A DNA stretch of 64,000 nt from assembly GCF_040436405.1 (NCBI RefSeq), contig NZ_AP031575.1, positions 2,498,501 through 2,562,500 on the forward strand, in the 5' to 3' direction. The translations under genes were made by a program, and so were the position numbers. The notes beneath the pieces are model-generated. The model did no database searches and had not been told where the DNA came from. It saw only the letters and a program-made list of their open reading frames with translations. This DNA is from Marinomonas sp. THO17. GTDB lineage: Bacteria > Pseudomonadota > Gammaproteobacteria > Pseudomonadales > Marinomonadaceae. Positions 1 through 64,000 of this stretch are shown here, one piece after another (the first letter of the stretch is position 1; each line of letters opens with the position of its first letter).

Positions 1-46
1 TTAATCGATGACCGCTTTTTTATCAGACTTATTGTCTTAGACTGAA

Positions 47-1243
47 TTAGCCTTTGAGCACTTGAGCAATCGCTTCACATAGCGGAGTCATATTATCGTG
101 GGTCATACCAGCCACGTTAATGCGTCCAGATCCTACAATGTAAATACCAAATTCATTGCGTAATTGTTTGACTTGGTCTGGCGTTAAGCCTGAGAAAGAG
201 AACATACCCTGTTGTTGAGATATAAAGGAAAAGTCCTGTTCAACCCCTTTTGCTCTTAAGGTGTTTACAAACAAACTGCGCATTTCATGAATGCGACTGC
301 GCATTGCGTCCAGTTCACTTTCCCATAAAACATAAAGCTCAGCATCATTTAGAATCTCTGCAACGACTGCAGAACCGTGAGACGGTGGGTTTGAGTAGTT
401 TGTGCGGATACAACGCTTAATTTGTGTGAAACTTGCGTCTGCTTGTTCGCTGGTCTCACAAACAATGGTTAGAGCACCAACACGTTCATTGTATAAACCA
501 AAGTTCTTGGAGAAAGAACTGGCAATTAACATTTCTGGAACATGGTCTAAGAAGGTCCTCAAACCTTGCGCATCGTCGGTTAAGCTTTGACCAAAACCTT
601 GATAAGCAAAGTCGAATAAGGCTAAGAAGCCTTGTTTGCTGCATAGTTTTGCCAATTGGTACCATTGTTCTGGTGTTGGATCTATGCCAGTTGGGTTGTG
701 GCAGCAGCCGTGGAATAACACCACATCGCCCTCAGGTACTTGAGATAGGCTGGCTAACATGGCTTCAAAATCTAATGTCTTGTTGTCAGCGTTGTAATAC
801 GCATAGCTGCCTACTTCTAAGCCAACCGATTGAAAAACAGATTGATGATTAGCCCAAGTCGGGTTACTTACCCAGATGGTGGCTTCGGGTAAATGCTTTT
901 TAATGAATTCAGCAGCAACACGTAATGCGCCAGTACCACCAGGAGTATGGGCCGTGTGGGCAAGTTGCTTGCTAATAATAGGATGGTCTTCACCAAAGAG
1001 TAGCTTTTGTACCGCGATGCGGTAGTTTTCACTGCCTTCGATGCTGAGATAATTCTTTGATTTTTCCTGGAACAACAAACGCTCTTCCGCTTGCTTTACC
1101 GCCTTTAGAATGGGCGTATGGCCCTGTTCGTCCTTGTACACACCAACACCAAGGTTAATTTTGTTTGGGTTGGAATCTTTTTTGAAAGCGTCGTTTAGAC
1201 CCAAAATTGGATCTGCTGGAGCAGCTTGGATATGTTCAAACAT
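47..1243 (-). CDS. aspC: Aspartate/aromatic aminotransferase
   Basis: PLP-dependent class I aminotransferase that interconverts aspartate (and probably aromatic amino acids) with the matching 2-oxo acids in the cytoplasm. The 398-residue product follows the family end to end: [16 protein letters not shown] at the N-terminus, TPGGTGALR in the cofactor phosphate-binding region, GCCHNPTG, and [15 protein letters not shown] with the Schiff-base lysine near residue 247. Length and wording fit E. coli AspC (396 residues) better than TyrB, though a TyrB-like substrate range cannot be excluded. It is transcribed alone; two perfect palindromes lie in the roughly 280 bp upstream and may be operators. 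Confidence 0.93.
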
Positions 1244-1378
1244 GTTAACTCCCCAAGAGGGTTATTTTCTTTTTTTATTATGGATTAGAAGATAGTAAAA
1301 ATCAGATACATGGTACTCCAAGACATGAGTAACCGCTATAAAACAGGGAGAAAAGCGACAATAAAAACTGTAGCGAAA

Positions 1379-1393
1379 TGTCACAATGTGACA
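1379..1393. promoter_or_regulatory. 15-bp perfect palindrome upstream of aspC
   Basis: TGTCACA-A-TGTGACA: two 7-bp arms around a single central base, about 135 bp upstream of the aspC start. The size and odd-base centre suit an operator for a dimeric regulator. It is not a CRP site (the half-sites point the wrong way) and does not match the TyrR box. The regulator is unknown. Confidence 0.4.
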
Positions 1394-1467
1394 GTGTTTG
1401 GTATTTTTACCGTAAAGAAACTAACGCCAAGTCAATAACTTGCCTGGTAAAGAGGGACCAACAACAT

Positions 1468-1491
1468 ATTTGCACTTAGGTAAGTGCAAAT
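1468..1491. promoter_or_regulatory. 24-bp palindrome between aspC and the small gene
   Basis: Perfect 11-bp arms ATTTGCACTTA / TAAGTGCAAAT around a GG centre. The 2-nt centre is too tight for a normal terminator loop and neither flank has a T-run, so a protein-binding operator is more likely than a terminator. It sits 33 bp beyond the 3' end of the 1525-1719 gene and about 225 bp upstream of aspC. Confidence 0.4.
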
Positions 1492-1524
1492 GGTCAATTG
1501 ATGTAATTTCTAACGCTGAGAGAG

Positions 1525-1719
1525 TTAGTCATCCCAGCCGTTGGAAATATTATGATGTAAACGTTTTTGTTCCAAATGTTGCTCAATAGCACGTCGCGCT
1601 TTGAGCATGCGAGCGGCGTCTTCTTTTTGGTTGCGTTGCTTCTTCTCGTTATCCAAGCTGATGGAAGCGTGAAGAATATCGGTTTTTACTTCTGTTAGTG
1701 TTTCAGACAAATTGCTCAT
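1525..1719 (-). CDS. Small charged protein, possibly PA3496-like
   Basis: A 64-residue, highly charged, soluble protein with no signal peptide or membrane segment. The stretch ARRAIEQHLEQKRL (about residues 42-55) resembles the ARR-IE-LE-RRL pattern of the small PA3496-type proteins of pseudomonads, named in databases as putative envelope-integrity proteins; that match is from memory and weak. Most of the length is predicted helix, with regular charged residues that could form a coiled coil. It stands alone between aspC and the divergent uvrD. Its role is unknown. Confidence 0.6.
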   Translation of the reverse strand: MSNLSETLTEVKTDILHASISLDNEKKQRNQKEDAARMLKARRAIEQHLEQKRLHHNISNGWDD

Positions 1720-1909
1720 CCCAATCCCCCTCTTTTAGCCTTTCGATGTCTACAGATGTGCAATCAGCACTGTCATCGATCGTTGAAAAAAGTCAAAATA
1801 GACAGACAACTTACTTAATGAGTTATAAAAAACGTAAATCGATCAAAAATCAATCTGTTTTTACGTGTTTTTTATGACAAACCAATGAAATTAACCTTGG
1901 CGGACATCA

Positions 1910-4123
1910 ATGGACGTTTCTTTTATTCTTGATTCTCTAAATGATAAACAGCGCGAAGCGGTAGCGGCGCCACTACAAAACAGCTTGGTATTAGCTGGTG
2001 CAGGATCAGGGAAAACCCGCGTATTAGTACATCGTATTGCTTGGTTGATGCACGCTTATGAACTGTCACCATACAGCTTGATGGCAGTGACTTTTACCAA
2101 TAAAGCGGCTCGTGAGATGCAAGGGCGTATTGAAGAACTGGTTGGGGTGCCACCACAAGGTATGTGGGTCGGCACCTTTCACGGTTTAGCGCATCGCTTG
2201 TTGCGTGCCCATTGGCGTGACGCGGGCTTAAAAGAAAATTTTCAGATCATGGATTCTGACGATCAACTGCGTTTAATCAAACGTATTATGCGTGAGCTGA
2301 GCATAGATGATACTCGTTGGCCACCTAAGCAAGTGGCCTGGTTTATTAATGCGCAAAAAGACGAAGGTTGCCGAGCTGCGCATGTGCCAGACAGTCATGA
2401 TCCTTTTATGAAGGGCATGCGAGAACTCTACTATCACTATGAAGAAGCTTGTGAGCGTGGTGGCTTATTGGATTTTGGCGAGTTGCTGCTGCGTGCTCAT
2501 GAACTCATGCTGAGCACGCCGGCATTATTGCGTCATTACCAAGAGCGTTTTCGTCATGTGCTGGTGGACGAATTTCAAGATACCAATAGTATTCAATATG
2601 CTTGGTTAAGAGTTATGGTGGGGGATCAAGGCACCATCACCGCAGTGGGCGATGACGATCAGTCCATTTATGGGTGGCGTGGTGCAAAAATTGAAAACAT
2701 TCACAATTTCAGTAAACACTTTACCGATGTTCATACTATTCGTTTGGAGCAAAATTACCGTTCTACAGGACATATTTTGAATGCCGCTAATGGCTTGATT
2801 CAAAACAATGATGATCGTTTAGGCAAAGAGCTGTGGACTGACAGTGGTGAAGGCGAGCCGATTTCCATTTATGCAGGTTTTAACGAACAGGATGAAGCAC
2901 GTTTTATACTGGGAGTTATTAAAGAATGGCGTGACAAAGGCACTTCCCTGACAGATATGGCCATTTTATATCGTTCCAATGCCCAGTCACGTGTCATAGA
3001 GGAATGCTTGGTTAGGGAACAGATTGCTTATCGTATATATGGTGGACACAGATTCTACGATCGCTTGGAAATCAAAAATGCCTTAGCCTATGCGCGATTA
3101 GCCTTGGATCCTAACGATGATGGTGCCATGGAAAGGGTGGTTAATGTGCCACCACGTGGTATTGGTGAACGCAGTATTGGTACCTTACGCGAGATAGCAC
3201 GAGATCAAGGCTGCTCTATGTGGCAGGCGGCACAAGAGGTGGTACGACAATCTTTGATGCCAGCGCGTGCGACCAATGCCATCAAAACTTTCTTACACTT
3301 GGTAGAAGGTTTGATTACCACGGTTCAGCAGCTGGACTTGAATCTTAATGACATTTTTGAACAGATTATCGACGAAGCCGGTTTGATTCCTTTCCATGAA
3401 AAAGAAAAGGGTGAAAAAGGCGAAGCGCGTATTGAAAACTTGAAAGAGTTAATTGGCGCGGCGGGTGGCTTCAGTTGGAACGACGAAGACGAGGAATTTA
3501 GCTCACCTTTGATGGCCTTTTTGGATCAAGCGGTTTTGGATGCGGGTGATGCGCAAGCGGATGAATATCAAGATGCGGTGCAGTTGATGACCTTGCACTC
3601 CGCAAAAGGCTTGGAATTTCCTTTGGTGTTTCTGACTGGGGTGGAAGAAAATATTTTTCCGAGCAAAATGTCCTTTGAAGAGCCAGGGCGCTTAGAGGAA
3701 GAACGTCGTTTGTGTTATGTGGGCATCACCCGTGCCATGGAGAAACTGTACATCACCTACGCTGAATCCCGTCGATTGTTCGGTAGTGAATCCTTTAACA
3801 GTCCATCGCGCTTTATCAAAGAAATTCCCCAAGAATGTTTACAGGAAGTACGCTTGCGCTCGCAGATCAGCCGCCCTGTGTCATTACAGCGTCCCGATTT
3901 TCAAGCTGAAAAAGCTAAGCTGCAAAACAGCAGTGTGTTAAATCGCTATCAAGCACCTGAAGTAAACGTCAGCATGGGGGATAAGGTAAAGCATCCGGTA
4001 TTTGGCGAGGGCCTAGTGGTGAACTACGAGGGACAAGGGCCACAAGCGCGGGTTCAGGTTAACTTTGATGACGAAGGCACTAAGTGGTTGGTGTTGTCTT
4101 TTGCTAAGCTGGAAGTGCTGTAA
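1910..4123 (+). CDS. uvrD: DNA helicase II (UvrD)
   Basis: Superfamily 1A 3'-to-5' DNA helicase that unwinds nicked intermediates in nucleotide excision repair and methyl-directed mismatch repair. The 737-residue product nearly copies the E. coli UvrD opening (MDVSFILDSLNDKQREAVAA). It carries Walker A AGAGSGKT at residues 29-36, VDEFQDTN (motif II), GDDDQSIYGWRGA (motif III), LEQNYRS (motif IV) and TLHSAKGLEFPLVF (motif V). The C-terminus ends in the UvrD-specific tudor-like domain (GDKVKHPVFGEGLVV...), which separates it from Rep. I found no clear LexA box upstream. No gene is coupled to it. Confidence 0.97.
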   Translation: MDVSFILDSLNDKQREAVAAPLQNSLVLAGAGSGKTRVLVHRIAWLMHAYELSPYSLMAVTFTNKAAREMQGRIEELVGVPPQGMWVGTFHGLAHRLLRAHWRDAGLKENFQIMDSDDQLRLIKRIMRELSIDDTRWPPKQVAWFINAQKDEGCRAAHVPDSHDPFMKGMRELYYHYEEACERGGLLDFGELLLRAHELMLSTPALLRHYQERFRHVLVDEFQDTNSIQYAWLRVMVGDQGTITAVGDDDQSIYGWRGAKIENIHNFSKHFTDVHTIRLEQNYRSTGHILNAANGLIQNNDDRLGKELWTDSGEGEPISIYAGFNEQDEARFILGVIKEWRDKGTSLTDMAILYRSNAQSRVIEECLVREQIAYRIYGGHRFYDRLEIKNALAYARLALDPNDDGAMERVVNVPPRGIGERSIGTLREIARDQGCSMWQAAQEVVRQSLMPARATNAIKTFLHLVEGLITTVQQLDLNLNDIFEQIIDEAGLIPFHEKEKGEKGEARIENLKELIGAAGGFSWNDEDEEFSSPLMAFLDQAVLDAGDAQADEYQDAVQLMTLHSAKGLEFPLVFLTGVEENIFPSKMSFEEPGRLEEERRLCYVGITRAMEKLYITYAESRRLFGSESFNSPSRFIKEIPQECLQEVRLRSQISRPVSLQRPDFQAEKAKLQNSSVLNRYQAPEVNVSMGDKVKHPVFGEGLVVNYEGQGPQARVQVNFDDEGTKWLVLSFAKLEVL

Positions 4124-4199
4124 GCAATTGAAAATAAATAACTGTCGCCTTTTTGTCACCTAAATGTCGTGACGCTTTTTAGATGGAGTCGCTAGTCTG

Positions 4200-4697
4200 A
4201 TGAAAAACGGTAATCAGGATTTAAACATGGTGGTGAAAACACTTAGGTTACAAAGAGGTTGGTCGCAGGACCAACTTTCACAGCTATCTGGATTAAGTGT
4301 TCGTACTATTCAGAGAATTGAAAAGGGAAGCGCTCCTGGCCTAGAGTCATTAAAATCCTTGGCTGCCGTTTTTGGTGTGTCCATTAATGATCTTCAAGGA
4401 GAAAACACGATGACGGTTCAGACGGAAAAATCCGACAATATGGCGGAAAAAATAGCTGAAATTAGGGTGAATAAAATAAGCCATTTCTACAAACGCTCGA
4501 TTCGATATGGTGCCATTATTTGTGTGTTGTTTGTTATCAATGTTTTTACCAATCCCGGTTATATTTGGGCCGTTTGGCCCCTGCTCGGTTTAGGGATCAG
4601 TCTTGCCATTCGTGGCTTAGATGCATTTGGTATCGTGAACTGGTTCGGCCCCGAGTGGGAAAAGCGACAACTAGATAAACAATTGATAGACAAATAA
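4200..4697 (+). CDS. XRE-family regulator with a 2TM membrane anchor
   Basis: A 165-residue protein joining an N-terminal XRE/Cro helix-turn-helix (about residues 9-62; WSQDQLSQLSGLSVRTIQRIEKG is the recognition region) to a C-terminal two-helix membrane hairpin of the 2TM-domain type (about residues 95-150, hydrophobic runs IICVLFVINVF and IWAVWPLLGLGISLAI). Such proteins are predicted to be tethered to the inner membrane with the DNA-binding domain in the cytoplasm. The target is unknown. It starts 76 bp after uvrD and is followed by two strong hairpins, so its transcript is closed off. The role is inferred from domains only. Confidence 0.75.
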   Translation: MKNGNQDLNMVVKTLRLQRGWSQDQLSQLSGLSVRTIQRIEKGSAPGLESLKSLAAVFGVSINDLQGENTMTVQTEKSDNMAEKIAEIRVNKISHFYKRSIRYGAIICVLFVINVFTNPGYIWAVWPLLGLGISLAIRGLDAFGIVNWFGPEWEKRQLDKQLIDK

Positions 4698-4699
4698 TC

Positions 4700-4723
4700 G
4701 TGAGTTAGCAGTACTCACTTTTT
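4700..4723 (+). terminator. Hairpin terminator after the XRE gene
   Basis: GTGAGT / ACTCAC stem (6 bp, 7-nt loop) directly followed by TTTTT, three bases after the stop codon. Confidence 0.6.
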
Positions 4724-4734
4724 ATAGCGCCTTA

Positions 4735-4776
4735 GGTAAGAATGAATGAGCTTTATTCATTCTTACCTTTTATTTT
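4735..4776. terminator. Strong intrinsic terminator
   Basis: Perfect 13-bp stem GGTAAGAATGAAT / ATTCATTCTTACC with a 7-nt loop, followed by TTTTATTTT. It isolates the uvrD/XRE region from the oxidoreductase that follows. Confidence 0.85.
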
Positions 4777-4810
4777 CAACTCAGCAAATTTCTAATAATT
4801 TCTATAAACT

Positions 4811-4861
4811 ACTCTTATCATAACAAAGATAAAAATAAGGGAGAGAAGTGATGATAAGAGT
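4811..4861 (+). promoter_or_regulatory. Inverted repeat that can pair with the oxidoreductase start codon
   Basis: ACTCTTATCAT (4811-4821) is the exact reverse complement of ATGATAAGAGT (4851-4861), whose ATG is the likely start codon of the next gene. The 29-nt loop holds the ribosome-binding sequence AAGGGAGAG. In mRNA the stem would cover the start codon; as DNA it could be an operator. Confidence 0.4.
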
Positions 4862-5906
4862 CGGTTTAGTTGGTTATGGCTTGTCTGGACAAGTATTTCA
4901 CGCTCCTTTTATTGCCCATGACCCCAACATGACCTTAGCTTATGTATGCACTTCTAAGCTGCAAGAGGTTAAATCGACTTGGCCTGAAGTCAAAGTGGTC
5001 TCACAAGCGGAAGCCATATTTTTGTCAGCTGATGTGGATTTGGTGGTCATCACAACGCCTAATCAGTTGCACTTTTCACAAGCTAAAATGGCCTTAGAAA
5101 ATGGTAAACATGTGCTATTAGAGAAGCCATCTGTAACCAGTATTCAAGAAGTAGAAGCACTTTGTATCCTAGCGAAACAACAAGAGCGTATTTTTTGTGT
5201 TTATCAAAATCGTCGTTTTGATGGCGATCTGTTGCGTTTAAAAGCCCTTATTGATAGCGGTGAATTGGGTACTCTTAAACATTTGGATTCACGCTTTGAC
5301 CGTTTTCGACCTTTCCCACAATCTCGTTGGCGTGAGCAGCCGGGAGTGGGGACAGGCATTTTTTGGGATCTAGGTCCCCATTTATTGGATCAGGCGTTGT
5401 TTTTGTTTGGTCCACCAGTCTGGGTGCAAGCCAGCATTGATAGATTGCGTGAAGGAAGTGTGACTCATGATTGGTTTGAAGTAGAACTAGGCTATCAAGA
5501 CAAGCGTATTCGCTTGGCTTCCACGCCTTTTGAGGCTGGCGCCATGCGACGTTTTAACGCCCGTTTTGATGGTGGCAGTTGGCACTGTGTTGGGCTTGAT
5601 CCTCAAGAAGAAGCCTTACGTGCAGGACAAATGCCTTGGCAGCAAGACTTTCCATCACAAGGCGCTGCACAGCAAATTACGCGTTATGTGGCTCATTCCC
5701 AAGATCAAATTGAGGTAATTGAAGAGGTCGCAACACAAGGTCAATATGCGGATTTCTATGTCCAGCTGAGTGCAGCCATTTTGAGGAATGCACTGCCTCC
5801 TGTGTCCATGGAACAAGCTTGTCAGTTAGTGTATTTACTGTGTTTGGCAGAGCAATCAGCCGAAACGGGGCAGCGGGTTTCTTGGCATTATACTGTTGAT
5901 TGTTAA
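4851..5906 (+). CDS. Gfo/Idh/MocA-family NAD(P)-dependent oxidoreductase
   Basis: Predicted cytoplasmic dehydrogenase of the Gfo/Idh/MocA family, whose members act on sugars, polyols and related compounds. It has an N-terminal Rossmann fold (IRVGLVGYGLSGQVFHAPF, residues 2-20), the family's catalytic EKP motif (HVLLEKPSV, about residues 91-99) and a C-terminal GFO_IDH_MocA_C-like sheet domain; GTGIFWDLGPHLLDQAL carries the conserved D-x-x-x-H pattern. I chose ATG 4851 over GTG 4848 because it lies 8 nt from GGAG. The substrate is unknown; wording resembles E. coli YdgJ. It appears monocistronic, ending at the hairpin 5991-6026. Confidence 0.85.
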   Translation: MIRVGLVGYGLSGQVFHAPFIAHDPNMTLAYVCTSKLQEVKSTWPEVKVVSQAEAIFLSADVDLVVITTPNQLHFSQAKMALENGKHVLLEKPSVTSIQEVEALCILAKQQERIFCVYQNRRFDGDLLRLKALIDSGELGTLKHLDSRFDRFRPFPQSRWREQPGVGTGIFWDLGPHLLDQALFLFGPPVWVQASIDRLREGSVTHDWFEVELGYQDKRIRLASTPFEAGAMRRFNARFDGGSWHCVGLDPQEEALRAGQMPWQQDFPSQGAAQQITRYVAHSQDQIEVIEEVATQGQYADFYVQLSAAILRNALPPVSMEQACQLVYLLCLAEQSAETGQRVSWHYTVDC

Positions 5907-5990
5907 CTTTAATGCAGGATTTTATTGGAAATACTGACTTTTCATTCAAAAAAGGTTGAGCCTATTTCCGACAATTCTTATTATCTATCG

Positions 5991-6026
5991 CCCATTTGAT
6001 GTTTTGTGTATCAAATGGGTGTTTTT
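5991..6026 (+). terminator. Intrinsic terminator after the oxidoreductase
   Basis: Perfect 10-bp stem CCCATTTGAT / ATCAAATGGG with a 9-nt loop, then TGTTTTTC. The remaining bases to 6180 hold the promoter region of the first TRAP binding protein; no clear sigma-54 or -10/-35 pair could be fixed there. Confidence 0.7.
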
Positions 6027-6180
6027 CTGTCTGACCTCATAATAAAAAAGACCGTAAGTAGAACTGTTAAAGTCTGTTTATTGGCCACACCTCATTGTGT
6101 GACGATGATGATTGCTTATCGTGCCCACATATCCCAGACAGTTCTCAATAAGTAACTGGCTTCCTAAGGGAAATAATAAA

Positions 6181-7293
6181 ATGCGTAATCTAATGCAATT
6201 GGGCAAATTGGCTTTGGCCGGTGTATTTGCCTTGTCTTTGGTCGCTTGCGGCGGCTCTGATAAAACGGAAGAAACGGCACAGGCCTCTCAAAAAATGGCA
6301 ACTATCCACTGGAAAATGGTCACAACTTGGCCAAAAAACTTTCCTGGACTAGGAACGGGTGCGGAAGCGCTGGCGAAAAACATCAAACAGATGTCTAACG
6401 GTCGTTTGGACATTAAAGTGTATGCAGCAGGTGAACTGGTACCAGCATTGGAAGTATTTGATGCTGTGTCTCGTGGTACGGCTGAAATGGGTCATGCTGC
6501 CTCTTATTACTGGAAAGGTAAAGTACCTGCCGCTCAGTTCTTTACGACGGTGCCATTTGGACTGACAGCACAAGAGTTTAATGCTTGGATTGCCTTTGGT
6601 GGTGGACAAGCATTGTGGGAAGAAGTGTATGCCCCTTTCAATTTGATTCCTATGCCTGCCGGTAACCCTGGGGTACAAATGGGTGGCTGGTTCAATAAAG
6701 AAATTAATTCTCTAGAAGACTTTCAAGGTCTAAAAATGCGTATGCCGGGGTTAGGTGGTGAAGTACTTAAAAAGGTAGGTGCTACTCCAGTTAATTTACC
6801 CGGAAGTGAACTTTTTACTGCGTTGCAAACCGGTACCATTGATGCAACTGAATGGGTTGGTCCATATAATGATCTTGCCTTTGGTTTGTATAAAGCGGCG
6901 AAATACTACTATTACCCGGGCTGGCATGAGCCGGGTTCAGCAGTGGAAGCCATTTTCAATAAAGATGCCTTTGAAGCCTTGCCTGATGATTTACAAGCCA
7001 TTGTTCGTGCTGCTGTGAAGCAGGCTAATTTGGATATGCTAAGCGAATTTACGGCGCGTAATAATGCGGCTCTGCAAACCTTGCTTGAAGAGCATAATGT
7101 AGCATTGAAAGCTTTCCCATCCGATTTACTATTGGCTTTGAAACAGGCTTCTTTTGAAACCTTGCAGGAAGTGGCTGCAAATGATCCTCAGAGTGAAAAA
7201 GTTTACCAGTCATTTAAAACCTTCTTAAACTCGGTTAGTAAATGGCATGATGTATCCGAACGTGCCTTTATTAACGCCCGTGCTGCTGAGTAA
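6181..7293 (+). CDS. dctP: TRAP transporter solute-binding lipoprotein, copy 1
   Basis: Periplasmic binding component of a TRAP transporter of the TakP/FcbT1 type (2-oxo acid, lactate or related carboxylate binders). The 370-residue product begins MRNLMQLGKLALAGVFALSL and has lipobox LVAC followed by Gly, so it should be lipidated, unusual for TRAP proteins. The mature part reads WKMVTTWPKNFPGLGTGAE, FQGLKMRMPGLGGEVLKK and DATEWVGPYND, the region whose Glu and Trp bind the cation-substrate complex in TakP. ATG 6181 is chosen (AAGGG 10 bp upstream, signal peptide follows) over an upstream in-frame start. A near copy follows; DctQM encoded at 14.8-16.7 kb are the likely partners. Confidence 0.9.
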   Translation: MRNLMQLGKLALAGVFALSLVACGGSDKTEETAQASQKMATIHWKMVTTWPKNFPGLGTGAEALAKNIKQMSNGRLDIKVYAAGELVPALEVFDAVSRGTAEMGHAASYYWKGKVPAAQFFTTVPFGLTAQEFNAWIAFGGGQALWEEVYAPFNLIPMPAGNPGVQMGGWFNKEINSLEDFQGLKMRMPGLGGEVLKKVGATPVNLPGSELFTALQTGTIDATEWVGPYNDLAFGLYKAAKYYYYPGWHEPGSAVEAIFNKDAFEALPDDLQAIVRAAVKQANLDMLSEFTARNNAALQTLLEEHNVALKAFPSDLLLALKQASFETLQEVAANDPQSEKVYQSFKTFLNSVSKWHDVSERAFINARAAE

Positions 7294-7321
7294 TAGACTT
7301 TTTTAAGTCTTATAAATGATG

Positions 7322-7357
7322 AAAAGCGCTTTTATATCAGTATAAAAGCGCTTTTTT
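7322..7357 (+). terminator. Intrinsic terminator after the first TRAP binding protein
   Basis: Perfect 15-bp stem (AAAAGCGCTTTTATA and complement) with TCAG loop, ending in CTTTTTT. It shows that the two tandem binding-protein genes are separate transcription units. Confidence 0.85.
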
Positions 7358-7569
7358 CGTTTTATGGTGGCAGAAATCGTAAATAAATAACAAAAAACCT
7401 TGAGGAGGAGCGTCGCAATTCATACTATCTCAATCACTTAGTGCAAAAAATGTGTCTATTCTTGGGGGAATGTAATGACCTAAGGGTGTGATTAGGGTTG
7501 CACATATAGAATGTTTTCAAAGCTAAGTCTTATAAAAATAAGTGAAAATAGCCTCTTGAGGGAAAAATA

Positions 7570-8682
7570 ATGAGCATAATAAAAAACTGGAGCAAGCTGA
7601 CATTGCTCGGCTTAACAACAGCAACTTTAGTGGCTTGTGGTGGCTCGGATAAAGCTGAAGAAACAGCTCAAGCCGAAACCAAAGCAGAAGTGATTAACTG
7701 GAAAATGGTTACCACTTGGCCAAAAAACTTCCCTGGTTTAGGTACTGGTGCGGAAAATTTGGCCAAAAACATCAACGAGATGTCTAACGGCCGCATTAAC
7801 ATTAAAGTATACGCGGCGGGTGAATTAGTACCGCCTCTCGAAGTGTTTGATGCGGTTTCCCGTGGTACGGCGCAAATGGGTCATGGTGCGGCGTATTACT
7901 GGAAAGGCAAAGCCCCTGCGGCGCAATTTTTTACCGCAGTTCCTTTTGGTTTTACAGCACAAGAAATCAACTCCTGGATTCACCAAGGCGGTGGTTTGAA
8001 ATTGTGGGAAGAAGTGTACGAGCCTTTTAACCTGATCCCAATGGCCGCTGGTAATACTGGTGTACAAATGGGTGGTTGGTTCAATAAAGAAATCAATTCA
8101 CTAGAAGATTTCCAAGGCTTAAAAATGCGTATCCCTGGTTTGGGTGGCGAAGTCTTGAAGAAAGTCGGCGGTATTCCTGTTAACTTGCCTGGTGGTGAAA
8201 TCTTCACTTCCTTGCAAACCGGTGCGATTGATGCGACTGAGTTTGTTGGTCCATACAATGACTTGGCATTTGGTCTGTACAAAGCCGCTAAGTACTATTA
8301 CTACCCAGGCTGGCATGAGCCAGGTTCTACTATGGAAGCCATTTACAACAAAGAAGCGTTTGAAGCTTTGCCAAAAGATCTACAGTTGATCGTACGTGCG
8401 GCGACTCGTCAAGCCAATGCGGAAATGTTGGATGAATTTACGGCCCGTAACAACGAAGCTTTGCAGACCTTGATCAATGAGCATAATGTCGTTTTGAAGC
8501 CTTTCCCTGATGATGTACTGTCTGCTTTGAAAAAAGCCTCAACTGAGACGTTAGAAGAAGTGGCGGCTTCGGATCCAATGAGCAAGAAAGTCTATGACGC
8601 TTTCAAAGATTTTGGTGGCAAGGTAAGAGCGTGGCACGAAGTGTCTGAGCGTGCTTACATTAATGCTCGTGAAATTGATTAA
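7570..8682 (+). CDS. dctP: TRAP transporter solute-binding lipoprotein, copy 2
   Basis: Tandem paralogue of the preceding gene with exactly the same length (370 residues) and most residues shared. It too has a lipoprotein signal (LTTATLVAC, then GGS) and the TakP-like core (WKMVTTWPKNFPGL, FNKEINSLEDFQGLKMR, GPYNDLAFGLYKAAKYYYYPGWHEPG). Where copy 1 reads ATEWVGPYND this copy reads ATEFVGPYND, next to the glutamate that coordinates the cation in TakP, so ligand preference may differ. The start ATG follows GAGGG by a short gap. It has its own upstream region and a bidirectional terminator downstream. Membrane subunits are not adjacent. Confidence 0.9.
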   Translation: MSIIKNWSKLTLLGLTTATLVACGGSDKAEETAQAETKAEVINWKMVTTWPKNFPGLGTGAENLAKNINEMSNGRINIKVYAAGELVPPLEVFDAVSRGTAQMGHGAAYYWKGKAPAAQFFTAVPFGFTAQEINSWIHQGGGLKLWEEVYEPFNLIPMAAGNTGVQMGGWFNKEINSLEDFQGLKMRIPGLGGEVLKKVGGIPVNLPGGEIFTSLQTGAIDATEFVGPYNDLAFGLYKAAKYYYYPGWHEPGSTMEAIYNKEAFEALPKDLQLIVRAATRQANAEMLDEFTARNNEALQTLINEHNVVLKPFPDDVLSALKKASTETLEEVAASDPMSKKVYDAFKDFGGKVRAWHEVSERAYINAREID

Positions 8683-8701
8683 GTCATAAAAGCGAGTTTA
8701 C

Positions 8702-8738
8702 AAAAACGCCTTTTGTCTCAGACAAAAGGCGTTTTTTT
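8702..8738. terminator. Bidirectional terminator
   Basis: Near-perfect long stem AAAAACGCCTTTTGTCT / AGACAAAAGGCGTTTTT with T-runs on both strands, between the convergent TRAP gene and the putA pair. Confidence 0.85.
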
Positions 8739-8759
8739 GTGGTGCAGAGTAACGGACGT

Positions 8760-9443
8760 TTAGTCGCTCATGCTGCCCAATTCCAGTAGGGTGGCATTAC
8801 CACCAATCGCAGTAGTGTTGTTGGAAACAGTTCGTTCCGTCACAAAGCGTAATATGTAGTGTGGTTTAGCTATGGTTGACAGTGTTTCGCTATCCGTTTC
8901 AGCAACTAACTGACAAATAAGACCGGATTTTGCCGCGAGCGCTTGATTTAATTGTATGGCTTGGTTTGGCTCACATATTACTGCAACGCCGGCAAGGTCT
9001 TCTGCTTCAATAAGAGAGTCTTTAGCAGATTCTGCCACATTTTGAATGACGCCTTCAGGGACAAAAGGCATGATAAAGTCCATGATTTGCTGACCTTCTG
9101 GACCGACTGTGATCACCGTATTACCTGCGATAAGAGCAGTGAAAATCTGACCAACTAAACCTACTTTGGCCTTGTCTGAGGTAATGTTTGAATAGCATAA
9201 AAAAGTACCGCGCCCTTGGTTTGACAGGGTATTACTTTCACCCGTTGGGCCGGGCATAATACGTTTTTCTGCAATTTCTTTATAGGCATTGTCAATTTGC
9301 CACGACGCCATTTGCTTTTGTTCTGCTGAAAAGGCGTACAAGCTTTGTAACAGCTTTTCCGCACGGCCTTGTACTCCAAGCATGTCCCATTTTTCTAACA
9401 CGGCTTGCGCGACCTGAATTTGAATAGGTTGTACGATTGTCAT
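8760..9443 (-). CDS. Detached PutA C-terminal domain (ALDH-superfamily fold plus conserved C-terminal motif)
   Basis: A 227-residue protein matching the C-terminal extension of long (type B/C) PutA proteins: a truncated aldehyde-dehydrogenase-superfamily fold without catalytic cysteine, ending in RFVTERTVSNNTTAIGGNA plus TLLELG. This corresponds to the SINTAAAGGNASLMTIG-type tail that closes E. coli PutA and in long PutAs seals the substrate-channelling cavity. Here it is a separate gene 15 bp after putA, in the same reading frame, with a strong Shine-Dalgarno sequence AAGGGAGGA overlapping the putA stop. It probably binds PutA in trans to complete the P5C dehydrogenase site. Alone it should have no enzyme activity. 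Confidence 0.8.
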   Translation of the reverse strand: MTIVQPIQIQVAQAVLEKWDMLGVQGRAEKLLQSLYAFSAEQKQMASWQIDNAYKEIAEKRIMPGPTGESNTLSNQGRGTFLCYSNITSDKAKVGLVGQIFTALIAGNTVITVGPEGQQIMDFIMPFVPEGVIQNVAESAKDSLIEAEDLAGVAVICEPNQAIQLNQALAAKSGLICQLVAETDSETLSTIAKPHYILRFVTERTVSNNTTAIGGNATLLELGSMSD

Positions 9444-9458
9444 GTCTCTCTTCCTCCC

Positions 9459-12400
9459 TTATAGGTCTTGTTCTGTCGCGAAACGTTGCAGGTAGTGAGG
9501 TCCGCCTGCTTTAGGTCCAGTACCGGATAAGCCTTGGCCACCAAAAGGTTGCACGCCAACGACGGCCCCAACTTGATCACGATTGATATAAAGGTTACCG
9601 ACACGAGCACGGTTAGCAATACAAGCACAAGTGGTTTCATTACGACTGTGTACACCCATAGTCAGCCCAAAGCCAGAGTGGTTGATGGTATCGATGATTT
9701 TATTTAGATCACGTGCTTTGTAGCGAACCAGGTGCAAAATCGGCCCAAATTTTTCGTCGCTTAACTGATCAATACTATCGATTTCGAATGCAGTAGGGGC
9801 CACAAAGGTGCCTTGGTCGGCGAATTCAGGCAGCTCTGATTGTGCGATCAGTTTACCAAGCTTATTCATGTGCTCGATGTGCTCAAGCAGCATTTGTTGA
9901 GCTTTCTGATCAATCACTGGGCCCACATCGGTACTGTGTAGATAAGGTAAGCCGACGGTTTGCTCTTGCATGGCACCTTTGATCATAGGAATAACGCGAT
10001 CAGCAATGTCTTCTTGTACGAACATGACACGCAATGCTGAACAACGTTGTCCTGCCGAAGCAAAAGCCGAGCGAACGGCATCACGCACCACTTGCTCAGG
10101 TAAAGAAGTGGAGTCAATGATCATGGCATTTTGACCGCCTGTCTCTGCAATCACTGGCACAGGAGAAACATTTCGTGCTGCAAGAGTGCGGTTGATTAAT
10201 TGCGCTGTCCCTGTCGAGCCAGTAAAGGCCAAACCAGCGATGCGAGGGTCGCTGGTCAAAGGAGCGCCCAATTTGGCCCCTTTGCCTGGTAACAAATGTA
10301 ATACGTCACCTGGGACACCCGCTTCATGTAGTAACTCGATTGCGCGCACAGCGATCAGGCTGGTTTGTTCTGACGGTTTAGCAACCACGGTATTGCCTAC
10401 CACCAAAGCGGCAACCACTTGACCGGTGAAGATGGCCAACGGGAAGTTCCACGGACTGATACAGGTAAAGACACCACGACCTTTTAACTGTGCTAATTTT
10501 TCTTGACCTAAAAAATCGGTGTATTTATGCGGTTCAGCAAAGTGACTGCGAGCTTGTTGTGCGTAGTAACGACAGAAGTCGACGGCTTCACGCACTTCAT
10601 CAATGCTGTCTTGAATGGTTTTACCTGCTTCACGGTGACACAAAGCCATTAGTTCAGCGTAATGGGTTTCCATCAGATCGGCCATTTTGTCTAAGCAATC
10701 AGCACGTTCCCCGGCAGGACGTGCAGACCACTCAGGAAAAGCGGCTTGGGCAAGATCAATGGCTTTAGTGACGCTGTCTTGGTCAGCCCAATCGATTTCA
10801 CCCACTGATAAAGAATGATCGTATGGACTCTTAATCTGATGGGTTAAACCCGTAGACAATTTTTCACCGCCGACGATGGGGTAAGCACGCCATTGTTGAT
10901 TTTGTCCCATGAAAGCGTCTATTTTGGCTTTGAAAGGTTGCCATTCGGATTCGATTTCAATATTAGGGCCAAAAGAATTTTTTCGGTCAGTAAACAATTT
11001 ACTTGGCAAATTGATGTGCGGATTAGCCAAAGATTGACGACTTTCCAGCGTGGTTACTGGATGGTGTACTAGGTCTTCAATTGGGTATTTGGCATCGATT
11101 AAACGGTGCACGAAAGAGCTGTTGGCACCATTTTCCAACAGGCGGCGAACCAAGTAAGGTAGTAAGTCTTTGTGGCTACCGACAGGCGCGTAAATACGCA
11201 CGCACAGGTCATTTTCTTTGATCAAATGATTATAAAGAGCATCGCCCATACCGTGTAGACGTTGGAATTCAAACTCGTTATTGGTGGCGCCTAATTGTTT
11301 TGCCAAGCAACTGATGGTCGCTATGGTGTGTGCGTTATGGCTGGCAAACTGTGGGAAGATTTGTGCACGTGTGTGTGGACTCAATAAAAAGTGTGCACAG
11401 GCTAAATAAGACACATCTGTCGCTTCTTTACGGGTGTAAACGGGATAGCCATCTATACCTTTTTGTTGGCACAATTTGATTTCAGAATCCCAATACGCGC
11501 CTTTTACTAGACGTACCGGAATGCGATCTCCTTGTTCTTTGGCAAGGGCAGCAAGCCACGTCAATACAGGTAAAGCGCGTTTTGAATAAGCTTGTACCAC
11601 AAGACCGAATAAGCCCCAGCCTTTAGTCACTTGATCACGATAAAGTTTTTCAAACAGGTGCAAGGACAACTCTAAACGATCTGCTTCTTCGGCATCTATA
11701 GTGATGCCAACCTTTAGAGAGCGCGCTTTCTCAATCAAACCTTTTACGCTGTCAAAAAGCTCGGTCATAACACGTTCTTTATTACCCGCTTCATAACGTG
11801 GATGTAATGCCGACAATTTGATGGAAATAGTCGGTCGATGACCCGTGTTATAGGTATCTTTGCCAACGGACTCTATCGCTTGTTCGTAGGATTTTAGGTA
11901 TTTTGCGGCATCATCAGCTGTCAGAGCGGCTTCGCCCAGCATGTCGAAAGAGTAGGTGTAACCTTTGTCACGATAGCTTTTACCACGTGATAAGGCTTCA
12001 TTAATGTTACGGCCAAGAACGAACTGATGTCCCATGATTTTCATTGCCTGATTCATGGCTTTACGAATCACGGGTTCGGAAACACGGTTTATCATACGGT
12101 TAACTAAGTTGGCTGGGGTGCCATCTTGGCGTTCGTCCATGGTGACTATCTTGCCTGTCAACAATAAACCCCAAGTAGATGCATTCACAAAGAAGGAGTC
12201 TGAATTTTGTGCATGAGAAGCCCAATCCGCCACGCTGAGTCTGTCTTTGATAAAAGCGTCCGCAGTTTCTTTATCTGGCACACGCATTAGGGCTTCAGCT
12301 AGGCACATTAACAAGATGCCTTCTTTCGTATCTAGGCTGTACTCTAGCAATAAGGCATCAATCATAGACATGCTATCGTCGTCTTTACGTACTTCAGCAA

Positions 12401-12581
12401 TTAACTCGGAGGCCGCTTGAGTGTGAATCGCCAACTCAGCTTCCGTTGGTTTGGCTAAAGGCAAAAGCTCTTTCAACCAGCTTTCTTCGTCCGCTTTATA
12501 AAGAGGGGAAATGAGCTGCCATAACTGGTTTAATGGTTGCTCGATGAAGTTGGGTTGTAATACCTCAATCGCTTTAAACAT
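9459..12581 (-). CDS. putA: Bifunctional proline dehydrogenase / P5C dehydrogenase (PutA)
   Basis: Oxidises proline to glutamate in two steps: an FAD-dependent proline dehydrogenase barrel (about residues 60-470; VRLVKGAYWDSEIK, YAPVGSHKDLLPYLVRRLLENG) and an NAD-dependent P5C/glutamate-semialdehyde dehydrogenase (about 560-1030; ISPWNFPLAIFTGQ, Glu813 in VIAETGGQ, catalytic Cys847 in GQRCSALR). At 1040 residues it lacks the N-terminal ribbon-helix-helix DNA-binding domain of E. coli PutA, so it cannot self-repress. It also lacks the C-terminal ALDH-fold domain, which is encoded by the next gene. It is peripheral to the inner membrane, passing electrons to quinone. The AraC gene upstream is the probable regulator. 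Confidence 0.95.
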   Translation of the reverse strand: MFKAIEVLQPNFIEQPLNQLWQLISPLYKADEESWLKELLPLAKPTEAELAIHTQAASELIAEVRKDDDSMSMIDALLLEYSLDTKEGILLMCLAEALMRVPDKETADAFIKDRLSVADWASHAQNSDSFFVNASTWGLLLTGKIVTMDERQDGTPANLVNRMINRVSEPVIRKAMNQAMKIMGHQFVLGRNINEALSRGKSYRDKGYTYSFDMLGEAALTADDAAKYLKSYEQAIESVGKDTYNTGHRPTISIKLSALHPRYEAGNKERVMTELFDSVKGLIEKARSLKVGITIDAEEADRLELSLHLFEKLYRDQVTKGWGLFGLVVQAYSKRALPVLTWLAALAKEQGDRIPVRLVKGAYWDSEIKLCQQKGIDGYPVYTRKEATDVSYLACAHFLLSPHTRAQIFPQFASHNAHTIATISCLAKQLGATNNEFEFQRLHGMGDALYNHLIKENDLCVRIYAPVGSHKDLLPYLVRRLLENGANSSFVHRLIDAKYPIEDLVHHPVTTLESRQSLANPHINLPSKLFTDRKNSFGPNIEIESEWQPFKAKIDAFMGQNQQWRAYPIVGGEKLSTGLTHQIKSPYDHSLSVGEIDWADQDSVTKAIDLAQAAFPEWSARPAGERADCLDKMADLMETHYAELMALCHREAGKTIQDSIDEVREAVDFCRYYAQQARSHFAEPHKYTDFLGQEKLAQLKGRGVFTCISPWNFPLAIFTGQVVAALVVGNTVVAKPSEQTSLIAVRAIELLHEAGVPGDVLHLLPGKGAKLGAPLTSDPRIAGLAFTGSTGTAQLINRTLAARNVSPVPVIAETGGQNAMIIDSTSLPEQVVRDAVRSAFASAGQRCSALRVMFVQEDIADRVIPMIKGAMQEQTVGLPYLHSTDVGPVIDQKAQQMLLEHIEHMNKLGKLIAQSELPEFADQGTFVAPTAFEIDSIDQLSDEKFGPILHLVRYKARDLNKIIDTINHSGFGLTMGVHSRNETTCACIANRARVGNLYINRDQVGAVVGVQPFGGQGLSGTGPKAGGPHYLQRFATEQDL

Positions 12582-12886
12582 GACTGTTTTCTCCCGTGAA
12601 CAGCGAAGATCAAAAGTGTGTTTGACTGCTGTACATTGTTATAGAGCACATGGCACTTGATGAATGAATAGATTTAGTAAAAATCATCAAGCGTATGTCT
12701 GGATAATGGGCACACTTTAGTGACAGAAGGGGGAAACTGTCTTTCGAAAAAGTCGTTTTTTTTTATAAAAAAATCTGGCTCGAGTTAGGAAGTAGAGGAT
12801 TTTGGTGATTTAAGCGGATTTTTTTGCAACATTTTTGAGGGAACCTGCCTGTCACTTATTAAGATTAGTTCAGGATGAGAATTTGT
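12582..12886. other. putA upstream intergenic region
   Basis: About 305 bp between the araC-type gene and putA, both leftward. Reading leftward, CTCTATAACAATG offers a -10 (TATAAC) but there is no good -35, which would fit activator dependence. An inverted repeat lies just upstream. The region is AT-rich with a long T/A tract near 12760. No ORF is credible. Confidence 0.5.
12656..12691. promoter_or_regulatory. Inverted repeat upstream of putA
   Basis: CTTGATGA (12656-12663) and TCATCAAG (12684-12691), 8-bp arms with centres 28 bp apart, lie 75-110 bp upstream of the putA start near the expected -35. A candidate operator for the adjacent AraC regulator or Lrp; unproven. Confidence 0.35.
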
Positions 12887-13663
12887 CTATTTAAGATTGC
12901 CAAATTGCTTCTGGTATCGCAAAGGCGTAATGCCTAAGGTTTGTGAAAACACATTTGTCATTGCACTTTGGCTAGAAAAACCGCACATTTCTGCGACTTG
13001 AATCGGGGGGAATCCTTCGCGTAATAGGGTTTGGGCGCGCTCAATACGTTTACGCATGAGATACTGATGTGGTGTCATGCCGGTACGTTCTTTAAATCTT
13101 TCATGGAACTGACTGACACTTAAAAAGCAGAAATTTGCCAACTGATCTATATGTACTTTGCGCGAAAGGTTCAGCTCGATGAATTGATCAAGTTTATCTA
13201 TGTCCAGTTGATTGCCACGAGTACGTACATCCTTACTGTTGACCTGATGTCGAATGGCACTCAATAAGGTATTGCCGCAGGCACGCGCTAATATTTCATC
13301 ATTTGGATACTGCTGTAACTCACCAGATAAGGCTGAGGCTAAAATTTGCAAGCGTGGACTGAGTTCGAAATAGGCGGCTTGATCGAAAATACGCGAGACA
13401 ATTTCGTATTCTTCATCCGTGATGCTCTTTTGCGGTGGCACAGGTAAATTGACCACCATAATACGGTTTTCACCTAGACCAGCAAAAGCGTGAGTATTTG
13501 CTGAAGGTAAGATGCAACCTTCACCAGAGTGCAGTTCTTTTCCCTTGCCTTGAATATCAAAATCCGTATTGCCATCCAGCACAATGACCAACTGATGGTA
13601 ATCATGATCATGGGCATCTGCCTCGTTGGGCAGACTAAATACATCGGATTCAGACGAAGTCAA
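12887..13663 (-). CDS. AraC-family transcriptional regulator (PruR-like candidate)
   Basis: A 258-residue AraC/XylS regulator: N-terminal cupin-like sensing domain (HDHDYHQLVIVLDG, then GEGCILPSANTHAFAG) and a C-terminal double helix-turn-helix (about residues 155-255; LANFCFLSVSQFHERFKERTGMTPHQYL and VAEMCGFSSQSAMTNVFSQTLGITPLRYQ read in two pieces). It lies directly upstream of putA on the same strand; in pseudomonads the AraC protein PruR activates proline catabolism, so the same job is inferred. The only reachable start is TTG 13663, 4-5 nt after AGGTGA, which would keep expression low. Alternative: control of the qor/dctQM operon. Confidence 0.8.
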   Translation of the reverse strand: MTSSESDVFSLPNEADAHDHDYHQLVIVLDGNTDFDIQGKGKELHSGEGCILPSANTHAFAGLGENRIMVVNLPVPPQKSITDEEYEIVSRIFDQAAYFELSPRLQILASALSGELQQYPNDEILARACGNTLLSAIRHQVNSKDVRTRGNQLDIDKLDQFIELNLSRKVHIDQLANFCFLSVSQFHERFKERTGMTPHQYLMRKRIERAQTLLREGFPPIQVAEMCGFSSQSAMTNVFSQTLGITPLRYQKQFGNLK

Positions 13664-13752
13664 AATTCACCTATTGGGCTATACGTAAAAATAAAGTATA
13701 GCCCTGTTAGTTAGGCTTTAATAGTGGTAGGTTTTTGTTGGGCAAGCTCTCA

Positions 13753-13786
13753 ATTAAAAAGGGCACCCTGATATTGAGTGCCCTTT
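13753..13786 (-). terminator. Intrinsic terminator after the quinone oxidoreductase
   Basis: Leftward hairpin AAAGGGCAC / GTGCCCTTT (9 bp, 11-nt loop) followed by TTTTTAATTG. It ends the dctQ-dctM-qor transcript before the AraC gene. Confidence 0.75.
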
Positions 13787-13806
13787 GTATAAGTTGTAGA
13801 GGGAAG

Positions 13807-14769
13807 TTACGCCTCGACTTGAATCACCAAATTGCCTAAAGCGCCTGACTTTAAAACTGCTTCATGAGCTTGAGGTAAGGCTTCTAAAGGGTAGCTTTGA
13901 CGAATGACGGGTTTTAATACTCCCTTTTCAAACAAAGGCTTGAGGGCTTTCGCTATTAGGGCCAATTCAGCCGGTTTGACATTGGCTAGGGCCACACCCA
14001 TAACAGCGGCATCGCGTGCCATTAAATCTCGTGGGTTAATTTCCACTGTGCCACGGTTACCCACAACAGCAACACGACCGCCAAATGCTAAGGCTTTTAA
14101 GTCTTGATCTAGGTTGTGGTTTGCTAGCATTTCAATAATGACATCAAATCCTGTTTCTAGAGATTGGAATGGCGCTAAATGGCCGTCTTCATTGTGCATG
14201 ATAACGGTTTCAACCCCTTGTTCACGTAATAACTGAGCACCTTCGGTACTGCCTGCACTGGCAACAACGTCCATGCCAGAGGCCAGCGCCAGCTGAATGG
14301 TGGCAACGCCAACGGCACCTGTACCACCATGAATCAGTACTTTATCGCCTGCTTGGGCATTAGCGCGACCAAACAGCGCACGGTGTGCTGTGGTGTAAGG
14401 GATGCCCAAACAGGCGCCTTCAGCAAAACTCAGCGCGTCGGCTAATGGGTAAGTGTGGGTGGTGGCACACACACAATATTCAGCAGATGAGCCCGTTAAG
14501 TTGCGGCTAAAATAAACACGTTGACCAACTTTAAAACCACTTACAGCACTACCGACTTTGACGACCGTGCCGGCACCATCTGAACCTGGTGTGTGTGGAA
14601 AGTTGGCTGTGTAGTTGTTGGTACCTGAGCGAATGTAGGTGTCCACAGGGTTCACACCAGCAGCACCCACTTTCACTAAAATCTGCTCTTCGCTTATTTC
14701 TGGCTGAGCTGCGTCAACCAGAGCCAGTGCACTGGCTGGGCCATAAGCTTGGATTTGCATTGCTTTCAT
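13807..14769 (-). CDS. NADPH:quinone oxidoreductase-type MDR protein
   Basis: A 320-residue zinc-free medium-chain reductase of the quinone oxidoreductase/zeta-crystallin group. It has a GroES-like N-terminal half (GVNPVDTYIRSG, PGSDGAGTVVKVG) and a Rossmann domain with the nucleotide motif HGGTGAVGVATIQLA (about residues 145-160). The cysteine/histidine set of zinc alcohol dehydrogenases is absent. Such enzymes reduce quinones or enones with NADPH. It follows dctM by 11 bp and is the last gene of the dctQ-dctM-qor unit, suggesting it acts on the imported compound or a product, though this is only context. Confidence 0.85.
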   Translation of the reverse strand: MKAMQIQAYGPASALALVDAAQPEISEEQILVKVGAAGVNPVDTYIRSGTNNYTANFPHTPGSDGAGTVVKVGSAVSGFKVGQRVYFSRNLTGSSAEYCVCATTHTYPLADALSFAEGACLGIPYTTAHRALFGRANAQAGDKVLIHGGTGAVGVATIQLALASGMDVVASAGSTEGAQLLREQGVETVIMHNEDGHLAPFQSLETGFDVIIEMLANHNLDQDLKALAFGGRVAVVGNRGTVEINPRDLMARDAAVMGVALANVKPAELALIAKALKPLFEKGVLKPVIRQSYPLEALPQAHEAVLKSGALGNLVIQVEA

Positions 14770-14780
14770 AATAATTATCC

Positions 14781-16169
14781 TCAGTCTGCGTAGACTTGCT
14801 CAGGCAACCAAGTTGCCAGATCAGGCCAGATGGACAGCATTAGTAAGACCACCAGCTGGATGATGATAAAAGGAAAAACCCCTTTATAAATGGATTGGGT
14901 TTTGACCTCTGGTGGCGCAACACCGCGTAAGTAAAATAGTGCAAAACCAAAAGGTGGTGTCAAGAACGAGGTTTGCAGGTTGATGGCCATCATAATACCC
15001 AACCATACAGGATCAAGACCCATTGCCAACAACACAGGGGCAACAATTGGCACCACCACAAAGGTAATCTCAATGAAATCCAGTATGAAACCGAGGAAGA
15101 ACATCAGTAACATCACCACTATCATGGCACCAACCACACCGCCTGGAAGTTGCGAGAAGAAGTCTTCAATCAGTTCCTCACCACCGAATCCACGAAATAC
15201 CAAAGAAAATAATGACGCACCTATTAGGATCATGAACACCATACAGGTTACTTTGGTGGTGGAGTAAACCGCCTCTTTTAATGTTGCAAGATTCAGTTTG
15301 CCGCTTAGCAAAGCCAACAATGCTGCACCTAAAGCACCGACTCCGGCGGCCTCAGTTGGTGTTGCTAAACCTGTTAAGATGGATCCTAGTACAGCAAAGA
15401 TCAGAATCAGCGGTGGCATTAAACCTTTGAATAATTGCAATGCCAATGGCTCGGTCGAGCTGCCGCGTAATTCTTCGCGGGGGACCGCAGGGGCTTTATG
15501 AGGCTGTAGCCAAGCAACTACTACAACATACAATATGTAAAACACCACCAGAATCAAACCTGGAATCAAGGCACCGACAAATAAATCCCCAACCGAAATG
15601 GTTTTAGGGGAGAAAATACCCATTTGTAATTGTGCTTTTTGGAAGGCGTTGGACATGACATCGCCAAGCAATACCAGTGCAATCGATGGTGGAATGATTT
15701 GCCCTAATGTACCTGTCGCACAAATAGTGCCAGTTGCTAAGGCTGGGTCATAACCTCGACGTAGCATAGTTGGCAATGAAATCATCCCCATGGTAACCAC
15801 AGTGGCACCGACAATACCGGTACTGGCGGCCAATAGCATGCCCACTAGAATGACGGAAATTCCCAAACCACCGCGCAGGGTGCCAAACAGCATGGCCATG
15901 GATTCCAATAGCTTCTCTGCTAATTTGGATTTTTCCAGTAGCACCCCCATGAGCACGAAGAGGGGCACGGCAATCAGAGTTTCGTTGCGAACAATACCAA
16001 ATAACCGATTGGGCAAGGCTTCTAGAAAGACACTGTCAAAGGTGCCGAATAGAGAACCAACAGCAGCAAAGATCAGCGCGGTACCACCCAAAGAAAAGGC
16101 GACCGGGTAACCAAAAAGTAAGCAGATACACACGCCTGCAAATAACCATAAAGGTAAAAATTCCACCAT
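14781..16169 (-). CDS. dctM: TRAP transporter large membrane subunit (DctM)
   Basis: The 462-residue, 12-13-helix channel subunit of a TRAP transporter that drives uptake with the sodium gradient. It fits the FcbT3/TakM branch: VPLFVLMGVLLEKSKLAEKLLESM, STGIVGATVVTMGMISLPTML, ATGTLGQIIPPSIALVLLGD and LQTSFLTPPFGFALFYLRGV are characteristic. It starts 3 bp after dctQ and is followed closely by the quinone oxidoreductase. No binding-protein gene is in the operon; the two TakP-like lipoproteins at 6.2-8.7 kb belong to the matching branch and are the best candidates. Confidence 0.93.
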   Translation of the reverse strand: MVEFLPLWLFAGVCICLLFGYPVAFSLGGTALIFAAVGSLFGTFDSVFLEALPNRLFGIVRNETLIAVPLFVLMGVLLEKSKLAEKLLESMAMLFGTLRGGLGISVILVGMLLAASTGIVGATVVTMGMISLPTMLRRGYDPALATGTICATGTLGQIIPPSIALVLLGDVMSNAFQKAQLQMGIFSPKTISVGDLFVGALIPGLILVVFYILYVVVVAWLQPHKAPAVPREELRGSSTEPLALQLFKGLMPPLILIFAVLGSILTGLATPTEAAGVGALGAALLALLSGKLNLATLKEAVYSTTKVTCMVFMILIGASLFSLVFRGFGGEELIEDFFSQLPGGVVGAMIVVMLLMFFLGFILDFIEITFVVVPIVAPVLLAMGLDPVWLGIMMAINLQTSFLTPPFGFALFYLRGVAPPEVKTQSIYKGVFPFIIIQLVVLLMLSIWPDLATWLPEQVYAD

Positions 16170-16172
16170 GAG

Positions 16173-16682
16173 TTAAGCTCCCTTTGTGGCGCGGATTACG
16201 CCTAGATTCTTAAGAATATCTGCGAGGCCTTGAATAATAAGTGTCACCATCATAATTGGAATCAAGGTTTTCAACAGATAAACGAAGGGCAAGCCACCCG
16301 GTTCTTGTGATGTTTCTAATACGCGCCAAGAAGCTCCAACGTATTCTAAGCTTAGATACCCTGTATATAAGGTAAAAGGGAGTAGGAAGAAAAGTCCGCC
16401 AATCAGATTCACCCAGGCTTTTTTAGTCGCACTAAAATCACGATAAAAGACATCCACGCGAACGTGTTCGTCGGCTTTGAATGTGTATGCTGCACCCAGC
16501 ATGAAGACCAAGGCATGAAAATACAGAACGGATTCTTGTAAAGCAATCGAGCCGATACCAAAACCATAGCGTAATAATACGATGAGGCAGGTAAGGAGCA
16601 TCATCAGTAGTGTTAGCCAAGCAACGCATTTCCCTGTGTATTCAGAAATCGCCTCAGCTAAACAAATGAGTTTGTTAAACAT
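16173..16682 (-). CDS. dctQ: TRAP transporter small membrane subunit (DctQ)
   Basis: Four-helix small subunit of the TRAP transporter, partner of DctM, about 169 residues. Hydrophobic segments lie near residues 17-38, 50-70, 90-115 and 130-155. TLLMMLLTCLIVLLRYGFG and ALQESVLYFHALVFMLGAAYT are typical of the FcbT2/TakQ group. I prefer ATG 16682 (MFNKLICLAE) to the longer reading from GTG 16694, because the latter adds only four residues and neither has a clear ribosome-binding site. It is the first gene of the leftward dctQ-dctM-qor unit. Confidence 0.85.
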   Translation of the reverse strand: MFNKLICLAEAISEYTGKCVAWLTLLMMLLTCLIVLLRYGFGIGSIALQESVLYFHALVFMLGAAYTFKADEHVRVDVFYRDFSATKKAWVNLIGGLFFLLPFTLYTGYLSLEYVGASWRVLETSQEPGGLPFVYLLKTLIPIMMVTLIIQGLADILKNLGVIRATKGA

Positions 16683-17000
16683 GAAAGTACCCACAGTTTT
16701 TATTCATTATTGTGTTGGATTTATCCCCACAGAAAAATCCGTCAGTAAGTCTATTGGATAACGTTTCGCTTGAAAACTAAATGGCCAATATAAGCCATTG
16801 GAAAACCAGTATTTCTCAATAAAAATCGGATTTTCGGTTAAACGGGGAAGTTTTTTGTGGTTTTTTCATTTTTTCTTCTATGATTTTTATGACGACTTTT
16901 GTGTGGCGTGATTGCTGACGCGGTTGCTAAAGACATTTTCTGTAGCCCTCAATTCCTTCTAATAAGATGTGGGAAGGTATTTTTTCGGAAATATTTCAAT

Positions 17001-17034
17001 CTTTAACATTTTTGTCATATTCGCCTTTTATAGT
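17001..17034 (+). promoter_or_regulatory. PhoB-dependent promoter of pstS
   Basis: CTTTAAC-ATTT-TTGTCAT (17001-17018) fits the 7-4-7 Pho box layout, and a -10 element TATAGT (17029-17034) begins 10 bp downstream, the usual spacing when PhoB replaces a -35. The same half-sites occur in front of phoB at 38.7 kb. Confidence 0.75.
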
Positions 17035-17052
17035 GAACAACATCGAAAGAGC

Positions 17053-17070
17053 TATGGGCATTTGCCCATA
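17053..17070 (+). promoter_or_regulatory. Hairpin in the pstS leader
   Basis: TATGGGCA / TGCCCATA (8-bp arms, 2-nt centre) between the -10 element and the pstS start. It could stabilise the 5' end of the message or be a protein site; there is no T-run, so it is not a terminator. Confidence 0.4.
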
Positions 17071-17102
17071 AATATTTGATTACAACCACTGAGGTTTATG
17101 TG

Positions 17103-18074
17103 ATGAAAAAACTAGTTGCAGGTCTAGCAGTAACAGTAGCGGCATTAGGCATTTCAGCTAACGCTGTTGCAGATGTTGATCCGAATTTGATGTCATACAG
17201 CAAAGCAAGTGGCGTTTCTGGCAACATTTCTAGTGTTGGTTCTGATACTTTAGCGAACTTGATGACATTATGGGCAGAAGACTTTAAGCGCCTTTATCCA
17301 AATGTAAACATCCAAATTCAAGCGGCTGGTTCTTCTACTGCGCCACCAGCTTTGACAGAAGGTACGTCTAACTTCGGTCCTATGTCTCGTAAAATGAAAG
17401 ACAAAGAAGTGGCAGCTTTTGAGAAAAAATACGGTTACAAGCCAACGGCAATTCCAGTAGCAATTGATGCTCTAGCAGTATTCGTTCACAAAGATAACCC
17501 TATTAAAGGTTTGTCTCTTCCACAAGTTGATGCGATTTTCTCTTCTACCCGTAAAGGTGGTCACAAAGAAGACATCACTACTTGGGGTAAAGCAGGTTTA
17601 ACTGGTGCTTGGGCGAATCGTGATATTCAATTGTTCGGACGTAACTCAGTATCAGGTACTTATGGTTACTTCAAATCACACGCTTTGTTTAAAGGTGACT
17701 ACAAAAACTCTGTAAACGAGCAACCTGGTTCTGCTTCTGTTGTACAGTCTGTTTCAACGTCACTTAATGGTATCGGTTACTCAGGTATTGGTTACAAAAC
17801 CTCTTCAGTGCGTGCGTTACCATTGGCGAAGAAAGAAGGCGATGCTTTCATTGCTGCTACCCCAGGAAACGCAGCAACGGGTAAATATCCACTGTCTCGC
17901 TTCCTATACGTTTACGTAAACAAAGCACCTAACAAGCCACTTGCTCCACTAGAGCGTGAGTTCGTTAAGATGGTACTTTCTAAGATGGGACAAGAAGTGG
18001 TTGTAAAAGACGGCTATGTTCCACTACCAGCAAAAGTGGCTGACAAGTACCTAAAAACGCTAGGTGTTAAATAA
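17103..18074 (+). CDS. pstS: Phosphate-binding protein PstS
   Basis: Periplasmic high-affinity phosphate receptor of the PstSCAB transporter, 323 residues. It has a Sec signal peptide ([21 protein letters not shown], cut before DVDPN), the phosphate-binding SSVGSDTL loop and [12 protein letters not shown]. It is the longer pseudomonad-type PstS with [12 protein letters not shown] in the first lobe. ATG 17103 is fixed by GAGG 8 nt upstream and the signal peptide. It heads the pstSCAB-phoU operon, behind a PhoB box; a hairpin after the gene probably lowers expression of the downstream genes relative to PstS. Confidence 0.95.
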
Positions 18075-18107
18075 GCAGTCGCTAAAGCGAGCTTATAAAA
18101 TGGTTTT

Positions 18108-18141
18108 AAAAGTAGGAGGGCAGAAACGCTCTCCTACTTTT
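18108..18141 (+). terminator. Hairpin between pstS and pstC
   Basis: Perfect 11-bp stem AAAAGTAGGAG / CTCCTACTTTT followed by a T-rich run. Probably a partial terminator or 3'-protecting hairpin giving more PstS than permease. Confidence 0.7.
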
Positions 18142-18155
18142 CTCTGTTTTATAGG

Positions 18156-18173
18156 TTGTCACAAAAACGTCAC
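18156..18173 (+). promoter_or_regulatory. Possible second Pho box before pstC
   Basis: TTGTCAC-AAAA-ACGTCAC has the 7-4-7 form. It ends only 14 bp before the pstC start, so a normal promoter would begin transcription inside the gene. Either a weak extra PhoB site or chance. Confidence 0.3.
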
Positions 18174-18187
18174 ACAAATAAAGATGA

Positions 18188-20452
18188 ATGCGGATGACTA
18201 AATCAACTGACCATCAGATGCCGGAGCTGGATTTCGATACGCCAGCATTAAAGCGTCATCGTAAAATTCGCGCCCTAAAAGACCGTATTGCCGGTATGGG
18301 CATCGCAGTAGGAGGCAGTAGCGTTATCCTAGCTGTACTGCTGATCTGCTTTTATTTACTTTATGAGGTTGCTCCTCTTTTCTCTGGAGCCAGCATTGAG
18401 CCACAAGCCAGTTACAGTTTACCAGCGGCGAATCAAGGCGAAAGCTTATACTTAACCACCGAAGAGCAAGCCGAAGTCGGCATGCGAGTGGCCAGCAACG
18501 GTAACATCATTTTCTTTTCTGTAGCTGACGGCAGCATTATTAAAACGGTGGAGAATACGCGTACCGAAAAAGTGACAGCGTTTGCGGTGGAATCCGATAC
18601 CAGTCATTTAGTGGCCTTTGGATATGAAGACGGTAAAGTTGTTATCGCTAAGCATGTTTACCGTACTACTTATCCTGATGGAAAACGTAAAATCACTCCT
18701 GATGTAGAATACCCTTACGGTGAAGAAGCCATTGCGGTGGCGGATTTTCCGATTGAGTTGATGTCATTTAGAGACGGTGAAGATGGCTTCACAGTGGCAG
18801 CGATGGGAGGTCAACAGACTGCGGTGACTAAGGTCACTAAGGAAGTCAACTTCATAACGGAAGAAGTGGAGTTAAGTGAAGAGCGCCAAAGTTTCCCATA
18901 TGTGGCGGATGTTGTCAGCTTATTGATCAGTGGTGATCAGCGCTACCTCTATGTAGCAACGCACTCTGGTGAATTAAGCGAGTTTGATTTACGTGATTTT
19001 AGCGACATTCGTTTGAAGGACGAAATCTCTTTGTTCAATGACGATGCCAAATTGGTGTCCATGAGTTATTTATTGGGTCAGTCGTCCATAATGGTGGCGG
19101 ATTCCACAGGTCGTGTAAGTCAATGGTTTAATGTACGTGATGATGCGACCAACGAAGAGAAACTGACCTTTATTCGTGATGTAAAACAGCCTGTCGGTTT
19201 GGTCGGCATGGCAATGGAGCATCGTCGCAAAGGTTTTGCGACCTTAGATGATCGTGGCATGGTGGCTATTTACAACGCTACTTCAGAGCGTCAGGTCATT
19301 GATGAGAAGTTGAGTGACAACACTGCTCGTATGATCAGCTTTGCTCCTCGTGCGAATGGTTTATTACTGGAAGACAGCGAAGGTCTGCATTTTTTCCATG
19401 TGGATAATGAGCACCCAGAGGTGTCGTGGTCATCTATCTGGGGCAAAGTTTGGTACGAAGGCTATCAAGAGCCGACTTACACTTGGCAGTCCTCCGCAGC
19501 CAATAACGATTTTGAACCTAAGTACAGTTTAATGCCATTGGCCTTTGGTACCATTAAAGCAGCTTTCTACGCTATGTTAATGGCTGTGCCGTTGGCTATT
19601 TGTGGCGCCATTTATACGGCTTACTTCATGGCACCTGGTTTGCGTCGTAAAGTCAAACCTGTGATCGAGCTCATGGAAGCCTTACCGACGGTTATTTTGG
19701 GTTTCTTGGCTGGCTTGTTCTTTGCTCCTTTCCTAGAAGAAAACCTAGCGGCAACCTTCAGTGTTTTGGTGGTACTGCCCGTTGGTATTTTATTGTTTGC
19801 CTACCTTTGGTCGCGTTTGCCGCAAAATATTCGTTGGTTGGTGCCTGACGGATGGCAGCCAGTACTGTTGATTCCTGTCATCGTGTTTTTGGCTTGGTTG
19901 TGCTTGGCATTGAGTCCAACCATTGAGTTGAACTTCTTTGATGGCAATATCCGCGGCTGGATTACTAATGATTTGGGCATCACCTTTGACCAACGTAATG
20001 CTTTGGTGGTCGGCTTTGCTATGGGTTTTGCGGTTATTCCGACCATCTTCTCTATTACGGAAGACGCTATTTTTAGTGTGCCGAAAGCGTTAACACAAGG
20101 CTCTTTAGCCTTGGGTGCGACTTACTGGCAAACTATGGTTCGTGTGGTGTTACCGACTGCTAGTCCAGGTATTTTCTCGGCAGTCATGATAGGCATGGGG
20201 CGTGCTGTGGGTGAAACCATGATTGTGTTAATGGCAACAGGTAACACGCCTATTATGGACATGAACATCTTTGAAGGCATGCGTACTTTGGCGGCCAACC
20301 TGGCGGTAGAAGTACCAGAATCAGAGGTGGGCAGTTCACACTATCGTATCCTCTTCTTGGCGGCGTTTGTGCTCTTTATTTTTACCTTTGTGGTAAACAC
20401 AGTCGCTGAAACCGTGCGTCAGCACCTACGTAAGAAATACGGGTCGCTATAA
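18188..20452 (+). CDS. pstC: Phosphate ABC transporter permease PstC, long form
   Basis: Inner-membrane permease of the phosphate importer, 754 residues against about 320 in E. coli. After one N-terminal helix (about residues 36-58) comes a roughly 380-residue extracytoplasmic region with repeated beta-rich segments (NIIFFSVADGSIIKTV, YLYVATHSGELSEFDL, MVADSTGRVSQWF) that look like WD/beta-propeller blades. The permease core follows, ending with the EAA-type loop [28 protein letters not shown] read in two parts. Long PstC forms are known in pseudomonads and vibrios. Its stop overlaps the pstA start (TAATG). Confidence 0.92.
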   Translation: MRMTKSTDHQMPELDFDTPALKRHRKIRALKDRIAGMGIAVGGSSVILAVLLICFYLLYEVAPLFSGASIEPQASYSLPAANQGESLYLTTEEQAEVGMRVASNGNIIFFSVADGSIIKTVENTRTEKVTAFAVESDTSHLVAFGYEDGKVVIAKHVYRTTYPDGKRKITPDVEYPYGEEAIAVADFPIELMSFRDGEDGFTVAAMGGQQTAVTKVTKEVNFITEEVELSEERQSFPYVADVVSLLISGDQRYLYVATHSGELSEFDLRDFSDIRLKDEISLFNDDAKLVSMSYLLGQSSIMVADSTGRVSQWFNVRDDATNEEKLTFIRDVKQPVGLVGMAMEHRRKGFATLDDRGMVAIYNATSERQVIDEKLSDNTARMISFAPRANGLLLEDSEGLHFFHVDNEHPEVSWSSIWGKVWYEGYQEPTYTWQSSAANNDFEPKYSLMPLAFGTIKAAFYAMLMAVPLAICGAIYTAYFMAPGLRRKVKPVIELMEALPTVILGFLAGLFFAPFLEENLAATFSVLVVLPVGILLFAYLWSRLPQNIRWLVPDGWQPVLLIPVIVFLAWLCLALSPTIELNFFDGNIRGWITNDLGITFDQRNALVVGFAMGFAVIPTIFSITEDAIFSVPKALTQGSLALGATYWQTMVRVVLPTASPGIFSAVMIGMGRAVGETMIVLMATGNTPIMDMNIFEGMRTLAANLAVEVPESEVGSSHYRILFLAAFVLFIFTFVVNTVAETVRQHLRKKYGSL

Positions 20453-22164
20453 TGAGTACTGATATGAAAATGAAGAAAAAGTCCGTATCTGAGTGGGTCA
20501 AATCTGGTGATCCTTGGGTATGGCTAAATGCCGGTGCGGTGGCAATTTCCGTCATCATGGTGATTGGCTTATTGTTGTTGATCGCTGTGCGTGGTTTGGG
20601 GCATTTTTGGCCAGCGGATGTCGTAGAAGCTCACTATGAGTTGCCAGGTCATCAGGGTTATAACATTGTCGCCGAGCGGGTGGAAAGTGTTGAAGTACCA
20701 GCCGCACAGTTACGTGAAGCTGGTATTGATATTCCTGACCATCATAAGTTAATGGAACGCACTCTCATGAAAACTGGTAACCGTGATGTTTACGGTTCGG
20801 ATTTCCGTTGGGTGATTGATGAGTACTTAACGGACGTGAAGCGCCCAGAGATGTTATTTACGGCGGAGCGTCACGAGTGGGGTAACTTATATGGTTTCTT
20901 AAAAGCCGTGAAACAAGAAGGCAAAGTGGTATCAGAAACCTCTGATCTGACGCCAACAGAATCCTCTTTGGCTACTTGGAATGCGTTTGAGCAAAGTATT
21001 GAGCGCGCTACGGCTATTTATGAAGACATTCATGAAATAGAGAAAACTGACATAGGTAAAATCAACTATGCCTTAGAGCGCATTCGTCTTGAACAACGTC
21101 GTTTGGAACTAGAAGGCAAGTTGACACCACAAGCCGTCGCGGATTTTGCCGCTGAACGTAGTCAGTACGATGAAGAATACAAACAATTGCAACAAGACTT
21201 GATAGAGCTGTACGCAAAAATCAATCGTGACACTTTTGTGGTGCAAGTGATGGATGGTTCAGAGCATGAATTACCTGTTGCTAAGATTGTGCGTGCCTAT
21301 CGTGCTAACGCTATGCATGTTGGGCAAAAAGTGGCTTTCTACTTCGCAAAATTATGGGAATTTCTCTCTGCTGAGCCTCGTGAAGCCAATACTGAAGGTG
21401 GTGTGTTCCCTGCGATTTTCGGAACCGTAATGATGGTTTTGTTGATGACTGTCTTGGTTACGCCGTTTGGTGTGGTTGCGGCCGTTTATCTACGTGAATA
21501 CGCCAAGCAAGGGGTATTAACACGTACCATTCGTATTGCAGTCAATAACTTAGCAGGTGTACCTTCCATTGTTTATGGTGTGTTTGGTTTAGGTTTCTTT
21601 ATTTACTTTTTAGGGTCAGGTATTGATCAGGCCTTTTTCCCAGAAGCTTTACCTGCTCCAACCTTCGGTACTGGTGGTTTAATGTGGGCTTCGATTACTT
21701 TGGCCTTATTGACCGTACCTGTGGTGATTGTGGCGACTGAAGAAGGTTTGTCACGTATTCCTCGTAATGTACGTGAAGGTAGTTTGGCATTAGGCGCAAC
21801 CAAAGCCGAAACCTTGTGGCGCGTGATATTGCCAATGGCGAGTCCAGCCATAATGACGGGAGTTATTCTGGCGGTTGCCAGAGCCGCCGGCGAAGTGGCG
21901 CCATTGATGCTGGTGGGTGTGGTGAAATTAGCGCCATCCTTACCTCTGGATGGAAATTATCCATACATTCACTTGGATCAGAAATTTATGCACCTAGGTT
22001 TCCATATCTATGATGTGGGTTTCCAAAGTCCAAACGTGGAAGCGGCACGTCCATTAGTGTACGCAACAGCTTTATTGTTGGTCGTGGTGATTGCTTTGCT
22101 GAACTTAGCAGCAGTGACCATTCGAAACCACCTACGTGAAAAATACAAATCGCTGGAAATGTAA
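20452..22164 (+). CDS. pstA: Phosphate ABC transporter permease PstA, long form
   Basis: Second permease subunit, 570 residues against about 296 in E. coli. The N-terminal helix (about 25-45) is followed by a 250-residue extracytoplasmic insert rich in charged helices and probable coiled coil ([38 protein letters not shown]). The canonical permease domain then carries the EAA loop ([19 protein letters not shown]). The insert parallels the one in PstC, suggesting the two extracytoplasmic parts meet. Translation is coupled to pstC by the TAATG overlap, and pstB starts 20 bp downstream. Confidence 0.93.
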
Positions 22165-22184
22165 GCGGCGGAGAAGAGATTATT

Positions 22185-23015
22185 ATGAGCGACGTAAAAA
22201 CACATTCAATTGATATTTCAGCGATGCAGCGCAGTCAACAGGCTTTGCGTATTGAAGACGAGACTGTTTGCCTCTCAGTGAAGGATTTGCACCTGTTTTA
22301 TGGTCAAAAAGAAGCGCTTAAAGGTATCGATATGGTGATACCTGAAAAAAAGGTTACCGCCTTTATCGGACCTTCTGGTTGTGGTAAATCCACACTTTTG
22401 CGTTGTTTTAACCGTATGAACGACTTGGTTGACTCTTGTCGCATAACAGGTCAAATCAACCTACACGACGAAAACATCTATGCCAAAGGGACTGACGTAG
22501 CGGAGTTGCGTCGCCGTGTGGGCATGGTATTCCAAAAGCCGAATCCATTTCCTAAAAGCATCTATGAAAACGTAGCTTATGGCTTGCGTATTCAAGGCAT
22601 TAATAAAAAGCGTGTCTTAGATGAAACAGTAGAGTGGGCATTACGTTCAGCGGCCTTGTGGGATGAAGTAAAAGACCGTCTGCACGAAAGTGCGTTAGGT
22701 ATGTCTGGTGGTCAACAACAACGTTTGGTTATCGCGCGAACCGTGGCGGTAAAACCAGAAGTGTTATTGTTGGATGAACCAGCATCAGCGTTGGACCCGA
22801 TTTCAACACTGAAAATTGAAGAATTGATTCACGAATTAAAAAATGATTTCACCATCGCCATCGTAACGCACAATATGCAGCAAGCAGCGCGTGTATCGGA
22901 TTACACCGCTTTTATGTACTTGGGTGATTTGATCGAGTTCGGTGACACTAATACCCTGTTTACTAACCCTGGTAAGCAACAAACGGAAGACTACATCACT
23001 GGACGCTACGGTTAG
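22185..23015 (+). CDS. pstB: Phosphate ABC transporter ATPase PstB
   Basis: Cytoplasmic ATPase of the phosphate importer, 276 residues. Walker [11 protein letters not shown]-loop [21 protein letters not shown], signature [18 protein letters not shown], Walker [14 protein letters not shown] and the switch histidine in [14 protein letters not shown] are all present. The N-terminal ~25 residues ([19 protein letters not shown]) are longer than in E. coli PstB. The start ATG follows GGAGAAGAG. It ends 14 bp before phoU, as in the standard operon. Confidence 0.96.
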
Positions 23016-23029
23016 GCGGAGGATTTATT

Positions 23030-23743
23030 ATGCAAGAATTAACGACAGATCATATTTCTCAGCAATTTAATAATGAGCTTGAACAGCTTCGTCAGCACTT
23101 TTTAACCATGGGTGGCGTGGTAGAAAAGCAAGTTCAAGATGCGGTTCAAGCACTATTGGATGCTAACGGCTCTTTAGCGGAAGACGTTAAAGATAAAGAC
23201 GCTACGGTCAATCAGTTGGATGGTCTGATTGACGAAGAATGTACGCGTATCTTGGCAAAACGACAGCCTGCGGCGTCGGATTTGCGTATGATTCTTTCCA
23301 TTAGTAAAGCGGTTAGCGAGTTGGAAAGAATGGGCGACGAGGCGAAAAAAATCGCTAACTTGGCCATGAATTTAATTTCTGAAGGTGAGGCGCCACGTGG
23401 CTATGTGGAAATAAATCGTATTGGCCAAATGGTGTCCCGTATGATTCACGATGCATTAGATGCCTACGCTCGTTTGGATATCGATACAGCGATTAAGGTG
23501 GCCAAACAAGATAGAACGGTAGACCAGGAATACAACACTGCTCTGCGCTCACTGGTGACTTATATGATGGAAGATCCTCGCAGTATCTCGCGAGTGATTA
23601 ATGTGATTTGGGTATTACGCTCTCTTGAGCGTATTGGTGATCATGCTCGTCATACTTGCCAGCACCTGATCTATATGGTTAAAGGTGTTGATGTACGTCA
23701 TGTGCACGTCAATGATTTGGCGGGTGAAGTCAAAGACGCCTAA
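23030..23743 (+). CDS. phoU: Phosphate signalling regulator PhoU
   Basis: A 237-residue all-helical cytoplasmic protein that links PstB to the PhoR kinase and keeps the Pho regulon off when phosphate is plentiful. It has two PhoU repeats, each with an acidic metal-binding pattern (ISKAVSELERMGDEAKKIAN and NVIWVLRSLERIGDHARHTC). Last gene of pstSCAB-phoU; a strong terminator follows 15 bp after the stop. Its signalling partner PhoR is encoded at 36.7-38.0 kb, away from this operon. Confidence 0.96.
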   Translation: MQELTTDHISQQFNNELEQLRQHFLTMGGVVEKQVQDAVQALLDANGSLAEDVKDKDATVNQLDGLIDEECTRILAKRQPAASDLRMILSISKAVSELERMGDEAKKIANLAMNLISEGEAPRGYVEINRIGQMVSRMIHDALDAYARLDIDTAIKVAKQDRTVDQEYNTALRSLVTYMMEDPRSISRVINVIWVLRSLERIGDHARHTCQHLIYMVKGVDVRHVHVNDLAGEVKDA

Positions 23744-23758
23744 GGTATTCATTTTATT

Positions 23759-23796
23759 AAAAAAGCTTCACAGTCTTGACTGTGAAGCTTTTTTTT
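23759..23796 (+). terminator. Terminator of the pst operon
   Basis: Stem GCTTCACAGTC / GACTGTGAAGC (11 bp, extended by A6/T6) with a 2-nt centre and eight T residues. Confidence 0.9.
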
Positions 23797-23877
23797 CGCT
23801 TATTAGGTTTTTTCTCTGTTGGCGAAAGGACGGATTTTGCTAACATGGATTTTTCTTTAATTCATGGCAGCATATTG

Positions 23878-24381
23878 ATGTTTACTCCAGACACTTCCTC
23901 TTATTCTCAATCGTCTGAAATCTATTATCAAAGCTTGAATGAACAGCTTAATGCTTTGTTCGCTGACGAGCGTGATCTTATTTGTAATGCGGCTCAGTTA
24001 TCTGCTTTTATCATGCAAACCATTGATGACTTAAATTGGGCCGGGCTTTATTTTGCTCGTGACAATGAGTTGGTCTTGGGGCCGTATGTGGGAAAGGTTG
24101 CTTGTACTCGAATTCCCTTTGGCCGTGGTGTATGTGGAACGGCAGCTCAGACCTTAGTTGTGCAGCGCATTGATAATGTTCATGATTTTTCTGGCCATAT
24201 TGCTTGTGATGCGGAATCGGCTTCTGAGTTGGTTATTCCTCTGGTCGTCGAGGGCAAGTTGGTTGGGGTGTTTGATATCGACAGTCCAGTTGAAAAGCGT
24301 TTTAGTGAACAAGATCAGGCAGGGATTCAAGCCATGTTGGATACCTTTGTATCGTCTTGTGATTGGCAATGGCAGTTTTAG
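23878..24381 (+). CDS. msrC: Free methionine-(R)-sulfoxide reductase
   Basis: GAF-fold enzyme (fRMsr, YebR/MsrC) that reduces free methionine-R-sulfoxide. The three family cysteines are present: Cys76 (GKVACTRIP), Cys86 (GRGVCGTAA) and the catalytic Cys110 (GHIACDAES), with INWAGLYF-like opening and PLVVEGKLVGVFDIDS. ATG 23878 is chosen because alignment with E. coli YebR begins at the following SSEIYYQSLNEQL; longer readings run into the pst terminator. The product is then 167 residues. No strong ribosome-binding site is visible. It converges on the Hpt gene with only 5 bp between stops and no terminator. Confidence 0.88.
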   Translation: MFTPDTSSYSQSSEIYYQSLNEQLNALFADERDLICNAAQLSAFIMQTIDDLNWAGLYFARDNELVLGPYVGKVACTRIPFGRGVCGTAAQTLVVQRIDNVHDFSGHIACDAESASELVIPLVVEGKLVGVFDIDSPVEKRFSEQDQAGIQAMLDTFVSSCDWQWQF

Positions 24382-24386
24382 CTCAT

Positions 24387-24728
24387 TCAACTCAGCATAG
24401 AAAAATAATCTGACAAGACCGCCAATGTTTCCTTGTGTAGTGTTGGCAGCAGTTCAATTGCAGCGGCGATGGGAGAGGCTTGCTCATTGGCTGATGCCGC
24501 TTCTATGATAGCGCATTGCTCCGCCAGCTGATTGGCTGCCATGTTTAAACTAGCGGACTTGAGGGAGTGGCTGACTTGTTTGAGCTGCTGATAATCCTGT
24601 TCTTGCCAAGCTGTTAGCAGGAGTTCCAACTTCTGTGAGCTGTCTTTGACAAACTCTAGTCGAATTTGATTGACGGTATTCTTTCCAAGTAGCTGGGTGA
24701 GAGAATCTAAATATGCTGTATCTATCAT
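24387..24728 (-). CDS. Stand-alone Hpt domain protein
   Basis: A 113-residue four-helix histidine phosphotransfer protein. The phosphorylatable histidine is His54 in QVSHSLKSASLNM, matching the AHxLKGxS family pattern, so it should be able to carry phosphate. It is the last gene of a three-gene leftward unit (periplasmic molybdopterin-fold protein, kinase-like protein, Hpt), 9 bp after the kinase-like gene. No receiver-output regulator lies next to it, so its donor and acceptor are probably encoded elsewhere. Confidence 0.85.
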   Translation of the reverse strand: MIDTAYLDSLTQLLGKNTVNQIRLEFVKDSSQKLELLLTAWQEQDYQQLKQVSHSLKSASLNMAANQLAEQCAIIEAASANEQASPIAAAIELLPTLHKETLAVLSDYFSMLS

Positions 24729-24737
24729 ATTGTCTTC

Positions 24738-26537
24738 CTATTGATTGCCTTCACCACTTCCTAAGTTATCAATAATTGGATCAAACTGCTCTTGGGTAAG
24801 AGGATAACTCAGTGGAAGATAAGCAAGTGACGATGAATTAATGACTTGAGTATAGTAGCAACAAAGTTGAGCGCCATTTCTTTTCCATTCTTCTAGGGCA
24901 CTTAGAAGATCGTCTGTGAAGGCGGCGGCATTGCCCAAAATAATCAAATCAAATGTCTCTTGCGGAAGTGGGGTTTCATCTTGATGCAGTTGCACGGACA
25001 GATTTTGGCTGGTCATCATAAGTTCCAGCACCCGTGATAAATTTTTATCTTGTTCTAGAATTAGCACTCGCTTACCAGTAGCTTGCTGCCGAGTGTTTTT
25101 AATCTGTTCAGTAGGGTTGCTGGAAACATAGAAGGGCAAATCCACCCAAAATTCACAACCTTGGTTCTCGGCACAGGAAAAATGCATTTCTCCCTTCATT
25201 AAATAAATAAGCTGGTGACTTAAGGTTAAATTGAGTCCTACTTGGTTCGCGTCTGGTGCCATTTGCGGCGTAGGTAAATTTGGATTGCGTCTCAAGTTCT
25301 GTTGTAAAGCTTGAGACATACCCACTCCAGTATCACGAATGGCCAATTGCATTACTTGAGTTTCATGAGTGCCGTCGGGTAGCAATAAAGTAGGAGCAGC
25401 CAGTGCCGAAGGACGTAATTGGATGCTGATGCTCCCAGATGGGCTGTGGGCAATGGCGTTTTGCATTAAGCCGAGTAGAATCACTTTAAAACGCTCAAAG
25501 TCCAAATGAATGTTATCGGGTAGTGCGGTATCAATATAAAGAATGCTGGCCAATTGTTTACGTGCCATTTGTGTCTCAATCAGGCTGAGGCAAGAACGCA
25601 TATGCTGCCGCAATGAACCTTCACTGATGTTAAGTTGCAGTTTTTTGGCTTCCACTAAGGTTAAATCGGTTAGCATTTCAATGGTGTGTAATAATTGGTG
25701 ACTGGATTCTTCAATGTGTTTGGTGAGCGCTTCCGATACTTCATTTGTTGATTGTCGTAAAGTTTTGACCGTTCCTAAAATGGTGTTAATGGGCGGGCGA
25801 ACTTCTTGACTGATAAAACTCAACATGTTCGCTTTATCATCATGGGCGGTTTGGATGTCCAGTTTTAGTTGTGTATTTCGACCGTTGGCAAAACGTAATT
25901 GTGAAAAGCTTTTTGCTATAAAAAAGCACAGGCACAGTAAGCATAAAAGTAGACTCACCGATAAGAATTGAATGTAGTAGAGTTTGTCTTGCAGTGCTTT
26001 ATGTTGGCTGGTAATGAATTTATTGCTGCCTGTGTTTACTAAGCTGACAAACTCACCTAATTGAGGATCCAGTTTCTCAATACGTGAAATCAAATTGGGC
26101 AAATAGCTTAAATCACCTTCTTCGACTCTACTAACATGAAAACTAAGTAGTTCTAATTCACCATTAATGATGTTCAGCAAGCGAGTAGTACGTCCTCCCT
26201 CAAACTCTCTTACCAAGTTGCCGACATCGCCATCACGAAGAAGATCGATGCGACTCATCAACAGACTGTATTCCGCAAAAATAGAATCACGAAATTGGCT
26301 TGGTCTAGCTTCAAGGCTAATCAGAAAATTGAGGAAGCGATAGGTTTGCACCTGTAATTGCAGAGCATTCCACAAAGAGCTTTCAAACACTCGACGACTG
26401 TTATCACGAGCACTGTCACTGGTATAAGTAATGATTCCGAACAGAGCAATGGTAATTAAGATGATGAGCAATATGAAACTATACAACATCCATTGTTTGA
26501 ACCGAGAAAGCCAATTTAACCCTTTTGATTTAGGCAC
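24738..26537 (-). CDS. Degenerate membrane hybrid histidine kinase (no H-box histidine)
   Basis: A 599-residue sensor-kinase-like protein: helix 17-38, a ~150-residue helical periplasmic domain, helix 188-208, a DHp region, an ATPase-like domain and a C-terminal receiver-like domain. Normal sites are altered. The H-box reads FISQEVRPP with Gln244 (codon 25806-25808) for the phosphoacceptor His. The N-box Asn360 and DTGVG (402-406) remain but the G2 box is GLNL. The receiver (from about 489) has EQD for the acidic pair, Gly535 for the phospho-Asp, and no switch lysine. So it probably signals by binding rather than phosphotransfer. It starts 5 bp after the upstream gene. Confidence 0.85.
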   Translation of the reverse strand: MPKSKGLNWLSRFKQWMLYSFILLIILITIALFGIITYTSDSARDNSRRVFESSLWNALQLQVQTYRFLNFLISLEARPSQFRDSIFAEYSLLMSRIDLLRDGDVGNLVREFEGGRTTRLLNIINGELELLSFHVSRVEEGDLSYLPNLISRIEKLDPQLGEFVSLVNTGSNKFITSQHKALQDKLYYIQFLSVSLLLCLLCLCFFIAKSFSQLRFANGRNTQLKLDIQTAHDDKANMLSFISQEVRPPINTILGTVKTLRQSTNEVSEALTKHIEESSHQLLHTIEMLTDLTLVEAKKLQLNISEGSLRQHMRSCLSLIETQMARKQLASILYIDTALPDNIHLDFERFKVILLGLMQNAIAHSPSGSISIQLRPSALAAPTLLLPDGTHETQVMQLAIRDTGVGMSQALQQNLRRNPNLPTPQMAPDANQVGLNLTLSHQLIYLMKGEMHFSCAENQGCEFWVDLPFYVSSNPTEQIKNTRQQATGKRVLILEQDKNLSRVLELMMTSQNLSVQLHQDETPLPQETFDLIILGNAAAFTDDLLSALEEWKRNGAQLCCYYTQVINSSSLAYLPLSYPLTQEQFDPIIDNLGSGEGNQ

Positions 26538-26542
26538 CAGCC

Positions 26543-27064
26543 TTACTCCGAACTAGGTACTATCTTAATGTGATTGATTTGCCAAATAGAGCGGCCAAAA
26601 TAGATTTCCGATTTGAGACTTTCATTTTGGTCAAAGGGGTAAATCAGCATAATAGGACCTAGATTACGAATACTCATTGGTACGCCGTCTCTGTGTGTTG
26701 CGAAAATGGCACCATGCTCGACAAAATCACTGACAGGGACTCTGGTCATGTATTTATTTAATGCGGTAACTTCCAAAACGTCACCGTTGGCATTAAGGGC
26801 GGCCAATAAATCGATCGCAGAGAAGCCTCGATAAGTATGGAGGCCTTTGGTCCAAGGGTTGTTTGTAGTGACAGAATATTGAGGTAAGGCTTCGAGCATG
26901 GGCAGATCAAATTTGACTTGAGAATCTTGCAACATATTGTCCATATCCCCAGATACGGTCAGAATGACGCGTTGAGTAGGCATGTCGAGAGCCATAGTGA
27001 ATGAAGAAAGGCAGCCAAATAAAACGATAAACAAACGAGAGGCTGATTTCATACATGACTTCAT
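26543..27064 (-). CDS. Secreted molybdopterin-oxidoreductase-fold protein lacking the metal cysteine
   Basis: A 173-residue protein with a Sec signal peptide (cut near TMALDM). The mature part resembles the sulfite-oxidase-type molybdopterin-binding fold (COG3915-like): TYRGFSAIDLLAALNANGD, then FATHRDGVPMSIRNLGPIMLIYP. The only cysteines are in the signal peptide (residues 4 and 18), so the cysteine that ligates molybdenum in this fold is missing and enzyme activity is unlikely. It is first in the unit with the degenerate kinase and Hpt, suggesting a periplasmic sensing partner. The start ATG follows AAGGA by 6 nt. Assignment rests on motif resemblance. Confidence 0.7.
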   Translation of the reverse strand: MKSCMKSASRLFIVLFGCLSSFTMALDMPTQRVILTVSGDMDNMLQDSQVKFDLPMLEALPQYSVTTNNPWTKGLHTYRGFSAIDLLAALNANGDVLEVTALNKYMTRVPVSDFVEHGAIFATHRDGVPMSIRNLGPIMLIYPFDQNESLKSEIYFGRSIWQINHIKIVPSSE

Positions 27065-27161
27065 AAAAAATCCTTGGGGCAGAGAATTGACTATTGCTTA
27101 CACATTGTTGAAATTATCAAGAATGCTGTTGAAATACCAGTTTAAGCCGAATTTTTCACCC

Positions 27162-27185
27162 AACACTCCCTTCCTTGGGAGTGTT
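27162..27185 (-). terminator. Hairpin after oppF
   Basis: AACACTCCC / GGGAGTGTT (9 bp, 6-nt loop) 13 bp past the oppF stop. There is no T-run after it, so it is either a weak terminator or an mRNA-end hairpin. Confidence 0.5.
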
Positions 27186-27198
27186 ATAGGTGATTGTT

Positions 27199-28212
27199 TT
27201 AACCTAACTCAGTCAATCGTGAGCAGGCCGCTTGATGGTTGGATGTATCATTGATTTTTAAAAGTTGTGGTTTATTTTGTGCGCACTGTTCCGTTGCACT
27301 TGGACAACGGGTGCGAAATACACAGCCCGATGGTGGGTTGATCGGCGAAGGCAAATCTCCAGGCAAAAGCTGAATGCTTTTGCTGCGTTCTACTTTAGGA
27401 TCAGGCACAGGCACCGCCGATAATAATGCCTTGGTGTAGGGGTGCCTAGGGTTATCATACAAGTCATGCTTATCGGCTAGTTCAACGGCATTGCCTAGAT
27501 ACATGACCAACACACGATCCGAAATGTGTTTAACCACACTTAAATCATGGGCGATAAAGACCAGAGATAAGCCCATTTCTTTCTGCAAGTCTTTTAATAG
27601 ATTCACGACCTGAGCCTGAATCGACACGTCTAGCGCTGAAACAGGCTCATCACAAACAACCAACTTAGGTTTGAGAATCAAAGCCCGTGCGATACCAATA
27701 CGCTGACATTGACCACCTGAGAACTCGTGTGGGTAACGGTTGATGACGTTTGGCAACAGACCAACTTTGGCCATCATCTCACGTACCTGCTGCTTTACTT
27801 GCTGCTTACTCAGCATAGGTTGGAAAGTATGCAGGGGCTCGGCAATGATATCACCGACTGTCATTCGTGGATCGAGCGAGGCTAGTGGATCTTGGAAGAT
27901 CATCTGCAATTCTTGGCGCTTAGCTCGCATTTGCTTCTTGTCTAGCTCGGTCAAGTTTTCACCTAACCAAACCACATCCCCTTGAGTAATGGGCACAAGA
28001 CGAAGTAAAGCGCGTGCTAAGGTGGATTTACCACAGCCGGATTCTCCTACCACTCCTAAGGTTTCCCCTGGGTATATAGATAGGTTTACCCCATCCACGG
28101 CTTTCAATGCTTTGGCCTTGGTCCAGGGCCAAGCATTGTCGGCTTTAATATTAAAATGGACTTTTAAGTCTGTGACTTGCATTAAAGGTTTCATCATCGT
28201 GTCTACACTCAT
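27199..28212 (-). CDS. oppF: Oligopeptide ABC transporter ATPase OppF
   Basis: One of two cytoplasmic ATPases of the oligopeptide importer, 337 residues from ATG 28212. Walker [10 protein letters not shown], signature [17 protein letters not shown], Walker [14 protein letters not shown] and the C-terminal oligo_HPY domain with the cysteine pattern [15 protein letters not shown] (iron-sulfur-type cluster in this family). ATG 28212 overlaps the oppD stop by 4 nt (ATGA), the usual coupling; a longer reading from 28227 is less likely. Last gene of the opp operon. Confidence 0.93.
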
Positions 28213-29183
28213 GATACAAGGTTCCAATCAACGGCTTTGTGACAAGCACGTAATTTTCCCGTTTGATATTCTTGCAATACAGGGGCTTCCTGCGAGCAGC
28301 GAGCTTCTGCGTAATCACAGCGAGCTTGGAAAGGGCAGCCGCTTGGTAGGTTTAATAGATTTGGTGGATTACCTGCTATCGTGGCAAGTACCTCGTCCTC
28401 GCTGTCCAATCTTGGAATGGCTTTTAATAGTCCTTTGGTATAAGGATGAGTAGGTTGATAGAAAACATCTTCTGTGGAGCCGTATTCCATGGTTTGTCCT
28501 GCGTACATCACTAAAACTTTGTCGCATAAGCCTGCCACCACGCCCAGATCGTGTGTGATCATTATGATAGAGGTATTGAAGTCCTGCTTTAGTTCACTCA
28601 ACAAGGTCAAGATCTGCGCTTGTACCGTTACATCCAGTGCGGTTGTTGGCTCGTCAGCAATCAATAATTTCGGCTGACAAAGCAATGCCATGGCGATCAT
28701 CACGCGTTGACGCATACCACCTGAAAACTCATGGGGGTACATATTCATACGTTTTCTTGCTTCCGGCATTTTAACCGCATCGAGCATCTTAACGGCTTCT
28801 TCAAATGCTTCTACCTTGCTCATTCCTTTATGCAGTATCAAGACTTCAATTAGCTGCTTGCCTACTTTCATGTAAGGGTTGAGCGACGTCATTGGATCTT
28901 GGAAAATCATGGCGATTTCTTTCGAACGAATGCGGTTCATCTGTTTGTCGGATAAGCTCAAAATATCTTGTCCTTCAAAGCGTGCTTGTCCTTCGATCAT
29001 GCCGTTTTTGGCCAACAGTCCCATTAAAGCAAACGCGGTTTGGCTCTTACCAGAACCAGACTCGCCCACAATGCCTAAGGTTTCCCCTTGCCCAAGAGTA
29101 AAGTTCAGATTATTTACCGCAGTAACAACGCCATCTGGAGTGCGGAAGTTTACGCGTAAGTTATCCACTTCTAGCAAATTCAT
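28209..29183 (-). CDS. oppD: Oligopeptide ABC transporter ATPase OppD
   Basis: Partner ATPase of OppF, 324 residues and close to E. coli OppD in wording: Walker [30 protein letters not shown] (signature), [19 protein letters not shown] (Walker B) and [20 protein letters not shown] (switch). The C-terminal oligo_HPY domain has [14 protein letters not shown]. It lies 9 bp after oppC and overlaps oppF by 4 nt. Confidence 0.95.
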
Positions 29184-29192
29184 GGTGTCTCC

Positions 29193-30119
29193 TTAACGGT
29201 CTTTTGGATCAAGGGCGTCGCGTAAACCGTCGCCGAGGAAGTTAAAACAGAATAGGGTGACCACTAAGAAACCTAATGGCCAAGCCAATTGCCAAACCGC
29301 GATTTCCATATTCTGCGCGCCTTCTGAAATCAACGCGCCCCAGCTGGTCATGGGCTCTTGCACCCCTAAACCTAGGAAGCTGATGAAAGACTCTAGCAGA
29401 ATCATATTTGGTACCAACAAGGTGGCGTAAACCACCACAATGCCCAGCACATTTGGCACAATATGGCGCAAGATAATTTTTGGCGTTGAGACGCCTGATG
29501 CGTATGCTGCCTCTATGTATTCTTTGTTTTTCAGACTTAAGGTTTGTCCTCGTACTATCCTTGCCATGTCGAGCCATGAAATGGCGCCAATAGCGACAAA
29601 GATTAAAAAGATATGTCGACCAAATAAGGTCATTAAGATGATGACGAAAAACATGAAGGGGAAAGAATTTAAAATTTCCAGAAAACGCATCATCACGCTG
29701 TCTACACGGCCACCAATGTAGCCCGAAGCAGCACCATATAAGGTGCCTATAACAATGGCAACTAGACTTCCCATTAGGCCAACCATAAGAGATATTTGGC
29801 CACCTTGTAAGGTACGTACAAAAATATCTCGACCTAAAGTATCGGTACCAAAATAGTGACCATTTTCAATGTTAGGGCGGCCCAAAACAGAAATGTCCGA
29901 TAAGGCTTCCCAGTCGATGTCGTCGTAATTCCATTGACTGAACAGTGGACCAAATAAAGAAATAGCGGCTACTAACGCTAATAAAATTAAGCTGGTTACT
30001 GCTGCATGGTTAGAGAAAAAGCGGCGCCGTGCGTCTTGCCATAAACTGCGGCCCTCTACATCAGCAACTTGTTCTGCAAATTGCTCAACGGCCTGAATTT
30101 TGTCTTTAGTCGTGATCAT
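29193..30119 (-). CDS. oppC: Oligopeptide ABC transporter permease OppC
   Basis: Inner-membrane permease, 308 residues, with a cytoplasmic N-terminal arm (FAEQVADVEGRSLWQDARRRFF), the OppC-type first helix (SLILLALVAAISLFGPLFSQW), GRPNIENGHYFGTDTLGRDIF and the EAA loop ASGVSTPKIILRHIVPNV. It ends DGLRDALDPKDR, a hallmark of OppC/DppC. Twelve bp separate it from oppB. Confidence 0.95.
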   Translation of the reverse strand: MITTKDKIQAVEQFAEQVADVEGRSLWQDARRRFFSNHAAVTSLILLALVAAISLFGPLFSQWNYDDIDWEALSDISVLGRPNIENGHYFGTDTLGRDIFVRTLQGGQISLMVGLMGSLVAIVIGTLYGAASGYIGGRVDSVMMRFLEILNSFPFMFFVIILMTLFGRHIFLIFVAIGAISWLDMARIVRGQTLSLKNKEYIEAAYASGVSTPKIILRHIVPNVLGIVVVYATLLVPNMILLESFISFLGLGVQEPMTSWGALISEGAQNMEIAVWQLAWPLGFLVVTLFCFNFLGDGLRDALDPKDR

Positions 30120-30131
30120 GATTAACAGACC

Positions 30132-31052
30132 TTAATAACGGATTTTGGGATCGATAACAGCGTATAAAATGTCAACAATGGCATTGAAGAGAATAGTCAG
30201 TGTGCCTACTAAAATAGTGACTCCCATTACCATGGAGTAGTCGCGATTAAGCGCGCCATTGATAAAATGCTGACCTATGCCACCTGTGCCAAAATACACA
30301 TCGACAATAACCGAACCTGTAACTATGCCAACAAACGCAGGTCCTAAGTATGAAACTACTGGTAAAAGGGTTGGGCGCAAGGCATGTTGAAAAATGATGC
30401 GATGTTTAGGTAAGCCTTTAGCGTGTGCAGTGCGAATGAAGTTGGAGTGCATGGTTTCAATCATGCTGCCACGCGTAATACGGGCGATCTGCGCTATGTA
30501 ACTGGTGGACATCGCAATTACTGGCATAATCAGATAAGGCCACGCACCGCCATTCCAACCACCTGGTGGTAGCCAGTGGTTATAAATCGAGAAAAATAGG
30601 ATACAAATTGGTGCTAGAACAAAATTAGGTAACACAATGCCTAGGTTCGCGAAGGCCATGATGGAATAATCCATCCAAGAATTTTGCCGCAATGCAGCGA
30701 TGATGCCACAACCAACGCCAATTAAAACAGCGACAATGAAAGACCAAACTCCAATCTCGGCAGAAACCGGAAAGCTTTGGGCAATCAGTTCATTAATGGT
30801 GAAATCTTTGTAGCGAAAGGATGGACCCAAATCCCCTTGCAATAAGCCACCAAGATAATAAAAGTATTGGTTAATGATAGGTTCATCCAGATGGTATTTA
30901 GCATTGATATTGGCTAAAACTTCTGGTGGTAGAGTGTGCTCGCTGGAAAAAGGACTGCCAGGCGCCATATGCATCAGGAAAAACGATATCGTAATCAAAA
31001 CCAATAAGGTAGGAATCGCTTCAAGAATACGTTTAGAAATAAATGTCAGCAT
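30132..31052 (-). CDS. oppB: Oligopeptide ABC transporter permease OppB
   Basis: Inner-membrane permease, 306 residues from ATG 31052. I chose this start because MLTFISKRILEAIPTLLVLI matches the E. coli OppB N-terminus; the upstream in-frame extension (to 31109) is non-homologous. PGSPFSSEHTLPPEV, GDLGPSFRYKDFTINELIA and the EAA loop AHAKGLPKHRIIFQHALRP are typical. A hairpin lies between oppA and this gene, which probably sets a lower level for the membrane components. Confidence 0.94.
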   Translation of the reverse strand: MLTFISKRILEAIPTLLVLITISFFLMHMAPGSPFSSEHTLPPEVLANINAKYHLDEPIINQYFYYLGGLLQGDLGPSFRYKDFTINELIAQSFPVSAEIGVWSFIVAVLIGVGCGIIAALRQNSWMDYSIMAFANLGIVLPNFVLAPICILFFSIYNHWLPPGGWNGGAWPYLIMPVIAMSTSYIAQIARITRGSMIETMHSNFIRTAHAKGLPKHRIIFQHALRPTLLPVVSYLGPAFVGIVTGSVIVDVYFGTGGIGQHFINGALNRDYSMVMGVTILVGTLTILFNAIVDILYAVIDPKIRY

Positions 31053-31116
31053 AGAAATTACCGAATACGATTCAGAATAAAGAGTATAAGTACTGAATCC
31101 GTTGAACAATCAAAGT

Positions 31117-31141
31117 AAGCCCAGCACACATTGCTGGGCTT
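31117..31141 (-). terminator. Attenuator hairpin between oppA and oppB
   Basis: AAGCCCAGCA / TGCTGGGCTT (10-bp stem, 5-nt loop) with only a short T-rich stretch afterwards. Its location after the binding-protein gene fits partial termination or 3'-end protection. Confidence 0.65.
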
Positions 31142-31158
31142 CTTAAGGACAGCTCGCC

Positions 31159-32775
31159 TTAGTGCTTGATAATGTACATATCGCGCGCGTAGACGTTGTC
31201 TTCCGGGTTCGGTGCATAGCCACCCACATAAGGTTTAACAAGACGTTTGTTCACATATTGGTAAATGGGAGCAACCGCCATGTCTTGCTCAATGGCAATT
31301 TCTTCAGCTTTGTTGTAGTTCGGCGCAGGATCTTTCATGGTACGAGCATCGTGCAACAACTTATCGTATTCAGCATTGCTGTATTTACCGTCGTTGTTAC
31401 CGTGCGAACTGGTTAGCAAGTCCAACATAGTAGAGGCTTCGTTATAATCGCCTATCCAACCTGCACGAGCCACATCAAATTGTTGATGCTTCTTTGTTTC
31501 TAGGTAGGTTTTCCATTCTTGATTTTCTAGCATGACGTTAACCCCCAATGTTTTTTTCCACATGGAAGCGATCGCGATGGCGATTTTCTTATGGTTGTCA
31601 TTAGTGTTGTACAGCAAGGTGAAGGACAAAGGATTGTTTTTGTCAAAGCCTGCTTCCGCTAGCAATTCTTTTGCCTTTTCATTACGTTCTTTTTGTGACC
31701 AAGTCGCATAATCCGGTGTGTCTGGATTGAAGTCATTTATGACTTCAGGGGTGAAAGAGTAAGCTGGAATTTCACCCACGCCAGTCACGTATTTGGTAAT
31801 CACATCACGGTCAATTGCATAAGATAAGGCTTTACGAACACGTACGTCATTGTAAGGTGCTTTGGTGGTGTTGAACTGATAGTAGTAAGTCCCTAGGTAA
31901 GGCGTAATGACGACTTGATCAGGAATTTCACGTTCTAATTGCTTGAAGTGATCGTTTGGCAACTCGTAACTTAGATCCATTTGACCTGCTTGGAATCTCT
32001 TAAGTTCTGCGTTTGGCGATTCAATTGGCAAGTAGGTCACCTTGTTGATAACGGTTTTATCGTTATTCCAGTAGTTTGTGTTACGGGTAAAAACCATTTT
32101 TTCGTTAACAATCCACTCGTCCATTTTATAAGCACCGTTACTAACCATGTGCTCAGGCTTGACCCAATCTTCCCCCCACTTTTCAACCACTTTCTTAGGT
32201 ACTGGGAACATAGTTTGGTGAGAGGTCATTTTTACAAAATAAGGAACAGGGCGTTCTAGCGTGACTTGGAAAGTATGATCATCAATGGCTTTTACCCCTA
32301 AGGTTGACGGGGCTGCTTCTCCAGCAATAATTTTGGAGGCATTGGCTATGGCTGGAATTTCCATAAACCAAGCGTATGGAGAAGCTAATTTAGGGTCAAC
32401 TGCACGAGTAAAAGCGTAGACAAAATCTTCCGCAGTGACAGGGTCGCCATTAGACCATTTGGCATCATTACGTAGATAAAAGGTATAAATTGTGTTGTCA
32501 TCGTTTACGACATAGTGAGTAGCAACGCCTGGGATTTGATTGCCATCGCCGTCTTGGTTATACAAACCTTCAAATAGATCTTTGGAACGGATAGAACCCG
32601 GTGTGCCTTCAATTTTTTGAGGGTCAAGCGTGGCTGGTTCTGAGCCACCACCGCGCACTAATTCCTGTTTGTCTGCCAAGACAACACCTGCAGGTACGTT
32701 GGCCGCTTGCACTTGCAAGGGACTGATAGAAGCAGCCAATATGGCACTGGCGACGAGGGTTTTAGAGATTTTCAT
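31159..32775 (-). CDS. oppA: Oligopeptide-binding protein OppA, operon copy
   Basis: Periplasmic peptide receptor (SBP family 5), 538 residues, with Sec signal MKISKTLVASAILAASISPLQVQA. The mature protein has VPAGVVLADKQELVRGGGSEPATLDP-type opening, FEGLYNQDGDGN, RNDAKWSNGDPVTAEDFVYAF and RVRKALSYAIDRDVI. ATG 32775 is set by AGGAAC 5 nt upstream; a longer in-frame reading carries no homology. It directly precedes oppBCDF. A paralogue lies upstream on the same strand, separated by a terminator. Confidence 0.94.
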   Translation of the reverse strand: MKISKTLVASAILAASISPLQVQAANVPAGVVLADKQELVRGGGSEPATLDPQKIEGTPGSIRSKDLFEGLYNQDGDGNQIPGVATHYVVNDDNTIYTFYLRNDAKWSNGDPVTAEDFVYAFTRAVDPKLASPYAWFMEIPAIANASKIIAGEAAPSTLGVKAIDDHTFQVTLERPVPYFVKMTSHQTMFPVPKKVVEKWGEDWVKPEHMVSNGAYKMDEWIVNEKMVFTRNTNYWNNDKTVINKVTYLPIESPNAELKRFQAGQMDLSYELPNDHFKQLEREIPDQVVITPYLGTYYYQFNTTKAPYNDVRVRKALSYAIDRDVITKYVTGVGEIPAYSFTPEVINDFNPDTPDYATWSQKERNEKAKELLAEAGFDKNNPLSFTLLYNTNDNHKKIAIAIASMWKKTLGVNVMLENQEWKTYLETKKHQQFDVARAGWIGDYNEASTMLDLLTSSHGNNDGKYSNAEYDKLLHDARTMKDPAPNYNKAEEIAIEQDMAVAPIYQYVNKRLVKPYVGGYAPNPEDNVYARDMYIIKH

Positions 32776-32964
32776 AATGTTCCTTTTTTTGTTAGCTGAT
32801 TGATGTCTTTGTAATGGTGAGGCGTTTGACTGTTGCGAGTCAGTTTCGCCCTGAAGTTTCCATAGTTCATGAATTAACAAAAGGTCACAATCGAAATATC
32901 GAATCAGGGTATGCGTTTTGTAAAAGGTCGAATGAATAAAATTTAAATGGCATGAGTAAGGTAT

Positions 32965-33005
32965 AAAAAATCCTTTTAAAGCATGGAATTAAAAAAGGAT
33001 TTTTT
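32965..33005 (-). terminator. Terminator of the upstream oppA paralogue
   Basis: AAAAAATCCTTTT / AAAAGGATTTTTT (13-bp stem) with T6 at its leftward end. It separates the two oppA transcripts. Confidence 0.75.
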
Positions 33006-33053
33006 ATTTTTTAGATAACTTCATGTTTATTATAGTGAACTCGATTCGAACAA

Positions 33054-34667
33054 TTAGTGAGCTTTAATATATAGATTTCGCGTATATACAACAGCTTGGG
33101 AGTTCGGTTCGTATCCTCCCACATAGGGTTTAACAACGGCTGCGGAAGTGTATTGATAGATTGGTGCGACCGCCATATCTTCTTGGATCGCTAATTTCTC
33201 AGCTTCTTGATAAACCTTAGAAGGGTCTTTCATAGTGCGAGATTGGTTCATTAGATTGTCATAGGCCTGACGTTTATAGTGTCCGTAGTTGTTTCCATGC
33301 TCAGACGTCAGTACGTCTAATGTACTGGATGCTTCGTTATAGTCGCTAATCCACGCATAACGACCCACTTGGAAGTTTCCTGAACTCATGGTTGAAAGTG
33401 CCGTTTTCCACTCCTGGTTTTCCAAGGTTACTGTTACACCCAGTGTCTTTTTCCACATGGCAGCGATGGCGATGGCTAACTTTTTGTGTAGCTCATTTGT
33501 ATTGTAAAGGAGCGTGAAATTAAGAGGGTTAGAGTCAGAGTAACCCGCTTCCGCTAGCAATGCTTTTGCTTTTTCATCACGCTCTTTCTGAGTCCAAGTG
33601 GAGTAATCCAATTTCGGTGGTGTATAGCCACTGACGGCTTCAGGAGCAAAACCATATGCAGGTAGCTGACCCGTTCCGAGTACATATTTAGTGATGATGT
33701 CTCGGTTGATGCTATACGAAAGCGCTTTGCGTACTCGAACATCGTTAAATGGCGCTATATTGGTATTGAATATGTAGTAGTAGATGCCCAGCATAGGGTC
33801 TATGCGTACTTCATTTGGAAGGTCTTGTTTGATCTTTTTGAAGTGATCTAATGGAAATCCTGCCACGTCCATTTCGCCAGCTTGATAACGTTTAAATTGA
33901 GCACTTGAAAGTGGGATAGGTAAGTATGTGACCTTGTCAATTACTGTCTTGACGTTATTCCAATAAAGTGGATTGCGTTCAAGTACCATTTTTTCGTTTA
34001 TGTTCCAAATTTTGAGCTTATAAGCACCATTAGAAACAATATGTTCAGGCTTGGTCCAATCATCGCCCCATTTATCGATGGTCTTTTTGGGAGCCGGGAA
34101 CATAGTGGGGTAAGTAATCATTTTCATAAAATATGGAACCGGGCGTTCCAGTGTTACTTGGAAGGTATAATCGTCAAGAGCTTTTACCCCAAGTTCAGAG
34201 GGAGCAAGTTTACCATTGATAATTTTATCAGCATTGACGATTGATGGGATCTGCATATACCAGGAATAGGGAGACGATGTTTTCGGATCGACCGCACGTT
34301 GGAATCCGTAAACAAAATCGTGAGCGGTAACAGGTTCGTTATTAGACCATTTAGCATCTTTACGAAGGTTAAACCTATAGACAGTATTGTCTTCATTTAC
34401 GTTATAACTGGTTGCGACCCCTGGTTCTAAGTTACCTTCAGGGTCTTGGCTATATAGCCCTTCAAATAAATCGAATGCTCTTATCCAGCCAGCATCTTCT
34501 TGTATTAGCTGGGGGTCAATTGAAGTAGGCTCTTGTCCACCAGAGCGAACGATTTCTTGGTTTGGGGACAGCTTTACTCCATCTGGGACGGTAGCCGCCA
34601 GTAATGGCATGGCGAATAGCGATGAGGATAGGAGTATTGTCAGACACAGATTCTTATTAACCTTCAT
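33054..34667 (-). CDS. Oligopeptide-binding protein OppA paralogue
   Basis: A second SBP family 5 peptide receptor of 537 residues, closely related to the downstream OppA along its whole length (VPDGVKLSPNQEIVRSGGQEP, FDLFEGLYSQDPEGNLEPGVAT, KDAKWSNNEPVTAHDFVYGF, RVRKALSYSINRDIITKYVLG). It has a Sec signal (MKVNKNLCLTILLSSSLFAM...LLA). Differences in the ligand lobe, for example AGWIRAFDLFEG and AGEMDVAGFPLDHFKKI, suggest other peptide preferences. It has its own promoter region and terminator, so can be made apart from oppABCDF but should dock on the same permease. The coding sequence looks more AT-rich than oppA. Confidence 0.9.
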   Translation of the reverse strand: MKVNKNLCLTILLSSSLFAMPLLAATVPDGVKLSPNQEIVRSGGQEPTSIDPQLIQEDAGWIRAFDLFEGLYSQDPEGNLEPGVATSYNVNEDNTVYRFNLRKDAKWSNNEPVTAHDFVYGFQRAVDPKTSSPYSWYMQIPSIVNADKIINGKLAPSELGVKALDDYTFQVTLERPVPYFMKMITYPTMFPAPKKTIDKWGDDWTKPEHIVSNGAYKLKIWNINEKMVLERNPLYWNNVKTVIDKVTYLPIPLSSAQFKRYQAGEMDVAGFPLDHFKKIKQDLPNEVRIDPMLGIYYYIFNTNIAPFNDVRVRKALSYSINRDIITKYVLGTGQLPAYGFAPEAVSGYTPPKLDYSTWTQKERDEKAKALLAEAGYSDSNPLNFTLLYNTNELHKKLAIAIAAMWKKTLGVTVTLENQEWKTALSTMSSGNFQVGRYAWISDYNEASSTLDVLTSEHGNNYGHYKRQAYDNLMNQSRTMKDPSKVYQEAEKLAIQEDMAVAPIYQYTSAAVVKPYVGGYEPNSQAVVYTRNLYIKAH

Positions 34668-34725
34668 ATTATTCCCTAAAATAATTCGTAATTTCCATAT
34701 TGGATATTGGTTTTGAAAAGCTTAC

Positions 34726-34837
34726 GGAAGGTGCGAATAGGTCTTCTTAAAGACTCGAAGGAGACCTACATCTATGTAGGGCATTAGGGCAGCACAGGAG
34801 CTTGCTGCCATAGTCACTGGACTTGTTCGAACCTTCC
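34726..34837. repeat. Hairpin-rich repeat-like element with imperfect terminal inverted repeats
   Basis: About 112 bp bounded by GGAAGGTGCGAATAGGTC (34726-34743) and its imperfect inverse GGACTTGTTCGAACCTTCC (34819-34837). Inside are three compact hairpins: GTCTT/AAGAC (34741-34754), CCTACAT-CT-ATGTAGG (34765-34780) and GGCAGCA/TGCTGCC (34788-34809). No ORF is present. The design fits a short dispersed intergenic element (MITE- or REP-like) or a structured RNA; copy number cannot be judged from one window. Confidence 0.55.
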
Positions 34838-34848
34838 TTGTCCAAACT

Positions 34849-34871
34849 GGTAAAAATTTATTATTTTTACC
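34849..34871. other. Small AT-rich hairpin beside the repeat element
   Basis: GGTAAAAAT / ATTTTTACC with a 5-nt TTATT loop, 11 bp beyond the repeat-like element and about 85 bp before cysZ. It has no clear T-run on either side; function unknown. Confidence 0.4.
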
Positions 34872-34955
34872 TATGACCCCATTAGAGATTAGTTTATAGG
34901 ATAATGCAACCCGTGATATTCTTCTTAAATCTAACTGATTTTAAAAAGGTGAAAA

Positions 34956-35735
34956 GTGATTACTCAGCCCTTTCATGCAGTCGGCGCTTTCTTTAAGTCA
35001 TTGCCGCTTATTCTCTCACCTGGAATGCGTTTGTTCATACTTGCACCCTTGATTGCCAATATCATCTTAATGGCACTGATTTATATGGTGGCGTTGAGTT
35101 ATTTCCAAGATTTATTGAATTGGGCAACGGGTTATTTGCCTGAATGGTTGTCGTTTATTAGCTGGCTGGTAAATTTGATCTTTGGCGCAGTGATTGCCGT
35201 ACTCTTGTTTTATAGCTTTTCTGTTGGTGTGAATATTTTGGCTGCACCTTTTATGGCATTTTTGGCCGAGAAGGTGGAAGAGAAAACGACTGGCAAGGTA
35301 TTTGATGAAGCGCTGACTTTTGCTGGGATTATGTCAACTATTGGTCGTAGTTTGCAGCGAGAAATGCAAAAAATTCTTTACTTTGTACCACGCTTTTTGC
35401 TGTTATTAGTTATGTCTTTCATTCCTTTGGTGAATGTCATCGCGCCAGTTCTGTTATTGTTGTTTTCAGCTTGGATGCTGGCATTACAGTACATGGATTA
35501 TGCTTTCGACAACAACAAAGTGGCTTTTTACGACATGCGCATGGCGCTCAGAAGTAAGCCCTTACTCTGTTGGACCTTTGGCGGTATTGTTATGGTGTCA
35601 TTAACCATTCCGCTGTTTAATTTGTTTGTGATGCCGATTGCTGTTGTGGCAGCGACGTTATTATGGGTGTCCATCTTTAGGGTAGAGAATGGGGATTTCT
35701 CTGCGTTGTTAAACTCTCAAAATGGAATGAAATAA
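34956..35735 (+). CDS. cysZ: Sulfate uptake membrane protein CysZ
   Basis: A 259-residue inner-membrane protein of the CysZ/EI24 family, a sulfate channel feeding cysteine synthesis. It aligns with E. coli CysZ throughout: SPGMRLFILAPLIANIILM, YLPEWLSFISWL, NILAAPFMAFLAEKVE, REMQKILYFVPRFLLLL and LFSAWMLALQYMDYAFDN. It starts with GTG 34956 after AAGGTG. Its stop overlaps the start of the next gene (TAATG), so a sulfate transporter is translationally coupled to a response regulator. Confidence 0.9.
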   Translation: MITQPFHAVGAFFKSLPLILSPGMRLFILAPLIANIILMALIYMVALSYFQDLLNWATGYLPEWLSFISWLVNLIFGAVIAVLLFYSFSVGVNILAAPFMAFLAEKVEEKTTGKVFDEALTFAGIMSTIGRSLQREMQKILYFVPRFLLLLVMSFIPLVNVIAPVLLLLFSAWMLALQYMDYAFDNNKVAFYDMRMALRSKPLLCWTFGGIVMVSLTIPLFNLFVMPIAVVAATLLWVSIFRVENGDFSALLNSQNGMK

Positions 35736-36580
35736 TGTCGCTTAAAATATTAGTTGTTGATGACGCATCATTTACGCGAGATCTGATCCGGCGAACCTTG
35801 CGTAAGCAATTTCCAGCGGTCGAGATTGAAGACGCGGTGAATGGCCGAAAAGCACAGCAACTGTTGAATAAGACACAATTCGACATGATTCTGTGTGATT
35901 GGGAAATGCCTGAAATGACAGGCGTGGAATTATTAAAGTGGTGTCGTGAGCAACCCAAATATCTAAAAGAAGATGTGCCATTTTTGATGATTACCAGCCG
36001 TGGAGATAAAAACCACGTAGTGGAAGCTGTTCAGGCGGGTGTAACCGATTATTTGGGCAAACCTTTCTCAGGCGAGCAATTGATTAATAAGGTGTTCGCT
36101 GCTGCCAAGAAACACAAGTTGTCTGCGCAATTGACTTCTAAGAAGCCAAAAGCCGCTTCTGGCTCATCACAAGGCATCGCTGCTGCGTCCATTGATGTGT
36201 TGATGGGCGGTGCTTCAAAAGTCACTTCACAGGGTTCTAAAATCATCAATCCTACTGAACCAGAAGTCAGTGTGAAAGATGTAAAGATTCCCACACTGGT
36301 TCGATTCGAGAATAAGCAGTTCCGTTGCATGGTGATTAAGTTCGGTAAACAAGAAGCCACTATGTTAATTAAGAGTGACGATGTGGTGCCACAAGTGCTT
36401 GGTCAATCCGTATTAGATTTAGAACATAATGGGGCTGTGAATCGCTTGAACTATTATGTTGAGTCGGTTGCAACAACTGAAAAAAAACCGGATTCGACTT
36501 TTTTGACTGTGGTACTTCGCTTAATTGACCAAGACGCTGATAAAGAAGCTTTTATTAAGAGTTTGTTCGATCATCTTTGA
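35735..36580 (+). CDS. Response regulator with C-terminal PilZ-like domain
   Basis: A 281-residue protein: N-terminal CheY-type receiver (LKILVVDDASFTRDLIRR, phospho-Asp in MILCDWEMPEMTG, switch lysine in YLGKPFS), a low-complexity linker (about 130-185) and a ~90-residue C-terminal sheet domain (VKIPTLVRFENKQFRCMV ... TVVLRLIDQD). The C-terminal domain looks PilZ-like but shows no clear RxxxR or D/NxSxxG c-di-GMP motif. No DNA-binding output is seen. It is coupled to cysZ and converges on phoR. I recall a receiver gene near phoR in pseudomonads; its pathway is unknown. Confidence 0.75.
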   Translation: MSLKILVVDDASFTRDLIRRTLRKQFPAVEIEDAVNGRKAQQLLNKTQFDMILCDWEMPEMTGVELLKWCREQPKYLKEDVPFLMITSRGDKNHVVEAVQAGVTDYLGKPFSGEQLINKVFAAAKKHKLSAQLTSKKPKAASGSSQGIAAASIDVLMGGASKVTSQGSKIINPTEPEVSVKDVKIPTLVRFENKQFRCMVIKFGKQEATMLIKSDDVVPQVLGQSVLDLEHNGAVNRLNYYVESVATTEKKPDSTFLTVVLRLIDQDADKEAFIKSLFDHL

Positions 36581-36606
36581 GTAAATGATGAGGATGTTTG
36601 ATGACT

Positions 36607-36634
36607 AAAAAAGTGCTTCATTCAGTGCTTTTTT
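36607..36634. terminator. Bidirectional terminator between the response regulator and phoR
   Basis: AAAAAAGTGC / GTGCTTTTTT pairs as RNA with two G-U pairs (10 bp, 8-nt loop) and gives T-runs on both strands. Confidence 0.6.
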
Positions 36635-36666
36635 GTTGTTGATTATTTCTTTACTGGGTTACTTTT

Positions 36667-37992
36667 CTATTCCACCTTTGATGACATTATGCTGTCAATA
36701 GCGTCTTTACGTACTCGATTGGCCGGGAAATGACAGGAAAAAGTACTGCCTGAACCGGGTAAACTGCGGATTTGTAATTTGGCATCATGATGTATTAATA
36801 CGTGCTTTACTATCGCCAGTCCTAAGCCCGTGCCTCCAGTTTTTGAGCCGCGACCTTTATCAACACGGAAAAAACGTTCGGTTAGACGTGGAATGTGCCG
36901 TGGGTCGATTCCTAAGCCCTGATCTTTTACTGAAAAAATACCATTGAGCTCACTGGATTCCCATTTGATTTCAATTTCACCGCCGTCTGGCGAGTATTTG
37001 ACGGCATTTACGATCAGGTTTGAAAAAGCGCTATACAACTCTTTATAAGAACCGTAAATACGTGCATCGTCAGCAATTCGGGTTGTCAGCTTGTGCTGTT
37101 CTGACAAAATAGGAGTCGTGGTTTTGACAATAGAATCAATAATCTCGCCCACTTTATACCACTGATTTTCTTCGCGTTTGTCATCACTTTCTAGACGCGA
37201 CAAAAGCAGTAAGTCTTCGATCAGCTGTTCCATGCGTTCGGATTGTTCCGCCATATTTACTATGCCTTTCTGCATATTTTGGGGCAGGGTATCCTTGAAC
37301 ATATCCAGGGTTTCCACATAACCTTTTATTACCGTTAGAGGGGTTTTGAGTTCATGTGAAGCGTTGGCAACAAAGTCTTTACGCATCTGCTCTAACAAGT
37401 GTAGACGTGTGATATCACGAACAAAAATAAGGTGATCGTTTTTATCGTAAAGGGTGGTTTGGATTTCCAGATATACACCATCTTTTGCCGGGGATTTGAT
37501 TACCAAGGGTTCGCCGAAACGTTTTTGCGTAAAGTATCGGAAAAACTCGGGACTGCGCACTATGTTGGTAATGACTTGGCCACGATCAACCGGTCGCATG
37601 AGACCTAGAAAATGCGCTGCTGAGTTATTCCACCACTCTAAATTGCCTTGGTTGTCCGCCATGATAACGCCCTCTTTCAAGGCGCTGGTGGAGCTTTCAA
37701 TACGCGTTAACGCTTGGCGCATACGGCGTTTGGATTTGCGTTGCTTCTTTTGTAAACGATATACGGCATCGAACACTTCGCCCCAAATACCGTTGGATTC
37801 TGGTGGCGCGGCACGACCAGAGTGACGTAACCAGTTATGAAATTGATACAGCTGGTACATTTGCCAGTATAAAGTGCCCAATGTATAGAGCAGCAAAACA
37901 CCTAAAAAATGGCCTAATATATATCCGATTACCGCGCAGGCAATGAAGCCTGCCAACCAAGAAATAATGGTGTTTCGCCAGATGGTTTTCAT
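36667..37992 (-). CDS. phoR: Phosphate regulon sensor kinase PhoR
   Basis: Membrane histidine kinase that phosphorylates PhoB under phosphate limitation, 441 residues: two N-terminal helices with almost no periplasmic loop (about 8-45), a cytoplasmic PAS domain (about 95-200, SALKEGVIMADNQGNLEWWN), H-box His213 in FVANASHELKTPLTVIKGYVETLD, and an ATPase domain (SNLIVNAVKYSPDGG, VKDQGLGID, GGTGLGLAIVKHV). It overlaps phoB by 4 bp. Its signals come through PstB and PhoU, encoded at 22-24 kb. Confidence 0.96.
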   Translation of the reverse strand: MKTIWRNTIISWLAGFIACAVIGYILGHFLGVLLLYTLGTLYWQMYQLYQFHNWLRHSGRAAPPESNGIWGEVFDAVYRLQKKQRKSKRRMRQALTRIESSTSALKEGVIMADNQGNLEWWNNSAAHFLGLMRPVDRGQVITNIVRSPEFFRYFTQKRFGEPLVIKSPAKDGVYLEIQTTLYDKNDHLIFVRDITRLHLLEQMRKDFVANASHELKTPLTVIKGYVETLDMFKDTLPQNMQKGIVNMAEQSERMEQLIEDLLLLSRLESDDKREENQWYKVGEIIDSIVKTTTPILSEQHKLTTRIADDARIYGSYKELYSAFSNLIVNAVKYSPDGGEIEIKWESSELNGIFSVKDQGLGIDPRHIPRLTERFFRVDKGRGSKTGGTGLGLAIVKHVLIHHDAKLQIRSLPGSGSTFSCHFPANRVRKDAIDSIMSSKVE

Positions 37993-38699
37993 GCCGACCT
38001 TTTTGCTGAGAAGCGGTAGCCAGTGCCCCGCACGGTTTGAATCAAGAAGTCATGGGTATTGCCAATGGCTTTACGCAAACGACGTATGTGTACATCGACA
38101 GTGCGCTCCTCCACGTAGACATTCCCCCCCCAGACTTGATCCAATAATTGCGCCCTTGAATAAGCGCGTTCTTGATGAGTCATTAGGAACTTCAGCAAAC
38201 GGTATTCTGTCGGCCCCATGTCCAATGGACGAGCTCCAATAGTGACTCGTTGACTGATTGGATCAAGTGTTAGACCTTCTACTTCAATGGGTTCATCAAT
38301 GCCCTGTGGTGTAGCGCGACGTAATACCGCTTTCAATCGAGCAACTAATTCACGAGGTGAAAAAGGTTTGGTGATGTAATCGTCCGCACCCACTTCTAAA
38401 CCTTGAATTTTGTTGTCTTCTTCACTTTTTGCGGTCAGCATAATGACAGGTATTTCCGCTGTCGTGCTGTCTTTTTTGATACGTCGTGTCAATTCAATGC
38501 CACTGCCGCCAGGCATCATCCAGTCAACCAAAATCAAATCGGGTCTATGGTCCACTATGATTTCATGGGCTTGCTGAATGTTTTCTGCTTCCATGTACTC
38601 GTATCCTGCCATTTCTAGGGCAATGGCAATCATCTCGCGTATGGAAGACTCATCATCAATAATTAGTACTTTCTTACCGGTCACAGGATTCACCCTCAT
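37989..38699 (-). CDS. phoB: Phosphate regulon response regulator PhoB
   Basis: OmpR-family DNA-binding response regulator, 236 residues: receiver with Asp59 (LILVDWMMPGGSG) and Lys in ADDYITKPFSPREL, and a winged-helix domain (MGPTEYRLLKFLMTHQERAYSRAQLLDQVWG, read in two parts, and ERTVDVHIRRLRKAIG). Activates pst and other phosphate-starvation genes. A Pho box matching that of pstS lies just upstream, so the phoBR operon should be autoregulated. Confidence 0.97.
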   Translation of the reverse strand: MRVNPVTGKKVLIIDDESSIREMIAIALEMAGYEYMEAENIQQAHEIIVDHRPDLILVDWMMPGGSGIELTRRIKKDSTTAEIPVIMLTAKSEEDNKIQGLEVGADDYITKPFSPRELVARLKAVLRRATPQGIDEPIEVEGLTLDPISQRVTIGARPLDMGPTEYRLLKFLMTHQERAYSRAQLLDQVWGGNVYVEERTVDVHIRRLRKAIGNTHDFLIQTVRGTGYRFSAKRSA

Positions 38700-38714
38700 C
38701 TCAGGAACGGTTTT

Positions 38715-38748
38715 ATTAAAGCGATCAATTATGACAATTTAGTTAAAG
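38715..38748 (-). promoter_or_regulatory. PhoB-dependent promoter of phoBR
   Basis: On the minus strand CTTTAAC-TAAA-TTGTCAT (38748-38731) is followed after 10 bp by the -10 element TTTAAT. Both half-sites are identical to those before pstS. Confidence 0.75.
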
Positions 38749-38768
38749 TGTCATATGTTTGCCACATT

Positions 38769-39623
38769 TTACACAAAATAGCTGGTTACTAAGCCAATAA
38801 AGACACAAGCACCAATGCGATTGTTGTCTAGGAAAGAGTGAAAACAGGCTTGTCTTTCTCTTTCTCTTGCTTGTTGATACTGTTTATAAAACAACCAAAT
38901 ACAAATCAATAATGCGACAAAATATGGCCAACCCAGTGTCGCGAAGAAGCCTACCCATGTCAAAAGAGAAAGCGTTAAAGCTTGTAAACACAGAATCACC
39001 AAAAGATCATATTGACCAAATAAGATGGCAGTGGATTTGATGCCGACTTTTACATCATCAGCACGATCCGTCATAGCGTAGTAGGTATCGTAAGCTATAG
39101 TCCAAAAGCAATTTGCTAAGAATAGCATCCATAAGAGAGGGTCGTTTAAGCTACCTCCCTGGGCGCTATATGCCATGGGAATGGCCCAAGAAAAGGCTAG
39201 CCCTAAGAAGAGTTGAGGCAGATGAGTATAGCGCTTCATGAATGGATACAGAGCCGCTAAGCCCAAGCCAATAAAGGATAAAAGTATGGTCTGTTTATCG
39301 GTTAGTAGCACCAGAATGAAGCTGACTAAGGCCAATACAATGAATAAAATCAATGCTTCATTGGCGCTAACACGGCCAGATGGTATCGGACGGTTTTTGG
39401 TTCGTTCTACATGGCCATCTACTTTTCGATCGGCATAATCGTTAATTACACAGCCTGCTGAACGCATGCTAAAGACGCCCAGTATGAAAATAATTACAAT
39501 CGACCAATCTGGTTGTCCGTCTGCCGCTAGCCATATGGCCCATAAGGTTGGCCACATTAATAATAGGGAGCCGATGGGACGATTAAAGCGAGTTAATTCG
39601 GCGTAGTCTTTTAGCTTGTTCAT
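38769..39623 (-). CDS. ubiA: 4-hydroxybenzoate octaprenyltransferase UbiA
   Basis: Inner-membrane prenyltransferase that attaches the polyprenyl tail to 4-hydroxybenzoate in ubiquinone synthesis, 284 residues with about eight helices. The two Asp-rich substrate motifs are [18 protein letters not shown] and [35 protein letters not shown]-like opening is conserved. Its start overlaps the ubiC stop by 4 bp. It shares the ~75 bp upstream of phoB's promoter region only at its 3' side. Confidence 0.96.
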   Translation of the reverse strand: [284 protein letters not shown]

Positions 39624-40180
39624 AATAATCCAAATGGCGATTTGAAAGCAGAGATTGTGTCAAAGAAGGCTTCGTTAACCAAGATACCAGTGCCATATTG
39701 ATGAAAAACTGAACGTCTTGCCCAAACGTTACCTGAATGCTCTGGAAACATGCTTGTAGGCAGTTCAGCAATTTCGATTGGGCTACGTTGTAAAGACCTG
39801 TGTTGAAATAGATAACCACCTAGAGGTTTATTTTTTAGGTGAGGCACTTTTCGCCAATGGCCTAAAAGGGAACGTGCAGGAATAATTGAGCGGGCATAAA
39901 TCACCGTAACCCCATCCAGTTTTAACAATACAGTACGCACGCGGACGGCCGCTCTAGGAGCAAGTTTGAGCTTATGCCTTTCTCTAAAACTTGGGGTTCC
40001 CCAACCATCTTCGATGACCTCAACACTCAATTTGGAAATACTGCGCAATTTACGGGTTAGCGATTGCTTGGTGACCAGCCAAGGCCAAAGATGGCTTGGA
40101 ATCTTGCTTTTGTTAGCACGATGAATCGCCATCCAGCGATAGTCAAATTGCTTGGTAGCAAGCGAATTGAATCGTGTCAT
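39620..40180 (-). CDS. ubiC: Chorismate pyruvate-lyase UbiC
   Basis: Converts chorismate to 4-hydroxybenzoate plus pyruvate, the first committed step of ubiquinone synthesis. The 186-residue product has the UbiC landmarks: the active-site arginine in VIYARSIIP, LKNKPLGGYLF, and VWARRSVFH near the C-terminus. It lies between the HDOD gene (4 bp upstream) and ubiA (4-bp overlap), forming one operon. Confidence 0.92.
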   Translation of the reverse strand: MTRFNSLATKQFDYRWMAIHRANKSKIPSHLWPWLVTKQSLTRKLRSISKLSVEVIEDGWGTPSFRERHKLKLAPRAAVRVRTVLLKLDGVTVIYARSIIPARSLLGHWRKVPHLKNKPLGGYLFQHRSLQRSPIEIAELPTSMFPEHSGNVWARRSVFHQYGTGILVNEAFFDTISAFKSPFGLL

Positions 40181-40184
40181 AAAG

Positions 40185-41453
40185 TCAGATGTTCATTTTT
40201 TCAATTAATGCGACCATTTTGTGAAGCTCACTGGAGGACTGATATACCTGAACACGACACGCTTCAGCTTGTTCTAGGCTGATACCCACTTCTAATAAGA
40301 CAGATGGTTCTATTTCTAAACCTTGGCGAAGCTGGTGAGAGATATACAAAAGCTTAGCTAATTTAGCGTGTTCACCATAATAGTGTGGTTTTTTGCTGTA
40401 ACGAATAGCCGTCCAGATGTTATCTGGTAAGCTCCAGTAACGTAATAACCAAGAGCCTAATTGTTCCTTGGTGAAATGCAAAATCTGCATTTCTATAATT
40501 TCCGTAGCCAAATGAGAATTGGCTTCGCAATAGCGCGATAGAATCGAAAAGTGGGGTGGCAATATGCTACTAATGGCCAAATAACCAAAGTTCTGCAGTA
40601 AGCCAGCCAAATAAGCATGGCCTAATTTGGGGCAGTCTTCACTGGGCATGACTTTGACTAAGGCTTCCATGAGAACCGCATTGGAAACCGAGTCGAGCCA
40701 GAAGTTTTCGTAATGTCTTGGGCCATTCTCAGGTGTTTGAAAAGCATTACCCATGGACAAGCCTAATGCCAAGTTCATCACCATATCAAAACCCAACACA
40801 CGTATGATGGCATCTTCGACGGATTCAATGGTTCCAGGAGCGCCATAATAAGGAGAGGAAGCCCAACTGATCACCTGCGCCGCCAGACTTGGGTCCAGTG
40901 CAATGACCTCACACAGTTCGTCAGTACCGGCGGTTTCATCGCTTGATAAACGAATGATGCGGTGTGATGATGCTGGTAAAGGGGGAATTTCCAACGTTTC
41001 TTCTAGGCGCTGTTTCAGGCGAATGGATTGGAAACGGCCGAGGGCTTGCAGAATCTGTTCTTCGTCATTTTCATGATTGCTGGCGGCTTGCTTGATTTGG
41101 TCTACCGGGATGGAAATGTTTTCAAAGCGATTGAGAGGGCCTGAAAACATGTCTTTTAGCTCTTCGCTAGAAATGTCGCGATAGGGACTATCAGACTTGA
41201 GACGAATTTGCAGAGTCTCACTTTCAAAGATGCTGGCATCCAAGATACTGGAAACACTATTGGGTTTGATGAGCGGGTCGCCATCACTGTTAAAATGGGG
41301 GATGGGTTCAAAGCGGCGTTTGGTAATACGCGCTAAGGCCGCTATGTCTAACATATGGTGTTCTGGGAAAATCACTTGCAAACGACCTGTATGGTCCACT
41401 AAATGTACCACACGCAGCCTATTACTTGGCTGTAGTTCTGCTGAAACGTCCAT
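40185..41453 (-). CDS. YbaK-like/HDOD domain protein
   Basis: A 422-residue cytoplasmic protein with a shortened N-terminal YbaK/EbsC (aminoacyl-tRNA deacylase-like) region (about 12-95, HTGRLQVIFPEHHMLDIAALA) and a C-terminal HDOD domain (about 155-400; IPPLPASSHRIIRLSSDETAG, VIALDPSLAAQVISWASSPYYG, LGFDMVMNLALGLSMGNAF). HDOD proteins are signalling outputs without HD-phosphodiesterase metal ligands. The YbaK part lacks the usual N-terminal segment, so deacylase activity is doubtful. It heads the operon with ubiC and ubiA; why is not known. Confidence 0.8.
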   Translation of the reverse strand: MDVSAELQPSNRLRVVHLVDHTGRLQVIFPEHHMLDIAALARITKRRFEPIPHFNSDGDPLIKPNSVSSILDASIFESETLQIRLKSDSPYRDISSEELKDMFSGPLNRFENISIPVDQIKQAASNHENDEEQILQALGRFQSIRLKQRLEETLEIPPLPASSHRIIRLSSDETAGTDELCEVIALDPSLAAQVISWASSPYYGAPGTIESVEDAIIRVLGFDMVMNLALGLSMGNAFQTPENGPRHYENFWLDSVSNAVLMEALVKVMPSEDCPKLGHAYLAGLLQNFGYLAISSILPPHFSILSRYCEANSHLATEIIEMQILHFTKEQLGSWLLRYWSLPDNIWTAIRYSKKPHYYGEHAKLAKLLYISHQLRQGLEIEPSVLLEVGISLEQAEACRVQVYQSSSELHKMVALIEKMNI

Positions 41454-41490
41454 ATGAAGTACTCTGTAAGAACAAGGATTTAGGTAACTG

Positions 41491-41515
41491 AAAAAGCCCC
41501 ATGATAGGGGCTTTT
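41491..41515 (-). terminator. Terminator of the aap operon
   Basis: AAAAGCCCC / GGGGCTTTT hairpin with T-runs in both directions; it closes aapP on the minus strand 31 bp after its stop. Confidence 0.8.
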
Positions 41516-41545
41516 ATTTTACAGATTTTATCAGCAAAGATCTAA

Positions 41546-42325
41546 TTAGTGGTTTAGAATCTGGCTTAAGAACATTTGCGTGCGGTCATGTTGTGGGTTG
41601 TCAAAGAACTCAGCAGGTTTGTTGGCTTCGACAATTTCACCCGCATCCATGAATACCACGCGGTCCGCTACGGTTTTCGCGAAGCCCATTTCGTGGGTTA
41701 CACACACCATGGTCATACCTTCTTCAGCAAGCTGGATCATAACGTCCAGTACTTCCTTGATCATTTCTGGATCAAGGGCTGATGTTGGCTCATCAAACAG
41801 CATGATACGAGGTTGCATGCATAGACCACGAGCAATGGCCACACGTTGTTGTTGACCTCCAGAAAGCTGACCTGGATATTTCAGTGCTTGGTTAGCGATT
41901 TTGACACGCTCCAAGTAATGCATTGCCATTTCTTCCGCTTCTTTTTTCGGAGTCTTACGAACCCAGATTGGCGCAAGTGTCAGGTTTTCCAAAATAGTCA
42001 GATGCGGAAACAGATTAAAGTGTTGGAACACCATGCCTACGTCTTTACGAATGGCTTCAATGTTCTTTAAATTATCGTTCATTTCGATACCATCGACCAG
42101 AATGCTACCTTTTTGGTGTTCTTCAAGACGGTTGATGCAACGCGTCATAGTCGATTTACCGGAACCAGACGGTCCACATACTACGATACGCTCGCCTTTC
42201 TTGATACTAAAGTTGATGTTCTTTAATACGTGAAAGTCGCCATACCATTTGTTTACGTCCGTGAATTGGATGATTGCTTCTTCGCCCGGCGCTAGTTGGG
42301 CAAGTGCCATATTTTGTTGAGTCAT
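41546..42325 (-). CDS. aapP: General L-amino-acid ABC transporter ATPase AapP
   Basis: ATPase of a polar-amino-acid importer, 259 residues: Walker [35 protein letters not shown] typical of GlnQ/AapP, signature [15 protein letters not shown], Walker [17 protein letters not shown] and [20 protein letters not shown]. The conserved ending [20 protein letters not shown] is family-typical. Last gene of aapJQMP, 25 bp after aapM, followed by a terminator. Confidence 0.95.
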
Positions 42326-42350
42326 TTTATGAAGGCCTCTAAATTCTTAA

Positions 42351-43451
42351 TTAATTCCGCTTGTGTCCAGTATCTAACTTACGTTCTAGTGCCATGCTGT
42401 AGCGAGACATACCGAAGCAGATAATCCAATAAATAAAGCCGGCAAAGGCGTAACCTTCTAATGCTGTTCCAAGCCAGTTAGGGTCTTGTTTTGCTAGTTG
42501 AATCATACCCAGCAAATCAATCATTCCAACGATGTAAACCAGAGTAGTGTCTTTAAATAAACTGATAAAATTATTTACTATCCCCGGAATAACCAGCTTT
42601 AATGCTTGAGGCAAGATGATTAGACACATTGATTGCCAATAGGTTAATCCCATTGCATCTGCTGCTTCGTACTGACCTTTTGGAATGGCTTGCAAACCAC
42701 CACGAATAACTTCGGCAGTATATGCGGCAGAGAATAGGGTAATACCAATTAAGACACGCAATAACTTGTTGAAGTTCATGCCTTCAGGCAAGAATAATGG
42801 GATCATTACCGATGCCATGAACAAGATAGTGATCAAAGGCACAGCACGAATGGTTTCAATGAAAACCACGCAAACAGATTTCACTATTGGCATATCAGAT
42901 CTTCGACCAAGTGCTAAAACAACGCCGAGAGGAAATGATGCGACAATACCGATAATACCCAGTAGCATGGTTAGAAATAAGCCTCCCCATAGAGGTGTTT
43001 CTACAATGCTAAGGCCAAATACACCTCCTGAAAATAGGAAGTAGGCAATAACTGGATAAACAAAGATGATTGCAATGGATAAATACAGCTTATTCACTAC
43101 TTTGATGGCATACATTCCCACCATCAAAACTAGTATTATCGCTGCGATATTGATTCTCCAGTATTCTTCGGGTGGGTAAAGACCATACATAAACTGATCA
43201 AAGCGAGCGTTTATAAATGCCCAGCATGCACCACCTGCAGTACATGCATCTTTATTGTTCCCTTCCCAAGTCGCATTAAGTAGTCCCCACTGTATGACAG
43301 GAGGAACAATTAAATAAATGATATAGAGGCTGAGCAGAGTCAGCACAACATTCAAGGGAGATGAAAAAAAGTTATTACGTATCCAAGCGACAGGACCAAC
43401 CGAATCAGACGGTGGTGGGAGGCTTGGAGATGGTTTAAATTCGATCGCCAT
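42351..43451 (-). CDS. aapM: General L-amino-acid ABC transporter permease AapM
   Basis: Inner-membrane permease of 366 residues with the AapM architecture: a long N-terminal part with several helices and an external loop (WGLLNATWEGNNKDACTAGGACWAFINARFD, in pieces), then the His/Glu/Gln-type permease core with the EAA loop EAADAMGLTYWQSMCLIILPQALK. The ACTAGGACWAFI segment is characteristic of AapM/BztC. Twelve bp separate it from aapQ. Confidence 0.95.
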   Translation of the reverse strand: MAIEFKPSPSLPPPSDSVGPVAWIRNNFFSSPLNVVLTLLSLYIIYLIVPPVIQWGLLNATWEGNNKDACTAGGACWAFINARFDQFMYGLYPPEEYWRINIAAIILVLMVGMYAIKVVNKLYLSIAIIFVYPVIAYFLFSGGVFGLSIVETPLWGGLFLTMLLGIIGIVASFPLGVVLALGRRSDMPIVKSVCVVFIETIRAVPLITILFMASVMIPLFLPEGMNFNKLLRVLIGITLFSAAYTAEVIRGGLQAIPKGQYEAADAMGLTYWQSMCLIILPQALKLVIPGIVNNFISLFKDTTLVYIVGMIDLLGMIQLAKQDPNWLGTALEGYAFAGFIYWIICFGMSRYSMALERKLDTGHKRN

Positions 43452-43463
43452 AAGTTTGCCTCC

Positions 43464-44636
43464 TTAACGCTCAACTAATGCCATACGCTTGTTATACCAG
43501 TTCATAAAGAGTGAGATAGACAAACTCAAAGAACCGTAAACCAGCATACAAAGACCAATGGTTTCAATTGCCTGACCGGTTTGGTTCAGGGTTGTTCCCA
43601 TAACAACCAGCACCAGCTCAGGGTACGCAACCGCACCGCCTAAAGAGGAATTCTTAGCAAGATTTAGATACTGGTTTGTAAGAGGAGGAATAATAACGCG
43701 CAGGGCTTGTGGAAGTACAATTAGACGTTGAGTCAGAGTATCAGACAATCCGAGTGAGCGAGAAGCTTCTGTTTGCCCCCAGTTTACTGACAAAATGCCA
43801 GCACGAACATTTTCAGCAATGAAGGCTCCAGTATATGTAGAAAGCGCAATTAACACTGCCACAAATTCAGGAATCAGAACCATGCCTCCAGTTACGTTAA
43901 AGCGGCTCTTATTTGGAAGTTCAAATTCAACGGGAAAGCCCGATAGTACAAAAGCGATTAGAGTGACGCCCACTATCGTAGCAAGAGATGCCCAGTATGC
44001 AGGGAACCATTCTCCTGTTTTCTGTTGACGTTGCTTTGCCCATCGAATAATGAAAAATGAAGCAAGTATAGAAATGAAGAAGGCAGCAACAACAAAGCCC
44101 ATACCCTCTTGAAAATTTGGGCTAGGTGAGTAAATGCCGCGGTTATTAAGGAAAAAATCACCAAAAATAATACTGTTTCGTGGGTGCGGCATAGCGGCTA
44201 ATACCGCGAAATACCAAAAAAACATTTGTAACAGCAAAGGTAAGTTACGAAGTGTCTCAATGTAAACTGTGGCTAGGCGTGCAACTAGCCAGTTATTAGA
44301 TAATCGGGCAAGGCCCATAACGATACCAATAATCGTGGCCAATATAATCCCTAAGATCGAAATAACAAAGGTATTTATCAGAGCAACAAGGAATGCCCTT
44401 CCATATGTATTTGCCTCTGTATACTCAATCAGGTGCATTAATATTGGAAAGCCAGCCGGTTCATTTAAAAATTTAAATCCAGTTGAAATTCCACGCGTAT
44501 CTAGGTTGGCTTGTAGATTGCTGAATAAGTAGTATCCAGCCAGAACGACAAGAACCAACAAAACTGCTTGAAATATCAGGGCACGATTGCCTGCATCATT
44601 CAAGAAGCTTGAATTTGAGTTTGCTTTTTCGCTCAT
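43464..44636 (-). CDS. aapQ: General L-amino-acid ABC transporter permease AapQ
   Basis: Partner permease, 390 residues, with the AapQ/BztB features: a conserved first helix and periplasmic NLQANLDTRGISTGFKFLNEPAGF, ARLATVYIETLRNLPLLLQMFFWYF, and the EAA loop EASRSLGLSDTLTQRLIVLPQALRV. It follows aapJ across a 111-bp gap holding a large hairpin. Confidence 0.95.
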   Translation of the reverse strand: MSEKANSNSSFLNDAGNRALIFQAVLLVLVVLAGYYLFSNLQANLDTRGISTGFKFLNEPAGFPILMHLIEYTEANTYGRAFLVALINTFVISILGIILATIIGIVMGLARLSNNWLVARLATVYIETLRNLPLLLQMFFWYFAVLAAMPHPRNSIIFGDFFLNNRGIYSPSPNFQEGMGFVVAAFFISILASFFIIRWAKQRQQKTGEWFPAYWASLATIVGVTLIAFVLSGFPVEFELPNKSRFNVTGGMVLIPEFVAVLIALSTYTGAFIAENVRAGILSVNWGQTEASRSLGLSDTLTQRLIVLPQALRVIIPPLTNQYLNLAKNSSLGGAVAYPELVLVVMGTTLNQTGQAIETIGLCMLVYGSLSLSISLFMNWYNKRMALVER

Positions 44637-44683
44637 CTTAGTCCAGGCAGTATTATGCTCGTCAGATGTGTTTTATAAATAAG

Positions 44684-44724
44684 ACTGGCGCAGCACACTT
44701 ATACAGTAAAGTGGCTGCGCCAGT
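44684..44724 (-). terminator. Attenuator hairpin between aapJ and aapQ
   Basis: ACTGGCGCAGC / GCTGCGCCAGT, an 11-bp GC-rich stem extended by CACTT/AAGTG inside. No long T-run follows, so it probably protects the aapJ 3' end or partly stops transcription, giving excess binding protein. Confidence 0.65.
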
Positions 44725-44747
44725 TGTTTAGATAGGTTTAAGAGATA

Positions 44748-45770
44748 TTAACGAACTGGTGGCGCGTACATTACGCCGCCTTCAGTCCATAGATTGTTAA
44801 TACCGCGTGGTAGACCTACAGGCGTATTTGGACCAACATTTTTCTCAAATACTTCACCGTAGTTACCTACTTCAGCAATGATGTTGTATGCCCAATCAGC
44901 ACCTAGACCTAGAGACTCACCCATATTACCTTCAGCACCTAGCAGACGACGGATGCCTGGATCTTTTGATGTTGATTTGATTTCAGCAACGTTACTAGAG
45001 CTGATGCCCATTTCTTCAGCGTTAACCTGTACAAACATTGCCCAAGTAACGATGTCTTTCCATTGGTTGTCGCCATGACGAACAACTGGACCTAGAGGTT
45101 CTTTAGAAATGGTTTCTGGCAGAATAATATGTGCTGAAGGATCTGCTAACTTGGAGCGGTGTGCTGCAAGACCAGACTTATCGGTTGTGAATACGTCACA
45201 ACGACCAGTAGCGTAGGCAGCTAGAGCTTCGTCTGCTTTTTGTACGATAACAGGAACGTAGTTCATCTCGTGCTTACGGAAGAAGTCCGCCATGTTTAGC
45301 TCAGTAGTAGTACCTTGTTCAGTACATACTGTCGCACCATCAAGATCCATTGCAGACTGAACACCTAGGTCTTTACGAACCATGAAACCTTGACCGTCAT
45401 AGAAATTCACTGCAGTGAAGTCTAGACCCAAAGCGGTATCACGAGTGTAAGTCCAAGTCGTGTTACGAGAAAGAATGTCGATTTCGCCAGACTGAAGCGC
45501 GGTGAAACGTTCTTTAGCAGAAAGTGGAGTGAATTTAACCGCTTGAGCATCACCAAATATTGCAGCAGCCGTTGCACGGCAAGCGTCAACATCAATACCA
45601 GTCCAGTTACCTTTATCGTCCGCGTTGGAGAAACCAGGAACACCTTGGCTAACACCACACTGAATGAAGCCTTTAGCCTTTACATCGTCAAGTGTCGCAG
45701 CAGCTGCTCCAGTGCTGATTGTGGCAGCAATGGCAGCGGTAGAAAGAAATTTACCAACATTGGATTTCAT
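44748..45770 (-). CDS. aapJ: General L-amino-acid-binding protein AapJ
   Basis: Periplasmic receptor of the Aap broad-range amino-acid importer, 340 residues with a Sec signal (MKSNVGKFLSTAAIAATIST, cut near GAAAA). Matches AapJ/BztA: DDVKAKGFIQCGVSQGVPGFS, WTGIDVDACRATAAAIFGD, LSRNTTWTYTRDTALGLDF and VCTEQGTTTELNMADFF. ATG 45770 is chosen for the signal peptide and GGGAGG nine bases upstream; a longer in-frame reading to 45878 overlaps the promoter. A sigma-54 promoter lies about 90 bp upstream. Confidence 0.95.
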   Translation of the reverse strand: MKSNVGKFLSTAAIAATISTGAAAATLDDVKAKGFIQCGVSQGVPGFSNADDKGNWTGIDVDACRATAAAIFGDAQAVKFTPLSAKERFTALQSGEIDILSRNTTWTYTRDTALGLDFTAVNFYDGQGFMVRKDLGVQSAMDLDGATVCTEQGTTTELNMADFFRKHEMNYVPVIVQKADEALAAYATGRCDVFTTDKSGLAAHRSKLADPSAHIILPETISKEPLGPVVRHGDNQWKDIVTWAMFVQVNAEEMGISSSNVAEIKSTSKDPGIRRLLGAEGNMGESLGLGADWAYNIIAEVGNYGEVFEKNVGPNTPVGLPRGINNLWTEGGVMYAPPVR

Positions 45771-45856
45771 TGTATTGAGCCTCCCAGGCGATTTTTTTAT
45801 GTATGTTGTAATTATTGCAGTTTTGATAGATCTGAATTTGAATCTATGAGATCGGT

Positions 45857-45875
45857 AAAGCAAACATAATGCCAA
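45857..45875 (-). promoter_or_regulatory. Sigma-54 promoter of aapJQMP
   Basis: Minus-strand TTGGCATTATGTTTGCTTT fits the YTGGCAC-N5-TTGCW consensus, with GG (-24) and GC (-12) separated by exactly 10 bp. Start of transcription would fall near 45848, leaving a leader of about 78 nt. Confidence 0.75.
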
Positions 45876-45918
45876 CATTTAATTATTCTTGTTGTCTTAG
45901 ATATGCAGACGAATCCTC

Positions 45919-45941
45919 TAGGGGATCGTCACATCCCCCTA
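45919..45941. promoter_or_regulatory. GC-rich dyad upstream of the aap sigma-54 promoter
   Basis: TAGGGGAT-CGTCAC-ATCCCCCTA, interrupted dyad with one extra C. It is centred about 80 bp upstream of the predicted start, where an enhancer-binding activator of sigma-54 would bind. It does not match the NtrC site. Confidence 0.45.
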
Positions 45942-46202
45942 TAGAATTACTCTTTTGCGCCTTAGTCAAGAATAAAATATTAAAAAAGAAGACTAATGTA
46001 CTCATTGCTTGCACTTTTTTTTCTTAAATATAGGCTACCAATTAATCTTATGTTTCCATGAGATGGAACCAGTAAGACCAAATAAAACAAAGTGTTAAGT
46101 TATGCTGAGAAGTTATTTTTGCTCATTTTTGGGGCGATTTGACAAAACACCGACTCCAAATTGTGCGACAGACATTTCTTGCTTTATTTTGGTGCTTTTT
46201 TG

Positions 46203-46232
46203 TTGAAGATGAAAGCCCTTACAAAATATATT
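46203..46232 (+). promoter_or_regulatory. Candidate lrp promoter
   Basis: TTGAAG (-35-like) and TATATT (-10-like) with an 18-bp spacer, about 75 bp upstream of the lrp start. Weak consensus match. Confidence 0.3.
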
Positions 46233-46313
46233 GGTTAAAGCGCTTTCCCAAAATTGTGCTCTGCATGATAAACTTAAGCATTCTTAGCAGTTTAGTAAGG
46301 AGATCCATATCAA

Positions 46314-46790
46314 ATGGATAACTCAGCAAAACCACTTGATCGATTGGACAAAAAAATACTTAGAGAATTGCAAATAAACGGTCGTTTATCCAATGTTGAA
46401 TTGGCAAGTCGTGTTGGTTTGAGTGCCACTCCTTGTTTAGAGCGTGTACGTAGATTGGAGCGCAATGGTTACATTACAGGCTACTGTGCCTTAGTAAACC
46501 CAAAGAAAGTCGATGCGGGTTTGTTGGTATTTGTTGAGATCCGTTTGAAAACCACGTCCCCTGAAGGGTTTAATGAATTTAAAACAGCGGTGGCGGAAAT
46601 CCCTGAAATTTTAGAGTGCCATCTAATTGCGGGGGATTTTGAGTACTTACTAAAGGCGCGCGTCTCTAGTATGGATTCGTATCGATTACTGCTTGGTGAA
46701 ACCTTGCTGACCTTACCGCACGTTCGAGAGTCGCGTACTTATGTGGCGATGGAAGAAGTAAAGAACACCACGGTAGTGAATATACCTTAG
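46314..46790 (+). CDS. lrp: Leucine-responsive regulatory protein Lrp
   Basis: Feast/famine global regulator, 158 residues: N-terminal helix-turn-helix (about 10-60, LDRLDKKILRELQINGRLSN, VGLSATPCLERVRRLERNGYI) and C-terminal RAM/AsnC ligand-binding domain (LVFVEIRLKTTSPEGFNEF, ECHLIAGDFEYLLKARV). It is close to E. coli Lrp across the length rather than to AsnC. It follows AAGGAG. Lrp normally controls amino-acid uptake and catabolism, so the neighbouring aap operon and putA are natural targets. Its 3' end overlaps recG by 4 bp. Confidence 0.93.
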   Translation: MDNSAKPLDRLDKKILRELQINGRLSNVELASRVGLSATPCLERVRRLERNGYITGYCALVNPKKVDAGLLVFVEIRLKTTSPEGFNEFKTAVAEIPEILECHLIAGDFEYLLKARVSSMDSYRLLLGETLLTLPHVRESRTYVAMEEVKNTTVVNIP

Positions 46791-48868
46791 ACGTTAAGGT
46801 ACTGAGCATGATTCGGTAGCCAGCGATTTAATAAAGGCGGAATGTGCTCAGGATATTCTTGATAGAGTAGCCCTGCGGCCTTCTGTACATCATCTAGTAA
46901 GGCTTTATCTCTTTGCAAATCAGCGACTTTAAACTCCCACAACCCTGTTTGACGCGTCCCCAATAACTCTCCTGGACCGCGTAATTCTAAATCCTTCTCA
47001 GCGATTTTGAAGCCATCACTGGTTTCACGCATAGTAGACAGTCTGGCCTTGCCTTGCTGACCAAGTGGTGCTTTATAGAGCAAGACACAATGACTGGCAG
47101 CTTGACCACGACCCACACGGCCTCTTAGTTGGTGCAATTGAGCCAGACCGAGACGCTCAGGGTTTTCAATGACCATTAAGCTGGCGTTTGGCACGTCTAC
47201 ACCTACTTCAATCACGGTAGTCGCTACCAGCAGCTGTATGTCGCCAGCTTTAAAGCGGCTCATGATGTCCGCTTTTTCTTGTGCTTTTAAACGGCCATGC
47301 ACTAGGCCAATACTGATCCCTGCTAATTGCTCTTGCAGAACCTGCGCTGTGTCTTCGGCAGCCTGACATTGCAAAGCTTCGGATTCTTCAATAAGAGTGC
47401 AGACCCAGTAAGCTTGCTTACCCTGCTGACAGGCGCTTTGTACTCTGTCTATGACTTCTTGTCGCCTTTGGTCAGATACCACAATAGTGTTAACAGGCGT
47501 TCGACCAGGTGGTAATTCGTCTATGATAGAAGAGTCTAGATCCGCGTAAGCGGACATGGCCAAGGTACGAGGAATTGGCGTGGCCGTCATGATTAATTGA
47601 TGGGGTTGAACACCGTGTTTCATGCCTTTTTCTCTCAAGGCCATGCGCTGATGAACCCCAAACCTATGTTGTTCATCTATGATGGCCAGAGCCAATCGAT
47701 CAAACTCAACCGATTCTTGGAACAGGGCGTGGGTACCAATGATAATATGCGCTTCACCAGAAGCGATTTTATGTAGTTCGGCTTCCCGTGATTTGCCTTT
47801 TAATTTACCTGTCATCCAAGCGACATTAAGGCCTAGAGGTTCAAACCATTGGGTAAAGTTAAGATAATGCTGTTCAGCAAGAATTTCTGTTGGAGCCATG
47901 ACGGCCACTTGATAACCTTCTTGAACCACAGCCGCTGCCGCCAAAGCGGCGACCAAAGTTTTACCTGAGCCCACGTCTCCTTGCACCAAACGTAACATGG
48001 GGTGACCCTCTGCCATATCCTTTAGTATGTCTTGAAACACTCGTTGTTGCGCATTGGTTGGCGAGAAGGGTAACTGCCCCAGCAGCTGTTCACTGAGTTG
48101 TCCTGCACTAGTGACCTGAATGCTAGCATCTTGCTTGGCTTTGATGCGTTTACCAATGAGAGACAGTTGATGCGCCATTAATTCTTCAAAAGACAAGCGA
48201 TATTGCGCTGGGTGACAACCCTGTTTGAGTTGCTCCAGATTGGCATCCCGTGTTGGGTGATGTAAGAACTGAATGGCATCGGACAAAGAAGACAAGCTGA
48301 ACTCTTGACGTATATCGTCTGGCAGCCATTCTTTTAGATTGTAAGGAGTGAGACGCTGCAACGCCTGTTCGCATAATTGGCGAATCTTGGTTTGCGTCAC
48401 GCCTTCTGTCAGAGGGTATATGGGAGTGAGTTGATTGGACGCTAATGGTTCTTCATCATCACTTATTACTCTGTACTCTGGATGGTAGATTTCAAAACCA
48501 GCACTACCGCGACGTAATTCACCGAAGCAACGCACTCTTTTACCGGCTTCTAATTGTTTCTTTTGAGCGGCAGAAAAATGGAAAAAGCGAAGGCCCAAGC
48601 TGCCACTATGATCTTTAATGCGACACAGCAAGCTACGTCGCTTGCCCATTTTCACCTCGCAGCTTATGACGTGCCCTTCGATAACCGCCTCATCACCAAA
48701 GCTCAGTTGTCCAATGGGCATGACGCGGGTTCTGTCTTGATAGCGAATAGGCAGATGAAACAGTAAATCCTGAACCGTATGCAGGTGCATACGAGCCAGT
48801 TTTTCTGCCATGGCTTCGCCAACACCTTTTAATTCACGCACATCCTGTGTGTCTAATCCATCTATCAT
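46787..48868 (-). CDS. recG: ATP-dependent DNA helicase RecG
   Basis: Superfamily 2 branched-DNA translocase that remodels stalled forks and recombination junctions, 693 residues: N-terminal wedge/OB domain (VIEGHVISCEVKMGKRRSLL), Walker A RLVQGDVGSGKTLVAALA, DEQH box AIIDEQHRFGVHQR, TATPIPRTLAM, and the C-terminal helicase motif GRVGRGQAASHC. The gene follows oxyR by 15 bp, the oxyR-recG arrangement known from pseudomonads, so oxidative stress may raise its expression. Confidence 0.97.
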   Translation of the reverse strand: MIDGLDTQDVRELKGVGEAMAEKLARMHLHTVQDLLFHLPIRYQDRTRVMPIGQLSFGDEAVIEGHVISCEVKMGKRRSLLCRIKDHSGSLGLRFFHFSAAQKKQLEAGKRVRCFGELRRGSAGFEIYHPEYRVISDDEEPLASNQLTPIYPLTEGVTQTKIRQLCEQALQRLTPYNLKEWLPDDIRQEFSLSSLSDAIQFLHHPTRDANLEQLKQGCHPAQYRLSFEELMAHQLSLIGKRIKAKQDASIQVTSAGQLSEQLLGQLPFSPTNAQQRVFQDILKDMAEGHPMLRLVQGDVGSGKTLVAALAAAAVVQEGYQVAVMAPTEILAEQHYLNFTQWFEPLGLNVAWMTGKLKGKSREAELHKIASGEAHIIIGTHALFQESVEFDRLALAIIDEQHRFGVHQRMALREKGMKHGVQPHQLIMTATPIPRTLAMSAYADLDSSIIDELPPGRTPVNTIVVSDQRRQEVIDRVQSACQQGKQAYWVCTLIEESEALQCQAAEDTAQVLQEQLAGISIGLVHGRLKAQEKADIMSRFKAGDIQLLVATTVIEVGVDVPNASLMVIENPERLGLAQLHQLRGRVGRGQAASHCVLLYKAPLGQQGKARLSTMRETSDGFKIAEKDLELRGPGELLGTRQTGLWEFKVADLQRDKALLDDVQKAAGLLYQEYPEHIPPLLNRWLPNHAQYLNV

Positions 48869-48883
48869 TGTCTTATTTGCTGT

Positions 48884-49789
48884 TTATAAATTAAGATGCT
48901 GACACGCTTCGCGAATGGATTGGCTTACCGCCTCAATGGCTTTAGGGCGCGGAAAGCTTGCTCGCCATGCGAGTGCGACAGTTCGTTTTGGCGCCGGTGA
49001 TGCAAAGGGACGCACTTCCAGCATGGAGTGATCGATATTGGTTGCGGCTGACTTAGGTAATACGGTGACCCCTAATCCTGAAGAAACCATATAACGAATG
49101 GTTTCAAGCGAACTACCATTGACTATGGTGCGGTTATCTTCGACCTCGTTGTCGGTGGATAAAGGACAAGCTTCTTGTACTTGTTCACTGAAACAATGCC
49201 CTTTGCCCAATAGTAATAAGTTGTCTGTGGATAACTGGTCGGTATTGATGACATCCAGTTTAGTCCAAGCGTGATGCTTAGGCATGAGCACCACAAACTC
49301 TTCTTCATAAATAGGCTGAGTTACCACATCAGGCTCTTGGAAAGGTAAAGCCACAATAATGGCATCCAAATCACCGTTACGCAGCTTAGGGCGCAGATTT
49401 TCAGTTAGATCTTCTTCTATGATCAGCGGCATGCCAGATGTTAATTTGTTTAATGACGGGATCATTACAGGAAATAAATAGGGGGCTATAGTGAAAATGG
49501 CACCTATTTTAAGCGGACCCGTTAGTTGATTTTTTCCCGAGTTGGCCAGTTCTTTGATCATATTGGCCTGATCTAGAACGCGTTTGGCTTGAGCGATAAT
49601 TTGTTCGCCTACTGGTGTAATGTACACAGAGCTTTTGCTGCGTTCGAAAATGGCAGTGCCAAGCTCCTCTTCCAGTTTCTTAACGGCCACACTTAAAGTG
49701 GGTTGGGACACATAACAACGGTCTGCCGCACGCCCAAAATGTTTCTCTTCGGCCAGCATTACAATGTATTTTAATTCCGTTAATGTCAT
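48884..49789 (-). CDS. oxyR: Hydrogen-peroxide sensor OxyR
   Basis: LysR-type activator of peroxide defence, 301 residues. N-terminal winged helix (LTELKYIVMLAEEKHFGRAA, CYVSQPTLSVAVKKLEEELG) and a regulatory domain with the redox pair at Cys199 and Cys208 (GKGHCFSEQVQEACP), the same numbering and spacing as E. coli OxyR. It is divergent from the SDR gene, sharing about 165 bp in which LysR-type autoregulation would be expected. recG follows in the same operon. Confidence 0.96.
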   Translation of the reverse strand: MTLTELKYIVMLAEEKHFGRAADRCYVSQPTLSVAVKKLEEELGTAIFERSKSSVYITPVGEQIIAQAKRVLDQANMIKELANSGKNQLTGPLKIGAIFTIAPYLFPVMIPSLNKLTSGMPLIIEEDLTENLRPKLRNGDLDAIIVALPFQEPDVVTQPIYEEEFVVLMPKHHAWTKLDVINTDQLSTDNLLLLGKGHCFSEQVQEACPLSTDNEVEDNRTIVNGSSLETIRYMVSSGLGVTVLPKSAATNIDHSMLEVRPFASPAPKRTVALAWRASFPRPKAIEAVSQSIREACQHLNL

Positions 49790-49953
49790 AGTCTACCTTG
49801 CCCTTTCGAAGATTCATTATTAATAACTATGATAATACATAATTTAATAAAGTATACTCGTAGATTTTTGTTACCAGCATATTCTTAATGGACACATTTC
49901 ATGGCGAGATTAGGATTAGGTGGTCAAATTAAGCATTGATATAGGCAATTTAC

Positions 49954-50790
49954 ATGGCAAAGATATGCATTGCAGGCTGTGGTGACCTTGGTTCAGGCGT
50001 AGCGTCCTTATTATTGTCCGATGGTCATCAGGTGACAGGGATTCGACGTACTGGCACAAGTTTTCCTAATGGAGTGAGTGGCATCACGGGGGAGTTACGT
50101 ACTCTGCCTGCTGCACTACTGCCGGAAGCGGATTTGGTGTTTTTGATCATGACGCCAAGTGAACGCAGTGAGCAAGGGTATCGCAGCGCTTATTATGAGA
50201 CAGCGCAAGCGATTGTAGAGCGGTACCAGAATGCGCCACAAGAACCAATTATTGTGTTTGTCTCCAGTACCAGTGTGTATGATCAGCAATATGAGCTTAT
50301 TACAGAGCAAACTCAAGCTCAGACAAACAGTCCAACGGCGTCAGTTTTATTGGCCACAGAAGCTTTGTTAGCAGAGCACTTTTCTAGTGTGGCTGTGCGT
50401 TGCTCGGGGATTTATGGGCCCGGTCGATATGCCTTGTTGAAAAAAGTTCAGTCAGAGCAAAGCTGGGGTGATAACAGCTGGACTAACCGTGTGCATCGTG
50501 ATGATGTCGTTTCCGCCTTGTATAAGATTGCTCAACTAGCATTGGATCAACAAGCACTGCCTGAGCACATTATTGTGACAGATCAAACACCAGTTTCTAT
50601 GTGGGAAGTAAAGCTTTGGTTAGCTTCACTGCTAGGGGCAAAAGTGAAAATTGATGCAAACGATGGATTCATGCCCAAATCAGGTAAGCGCATCCAGGCG
50701 GATTATTTATTGCAGCAGGGCTGGCAGCCAGTGTACCCAAGTTATGTGGCGGGTTATCGTGAGCTTGTTAAGGCTTATTTGCAGACATAG
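49954..50790 (+). CDS. NAD-dependent epimerase/SDR-family protein
   Basis: A 278-residue atypical short-chain dehydrogenase with an N-terminal Rossmann motif (KICIAGCGDLGSGVASLLLSDGHQV, shown in part) and VSSTSVYDQQ, where the conserved Ser/Tyr region of extended SDRs lies; RCSGIYGPGR follows. Wording resembles the E. coli YeeZ group. The nucleotide loop reads GCGDLG rather than GATGxxG, typical for this branch. Substrate unknown. It is divergent from oxyR and ends at a bidirectional terminator. Confidence 0.8.
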   Translation: MAKICIAGCGDLGSGVASLLLSDGHQVTGIRRTGTSFPNGVSGITGELRTLPAALLPEADLVFLIMTPSERSEQGYRSAYYETAQAIVERYQNAPQEPIIVFVSSTSVYDQQYELITEQTQAQTNSPTASVLLATEALLAEHFSSVAVRCSGIYGPGRYALLKKVQSEQSWGDNSWTNRVHRDDVVSALYKIAQLALDQQALPEHIIVTDQTPVSMWEVKLWLASLLGAKVKIDANDGFMPKSGKRIQADYLLQQGWQPVYPSYVAGYRELVKAYLQT

Positions 50791-50831
50791 GTATTATATA
50801 AAAGAGAGGTTTGCTGCTTTATTTAAGTCAT

Positions 50832-50860
50832 AAAAAAAGAGGCAAGAGAGCCTCTTTTTT
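50832..50860. terminator. Bidirectional terminator
   Basis: AAAAAAGAGGC / GCCTCTTTTTT, 10-11-bp stem with a 6-nt loop and T-runs both ways, between the SDR gene and ridA. Confidence 0.85.
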
Positions 50861-50879
50861 CATTCTGTCATGGCGGGAA

Positions 50880-51266
50880 TTAGTCTTCCAGCACCATAAT
50901 GCCTTCAATTTCCACTTGCACGCCTTTTGGTAGAGCACGCACACCCATTGCTGCACGCGCAGGGTAAGGTTCTTTAACGAATTGTGTCATCACTTCGTTT
51001 ACCGTAGCGAAGTTGTTTAGATCCGTCATGAAGATATTGAATTTTACTACTTTTTCCAAAGAGCCGCCGGCCGCTTCACAGACTGCTTGCAGGTTTTTAA
51101 AAACCTGTGTGGTTTGTTCAACAATGTCTTCACTAATGACTTCCATTGTCTCAGGGACCAAAGGAATCTGGCCAGATAAATAGACTGTGTTACCAGCACG
51201 TACGGCCTGAGAATATGGGCCAATAGCGGCGGGAGCATTTGCTGTATGAATCACGTTTTTTGACAT
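50880..51266 (-). CDS. ridA: Enamine/imine deaminase RidA
   Basis: YjgF/YER057c/UK114 protein of 128 residues that hydrolyses reactive 2-aminoacrylate and related enamines. [22 protein letters not shown], the active-site arginine in [12 protein letters not shown] and [11 protein letters not shown] are conserved, so it is the catalytic RidA type. It follows spoT by 38 bp as last gene of gmk-rpoZ-spoT-ridA, as in pseudomonads. Confidence 0.95.
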
Positions 51267-51304
51267 GGTTATCAGTCCTTAAATATTTTTTTAGGGGAGG
51301 GCTG

Positions 51305-53422
51305 TCAGCGCCCAACAATGGTTTCGCGGGACACTTTTTCTACGCAACGAACCGCCTTTATACGGCGCATGACATCAGCTAAACCAACGCGGCTGGATAT
51401 GGTGATATTAAGGCGCAAACGGCTGACTCGACCACGCTCAATAATGTCGAGATTCGATACTTGAAAATCGGTATCGCTAATAGAACTGGCAATTTTAGCT
51501 ACCGCACCGCGTTCATTAATGTAGGTAACAATCAAGCTAATGTGTAACTCTTCTTCTATCTCTTTACCCCAAGACATGTGAATAAAACGCTCAGGACTGG
51601 ATAGATGATCTTGTATGTTGGGGCAGTTTAAGTGATGGATGATAATGCCTTTATCGACCTGTACGAAGCCGACGATAGGATCTCCAGGAATAGGTGCACA
51701 ACATTTAGCATAGGAAATGAGCATGCCTTCAGAGCCATTCACTTTGAAGGATTTGGGCGTCACCAAGGTTTCTTCATCTATGTTTGGGAAAAGCTCACGA
51801 GCCACTAAATATCCAACATGGCGGCCTTTCCCTATGGATTCCAGCAAATCGTCTAGACTATCCATCTGATGGTTGCTCAGCACTTGAGTGATTTGCTCAG
51901 GAGTCAACTCGTCGATATTGGTTTGGAAAGCATTTAATGAGCGTGTTAACAGGCGACGGCCAATGGAGATGGCATTTTCTCTTTGTTTGTCTTTTAGATA
52001 ATGACGAATATTGGTACGTGCTTTGCCCGTAATGGCAAAACTTAACCAAGCCACATTGGGTTGAGCATTTTTGGCTGTAATGATTTCTACTGTTTGACCA
52101 CTTTCCAGTTGCGTGCTCAGTGGTGCAAGACGACGATTGATACGACAAGAGATACAAGAGTTACCAATTTCCGTATGAACACCGTAGGCAAAGTCAACCG
52201 GAGTGGCGCCAGAAGGCAGTTCTATAATCTGACCATTTGGCGTAAACACATAGACTTCATCAGGAAATAAATCGTTTTTAACGTTGTCGACAAACTCAAT
52301 GGGGTTGCGCGCTTTTTGCTGAATTTCTAATAGACTTTTGACCCATTTAGTGGCTCTGTCGTGACTGTTTGGCGCTTTGTCGCTGCCATTGGTTTTATAT
52401 GCCCAGTGTGCAGCAATACCATTATTCGCCACTAAGTCCATTTCTTCAGTGCGAATCTGAATTTCCATCGGAATACCGTTAGTACCCAACACTGTGGTGT
52501 GTAAAGATTGATAACCATTGGATTTAGGAACCGCAATGTAGTCTTTAAAACGACCTTCAATTGGCTTGAATAACGCATGAATGACGCCAAGAATGCGGTA
52601 ACAACTGTCGTGGCGATCAGTAACAATGCGTACTCCCATAACATCCATGATTTCATCTAAAGAACGGCGCTTTTTGTCCATTTTTTGATAAATGCTATAG
52701 ATGTGTTTTTCGCGCACGCTAATTTTGGCTTCAATGTAATCTGCCGCCAATTCGGAACGAATGGTATCTTCTAGCTTTTGAATGTCTTTGATGCGCTGTT
52801 GACCGTACTTCTTGTGAATAGCACGTTGTAGCATACTGGCGCGCATTGGGTAGTAGGCTTGAAAAGCTAAGGACTCCAAATCCACGCGAACATTATACAT
52901 ACCCAAGCGATTGGCAATGGGCGCATAGATGTCTAAGGTTTCTTTCGCAATACGGCGTTTTTTGTGCGCTGGCATAGCATCCAGGGTGCGCATATTGTGC
53001 AAGCGGTCTGCTAATTTCACTAGAATGACACGAATGTCGTCAGCCATCGCCATGGCCATTTTTTGGAAGTTATGAGCTTGCTTTTCGATCTGGCTGTTGA
53101 ATTCCAAATGGGTCAATTTACTGACGCCATCTACTAAGCTTGCGACTTCTTCGCCAAATTGCTCAGCCAACGCTTCGCGGCTGATCCCTGTATCTTCAAT
53201 AACGTCATGCAAGAGTGCGGCAGCTAGACCGTCACTGTCCATTCGCAATTCCGATAGAATTTTGGCTACCGCTAGGGGGTGGGTAACATAAGGTTCGCCA
53301 CTTTTGCGCTTTTGGCCATCGTGGGCTTGCTCCGCGTAATAATAGGCGCGTTTGACCTTAGCAACTTGCTCGTAGGGTAAATACTGGGCTAACCCTTGCG
53401 CTAATTCTTCAATGGTATACAT
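51305..53422 (-). CDS. spoT: Bifunctional (p)ppGpp synthetase/hydrolase SpoT
   Basis: Controls the stringent alarmone, 705 residues: HD hydrolase domain with intact His72-Asp73 (LLHDVIEDTG), synthetase domain (GVRIVTDRHDSCYRILGVIH, RFKDYIAVPKSNGYQSLHT), TGS domain (VYVFTPNGQIIELPSGATPVDFAYGVHT, in parts), a helical/zinc-finger-like region (YAKCCAPIPGDPIVGF) and C-terminal ACT. The RFKD motif marks a bifunctional SpoT/Rel rather than RelA. It is preceded by rpoZ and followed by ridA. Confidence 0.97.
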   Translation of the reverse strand: MYTIEELAQGLAQYLPYEQVAKVKRAYYYAEQAHDGQKRKSGEPYVTHPLAVAKILSELRMDSDGLAAALLHDVIEDTGISREALAEQFGEEVASLVDGVSKLTHLEFNSQIEKQAHNFQKMAMAMADDIRVILVKLADRLHNMRTLDAMPAHKKRRIAKETLDIYAPIANRLGMYNVRVDLESLAFQAYYPMRASMLQRAIHKKYGQQRIKDIQKLEDTIRSELAADYIEAKISVREKHIYSIYQKMDKKRRSLDEIMDVMGVRIVTDRHDSCYRILGVIHALFKPIEGRFKDYIAVPKSNGYQSLHTTVLGTNGIPMEIQIRTEEMDLVANNGIAAHWAYKTNGSDKAPNSHDRATKWVKSLLEIQQKARNPIEFVDNVKNDLFPDEVYVFTPNGQIIELPSGATPVDFAYGVHTEIGNSCISCRINRRLAPLSTQLESGQTVEIITAKNAQPNVAWLSFAITGKARTNIRHYLKDKQRENAISIGRRLLTRSLNAFQTNIDELTPEQITQVLSNHQMDSLDDLLESIGKGRHVGYLVARELFPNIDEETLVTPKSFKVNGSEGMLISYAKCCAPIPGDPIVGFVQVDKGIIIHHLNCPNIQDHLSSPERFIHMSWGKEIEEELHISLIVTYINERGAVAKIASSISDTDFQVSNLDIIERGRVSRLRLNITISSRVGLADVMRRIKAVRCVEKVSRETIVGR

Positions 53423-53488
53423 CGCTCACCTCACAAAGGCAAACACGAGGTGCGACGGTTGTGTAATGAGCGATACCATACATAGAGC

Positions 53489-53713
53489 TTAAAACTCGTG
53501 AACAGGTCGTTGTTGCAAGTCAACATTATTAGCGTTAATCAGGTTGTCAGCGATTTCACGCAATGCAACAACGGTAAATTTGTCGCCTTCAAGTGCGACT
53601 TGAGCATCTTCGCCGCCTGTCGCTAGTTGACGTGCGCGCTTAGACGCTACCATCACTAATTCAAAGCGGTTATCAACATTTTCTAAGCAATCTTCTACGG
53701 TAACTCGAGCCAT
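53489..53713 (-). CDS. rpoZ: RNA polymerase omega subunit
   Basis: The 74-residue omega subunit, which helps assemble RNA polymerase and takes part in ppGpp binding. [20 protein letters not shown] and [14 protein letters not shown] are the family signature. It lies between gmk and spoT, the standard arrangement. Confidence 0.97.
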
Positions 53714-53772
53714 TTTTGACCTCTGTGTTTAATTTATCTGTTTATCCAAGGTTAATTTTACTGAACGGCTTC

Positions 53773-54396
53773 TCATAAAGACAAGAGATCATTGATGAGA
53801 TTGCCATTTTTTTCTTGTATTCTCGGGGTTTTAGCACGCATAGCGGTAAAAATGGCCGCCAATTCATTAAGTGCTGTGTCAAAATCGTCATTGATGATGA
53901 CAAAGTCGTATTCATGGTAGTGAGACATTTCGTCTACTGCTTTGGACATGCGGCGTTGGATCACATCTTCAGAATCCGTAGCGCGACTTTTTAAACGCTC
54001 TTCCAGTGAAGCCAAGGATGGCGGGAGAACAAAAATACCAATGGCGTCTGGATAGAGGTTGCGTACTTGGCGAGCGCCTTGCCAGTCTATCTCTAGGATC
54101 ACGTCTAGGCCTTGGTCAAGCATCTCAAAAATTGCTGCTTTGGAAGTGCCGTAATAGTTATCAAACACTTGTGCGTGTTCAAAAAAAGCGTCATCAGCAA
54201 TCATGTCTAAAAAAGTTTCCACATCGGTGAAATAGTATTCGCGGCCGTTTTCTTCTCCCTCACGTGCTGCTCGTGTGGTATGAGAAATGGAAATTCTTAC
54301 CATATCATCTTGCTTTAAAAGCGCTTTATAAAGGGAGGATTTTCCCGCGCCAGAGGGTGCCGAAAGGATGAAAAGGTTGCCTTTTTGTTTGCCCAT
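53773..54396 (-). CDS. gmk: Guanylate kinase
   Basis: Phosphorylates GMP to GDP, 207 residues: P-loop LSAPSGAGKSSL (about 11-22), SHTTRAAREGEENGREYYF (GMP-binding) and VILEIDWQGARQVR. First gene of gmk-rpoZ-spoT-ridA; its supply of GDP feeds the alarmone system encoded downstream. Confidence 0.97.
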   Translation of the reverse strand: MGKQKGNLFILSAPSGAGKSSLYKALLKQDDMVRISISHTTRAAREGEENGREYYFTDVETFLDMIADDAFFEHAQVFDNYYGTSKAAIFEMLDQGLDVILEIDWQGARQVRNLYPDAIGIFVLPPSLASLEERLKSRATDSEDVIQRRMSKAVDEMSHYHEYDFVIINDDFDTALNELAAIFTAMRAKTPRIQEKNGNLINDLLSL

Positions 54397-54499
54397 GAGA
54401 TTTGCTTCGTATACTAGCCAATGTGAAATTGTGAGCCGTCAATTGTACCACAAAATTTTCTTTTTATTGCTAGTGTTGAGTGTTCGTTGAGGCTGGTAA

Positions 54500-54619
54500 A
54501 TGGCTTTGAATCTAGCAATTAAGGTCTTGGATTTGAGTGCTTTGCAGGAAAAAACTGAAAAGCCGACTAAGCTTGAACATAAAGATGCACAGTTAAATTT
54601 GCATAAGGAAAGGTCGTAA
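54500..54619 (+). CDS. Possible 39-residue leader protein coupled to the EAL gene
   Basis: Short ORF of 39 codons starting MALNLAIKVLDLSALQEK and ending in a very charged tail (KLEHKDAQLNLHKERS). It has GAGG 7 nt before its ATG, and its stop codon overlaps the ATG of the EAL gene (TAATG). That placement is what a genuine coupled gene or translational leader would have. No homology recognised. The alternative is chance in AT-rich DNA; only conservation in relatives can decide. Confidence 0.45.
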   Translation: MALNLAIKVLDLSALQEKTEKPTKLEHKDAQLNLHKERS

Positions 54620-56823
54620 TGGAGTTTTCTTCTCAATTTGACGCGAATAGCCTTTTATATACATCTAGAAAAAACTGTAAGGTACTTTCGGTAGAGGTTG
54701 ATGCCGACTATCAAACGGCGTTTATGAATCGTCTCGGCAGTTTACATTATGATGATAAGGATGTTGAGTTCCTAAAGGTTTCCTCTGCAAGTGAAGCCGC
54801 CGCGGTGATTGCTGAAAATCCAGATATTGCGGTTATTTTTCTCGATGTGATGTTGGAATCCGAGCGTTCTGGTTTGGACGTGGTTGGTGCTATCCGAGAG
54901 GTCATAGGCAACCATTTGGTTCGCATTGTATTGCTGGCTGGGCAGCCGGATGTGGTATTGCCAGACAGTGTGTTCAAAGAATACGACATTGATGACTATT
55001 GGAGTAAAGCGGAATTAACCCAAGCTCATTTGCAGGCCATAATATTGAGAAATATTCGTACTTGGGACTATAAGTTGATGATGCAAGAAGCGCGTCACAA
55101 CATGCAGCAACTATTGTATTCCTGTCAGCGATTGTCATCGAAAAAAGACATGCTTGAATACACACAATCTATTTTAGAAGAAATCAGCAACTTGTTGAGA
55201 ATAGAGCATGGCGGCATAGTGTGCTTTTTTAATTCAGAACAAGAAAAGCTTGAAGACGCTTTAATTATTGCAGCGAATGGAGATTACTCAGAATGTGTGC
55301 ATCAATTTGTCGCTCGCATCATAGATGATGAGGTTCTCTTTGAAGCTGCGCGGCAAACCAGTTTGAGTAAGCAACACTCTTTTCTTGATGGCTACTCGGT
55401 ATTGTATTTTTCAAATCAAGAGTTAGATGGTCGAGATTACATTATAGTGTTAAAGCTTGAGCGCACTTTATCGGCTAGTGAGATCAATCTTTTACAGGTG
55501 TTCTGTGAAAACATCAGTGCAGGTTTTCGTAATGTCGCTCTTCATAACAAATTATCTGAATTGGCCTACATAGAACCTACTTCCGGAATACATAATAAAA
55601 ACTGGTTAGTGCGAGAAATTCGTCACATGTTTCCTTGGGAGAGGGATAAAGCCAAATTACTGATGCTGCATGTTGAAGATTTGGCCTACACAGAATCCAT
55701 CCTAGGTTCTAAGTATTGTGACCAACTCACGTTATCTTTATACGATTACTTATGCGATTTTTTCGATAATGCGGTAGATGTTGCTCTATTTGAACGCGAT
55801 ACCATAGTGATGATTATTTATGACAATAAGGAATATCACGAAGGCAATTTAGCGCAGGTGATGCACCCGAGTATTGAAGTAGATGATTCTACTCATTCAT
55901 TGGATTTAACTGTGAGTCTGTTGAATATCGCGGATTTTCCAAATTACGATGCCGAGCAGTTGGTCAGTGTAGGGAAAAGCACCCTAGAGCGAGCCAAGTA
56001 TGAAAAGGTGCATTTTTTGGCGTTTTCTGAGGAATTAGCGTCGGCTATGTTCGGGCGATATGAATTGCTGAAAGAGTTGCGAGAAGCCATAGTTAAAGAT
56101 GAGATAGACGTTTACTTTCAGCCCAAAGTCAACTTGCATGATGGGAAGCTGATTGGTTTCGAATCACTGGCAAGATGGCGTCATAAGAATGGAAATTTTG
56201 TCCCCCCGGATCAGTTTATTGCCTTGGCAGAAAGTTGTGGCTTGGTCGATAGGGTAGACCAACAAATCTTACGTAAAACCTGTAAAGCCATTGGTCATTT
56301 GAAACAATTGGAAATCGAAGTGCCTATATCGGTGAATGTAGCAGGTAATGAAATTGCTAGGCCAAATTACTTTGAGCAATTCACACGTATTTTGAGTGAA
56401 GAAGGCGTAGACAATAGTTTAGTTGAGTTGGAAATCACCGAGTCTCAATTTATAGAAGAGAAAACCTCTATCAATCGGCATTTAGATACATTAAAGGAAG
56501 TGGGTGTTAGGGTAAACATAGACGACTTTGGTACAGGGTATTCGTCACTTACCTATTTATCCACCTTGTCGGTTTCGACGATTAAAATTGATCACAGTTT
56601 TGTTTGGCGCATGGAAAACTCTGCAAAAGATTGGAAAATCTTGAAAATGATTATCGAACTTGGACGTTCTTTGGGCTTAGAGGTAATTGCAGAAGGCGTT
56701 GAAACTGAGCAGCAAAAAAAGCACTTATTAGCCTTAGGATGTGAACTGGGGCAAGGATATTTATTTGCAAAGCCAATGCCTTTGGAAAAGGTCATTGCTT
56801 GGGTGAAAAATAAAGAAGAATAA
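54619..56823 (+). CDS. Receiver-DUF3369-degenerate GGDEF-EAL phosphodiesterase
   Basis: A 734-residue cytoplasmic protein predicted to hydrolyse cyclic-di-GMP. Order: receiver-like domain (about 20-150; phospho-Asp in AVIFLDVMLE kept, first acidic pair reduced to EVD), DUF3369/GAF-like domain (about 160-320), a degenerate GGDEF domain (about 330-480, FERDTIVMIIYDN where GGDEF should be) and EAL domain (about 490-730). EAL residues are intact: ESL at 515-517, Asn in SVNVAGNEIA, Glu605 (ELEITES), DDFGTGYSSL at 635 and IAEGVET. Good ribosome-binding site AAGGAAAGG. The short ORF upstream is translationally coupled. Confidence 0.9.
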   Translation: MEFSSQFDANSLLYTSRKNCKVLSVEVDADYQTAFMNRLGSLHYDDKDVEFLKVSSASEAAAVIAENPDIAVIFLDVMLESERSGLDVVGAIREVIGNHLVRIVLLAGQPDVVLPDSVFKEYDIDDYWSKAELTQAHLQAIILRNIRTWDYKLMMQEARHNMQQLLYSCQRLSSKKDMLEYTQSILEEISNLLRIEHGGIVCFFNSEQEKLEDALIIAANGDYSECVHQFVARIIDDEVLFEAARQTSLSKQHSFLDGYSVLYFSNQELDGRDYIIVLKLERTLSASEINLLQVFCENISAGFRNVALHNKLSELAYIEPTSGIHNKNWLVREIRHMFPWERDKAKLLMLHVEDLAYTESILGSKYCDQLTLSLYDYLCDFFDNAVDVALFERDTIVMIIYDNKEYHEGNLAQVMHPSIEVDDSTHSLDLTVSLLNIADFPNYDAEQLVSVGKSTLERAKYEKVHFLAFSEELASAMFGRYELLKELREAIVKDEIDVYFQPKVNLHDGKLIGFESLARWRHKNGNFVPPDQFIALAESCGLVDRVDQQILRKTCKAIGHLKQLEIEVPISVNVAGNEIARPNYFEQFTRILSEEGVDNSLVELEITESQFIEEKTSINRHLDTLKEVGVRVNIDDFGTGYSSLTYLSTLSVSTIKIDHSFVWRMENSAKDWKILKMIIELGRSLGLEVIAEGVETEQQKKHLLALGCELGQGYLFAKPMPLEKVIAWVKNKEE

Positions 56824-56893
56824 AGGTGCATGGGCTGAAACTTTATATTATCACGCGTGACTTTAATGCCATTGATAGAGCAAGAAAGGATAC

Positions 56894-58093
56894 TTATATT
56901 TCTTCAGCCTTAGGGCTGGCAAACCAGCCTAACGTCATCCATATAATGCCAATCAGTAACAACCCATAGAGTGGTGGTTGCCACGATTGTTGCCAGTCAT
57001 ACCAAGTTCCAATTAGTACCGGGCCCAGAGCAGCCAAAGTATAGCCTATCAATTGTGACATACCGGATAAACTGGCTGCTTGTTTTGGGGTGTCGGTTCT
57101 TATACCGATAAAAGACAGTCCCAAAATAAAGCCCATGCTGATGCCAAAACCATAGCTTAATGACCAGAACCCCGACCATTGCGGTGCGTAAAGCCAACCT
57201 AAAATACTTATGACGGTTAAACTGGTTGCACACAAGCACAAACGTCTATGACTGCCTAAATATTGAATAAAAGGTGCCAAAATAAGCGAAGGTAACGCAC
57301 CAGCGAGTTGCATATAGCCTTGATACAAACCTGCAGTGGTATCAGAGTAACCATGGCTGACTAGAATAGCTGGAATCCATGCCACTACTATGTAATTGAA
57401 TAAAGAGTTAATCGCCAAAAAGCTCACCACTTGCCATGACGACAAACGACGCCATAGTGTGCTATTGGTTTCACCGCGCGTATTCTTAGGTTGATGTTGC
57501 TGTGTAATCTTAAAACCAAACCACACCAACACGGCAGGTAAAATAATCACCGCCTGACACGCCAAGGCAAATGACCAACCGCTGATAGGCAATTGGATTC
57601 GATTGGCGAAGTCGCTCAAAGGTACGGCAAGGCTGGACATAACAAAGCCGCCAACGCCCATCATCAAGACATAAATAGCGGTCAGTTGTACAACGAACTC
57701 AGGAAATTCACGTTTTAGCAAACTGGGTAAGAGTACATTGCCTATAGCAATGCCTGCGCCTATTAAAAGTGCGCCTAAATACAAACTACTCATTGAACCA
57801 GTAGCACGTACTAACATGCCTAAAGCGATCAGAGCCATGCCAGTGGCGAGAATTTTTTCGATACGGAAAAAACGCGTTAGCCATGACGCCAAAGGCGCGA
57901 AGGCAGCAAAGGCCAGTAAGGGAATACTGACCAATAAGCCGGATTGAGAGCTATTTAATTGCAAGGTTTGGCTGATGCGGTCCAGTAATGGTGGTAAGCC
58001 TGTGACAGGTCCACGCAAACACAAGGCAATCAGGAAAATAAAAAGCAGCAAGAAACAAGCGTCGTGTTTTATTAATCGTTTTACTGTTTTCAC
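56894..58093 (-). CDS. MFS transporter, CynX/NimT-like
   Basis: A 399-residue major facilitator with 12 predicted helices. LCLRGPVTGLPPLLDRISQTL at the first loop and the GAGIAIGNVLLPSLLKREFP region are typical of the cyanate/nitroimidazole (CynX/NimT, YeaN) group, which exports or imports small anions or drugs. Substrate is not predictable. It is divergent from an HxlR-type regulator and probably controlled by it. Confidence 0.85.
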   Translation of the reverse strand: MKTVKRLIKHDACFLLLFIFLIALCLRGPVTGLPPLLDRISQTLQLNSSQSGLLVSIPLLAFAAFAPLASWLTRFFRIEKILATGMALIALGMLVRATGSMSSLYLGALLIGAGIAIGNVLLPSLLKREFPEFVVQLTAIYVLMMGVGGFVMSSLAVPLSDFANRIQLPISGWSFALACQAVIILPAVLVWFGFKITQQHQPKNTRGETNSTLWRRLSSWQVVSFLAINSLFNYIVVAWIPAILVSHGYSDTTAGLYQGYMQLAGALPSLILAPFIQYLGSHRRLCLCATSLTVISILGWLYAPQWSGFWSLSYGFGISMGFILGLSFIGIRTDTPKQAASLSGMSQLIGYTLAALGPVLIGTWYDWQQSWQPPLYGLLLIGIIWMTLGWFASPKAEEI

Positions 58094-58172
58094 AAAAGTC
58101 CTTAAATTAAAAATGCCGAATGCGTGCGAAATATCGACATTATATGCTTAAGTGATGAGGTGAAGTAAGGAC

Positions 58173-58322
58173 ATGTCAAGGATGATCAAATGTATACTGA
58201 GCTTGGTATTGGGTGATGTTTTGGTTTCTGCTTGTTTGCAAAAAAAGGAAACTTGGGCCAGTTTTAAATATGCCTTTTTGGTTGAGCATGAAAAAGTTGG
58301 TAAAAAGGTGATTTCACAGTAA
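58173..58322 (+). CDS. Possible 49-residue small lipoprotein
   Basis: ORF starting MSRMIKCILSLVLGDVLVSA with Cys next, giving a VSAC lipobox-like end to a short hydrophobic stretch; the rest is basic (KVGKKVISQ at the end). From the second Met (58182) AAGGA lies about 10 nt upstream. The Asp in the hydrophobic core is unfavourable and the ORF fills the MFS/hxlR promoter region, so it may be chance. Confidence 0.22.
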   Translation: MSRMIKCILSLVLGDVLVSACLQKKETWASFKYAFLVEHEKVGKKVISQ

Positions 58323-58329
58323 AATAACT

Positions 58330-58348
58330 CTTACAAACTTTTGGTAAG
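58330..58348. promoter_or_regulatory. Possible HxlR operator
   Basis: CTTAC-N9-GTAAG inverted repeat about 20 bp before the HxlR start, of a size suiting a dimeric winged-helix repressor. Confidence 0.35.
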
Positions 58349-58367
58349 TAATGGTGGGAAGGTTAGT

Positions 58368-58778
58368 ATGGGCGTTTCTATAAAGACACAAGACGGTAAA
58401 GTCATTGAATTTACACGTGGCAATGTGTTGTCGAACAAATGTCCTTCACGAGAAATTTTAAAGCACGTCACCAGTCGATGGGCGGTGATGATTTTTATGG
58501 TATTGCGTGATGGCGAGCGCTATCGCTTCAGTGATTTGCGACGCAGTATTGAAGGGGTGAGTGAAAAAATGTTGGCGCAAACGCTGCAGACCTTGGAGCA
58601 GGATAACTTTGTGCAACGTACCTCATATCCCGTGGTGCCTCCCAAAGTGGAATACAACCTTACACCAACAGGGCTGAAAGTGGCCGATCATGTTATTGAG
58701 CTGGTTAGCTGGTTGGAAGAAAATATTTTTGATATTTTGCCCATCGATACGATCAATATGTCACTGTCTTCAAATTGA
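58368..58778 (+). CDS. HxlR-family transcriptional regulator
   Basis: A 136-residue winged-helix regulator of the HxlR/MarR-like type: CPSREILKHVTSRWAVMIFMVL, RYRFSDLRRSIEGVSEKMLAQTLQTLEQDNFV (read in two parts) and VEYNLTPTGLKV. The single N-terminal cysteine in SNKCPSREIL is the sensing residue in redox-active members such as HypR. ATG 58368 is preferred (GGGAAGG just upstream) over TTG 58341. It is divergent from the MFS gene and probably controls it. Its last 9 bp overlap the opposing gene. Confidence 0.85.
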   Translation: MGVSIKTQDGKVIEFTRGNVLSNKCPSREILKHVTSRWAVMIFMVLRDGERYRFSDLRRSIEGVSEKMLAQTLQTLEQDNFVQRTSYPVVPPKVEYNLTPTGLKVADHVIELVSWLEENIFDILPIDTINMSLSSN

Positions 58779-59045
58779 GATCTTTGATGTTGCTTGTTGC
58801 CTAAGTCGATTTAGCCAATAAGCAAGGGTATAAATAATTAAGAGAGCCACCAGTAATTCAACCGCTCTTAAAGCAATAGCATTTAAGCCAAAATCATTGC
58901 CATATCTTGCCGCATAAAGTTGATAAGGGATCAAAAAGCCCATTAACGCATCTGCATGAATGGCTCGATCTCCCATTTCAGCATAATGACTCCAATGCAA
59001 AATCAAATACACAAGCAAGAATGACACTACAAAATAGGTGAACAC
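58770..59045 (-). CDS. Small hypothetical membrane protein
   Basis: A 91-residue protein with two hydrophobic segments (about 3-18 YFVVSFLLVYLILHW and 60-80 RAVELLVALLIIYTLAYWL) and a polar middle (YAEMGDRAIHADALMG). I recognise no family. It converges on hxlR with a 9-bp overlap and no terminator. Both ends are consistent with an inner-membrane location. Confidence 0.55.
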   Translation of the reverse strand: MFTYFVVSFLLVYLILHWSHYAEMGDRAIHADALMGFLIPYQLYAARYGNDFGLNAIALRAVELLVALLIIYTLAYWLNRLRQQATSKISI

Positions 59046-59252
59046 TCACTACCTTGCCGGAGTAAACTAGCGAAGCAATTACAGCCAGACTACAGCCACC
59101 AATCTGTGACAAGACTCTCTTACCACGTTTCTCATTAAGTCATAACAGAATTTGGGTTAAAAAGGTTTGATTTATTGACGTTTTAGAGGCGGAATTCTTT
59201 TGACGCGTTGCGTTATCATAAAGGTTTAGTTGTGTTTTAAATGGATTGCTGT

Positions 59253-59816
59253 ATGAAAACGATTTATCTTGCAGGCCCCGAGGTTTTCCTAGCGAACCCG
59301 AAAGAAATTGGCGAAGCCAAAAAAGCCTTATGTAAGAAGTATGGTTTTATCGGTTTATTTCCTCTCGATAAAGACATAAAAGCGCAACCAAGTCGCTTCG
59401 AAACGGCCATGGCGATTAGCCAAGGGAATGAAGCTTTAATCATGCGTAGTGATATTGTCGTCGCTAATCTCACTCCATTTCGTGGCCCCAGCGCGGATGC
59501 CGGCACTATTTATGAATTGGGCATGGGACGTGCTTTGAATCTGATGATTGCCGGTTATTCGAATTGTCAGACACCATATTTTGATCGGGTCTGGCAAGTC
59601 TATGGTCAAGGGGAACAATTAAGTACAGACTCTCGAGAGATTCGTGATTCTGATGGTAACAGCATAGAGAACTTTGGTTTGATGGATAATTTAATGCTAG
59701 AAGGTGGCATTCAAGCGTCCAGCCAAGTGTTTGTGACGCAACAGGTAGAAGCTACACAGCGTTTTACGGATTTAACCGCTTTTGAAGCCGTATTAAAACA
59801 ATTGCAAGATTTATGA
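59253..59816 (+). CDS. Nucleoside 2-deoxyribosyltransferase
   Basis: A 187-residue enzyme of the nucleoside deoxyribosyltransferase family, which swaps or hydrolyses the base of deoxynucleosides for salvage. IYLAGPEVFLANP at the start, SDIVVANLTPFRGPSADAGTIYELGMG with the catalytic glutamate, and GLMDNLMLEGG are the family's marks. ATG 59253 begins the conserved MKTIYLAGP; an in-frame ATG four codons earlier is possible and neither has a strong ribosome-binding site. Converges on the next hypothetical gene. Confidence 0.88.
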   Translation: MKTIYLAGPEVFLANPKEIGEAKKALCKKYGFIGLFPLDKDIKAQPSRFETAMAISQGNEALIMRSDIVVANLTPFRGPSADAGTIYELGMGRALNLMIAGYSNCQTPYFDRVWQVYGQGEQLSTDSREIRDSDGNSIENFGLMDNLMLEGGIQASSQVFVTQQVEATQRFTDLTAFEAVLKQLQDL

Positions 59817-59841
59817 TGTCTTTACCCTAAAAAAACAATGA

Positions 59842-60150
59842 TCATTTTAGGTCGACAGCATCGCACCAAAATTCGCTGTATCCGTCACAAAAGAGTTCCA
59901 CTTTTATCGTGCTAAAATCCCGTTGGGTATCTTGCTCTTGGCTGATGGTAATTTGTCTAAAGTCGATTAATTCAATCAAATTCTGAGGGTCATCCAGACG
60001 CGTAAATTCAAGTGTTATGCTGTTATCTTGTTGGGCAAAAGTGGCTGTTAGAGAAACCTGTACTTCTTCTAAAGCACGCTTGATGACCAGTTGAGTGATT
60101 TTCCATGTATGGTCAAATTCGTATAGGGTTTCATATTGAGACACATTCAT
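59842..60150 (-). CDS. Hypothetical soluble protein
   Basis: A 102-residue protein (from ATG 60150; a TTG start four codons earlier is possible) with no signal peptide or membrane segment. It alternates charged strands and helices (TLYEFDHTWKITQLVIKRAL, ELIDFRQITISQEQDT). I recognise no family and see no active-site pattern. It lies between the deoxyribosyltransferase and the divergent GNAT gene; the start of each is within 95 bp, so they share a promoter region. Confidence 0.55.
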   Translation of the reverse strand: MNVSQYETLYEFDHTWKITQLVIKRALEEVQVSLTATFAQQDNSITLEFTRLDDPQNLIELIDFRQITISQEQDTQRDFSTIKVELFCDGYSEFWCDAVDLK

Positions 60151-60241
60151 TCCTACTATCAAGAAAAATCTATATTAACATGGCGTTGAAGCGTCTAGAA
60201 ATAACATTGCAAAACGATGGCGAAGACTATGAGGATACCAA

Positions 60242-61117
60242 ATGAACAATAACGCGTTCAGCATTAAAACCATGACGCGATCCGAGTTGGATCTTGCCAT
60301 GAAGTGGGCGGCACAAGAAGGCTGGAACCCAGGATTTCACGATGCCGACAGTTACTATAAAGCGGATCCAAACGGATTTTTAATGGGCTATCTGGGAGAC
60401 GAACCGATCGCCTGTATTTCGGTCATAAAATACCATGATTTCTTTGGTTTTCTAGGATTTTATATTGTGAAATCCGCCTATCGAGGCCAAGGTTATGGGA
60501 TGCAAATGTGGCAGGCTGGGTTGCGCTATCTTGAAGGATGTAACATTGGATTGGATGGGGTGGTTGAGCAGCAAGAAAACTACAAAAAATCGGGTTTTAA
60601 ATTGGCATACGGCAACATTCGATTTGTTGGGAATACCTCAGACTTTGTGAGTGCCAATAAGCCATTAGCTTCTTCTGAAAATATTGATATTGTGCCTTTA
60701 GCTGAGATGCCTTTTTCAATACTCGACGCCTATGATCGAGACTTTTTCCCGGCAGAACGAAGCGAATTTACTCAGCAATGGATCACTCAAAAGGAGAGTA
60801 GGGCAGTGGGCGTACTACAAGACGGAGTATTGTCCGGTTATGGTGTGATTCGACCCAGTCAAGACGGTTTCAAGATCGCGCCTCTGTTTGCAGATACACC
60901 AGAATTGGCAGAGCGATTATTTTTGCATTTAATCTCTTTAGTGAAAGGCAATGCTGCTATTTTTATTGATGTGCCGAATGTGAATGAGGCAGCCATGGCG
61001 CTGGTTATGCGCTTTAATATGACGCCCAGTTTCGAAACGGCGCGCATGTATACAGGCAATGTGCCCGATTTACCCTTATCCAAAACCTTTGGCGTTACCT
61101 CTTTCGAAATTGGCTAG
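60242..61117 (+). CDS. GNAT acetyltransferase with C-terminal Acetyltransf_18 domain
   Basis: A 291-residue two-domain acetyltransferase. The N-terminal GNAT fold has acetyl-CoA-binding YRGQGYGMQMW (about 83-93) and FLGFYIVKSAYRG; the C-terminal half (about 165-285, SGYGVIRPSQDGFKIAPLFADT) resembles the YitH/DUF1248 partner domain found in many GNAT proteins. The substrate is unknown. It stands alone and ends at a GC-rich hairpin. Confidence 0.85.
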   Translation: MNNNAFSIKTMTRSELDLAMKWAAQEGWNPGFHDADSYYKADPNGFLMGYLGDEPIACISVIKYHDFFGFLGFYIVKSAYRGQGYGMQMWQAGLRYLEGCNIGLDGVVEQQENYKKSGFKLAYGNIRFVGNTSDFVSANKPLASSENIDIVPLAEMPFSILDAYDRDFFPAERSEFTQQWITQKESRAVGVLQDGVLSGYGVIRPSQDGFKIAPLFADTPELAERLFLHLISLVKGNAAIFIDVPNVNEAAMALVMRFNMTPSFETARMYTGNVPDLPLSKTFGVTSFEIG

Positions 61118-61128
61118 TTACGGTAGAT

Positions 61129-61151
61129 GCGCCTCCAAGCGTTGGAGGCGC
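61129..61151. terminator. GC-rich hairpin between convergent genes
   Basis: GCGCCTCCAA / TTGGAGGCGC, 10-bp perfect stem with 3-nt loop. T-runs are absent on both sides; probably a factor-assisted terminator. Confidence 0.55.
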
Positions 61152-61152
61152 G

Positions 61153-61731
61153 TTAAAGAGGCGCAGGCATCAAACGTCCGACTACTTCTAGTTGGTTATT
61201 GTCCGGTGAAAGGGCGACGAGCACCATCTCACCAGAGCGTGGAAAGATGCCAGTTAAGGCAGTGATGTTAACCTGATGGGTGACCAAAAGCGTTTTGCTA
61301 TCACTCGGTAAGCTTGATAAAAATGCTCGCAGTGCTGATGTTTGCGCTTTTGATTTGCCCGGACGGCTGAAGAAAGAATTCAACATGGGCTCGACTTGCA
61401 CGCTTCCCATCTTCATCAATTCTGCGGTTTCTAAGCAACGACACCATTGGCTACTTAAGACTTGATCAAAACGAATCCCTTGTTGGCGAAGCGCCTCGCC
61501 AATCTGGGTCGCTTGCTGTCGCCCCCTGCTGTCTAAAATGCGTTGAGTGGTACAATCATCAACTTGAAAATTCGCAGGGTCTCCCATACCAGGTGCCAAA
61601 GCATGACGAACTAAAGCATGTACGCCCGGTTGCGCCATAGTATCCCAAGTGCTTTGATCTGCTTGCGCAGCAGAGCCTAAACACACTGTTAGCAAAACCA
61701 CCAAAAAACGAACTCGAATTGCGCTTTTCAT
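61153..61731 (-). CDS. Secreted histidine phosphatase family protein
   Basis: A 192-residue periplasmic protein with a Sec signal (MKSAIRVRFLVVLLTVCLGSAAQA). The histidine-phosphatase core is present: catalytic VRHALAPG (RH motif, glycine replaced by Ala), DSRGRQQATQIGEALR, SSQWCRCLETAEL and the second catalytic histidine in LLVTHQVNITAL. Members of this secreted group are mostly uncharacterised phosphatases. It converges on the GNAT gene. Confidence 0.85.
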   Translation of the reverse strand: MKSAIRVRFLVVLLTVCLGSAAQADQSTWDTMAQPGVHALVRHALAPGMGDPANFQVDDCTTQRILDSRGRQQATQIGEALRQQGIRFDQVLSSQWCRCLETAELMKMGSVQVEPMLNSFFSRPGKSKAQTSALRAFLSSLPSDSKTLLVTHQVNITALTGIFPRSGEMVLVALSPDNNQLEVVGRLMPAPL

Positions 61732-61899
61732 CCTTCATATCCCCTAGTAATCGACTTTACTTAAGTGTGTACGAGGTAAGCGTTGAATGGGTTTGGTTGT
61801 TTTTTTAAGGAACCGAAATTGTCTTATGAAACGAAAATAAATCATATGCCTTCAGAGGCAAGGTAACTTATTCTTGGTTGGTCGGTATAATAAATAGGT

Positions 61900-62808
61900 T
61901 TAAATCTCACTATTTATAAAGGGATTATTTTTTAGTCTTATTGTGGCCAAATCAATGAAAGATCGTATTTTGGCATTTGCTCTTCGGCCATCAACACGAA
62001 CAATCGATACAGGCAAAGGCGGTTCGTTGTAATCAATTAAGATAGCCTTCAGTAACTGTTTATCTAATTCCTCACCTATTTGATAAGACATCAATTGCGT
62101 AATGCCAAGCCCTAACACAGCAGCCTTAATAGCAGACGCATTCTGGTTGCAATACATTCTAGGAGTAAGTTTTACAATCTCTTGCTTACCATTTTTCATA
62201 AATTTCCAAGATCGAGAATGGTTCTGGTTTGCTGGAAGTATAATTTGATGTTTCGTTAATTCACTGGGGTGTACAGGTATTCCGTGCTGACGAAAATAGT
62301 CAGGTGCACCACAAACCATCTTTCTTACAGAACCCACTTTGGTTGCATAAAGATTAGAATCTTTGAGATTGTCAATTCGGATGGCAACGTCAATCTCTTC
62401 TTCCAGCAAATTGGTGATTCGATCATAAAATACCGCCTTTACTGAGACATTGGGATGTAACCTAAGGTATTCATTGATAATAGGAATAATGTGTTTTTCG
62501 CCAAATAAGACTGGGGCAGTGATAGTGAGAATGCCACTGGGCTTAATTTGTATGCCTCGCACCGTATCTTCAGCTTCTGCAAGTCGCTCCAGTATTTGTT
62601 GAGTATCATGGAAAAACTTTTCCCCAGATTCGGTTAATCGAACAGTGCGCGTTGTTCGATTAAAAAGCTTAACGCCTAACTGACCTTCTAATTCTGCAAT
62701 GGCTCTTGTGGTGGTTGGTGCTGTGATACCGAGTATCTCGCTGGCAGCGGTAAAGCTTTGTTGCTTTGCCACCTCAACAAACACTTGCATGGTATGAAAC
62801 TTGTCCAT
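61900..62808 (-). CDS. LysR-family transcriptional regulator
   Basis: A 302-residue LysR regulator: helix-turn-helix about 3-60 (MQVFVEVAKQQSFTAASEIL, LFNRTTRTVRLTESG) and a periplasmic-binding-like effector domain (VLFGEKHIIPIINEYLRLHP, EIDVAIRIDNL). It belongs to the CrgA-like group often found next to detoxification genes. It is divergent from the GST gene and probably regulates it. Confidence 0.9.
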   Translation of the reverse strand: MDKFHTMQVFVEVAKQQSFTAASEILGITAPTTTRAIAELEGQLGVKLFNRTTRTVRLTESGEKFFHDTQQILERLAEAEDTVRGIQIKPSGILTITAPVLFGEKHIIPIINEYLRLHPNVSVKAVFYDRITNLLEEEIDVAIRIDNLKDSNLYATKVGSVRKMVCGAPDYFRQHGIPVHPSELTKHQIILPANQNHSRSWKFMKNGKQEIVKLTPRMYCNQNASAIKAAVLGLGITQLMSYQIGEELDKQLLKAILIDYNEPPLPVSIVRVDGRRANAKIRSFIDLATIRLKNNPFINSEI

Positions 62809-63186
62809 TTGTACACCACTATTGCGAGTTGTGAAATAAACTATTGTGGATTCTTTTAATTATTATCCAAAACGATAGCTGTATATTGGCTTACAAGGGT
62901 CAGATTATCAATTCGAAACGACATCGTCTCTCAATGAAATAATTCGTTAAGGAAGATACTTAATTTCCATTGACTGAAAATGGCTTTACTTATGTTAATA
63001 AAAAAATGTTTCGGCTTGAAAGTTTTTATCTAGTGCCTGCGCATTAACATAAGGAGATATTGGATAGATTAGAAAGTTTTATTTAGATGGTCATTGGCGT
63101 TTTAGCCAATAGCCATCGTGAGTAGAAAAGCTTGGAGTTTAAGCTCTTTTTATTTTTTTACGCATTATAAACAAGGAGAATCGACC
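62809..63186. other. Divergent lysR / GST intergenic region
   Basis: About 378 bp. A TATC-N6-GATA inverted repeat (62864-62877) about 55 bp upstream of lysR fits the LysR T-N11-A style. A strong imperfect hairpin lies at 63087-63116. No credible ORF. Confidence 0.45.
63087..63116 (+). promoter_or_regulatory. Imperfect hairpin in the GST leader
   Basis: ATGGTCATTGGC / GCCAATAGCCAT with a 6-nt loop: 10 of 12 positions pair, two-base internal mismatch. It ends 70 bp before the GST start, with no T-run; likely leader structure or operator. Confidence 0.4.
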
Positions 63187-63831
63187 ATGAATCCGAAATT
63201 TCTAACGCAAAGTTCACCGGTTAAATTGTACCGGCATCCAATTTCAGGTCATTGCCATCGTGTTGAATTAATGTTGTCGTTTTTGGATATTCCTTATGAA
63301 ACCATTGATTTGGATTTGCTTAAGGGAGAGCACAAAGCGCCTGAATATTTAAAAATAAGTCCATTTGGCCAAGTGCCCGCTATTGATGACAATGGTGTGA
63401 TTTTATCTGATTCAAACGCCATTCTGATTTATTTAGAGAAAAAATACAGTGATGGCTATGATTGGTATCCACAGGACCCTATAAAAGCCGCTGAAGTTCA
63501 ACGCTGGTTGTCAGTCGCGGCTGGTGAAATTGCATATGGCCCCTGTGCTGTACGCTTAGTCAAAGTGTTTGGCGTTGAGCTTGATTATGATGTTGCTAAG
63601 CAAAAAACCATTGCTCTGTTTGATGTATTAGAACCGCTTCTAAATTCTCGTCACTATCTTGCTGGCGATGCTATTACACTCGCTGATGTGGCAGGTTACA
63701 GCTACATATCACACGTGCCCGAAGGTGGAGTGAGTTTGGCTGATTATCCGGCGATTCGAGCTTGGCTTGGACGTATAGAAGCTCATCCTCGCTTTGTTGG
63801 TATGAAACGCACGCCAGAGCCTACGGAATAA
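63187..63831 (+). CDS. Glutathione S-transferase family protein
   Basis: A 214-residue GST-fold protein: thioredoxin-like N-terminal domain (KLYRHPISGHCHRVELMLSFLDIPYE), cis-proline FGQVPAIDDNG, glutathione-binding SDSNAILIYLEKKY and a helical C-terminal domain ending GRIEAHPRFVGMKRTPEP. No N-terminal Cys of the beta class type is evident; the active residue may be Ser. ATG 63187 follows AAGGAG at 8 nt and starts the conserved fold; a longer upstream reading is spurious. It precedes the PNPOx-like gene by 12 bp. Confidence 0.9.
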   Translation: MNPKFLTQSSPVKLYRHPISGHCHRVELMLSFLDIPYETIDLDLLKGEHKAPEYLKISPFGQVPAIDDNGVILSDSNAILIYLEKKYSDGYDWYPQDPIKAAEVQRWLSVAAGEIAYGPCAVRLVKVFGVELDYDVAKQKTIALFDVLEPLLNSRHYLAGDAITLADVAGYSYISHVPEGGVSLADYPAIRAWLGRIEAHPRFVGMKRTPEPTE

Positions 63832-63843
63832 AAGTGTACTTAT

Positions 63844-64000
63844 ATGGATTCTAAAATGTCTCAGCCACAGCCTTCTCCGTTTCACCATGGTGAAACCACC
63901 ATCCAACAACGGGTTGGTGTGGCTGAAGCGGTAGTCCAAAGAAACGCCAGAATGATACGTTCAGAGTTGTTAGCTCAGCATAGAACTTTTTTTTCCAATC
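63844..64000 (+). CDS. Pyridoxamine 5'-phosphate oxidase-like flavoprotein (partial)
   Basis: The N-terminal 52 residues before the window ends: SPFHHGETTIQQRVGVAEAV and QHRTFFSN match the opening of the PNPOx-like FMN-binding family (the kind fused to ferredoxin reductase domains) that often sits beside GST and LysR genes. The gene starts 12 bp after GST and is probably in the same operon. The rest lies outside the window. Confidence 0.7.
   Translation, partial: MDSKMSQPQPSPFHHGETTIQQRVGVAEAVVQRNARMIRSELLAQHRTFFSN

Follow-up and report, generated by a model that had tools for sequence, protein, structure and literature searches.

What is a sensor kinase with glutamine in place of its phosphoacceptor histidine kept for, and to which relay does the intact Hpt protein encoded beside it belong? 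These questions are raised by a cassette in a 64,000-nt stretch of Marinomonas sp. THO17 (GCF_040436405.1, NZ_AP031575.1 positions 2,498,501-2,562,500), here called the window, in which three contiguous minus-strand genes, separated by gaps of 5 and 9 bp as originally predicted, encode a putatively secreted protein (PruR1), the kinase and the Hpt protein (Table 1). The convergent GAF-domain gene, which we take to be fRMsr-like, is the Hpt-side neighbour at many orthologous loci of relatives too. The reading that we favor, with a probability of about 0.56, is that a pseudokinase operon derived from PruR-DTB provides the Hpt for an active paralogue, P2, and may gate it as well, the evidence for the supply being correlative.

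PruR-linked kinases (DTB) are reported to be widespread (PMC13259868), and for the kinase type the available part of that paper works out no output. It was the only relevant match on PruR and DTB among the matches listed, and a literature search on Marinomonas, pterin and histidine kinase found none.

Table 1. Features of the cassette (positions in the window) and of the paralogous P2 locus (position in contig C1)
Feature	Position	Strand	Basis
Putative PruR-type periplasmic pterin-binding protein (PruR1), 173 aa	26543..27064	-	Profile matches to solved pterin-binding structures
DTB-type membrane sensor, predicted pseudo-histidine kinase, GTG start	24738..26537	-	Pfam HisKA and HATPase_c, residue tables
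Codon 244 of the kinase, CAA (Gln) replacing the phosphoacceptor His	25806..25808	-	Sequence
Separate Hpt protein, 113 aa, His54 intact	24387..24728	-	PF01627
Convergent GAF-domain gene, outside the cassette	23776..24381	+	GAF domains (Pfam)
P2 locus: PruR2, hybrid kinase, HD-GYP response regulator	C1:236093-240085		

The putatively secreted protein

The profile of PruR1 matches solved structures of the Pterin Binding Protein (7kos/7kou, E=2.1e-51; 7rkb, 2e-48) and of the Putative Pterin Binding Protein 7kp2 (E=3.5e-34), and a search with the single sequence also finds 7rkb (E=2e-27). PruR proteins have a secretion signal and about 170 aa; PruR1 has 173 aa and a hydrophobic N-terminus that may be such a signal. 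Tyr105 and Trp161 are conserved in 45/45 orthologues, and are the counterparts, by profile alignment and the residue names given in the accessible text of PMC13259868, of Tyr104 and Trp160 in the pterin site of Agrobacterium tumefaciens PruR. On these sequence grounds we regard PruR1 as a putative pterin-binding protein of the PruR type. An identity as a molybdopterin oxidoreductase enzyme was rejected, as the PF00174 match scores 19.6 bits, below the cut-off of 24, and there is no cysteine ligand.

The only cysteines, residues 4 and 18, both lie within the N-terminal hydrophobic stretch, and the mature part has none in any of the 45 orthologues, in agreement with the original prediction. Its interpretation of this absence as a lost active site does not stand, however, as it is a trait of the PruR family, whose members are described in the part of PMC13259868 available as lacking the Mo-ligand cysteine and as partnering either DcpA or kinase-type DTB regulators. 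The cysteine is equally absent from the paralogue beside a canonical kinase, and a loss as a lineage event was thereby ruled out.

Of the 369 genomes covered class-wide, the PruR profile matched 10 (E<=1e-8), our own genome included, the flanks outside the genus being too short for assessing Hpt linkage. The genome also encodes a reductase matching the PRK06483 model (328.8 bits, cut-off 249), presumably a dihydromonapterin reductase of the FolM/PruA type. A third PruR-like gene (C1:1467963, E=0.016) lies beside a GGDEF protein whose sensor domain aligned with neither PruR kinase, and no tie of this gene to the PruR systems was found.

The kinase and the history of residue 244

The cassette kinase matches Pfam HisKA (E=9.5e-8) and HATPase_c (E=1e-9), and two hydrophobic stretches, recognized by eye, flank a periplasmic domain. 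The periplasmic WX7E motif of DTB kinases reads WX7Q here (W56, Q64), with both the Trp and the Gln in 48/48 cassette kinases, and coupling to PruR may therefore differ. The Glu is kept in the P2 kinases read and in those of outgroup G028 and of L133. When nine loci outside the genus were scanned, WX7E was present in two kinases (L133 and L109) and WX7Q in a GGDEF protein (L130), with neither pattern in the rest.

Within a recognizable H-box, codon 244 encodes Gln as had been reported, and a sequencing error at this codon was ruled out by its occurrence in 34 of 48 genomes. Among the 48 orthologues the residue is Gln in 34, His in five, Asn in four, Ser in two, Ala in two and Lys in one. Relatives with His244, named in advance as evidence against the prediction, do occur (G055, G016, G022, G039 and G019), but four of the five are basal on the trees and both outgroup kinases also have His, so that His is ancestral; only in G019 has it probably been regained later. 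One loss of His and one return suffice on the tree. Gln244 is present in 34 of the 35 genomes of what we call the Gln clade, and the ATP-site residues Asn360 and Asp402 are each present in all 35. Elsewhere the site differs: in one clade the H-box is scrambled (N, S, A, K) and the ATP-site Asn is gone in 7/9, and in G016, G022 and G039 the PruR and Hpt genes are absent and the G1 Asp is lost, leaving His with a broken ATP site.

The kinase frame is full-length in 48/48 genomes, and dN/dS is 0.055-0.120 in the nine measurable of 12 pairs, values obtained on frames that ran from stop to stop with a few upstream codons included and with some dS near saturation. Together with the retention of Gln244 and of the ATP-site residues, these values bear out the view that the kinase gene is under selection and not decaying, and the sequences point to a selected pseudokinase, neither a decay product nor a read error, that probably arose early in the genus Marinomonas.

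At the C-terminus no Pfam receiver matches, but comparing a 47-orthologue profile with that of the P2 receiver gives an alignment (probability 90%, E=1.5e-6) in which Gly535 falls about where the phospho-Asp is expected. Two AlphaFold models were poor (pLDDT 45.3 and 51.1, from alignments of three sequences); the kinase model places the end of a strand directly ahead of residue 535, with low confidence. The Asp is indeed absent as predicted, but no loss can be placed in the lineage, as it is absent from all 48 orthologues and from the aligned place of outgroup G028. No relative has Asp535 (0/48), so the loss is old. The description of the cassette as having three lost active sites is therefore reduced to one, His244 to Gln, the only one placeable as a loss, the cysteine being a family trait and the Asp absent throughout.

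Conservation of the cassette

The kinase is present at the same locus in all 48 genus genomes searched, with a PruR gene directly upstream in 45; because 23 of the 48 loci were retrieved through the PruR gene itself, the unbiased figure for adjacency is 22 of the 25 loci retrieved through the kinase. The Hpt gene is at the locus in 38/48. The presence of the kinase in 48/48 and of Gln244 in 34/48 argues against a chance observation. The kinase of G039 (27% identity, E=6.9e-58), which has no PruR or Hpt adjoining, is included in the counts of 48, whereas the P2-Hpt association tests cover 47 genomes and omit it. In a quick tree G039 groups with G016 and G022, and so adds no Hpt loss event. A search of genome contigs matched two relatives, both Marinomonas. 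At the G028 locus (L109, 13 kb) the second gene upstream of the pair encodes a 761-aa kinase that matches Hpt, and a separate Hpt gene beside the pair was not found within those 13 kb.

The Hpt protein and the active paralogue

The cassette Hpt scores 40 bits against PF01627 (cut-off 24.6), its orthologues (E<=3.4e-28) occupy a separate frame at all 38 loci, and the phosphoacceptor His reported as intact is present in 38/38. It is the sole short frame (116 aa) among the eight Hpt matches in the genome, the others being 381-1492 aa. A profile search of the 48 genomes ruled out relocation of the Hpt in the ten genomes without a locus copy (next match 3.1e-18); it also listed weak matches to further short Hpt frames of 114-137 aa in some relatives, including G001 and G007, and no other for the window's genome. 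In five genomes (G001, G002, G007, G049 and G051) the Gln kinase is retained although Hpt and PruR2 are both missing, and it must therefore be of some use independently of them.

The suggestion that the Hpt belongs to another relay is plausible, and by co-occurrence the best candidate found is the PruR hybrid kinase P2. The cassette and P2 are the two clear PruR-kinase systems in this genome. The P2 kinase has a SHEIRTP H-box, a Pfam receiver with LVLMDIRMP and an adjoining HD-GYP regulator, and no Pfam Hpt. A P2 segment was also considered as a degenerate receiver and this was ruled out, there being no receiver match (probability 0.2%).

Among the genomes examined, all 22 with an Hpt-less P2 have the cassette Hpt, and none of the ten without it has an Hpt-less P2. 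Five of the six losses of the Hpt lie on branches without a receiver-bearing P2, which make up 28% of the tree length (p=0.0075), compared with three of six in the same test for a control kinase, L007 (p=0.94); with the trait narrowed to an Hpt-less P2, the length-based test gives p=0.087. The association is a post hoc correlation and involves six loss events, for which an independent-pairs test is underpowered. It holds without G058, whose genome is 77% complete, and G006 (Fisher p=0.0015), the P2 kinase of G006 being cut by a contig end and counted within the 23 of the association test and outside the 22 examined. In G008 the P2 receiver is lost and the cassette Hpt is gone too, and in G016 and G039 P2 has its own Hpt motif and the cassette Hpt is absent. 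The nine genomes of the non-Gln clade also have an own Hpt motif in P2, yet keep the cassette Hpt. In six genomes (G005, G012, G046, G052, G055 and G058) the cassette Hpt occurs where there is no P2 kinase, and three with a P2 kinase (G016, G043 and G059) lack the HD-GYP regulator.

These assignments depend on how P2 was scored. Its absence means a single PruR match in the genome, the P2 kinase itself not being the query, and an own Hpt means the motif H-[SN]-[IML]-K-G read in the sequence. Only one own-Hpt P2, that of G041, was compared with Pfam, and it scores 20.1 bits, below the cut-off of 24.6, and the genus Hpt profile matched only two of the nine. The P2 of G010, in which a degenerate remnant of an Hpt persists, was scored as Hpt-less, and the P2 kinases of G011, G016 and G039 are split in two frames.

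Discussion

We propose that the cassette is a putative pterin-sensing system derived from PruR-DTB, whose Hpt would take phosphate from the P2 receiver and pass it on to a regulator, the HD-GYP protein being the likeliest, in a relay that would link pterin sensing to c-di-GMP. More tentatively, pterin-loaded PruR1 might alter the shape of the pseudokinase, which might then hold or free the Hpt, or form mixed dimers with P2, and in this way set phosphate throughput. In its fullest version the dead paralogue would be a ligand-gated Hpt dock: PruR1-pterin would toggle Hpt hold and release or the mixed dimer, metering P2 phosphate flow to an HD-GYP c-di-GMP phosphodiesterase, and P2, having given up its own Hpt, would rely on the operon of its dead paralogue, making the two a single circuit. 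That all of these parts hold is rather improbable.

Several other explanations must be considered. The Hpt could serve as a common hub to which several Hpt-less hybrid kinases connect, its place in the operon only coupling its amount to pterin sensing; we doubt this but think it possible, since Pfam finds no Hpt in further hybrid kinases of the genome, and one of these, L003, has the cassette Hpt in 17/17 carriers (Fisher p=0.017). L007, another, shows no such association, 4 of 21 carriers being without the Hpt (Fisher p=1; partial matches in G005 and G012 left out), and a hub is not forced, as an Hpt domain that forms part of another kinase can also work in trans, as excerpts on SypF describe (PMC12369376/PMC12471899). 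It is also conceivable, though unlikely, that the pseudokinase keeps its ATP domain to phosphorylate the His of a partner kinase such as P2 in mixed dimers, with the Hpt merely carried along. The invariance of Asn360 and Asp402 in the Gln clade where His is gone in 34 fits this, as does the laboratory-evolved pseudokinase ChrS, which heterodimerises with its paralogue HrrS according to the portion of PMC9491836 available. Nine genomes (G001, G002, G005, G007, G012, G046, G049, G051 and G052), however, keep Gln, Asn360 and Asp402 without P2, and the clade that lost the Asn in 7/9 is the one whose P2 has its own Hpt motif.

The cassette could instead be a slowly eroding relic, with a dead kinase and an Hpt in the course of being lost (absent in 10/48). 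The scrambled H-boxes of one clade and the gene losses of G016, G022 and G039 are what a relic would give, but the dN/dS range, the full-length frames and the 34/35 retention of Gln244 across deep divergence make this very improbable. An active kinase using a different phosphoacceptor residue we consider scarcely credible: the Gln clade does keep its ATP-site residues, but the chain itself offers no acceptor, because the receiver-like domain is without Asp in 48/48, and we know of no case of Gln as a phosphoacceptor in histidine-kinase chemistry.

A pseudokinase operon that provides the Hpt of P2 has partial precedents. In the RcsC-RcsD-RcsB phosphorelay RcsD carries its Hpt in the same chain, unlike the cassette Hpt, which is a separate gene with its own frame at the 38 loci where it is present. 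The likeness is that of a membrane protein without kinase activity and an Hpt placed between a hybrid kinase and a regulator (PMC12471899, in the part available). As in the PruR-DcpA and PruR-DTB systems covered by the accessible text of PMC13259868, a cysteine-less PruR lies directly upstream of a HisKA and HATPase membrane sensor and there are several systems per genome; unlike PruR-DTB as described there, the cassette kinase lacks both phosphoacceptor His and receiver Asp, has WX7Q throughout in place of WX7E, and has a separate Hpt gene attached. From its sequence, the cassette with its dead kinase and separate Hpt would be a variant on the PruR-DTB theme. DivL, with CckA and ChpT (PMC12471899), and ChrS, with HrrS (PMC9491836), are likewise kinase-like proteins without kinase function that, in the passages available, steer or join an active kinase, whereas the cassette, known from sequence, is natural, genus-wide and tied to PruR and Hpt. 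Borrowing of an Hpt encoded elsewhere by an Hpt-less hybrid kinase is described in excerpts on ChpT, the SypF Hpt and LuxU (PMC12471899, PMC12369376), but in the proposal made here the Hpt is lent by the operon of the borrower's dead paralogue.

The genus offers a natural series, from intact His (G055) through fixed Gln with a kept ATP site, a scrambled site, and His with a broken ATP site (G016, G022 and G039) to a probable return (G019), and its members also differ in whether an Hpt is available in trans. Two ideas become testable here, that a sensor kinase may come to regulate its own paralogue, and that a phosphorelay may be divided between two operons.

Results and Discussion

The association of a secreted PruR protein (PruR1) with a His-less sensor kinase and an Hpt protein is real, selected and genus-wide. 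An orthologous kinase lies at the cassette locus in all 48 Marinomonas genomes searched, and residue 244, at the phosphoacceptor His position, is Gln in 34, His in five, Asn in four, Ser in two, Ala in two and Lys in one. Within the 35 kinases of the Gln clade, Gln244 is present in 34, its column is among 74 of 599 alignment columns reaching equal conservation, and the N-box Asn360, the G1 Asp402 and W56 are each invariant (35/35). These counts, together with a kinase dN/dS of 0.055–0.120 (measurable in nine of 12 close pairs), bear out the original prediction of selection and not decay. In a separate clade of nine the H-box is altered further (N, S, A, K), and seven of its members lack Asn360; three other kinases (genomes G016, G022 and G039) keep His but have lost the G1 Asp. 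With either His or the G1 Asp missing in 46 of 48 kinases, and both present only in G055 and G019, the protein appears, on sequence grounds, to have lost its autokinase function across almost the entire genus, and to have done so in different ways, and yet is retained. We also note that in G016, G022 and G039 (loci L105, L106 and L171) the G1 motif reads RAAG, a kinase loss in the opposite sense, with His kept and the Asp changed.

In a tree of 47 kinases, rooted with G028 (another family) and the paralogue from the second PruR system (P2), both with His, G055 (His) branches first and G016/G022 (His) second, and the other 44 form one clade that is non-His except for G019; a quick tree groups G039 (His) with G016/G022. 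Two switches between His and non-His are enough to account for this pattern. The G019 kinase lies deep inside the Gln clade at the end of a long branch, uses a CAT codon and comes from a genome without the cassette Hpt gene, and therefore probably represents a return from Gln to His, with the tree tool warning of long branches that meet.

The window genome consists of one 3.92-Mb contig, in which the cassette genes are separated by gaps of 5 and 9 bp. The flanking genes, whose names (pst/phoU, oligopeptide-type transporter) are in part presumptive, recur at many orthologous loci. As to whether the three genes stay together, PruR lies directly upstream of the kinase at 45 of 48 loci, fairly given as 22 of 25 kinase-located loci because the other 23 were found through PruR itself, and 38 of the 48 genomes carry the cassette Hpt and 10 do not, with no displaced copy elsewhere in a profile search of the 48. 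In G016, G022 and G039 the kinase has no PruR or Hpt gene beside it.

Features of the cassette, the second PruR system and related loci (unprefixed positions are in the window)
Feature	Location	Strand	Description
PruR1	26543-27064	minus	secreted protein
Cassette kinase	24738-26537	minus	pseudo-histidine kinase
WX7Q motif	26346-26372	minus	codons 56-64 of the cassette kinase
Cassette Hpt	24387-24728	minus	His54
Cassette flanks			one side, pst/phoU block and GAF gene; other side, oligopeptide-type transporter block
PhoR-PhoB pair	36667-38699		cassette ~10 kb away and pst genes (17076-23743) 13 kb away; oligopeptide-type transport block between
P2 system	C1:236093-240085 (L051:4043-8086)		PruR2, then 804-aa hybrid kinase, then receiver-HD-GYP protein
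L003 kinase	C1:3428204-3430045		614-aa hybrid kinase without Hpt; second candidate donor to the cassette Hpt
Third PruR-like gene	C1:1467963-1468421 (L050:1480-3138)		distant (25% identity, E=0.016); mature part without Cys; GGDEF protein directly after
G019 cassette kinase	L107:5753-7681	minus	probable natural Gln-to-His return; genome without cassette Hpt or PruR2 match

PruR1 scores below the cut-off for the Pfam molybdopterin oxidoreductase domain (19.6 vs 24 bits), and its genus profile matches the solved Pterin Binding Protein structures 7kos/7kou (E=2.1e-51) and 7rkb (2e-48), as well as 7kp2 (3.5e-34), a putative Pterin Binding Protein; all of these are PruR proteins. According to the portions of a 2026 review used here (PMC13259868), PruR is a periplasmic, SUOX-like protein of ~170 aa in which the critical Cys is missing; Tyr104 and Trp160 take part in its binding of reduced pterins, and the next gene downstream codes for the c-di-GMP enzyme DcpA or for a sensor kinase named DTB. 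The aligned Tyr105 and Trp161 of PruR1 are kept in 45/45 genus orthologues, dN/dS is 0.032–0.247 (11 close pairs), and PruR1 appears to belong to this family. The same orthologues have no Cys in the mature part (0 in 45/45), which is normal for a binding protein of the PruR family, and therefore the proposed loss of a Cys active site specific to this gene falls away.

The kinase C-terminus aligns with the true receiver of its P2 paralogue (profile comparison, probability 90%), and the noted absence of the phospho-Asp stands, with Asp at position 535 in 0/48 orthologues; a lineage-specific loss cannot be placed or dated, since Asp is also missing at the aligned place of the outgroup G028. The periplasmic WX7E motif, conserved in PruR partner systems in the same review (PMC13259868, in part), reads WX7Q in 48/48 cassette kinases. 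Because those with His244 are included, this change is older than the His244 loss. The Glu is kept in the P2 kinases read, in G028 and in the pair at L133 elsewhere in the order, and WX7Q also occurs in L130, a GGDEF partner of another family, and is thus not unique to the cassette.

The Hpt has a dN/dS of 0.058–0.261 (10 close pairs), and among eight Hpt matches in the window genome no other has so short a reading frame (116 aa, against 381–1492 aa). PruR2 is 35% identical to PruR1 (E=4.9e-29), and the kinase after it, with SHEIRTP and one Pfam receiver carrying LVLMDIRMP, is an intact hybrid kinase in which no Pfam Hpt was found. Across 38 genus PruR2 or PruR-like loci, with kinase C-termini read, the P2 kinase carries its own Hpt motif in nine non-Gln-clade genomes and likewise in G016 and G039; 22 genomes examined, including G010 with an Hpt remnant, have a receiver and no usable Hpt. 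The kinase is gone in G022, G005 and G012, and among the 48 genomes no PruR2 match was found in G001, G002, G007, G019, G046, G049, G051, G052, G055 and G058. G008 has a P2 kinase (L142, 1709-3829) from which the receiver has disappeared, and it has no cassette Hpt; the relay has apparently been shortened to a simple kinase.

All 22 examined Hpt-less P2 genomes carry the cassette Hpt, and none of the 10 genomes without it has such a P2 (Fisher p=0.0016, and 0.00012 within the Gln clade, over 47 of the 48 genomes, with G006, whose P2 kinase is cut by a contig end and is outside the 22, counted as Hpt-less). This test and those that follow were picked after the pattern was noticed and are uncorrected. 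A loss-only reconstruction gives six Hpt losses, five of them on branches that lack any receiver-bearing P2 and make up 28% of the tree length (p=0.0075); the sixth is that of G016/G022 (with G039), whose P2 either carries an Hpt itself or no longer has a kinase. For the stricter trait of an Hpt-less P2, all six losses fall on branches lacking it (p=0.087 when measured by length, 0.005 by branch number). A control hybrid kinase, L007, shows no link (3/6 losses, p=0.94 by length; Fisher 1.0). P2 is not the only kinase with such a pattern: carriers of L003 always have the cassette Hpt (17/17, Fisher 0.017), with 6/6 losses in its absence (p=0.16 by length and 0.023 by branch number).

Protein families, residues, selection and co-occurrence are established observations, and several steps may be built on them. 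From what is known of PruR, PruR1 and PruR2 would both read a reduced pterin in the periplasm. The window genome has a strong match to the reductase model PRK06483 (328.8 bits vs a cut-off of 249), which we take to be a FolM/PruA-type dihydromonapterin reductase. Because of the co-occurrence within the genus, we infer that phosphate would pass from the P2 receiver to the cassette Hpt and most likely on to the HD-GYP regulator. This output step is weakened by P2 genomes without the regulator: it is missing from three with a P2 kinase (G016, G043 and G059). In the 13 genomes without a P2 kinase, no match to the regulator exceeds 51% identity. The pseudokinase might conceivably gate the transfer from P2, by holding Hpt or through mixed dimers with the P2 kinase.

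There are precedents for these elements in the parts of the literature consulted, including stand-alone and borrowed Hpt proteins (PMC12471899), among them SypF and LuxU (PMC12369376), the pseudokinase DivL (PMC12471899), the laboratory-evolved pseudokinase ChrS, which forms heterodimers with its own paralogue (PMC9491836), and a Caulobacter hybrid kinase mentioned as lacking the conserved His (PMC11481889). Neither a DTB protein lacking the His nor an attached Hpt appears in the portions of PMC13259868 used here, and we make no claim that either is new. The cassette sensor is derived from DTB kinases, but we do not file it as one because two defining features, the phosphoacceptor His and the WX7E Glu, are missing. 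The explanation we favor overall, at somewhat better than even odds (about 0.56), is that of a PruR-DTB-derived pseudokinase operon that supplies, and perhaps gates, the Hpt of the active paralogue P2.
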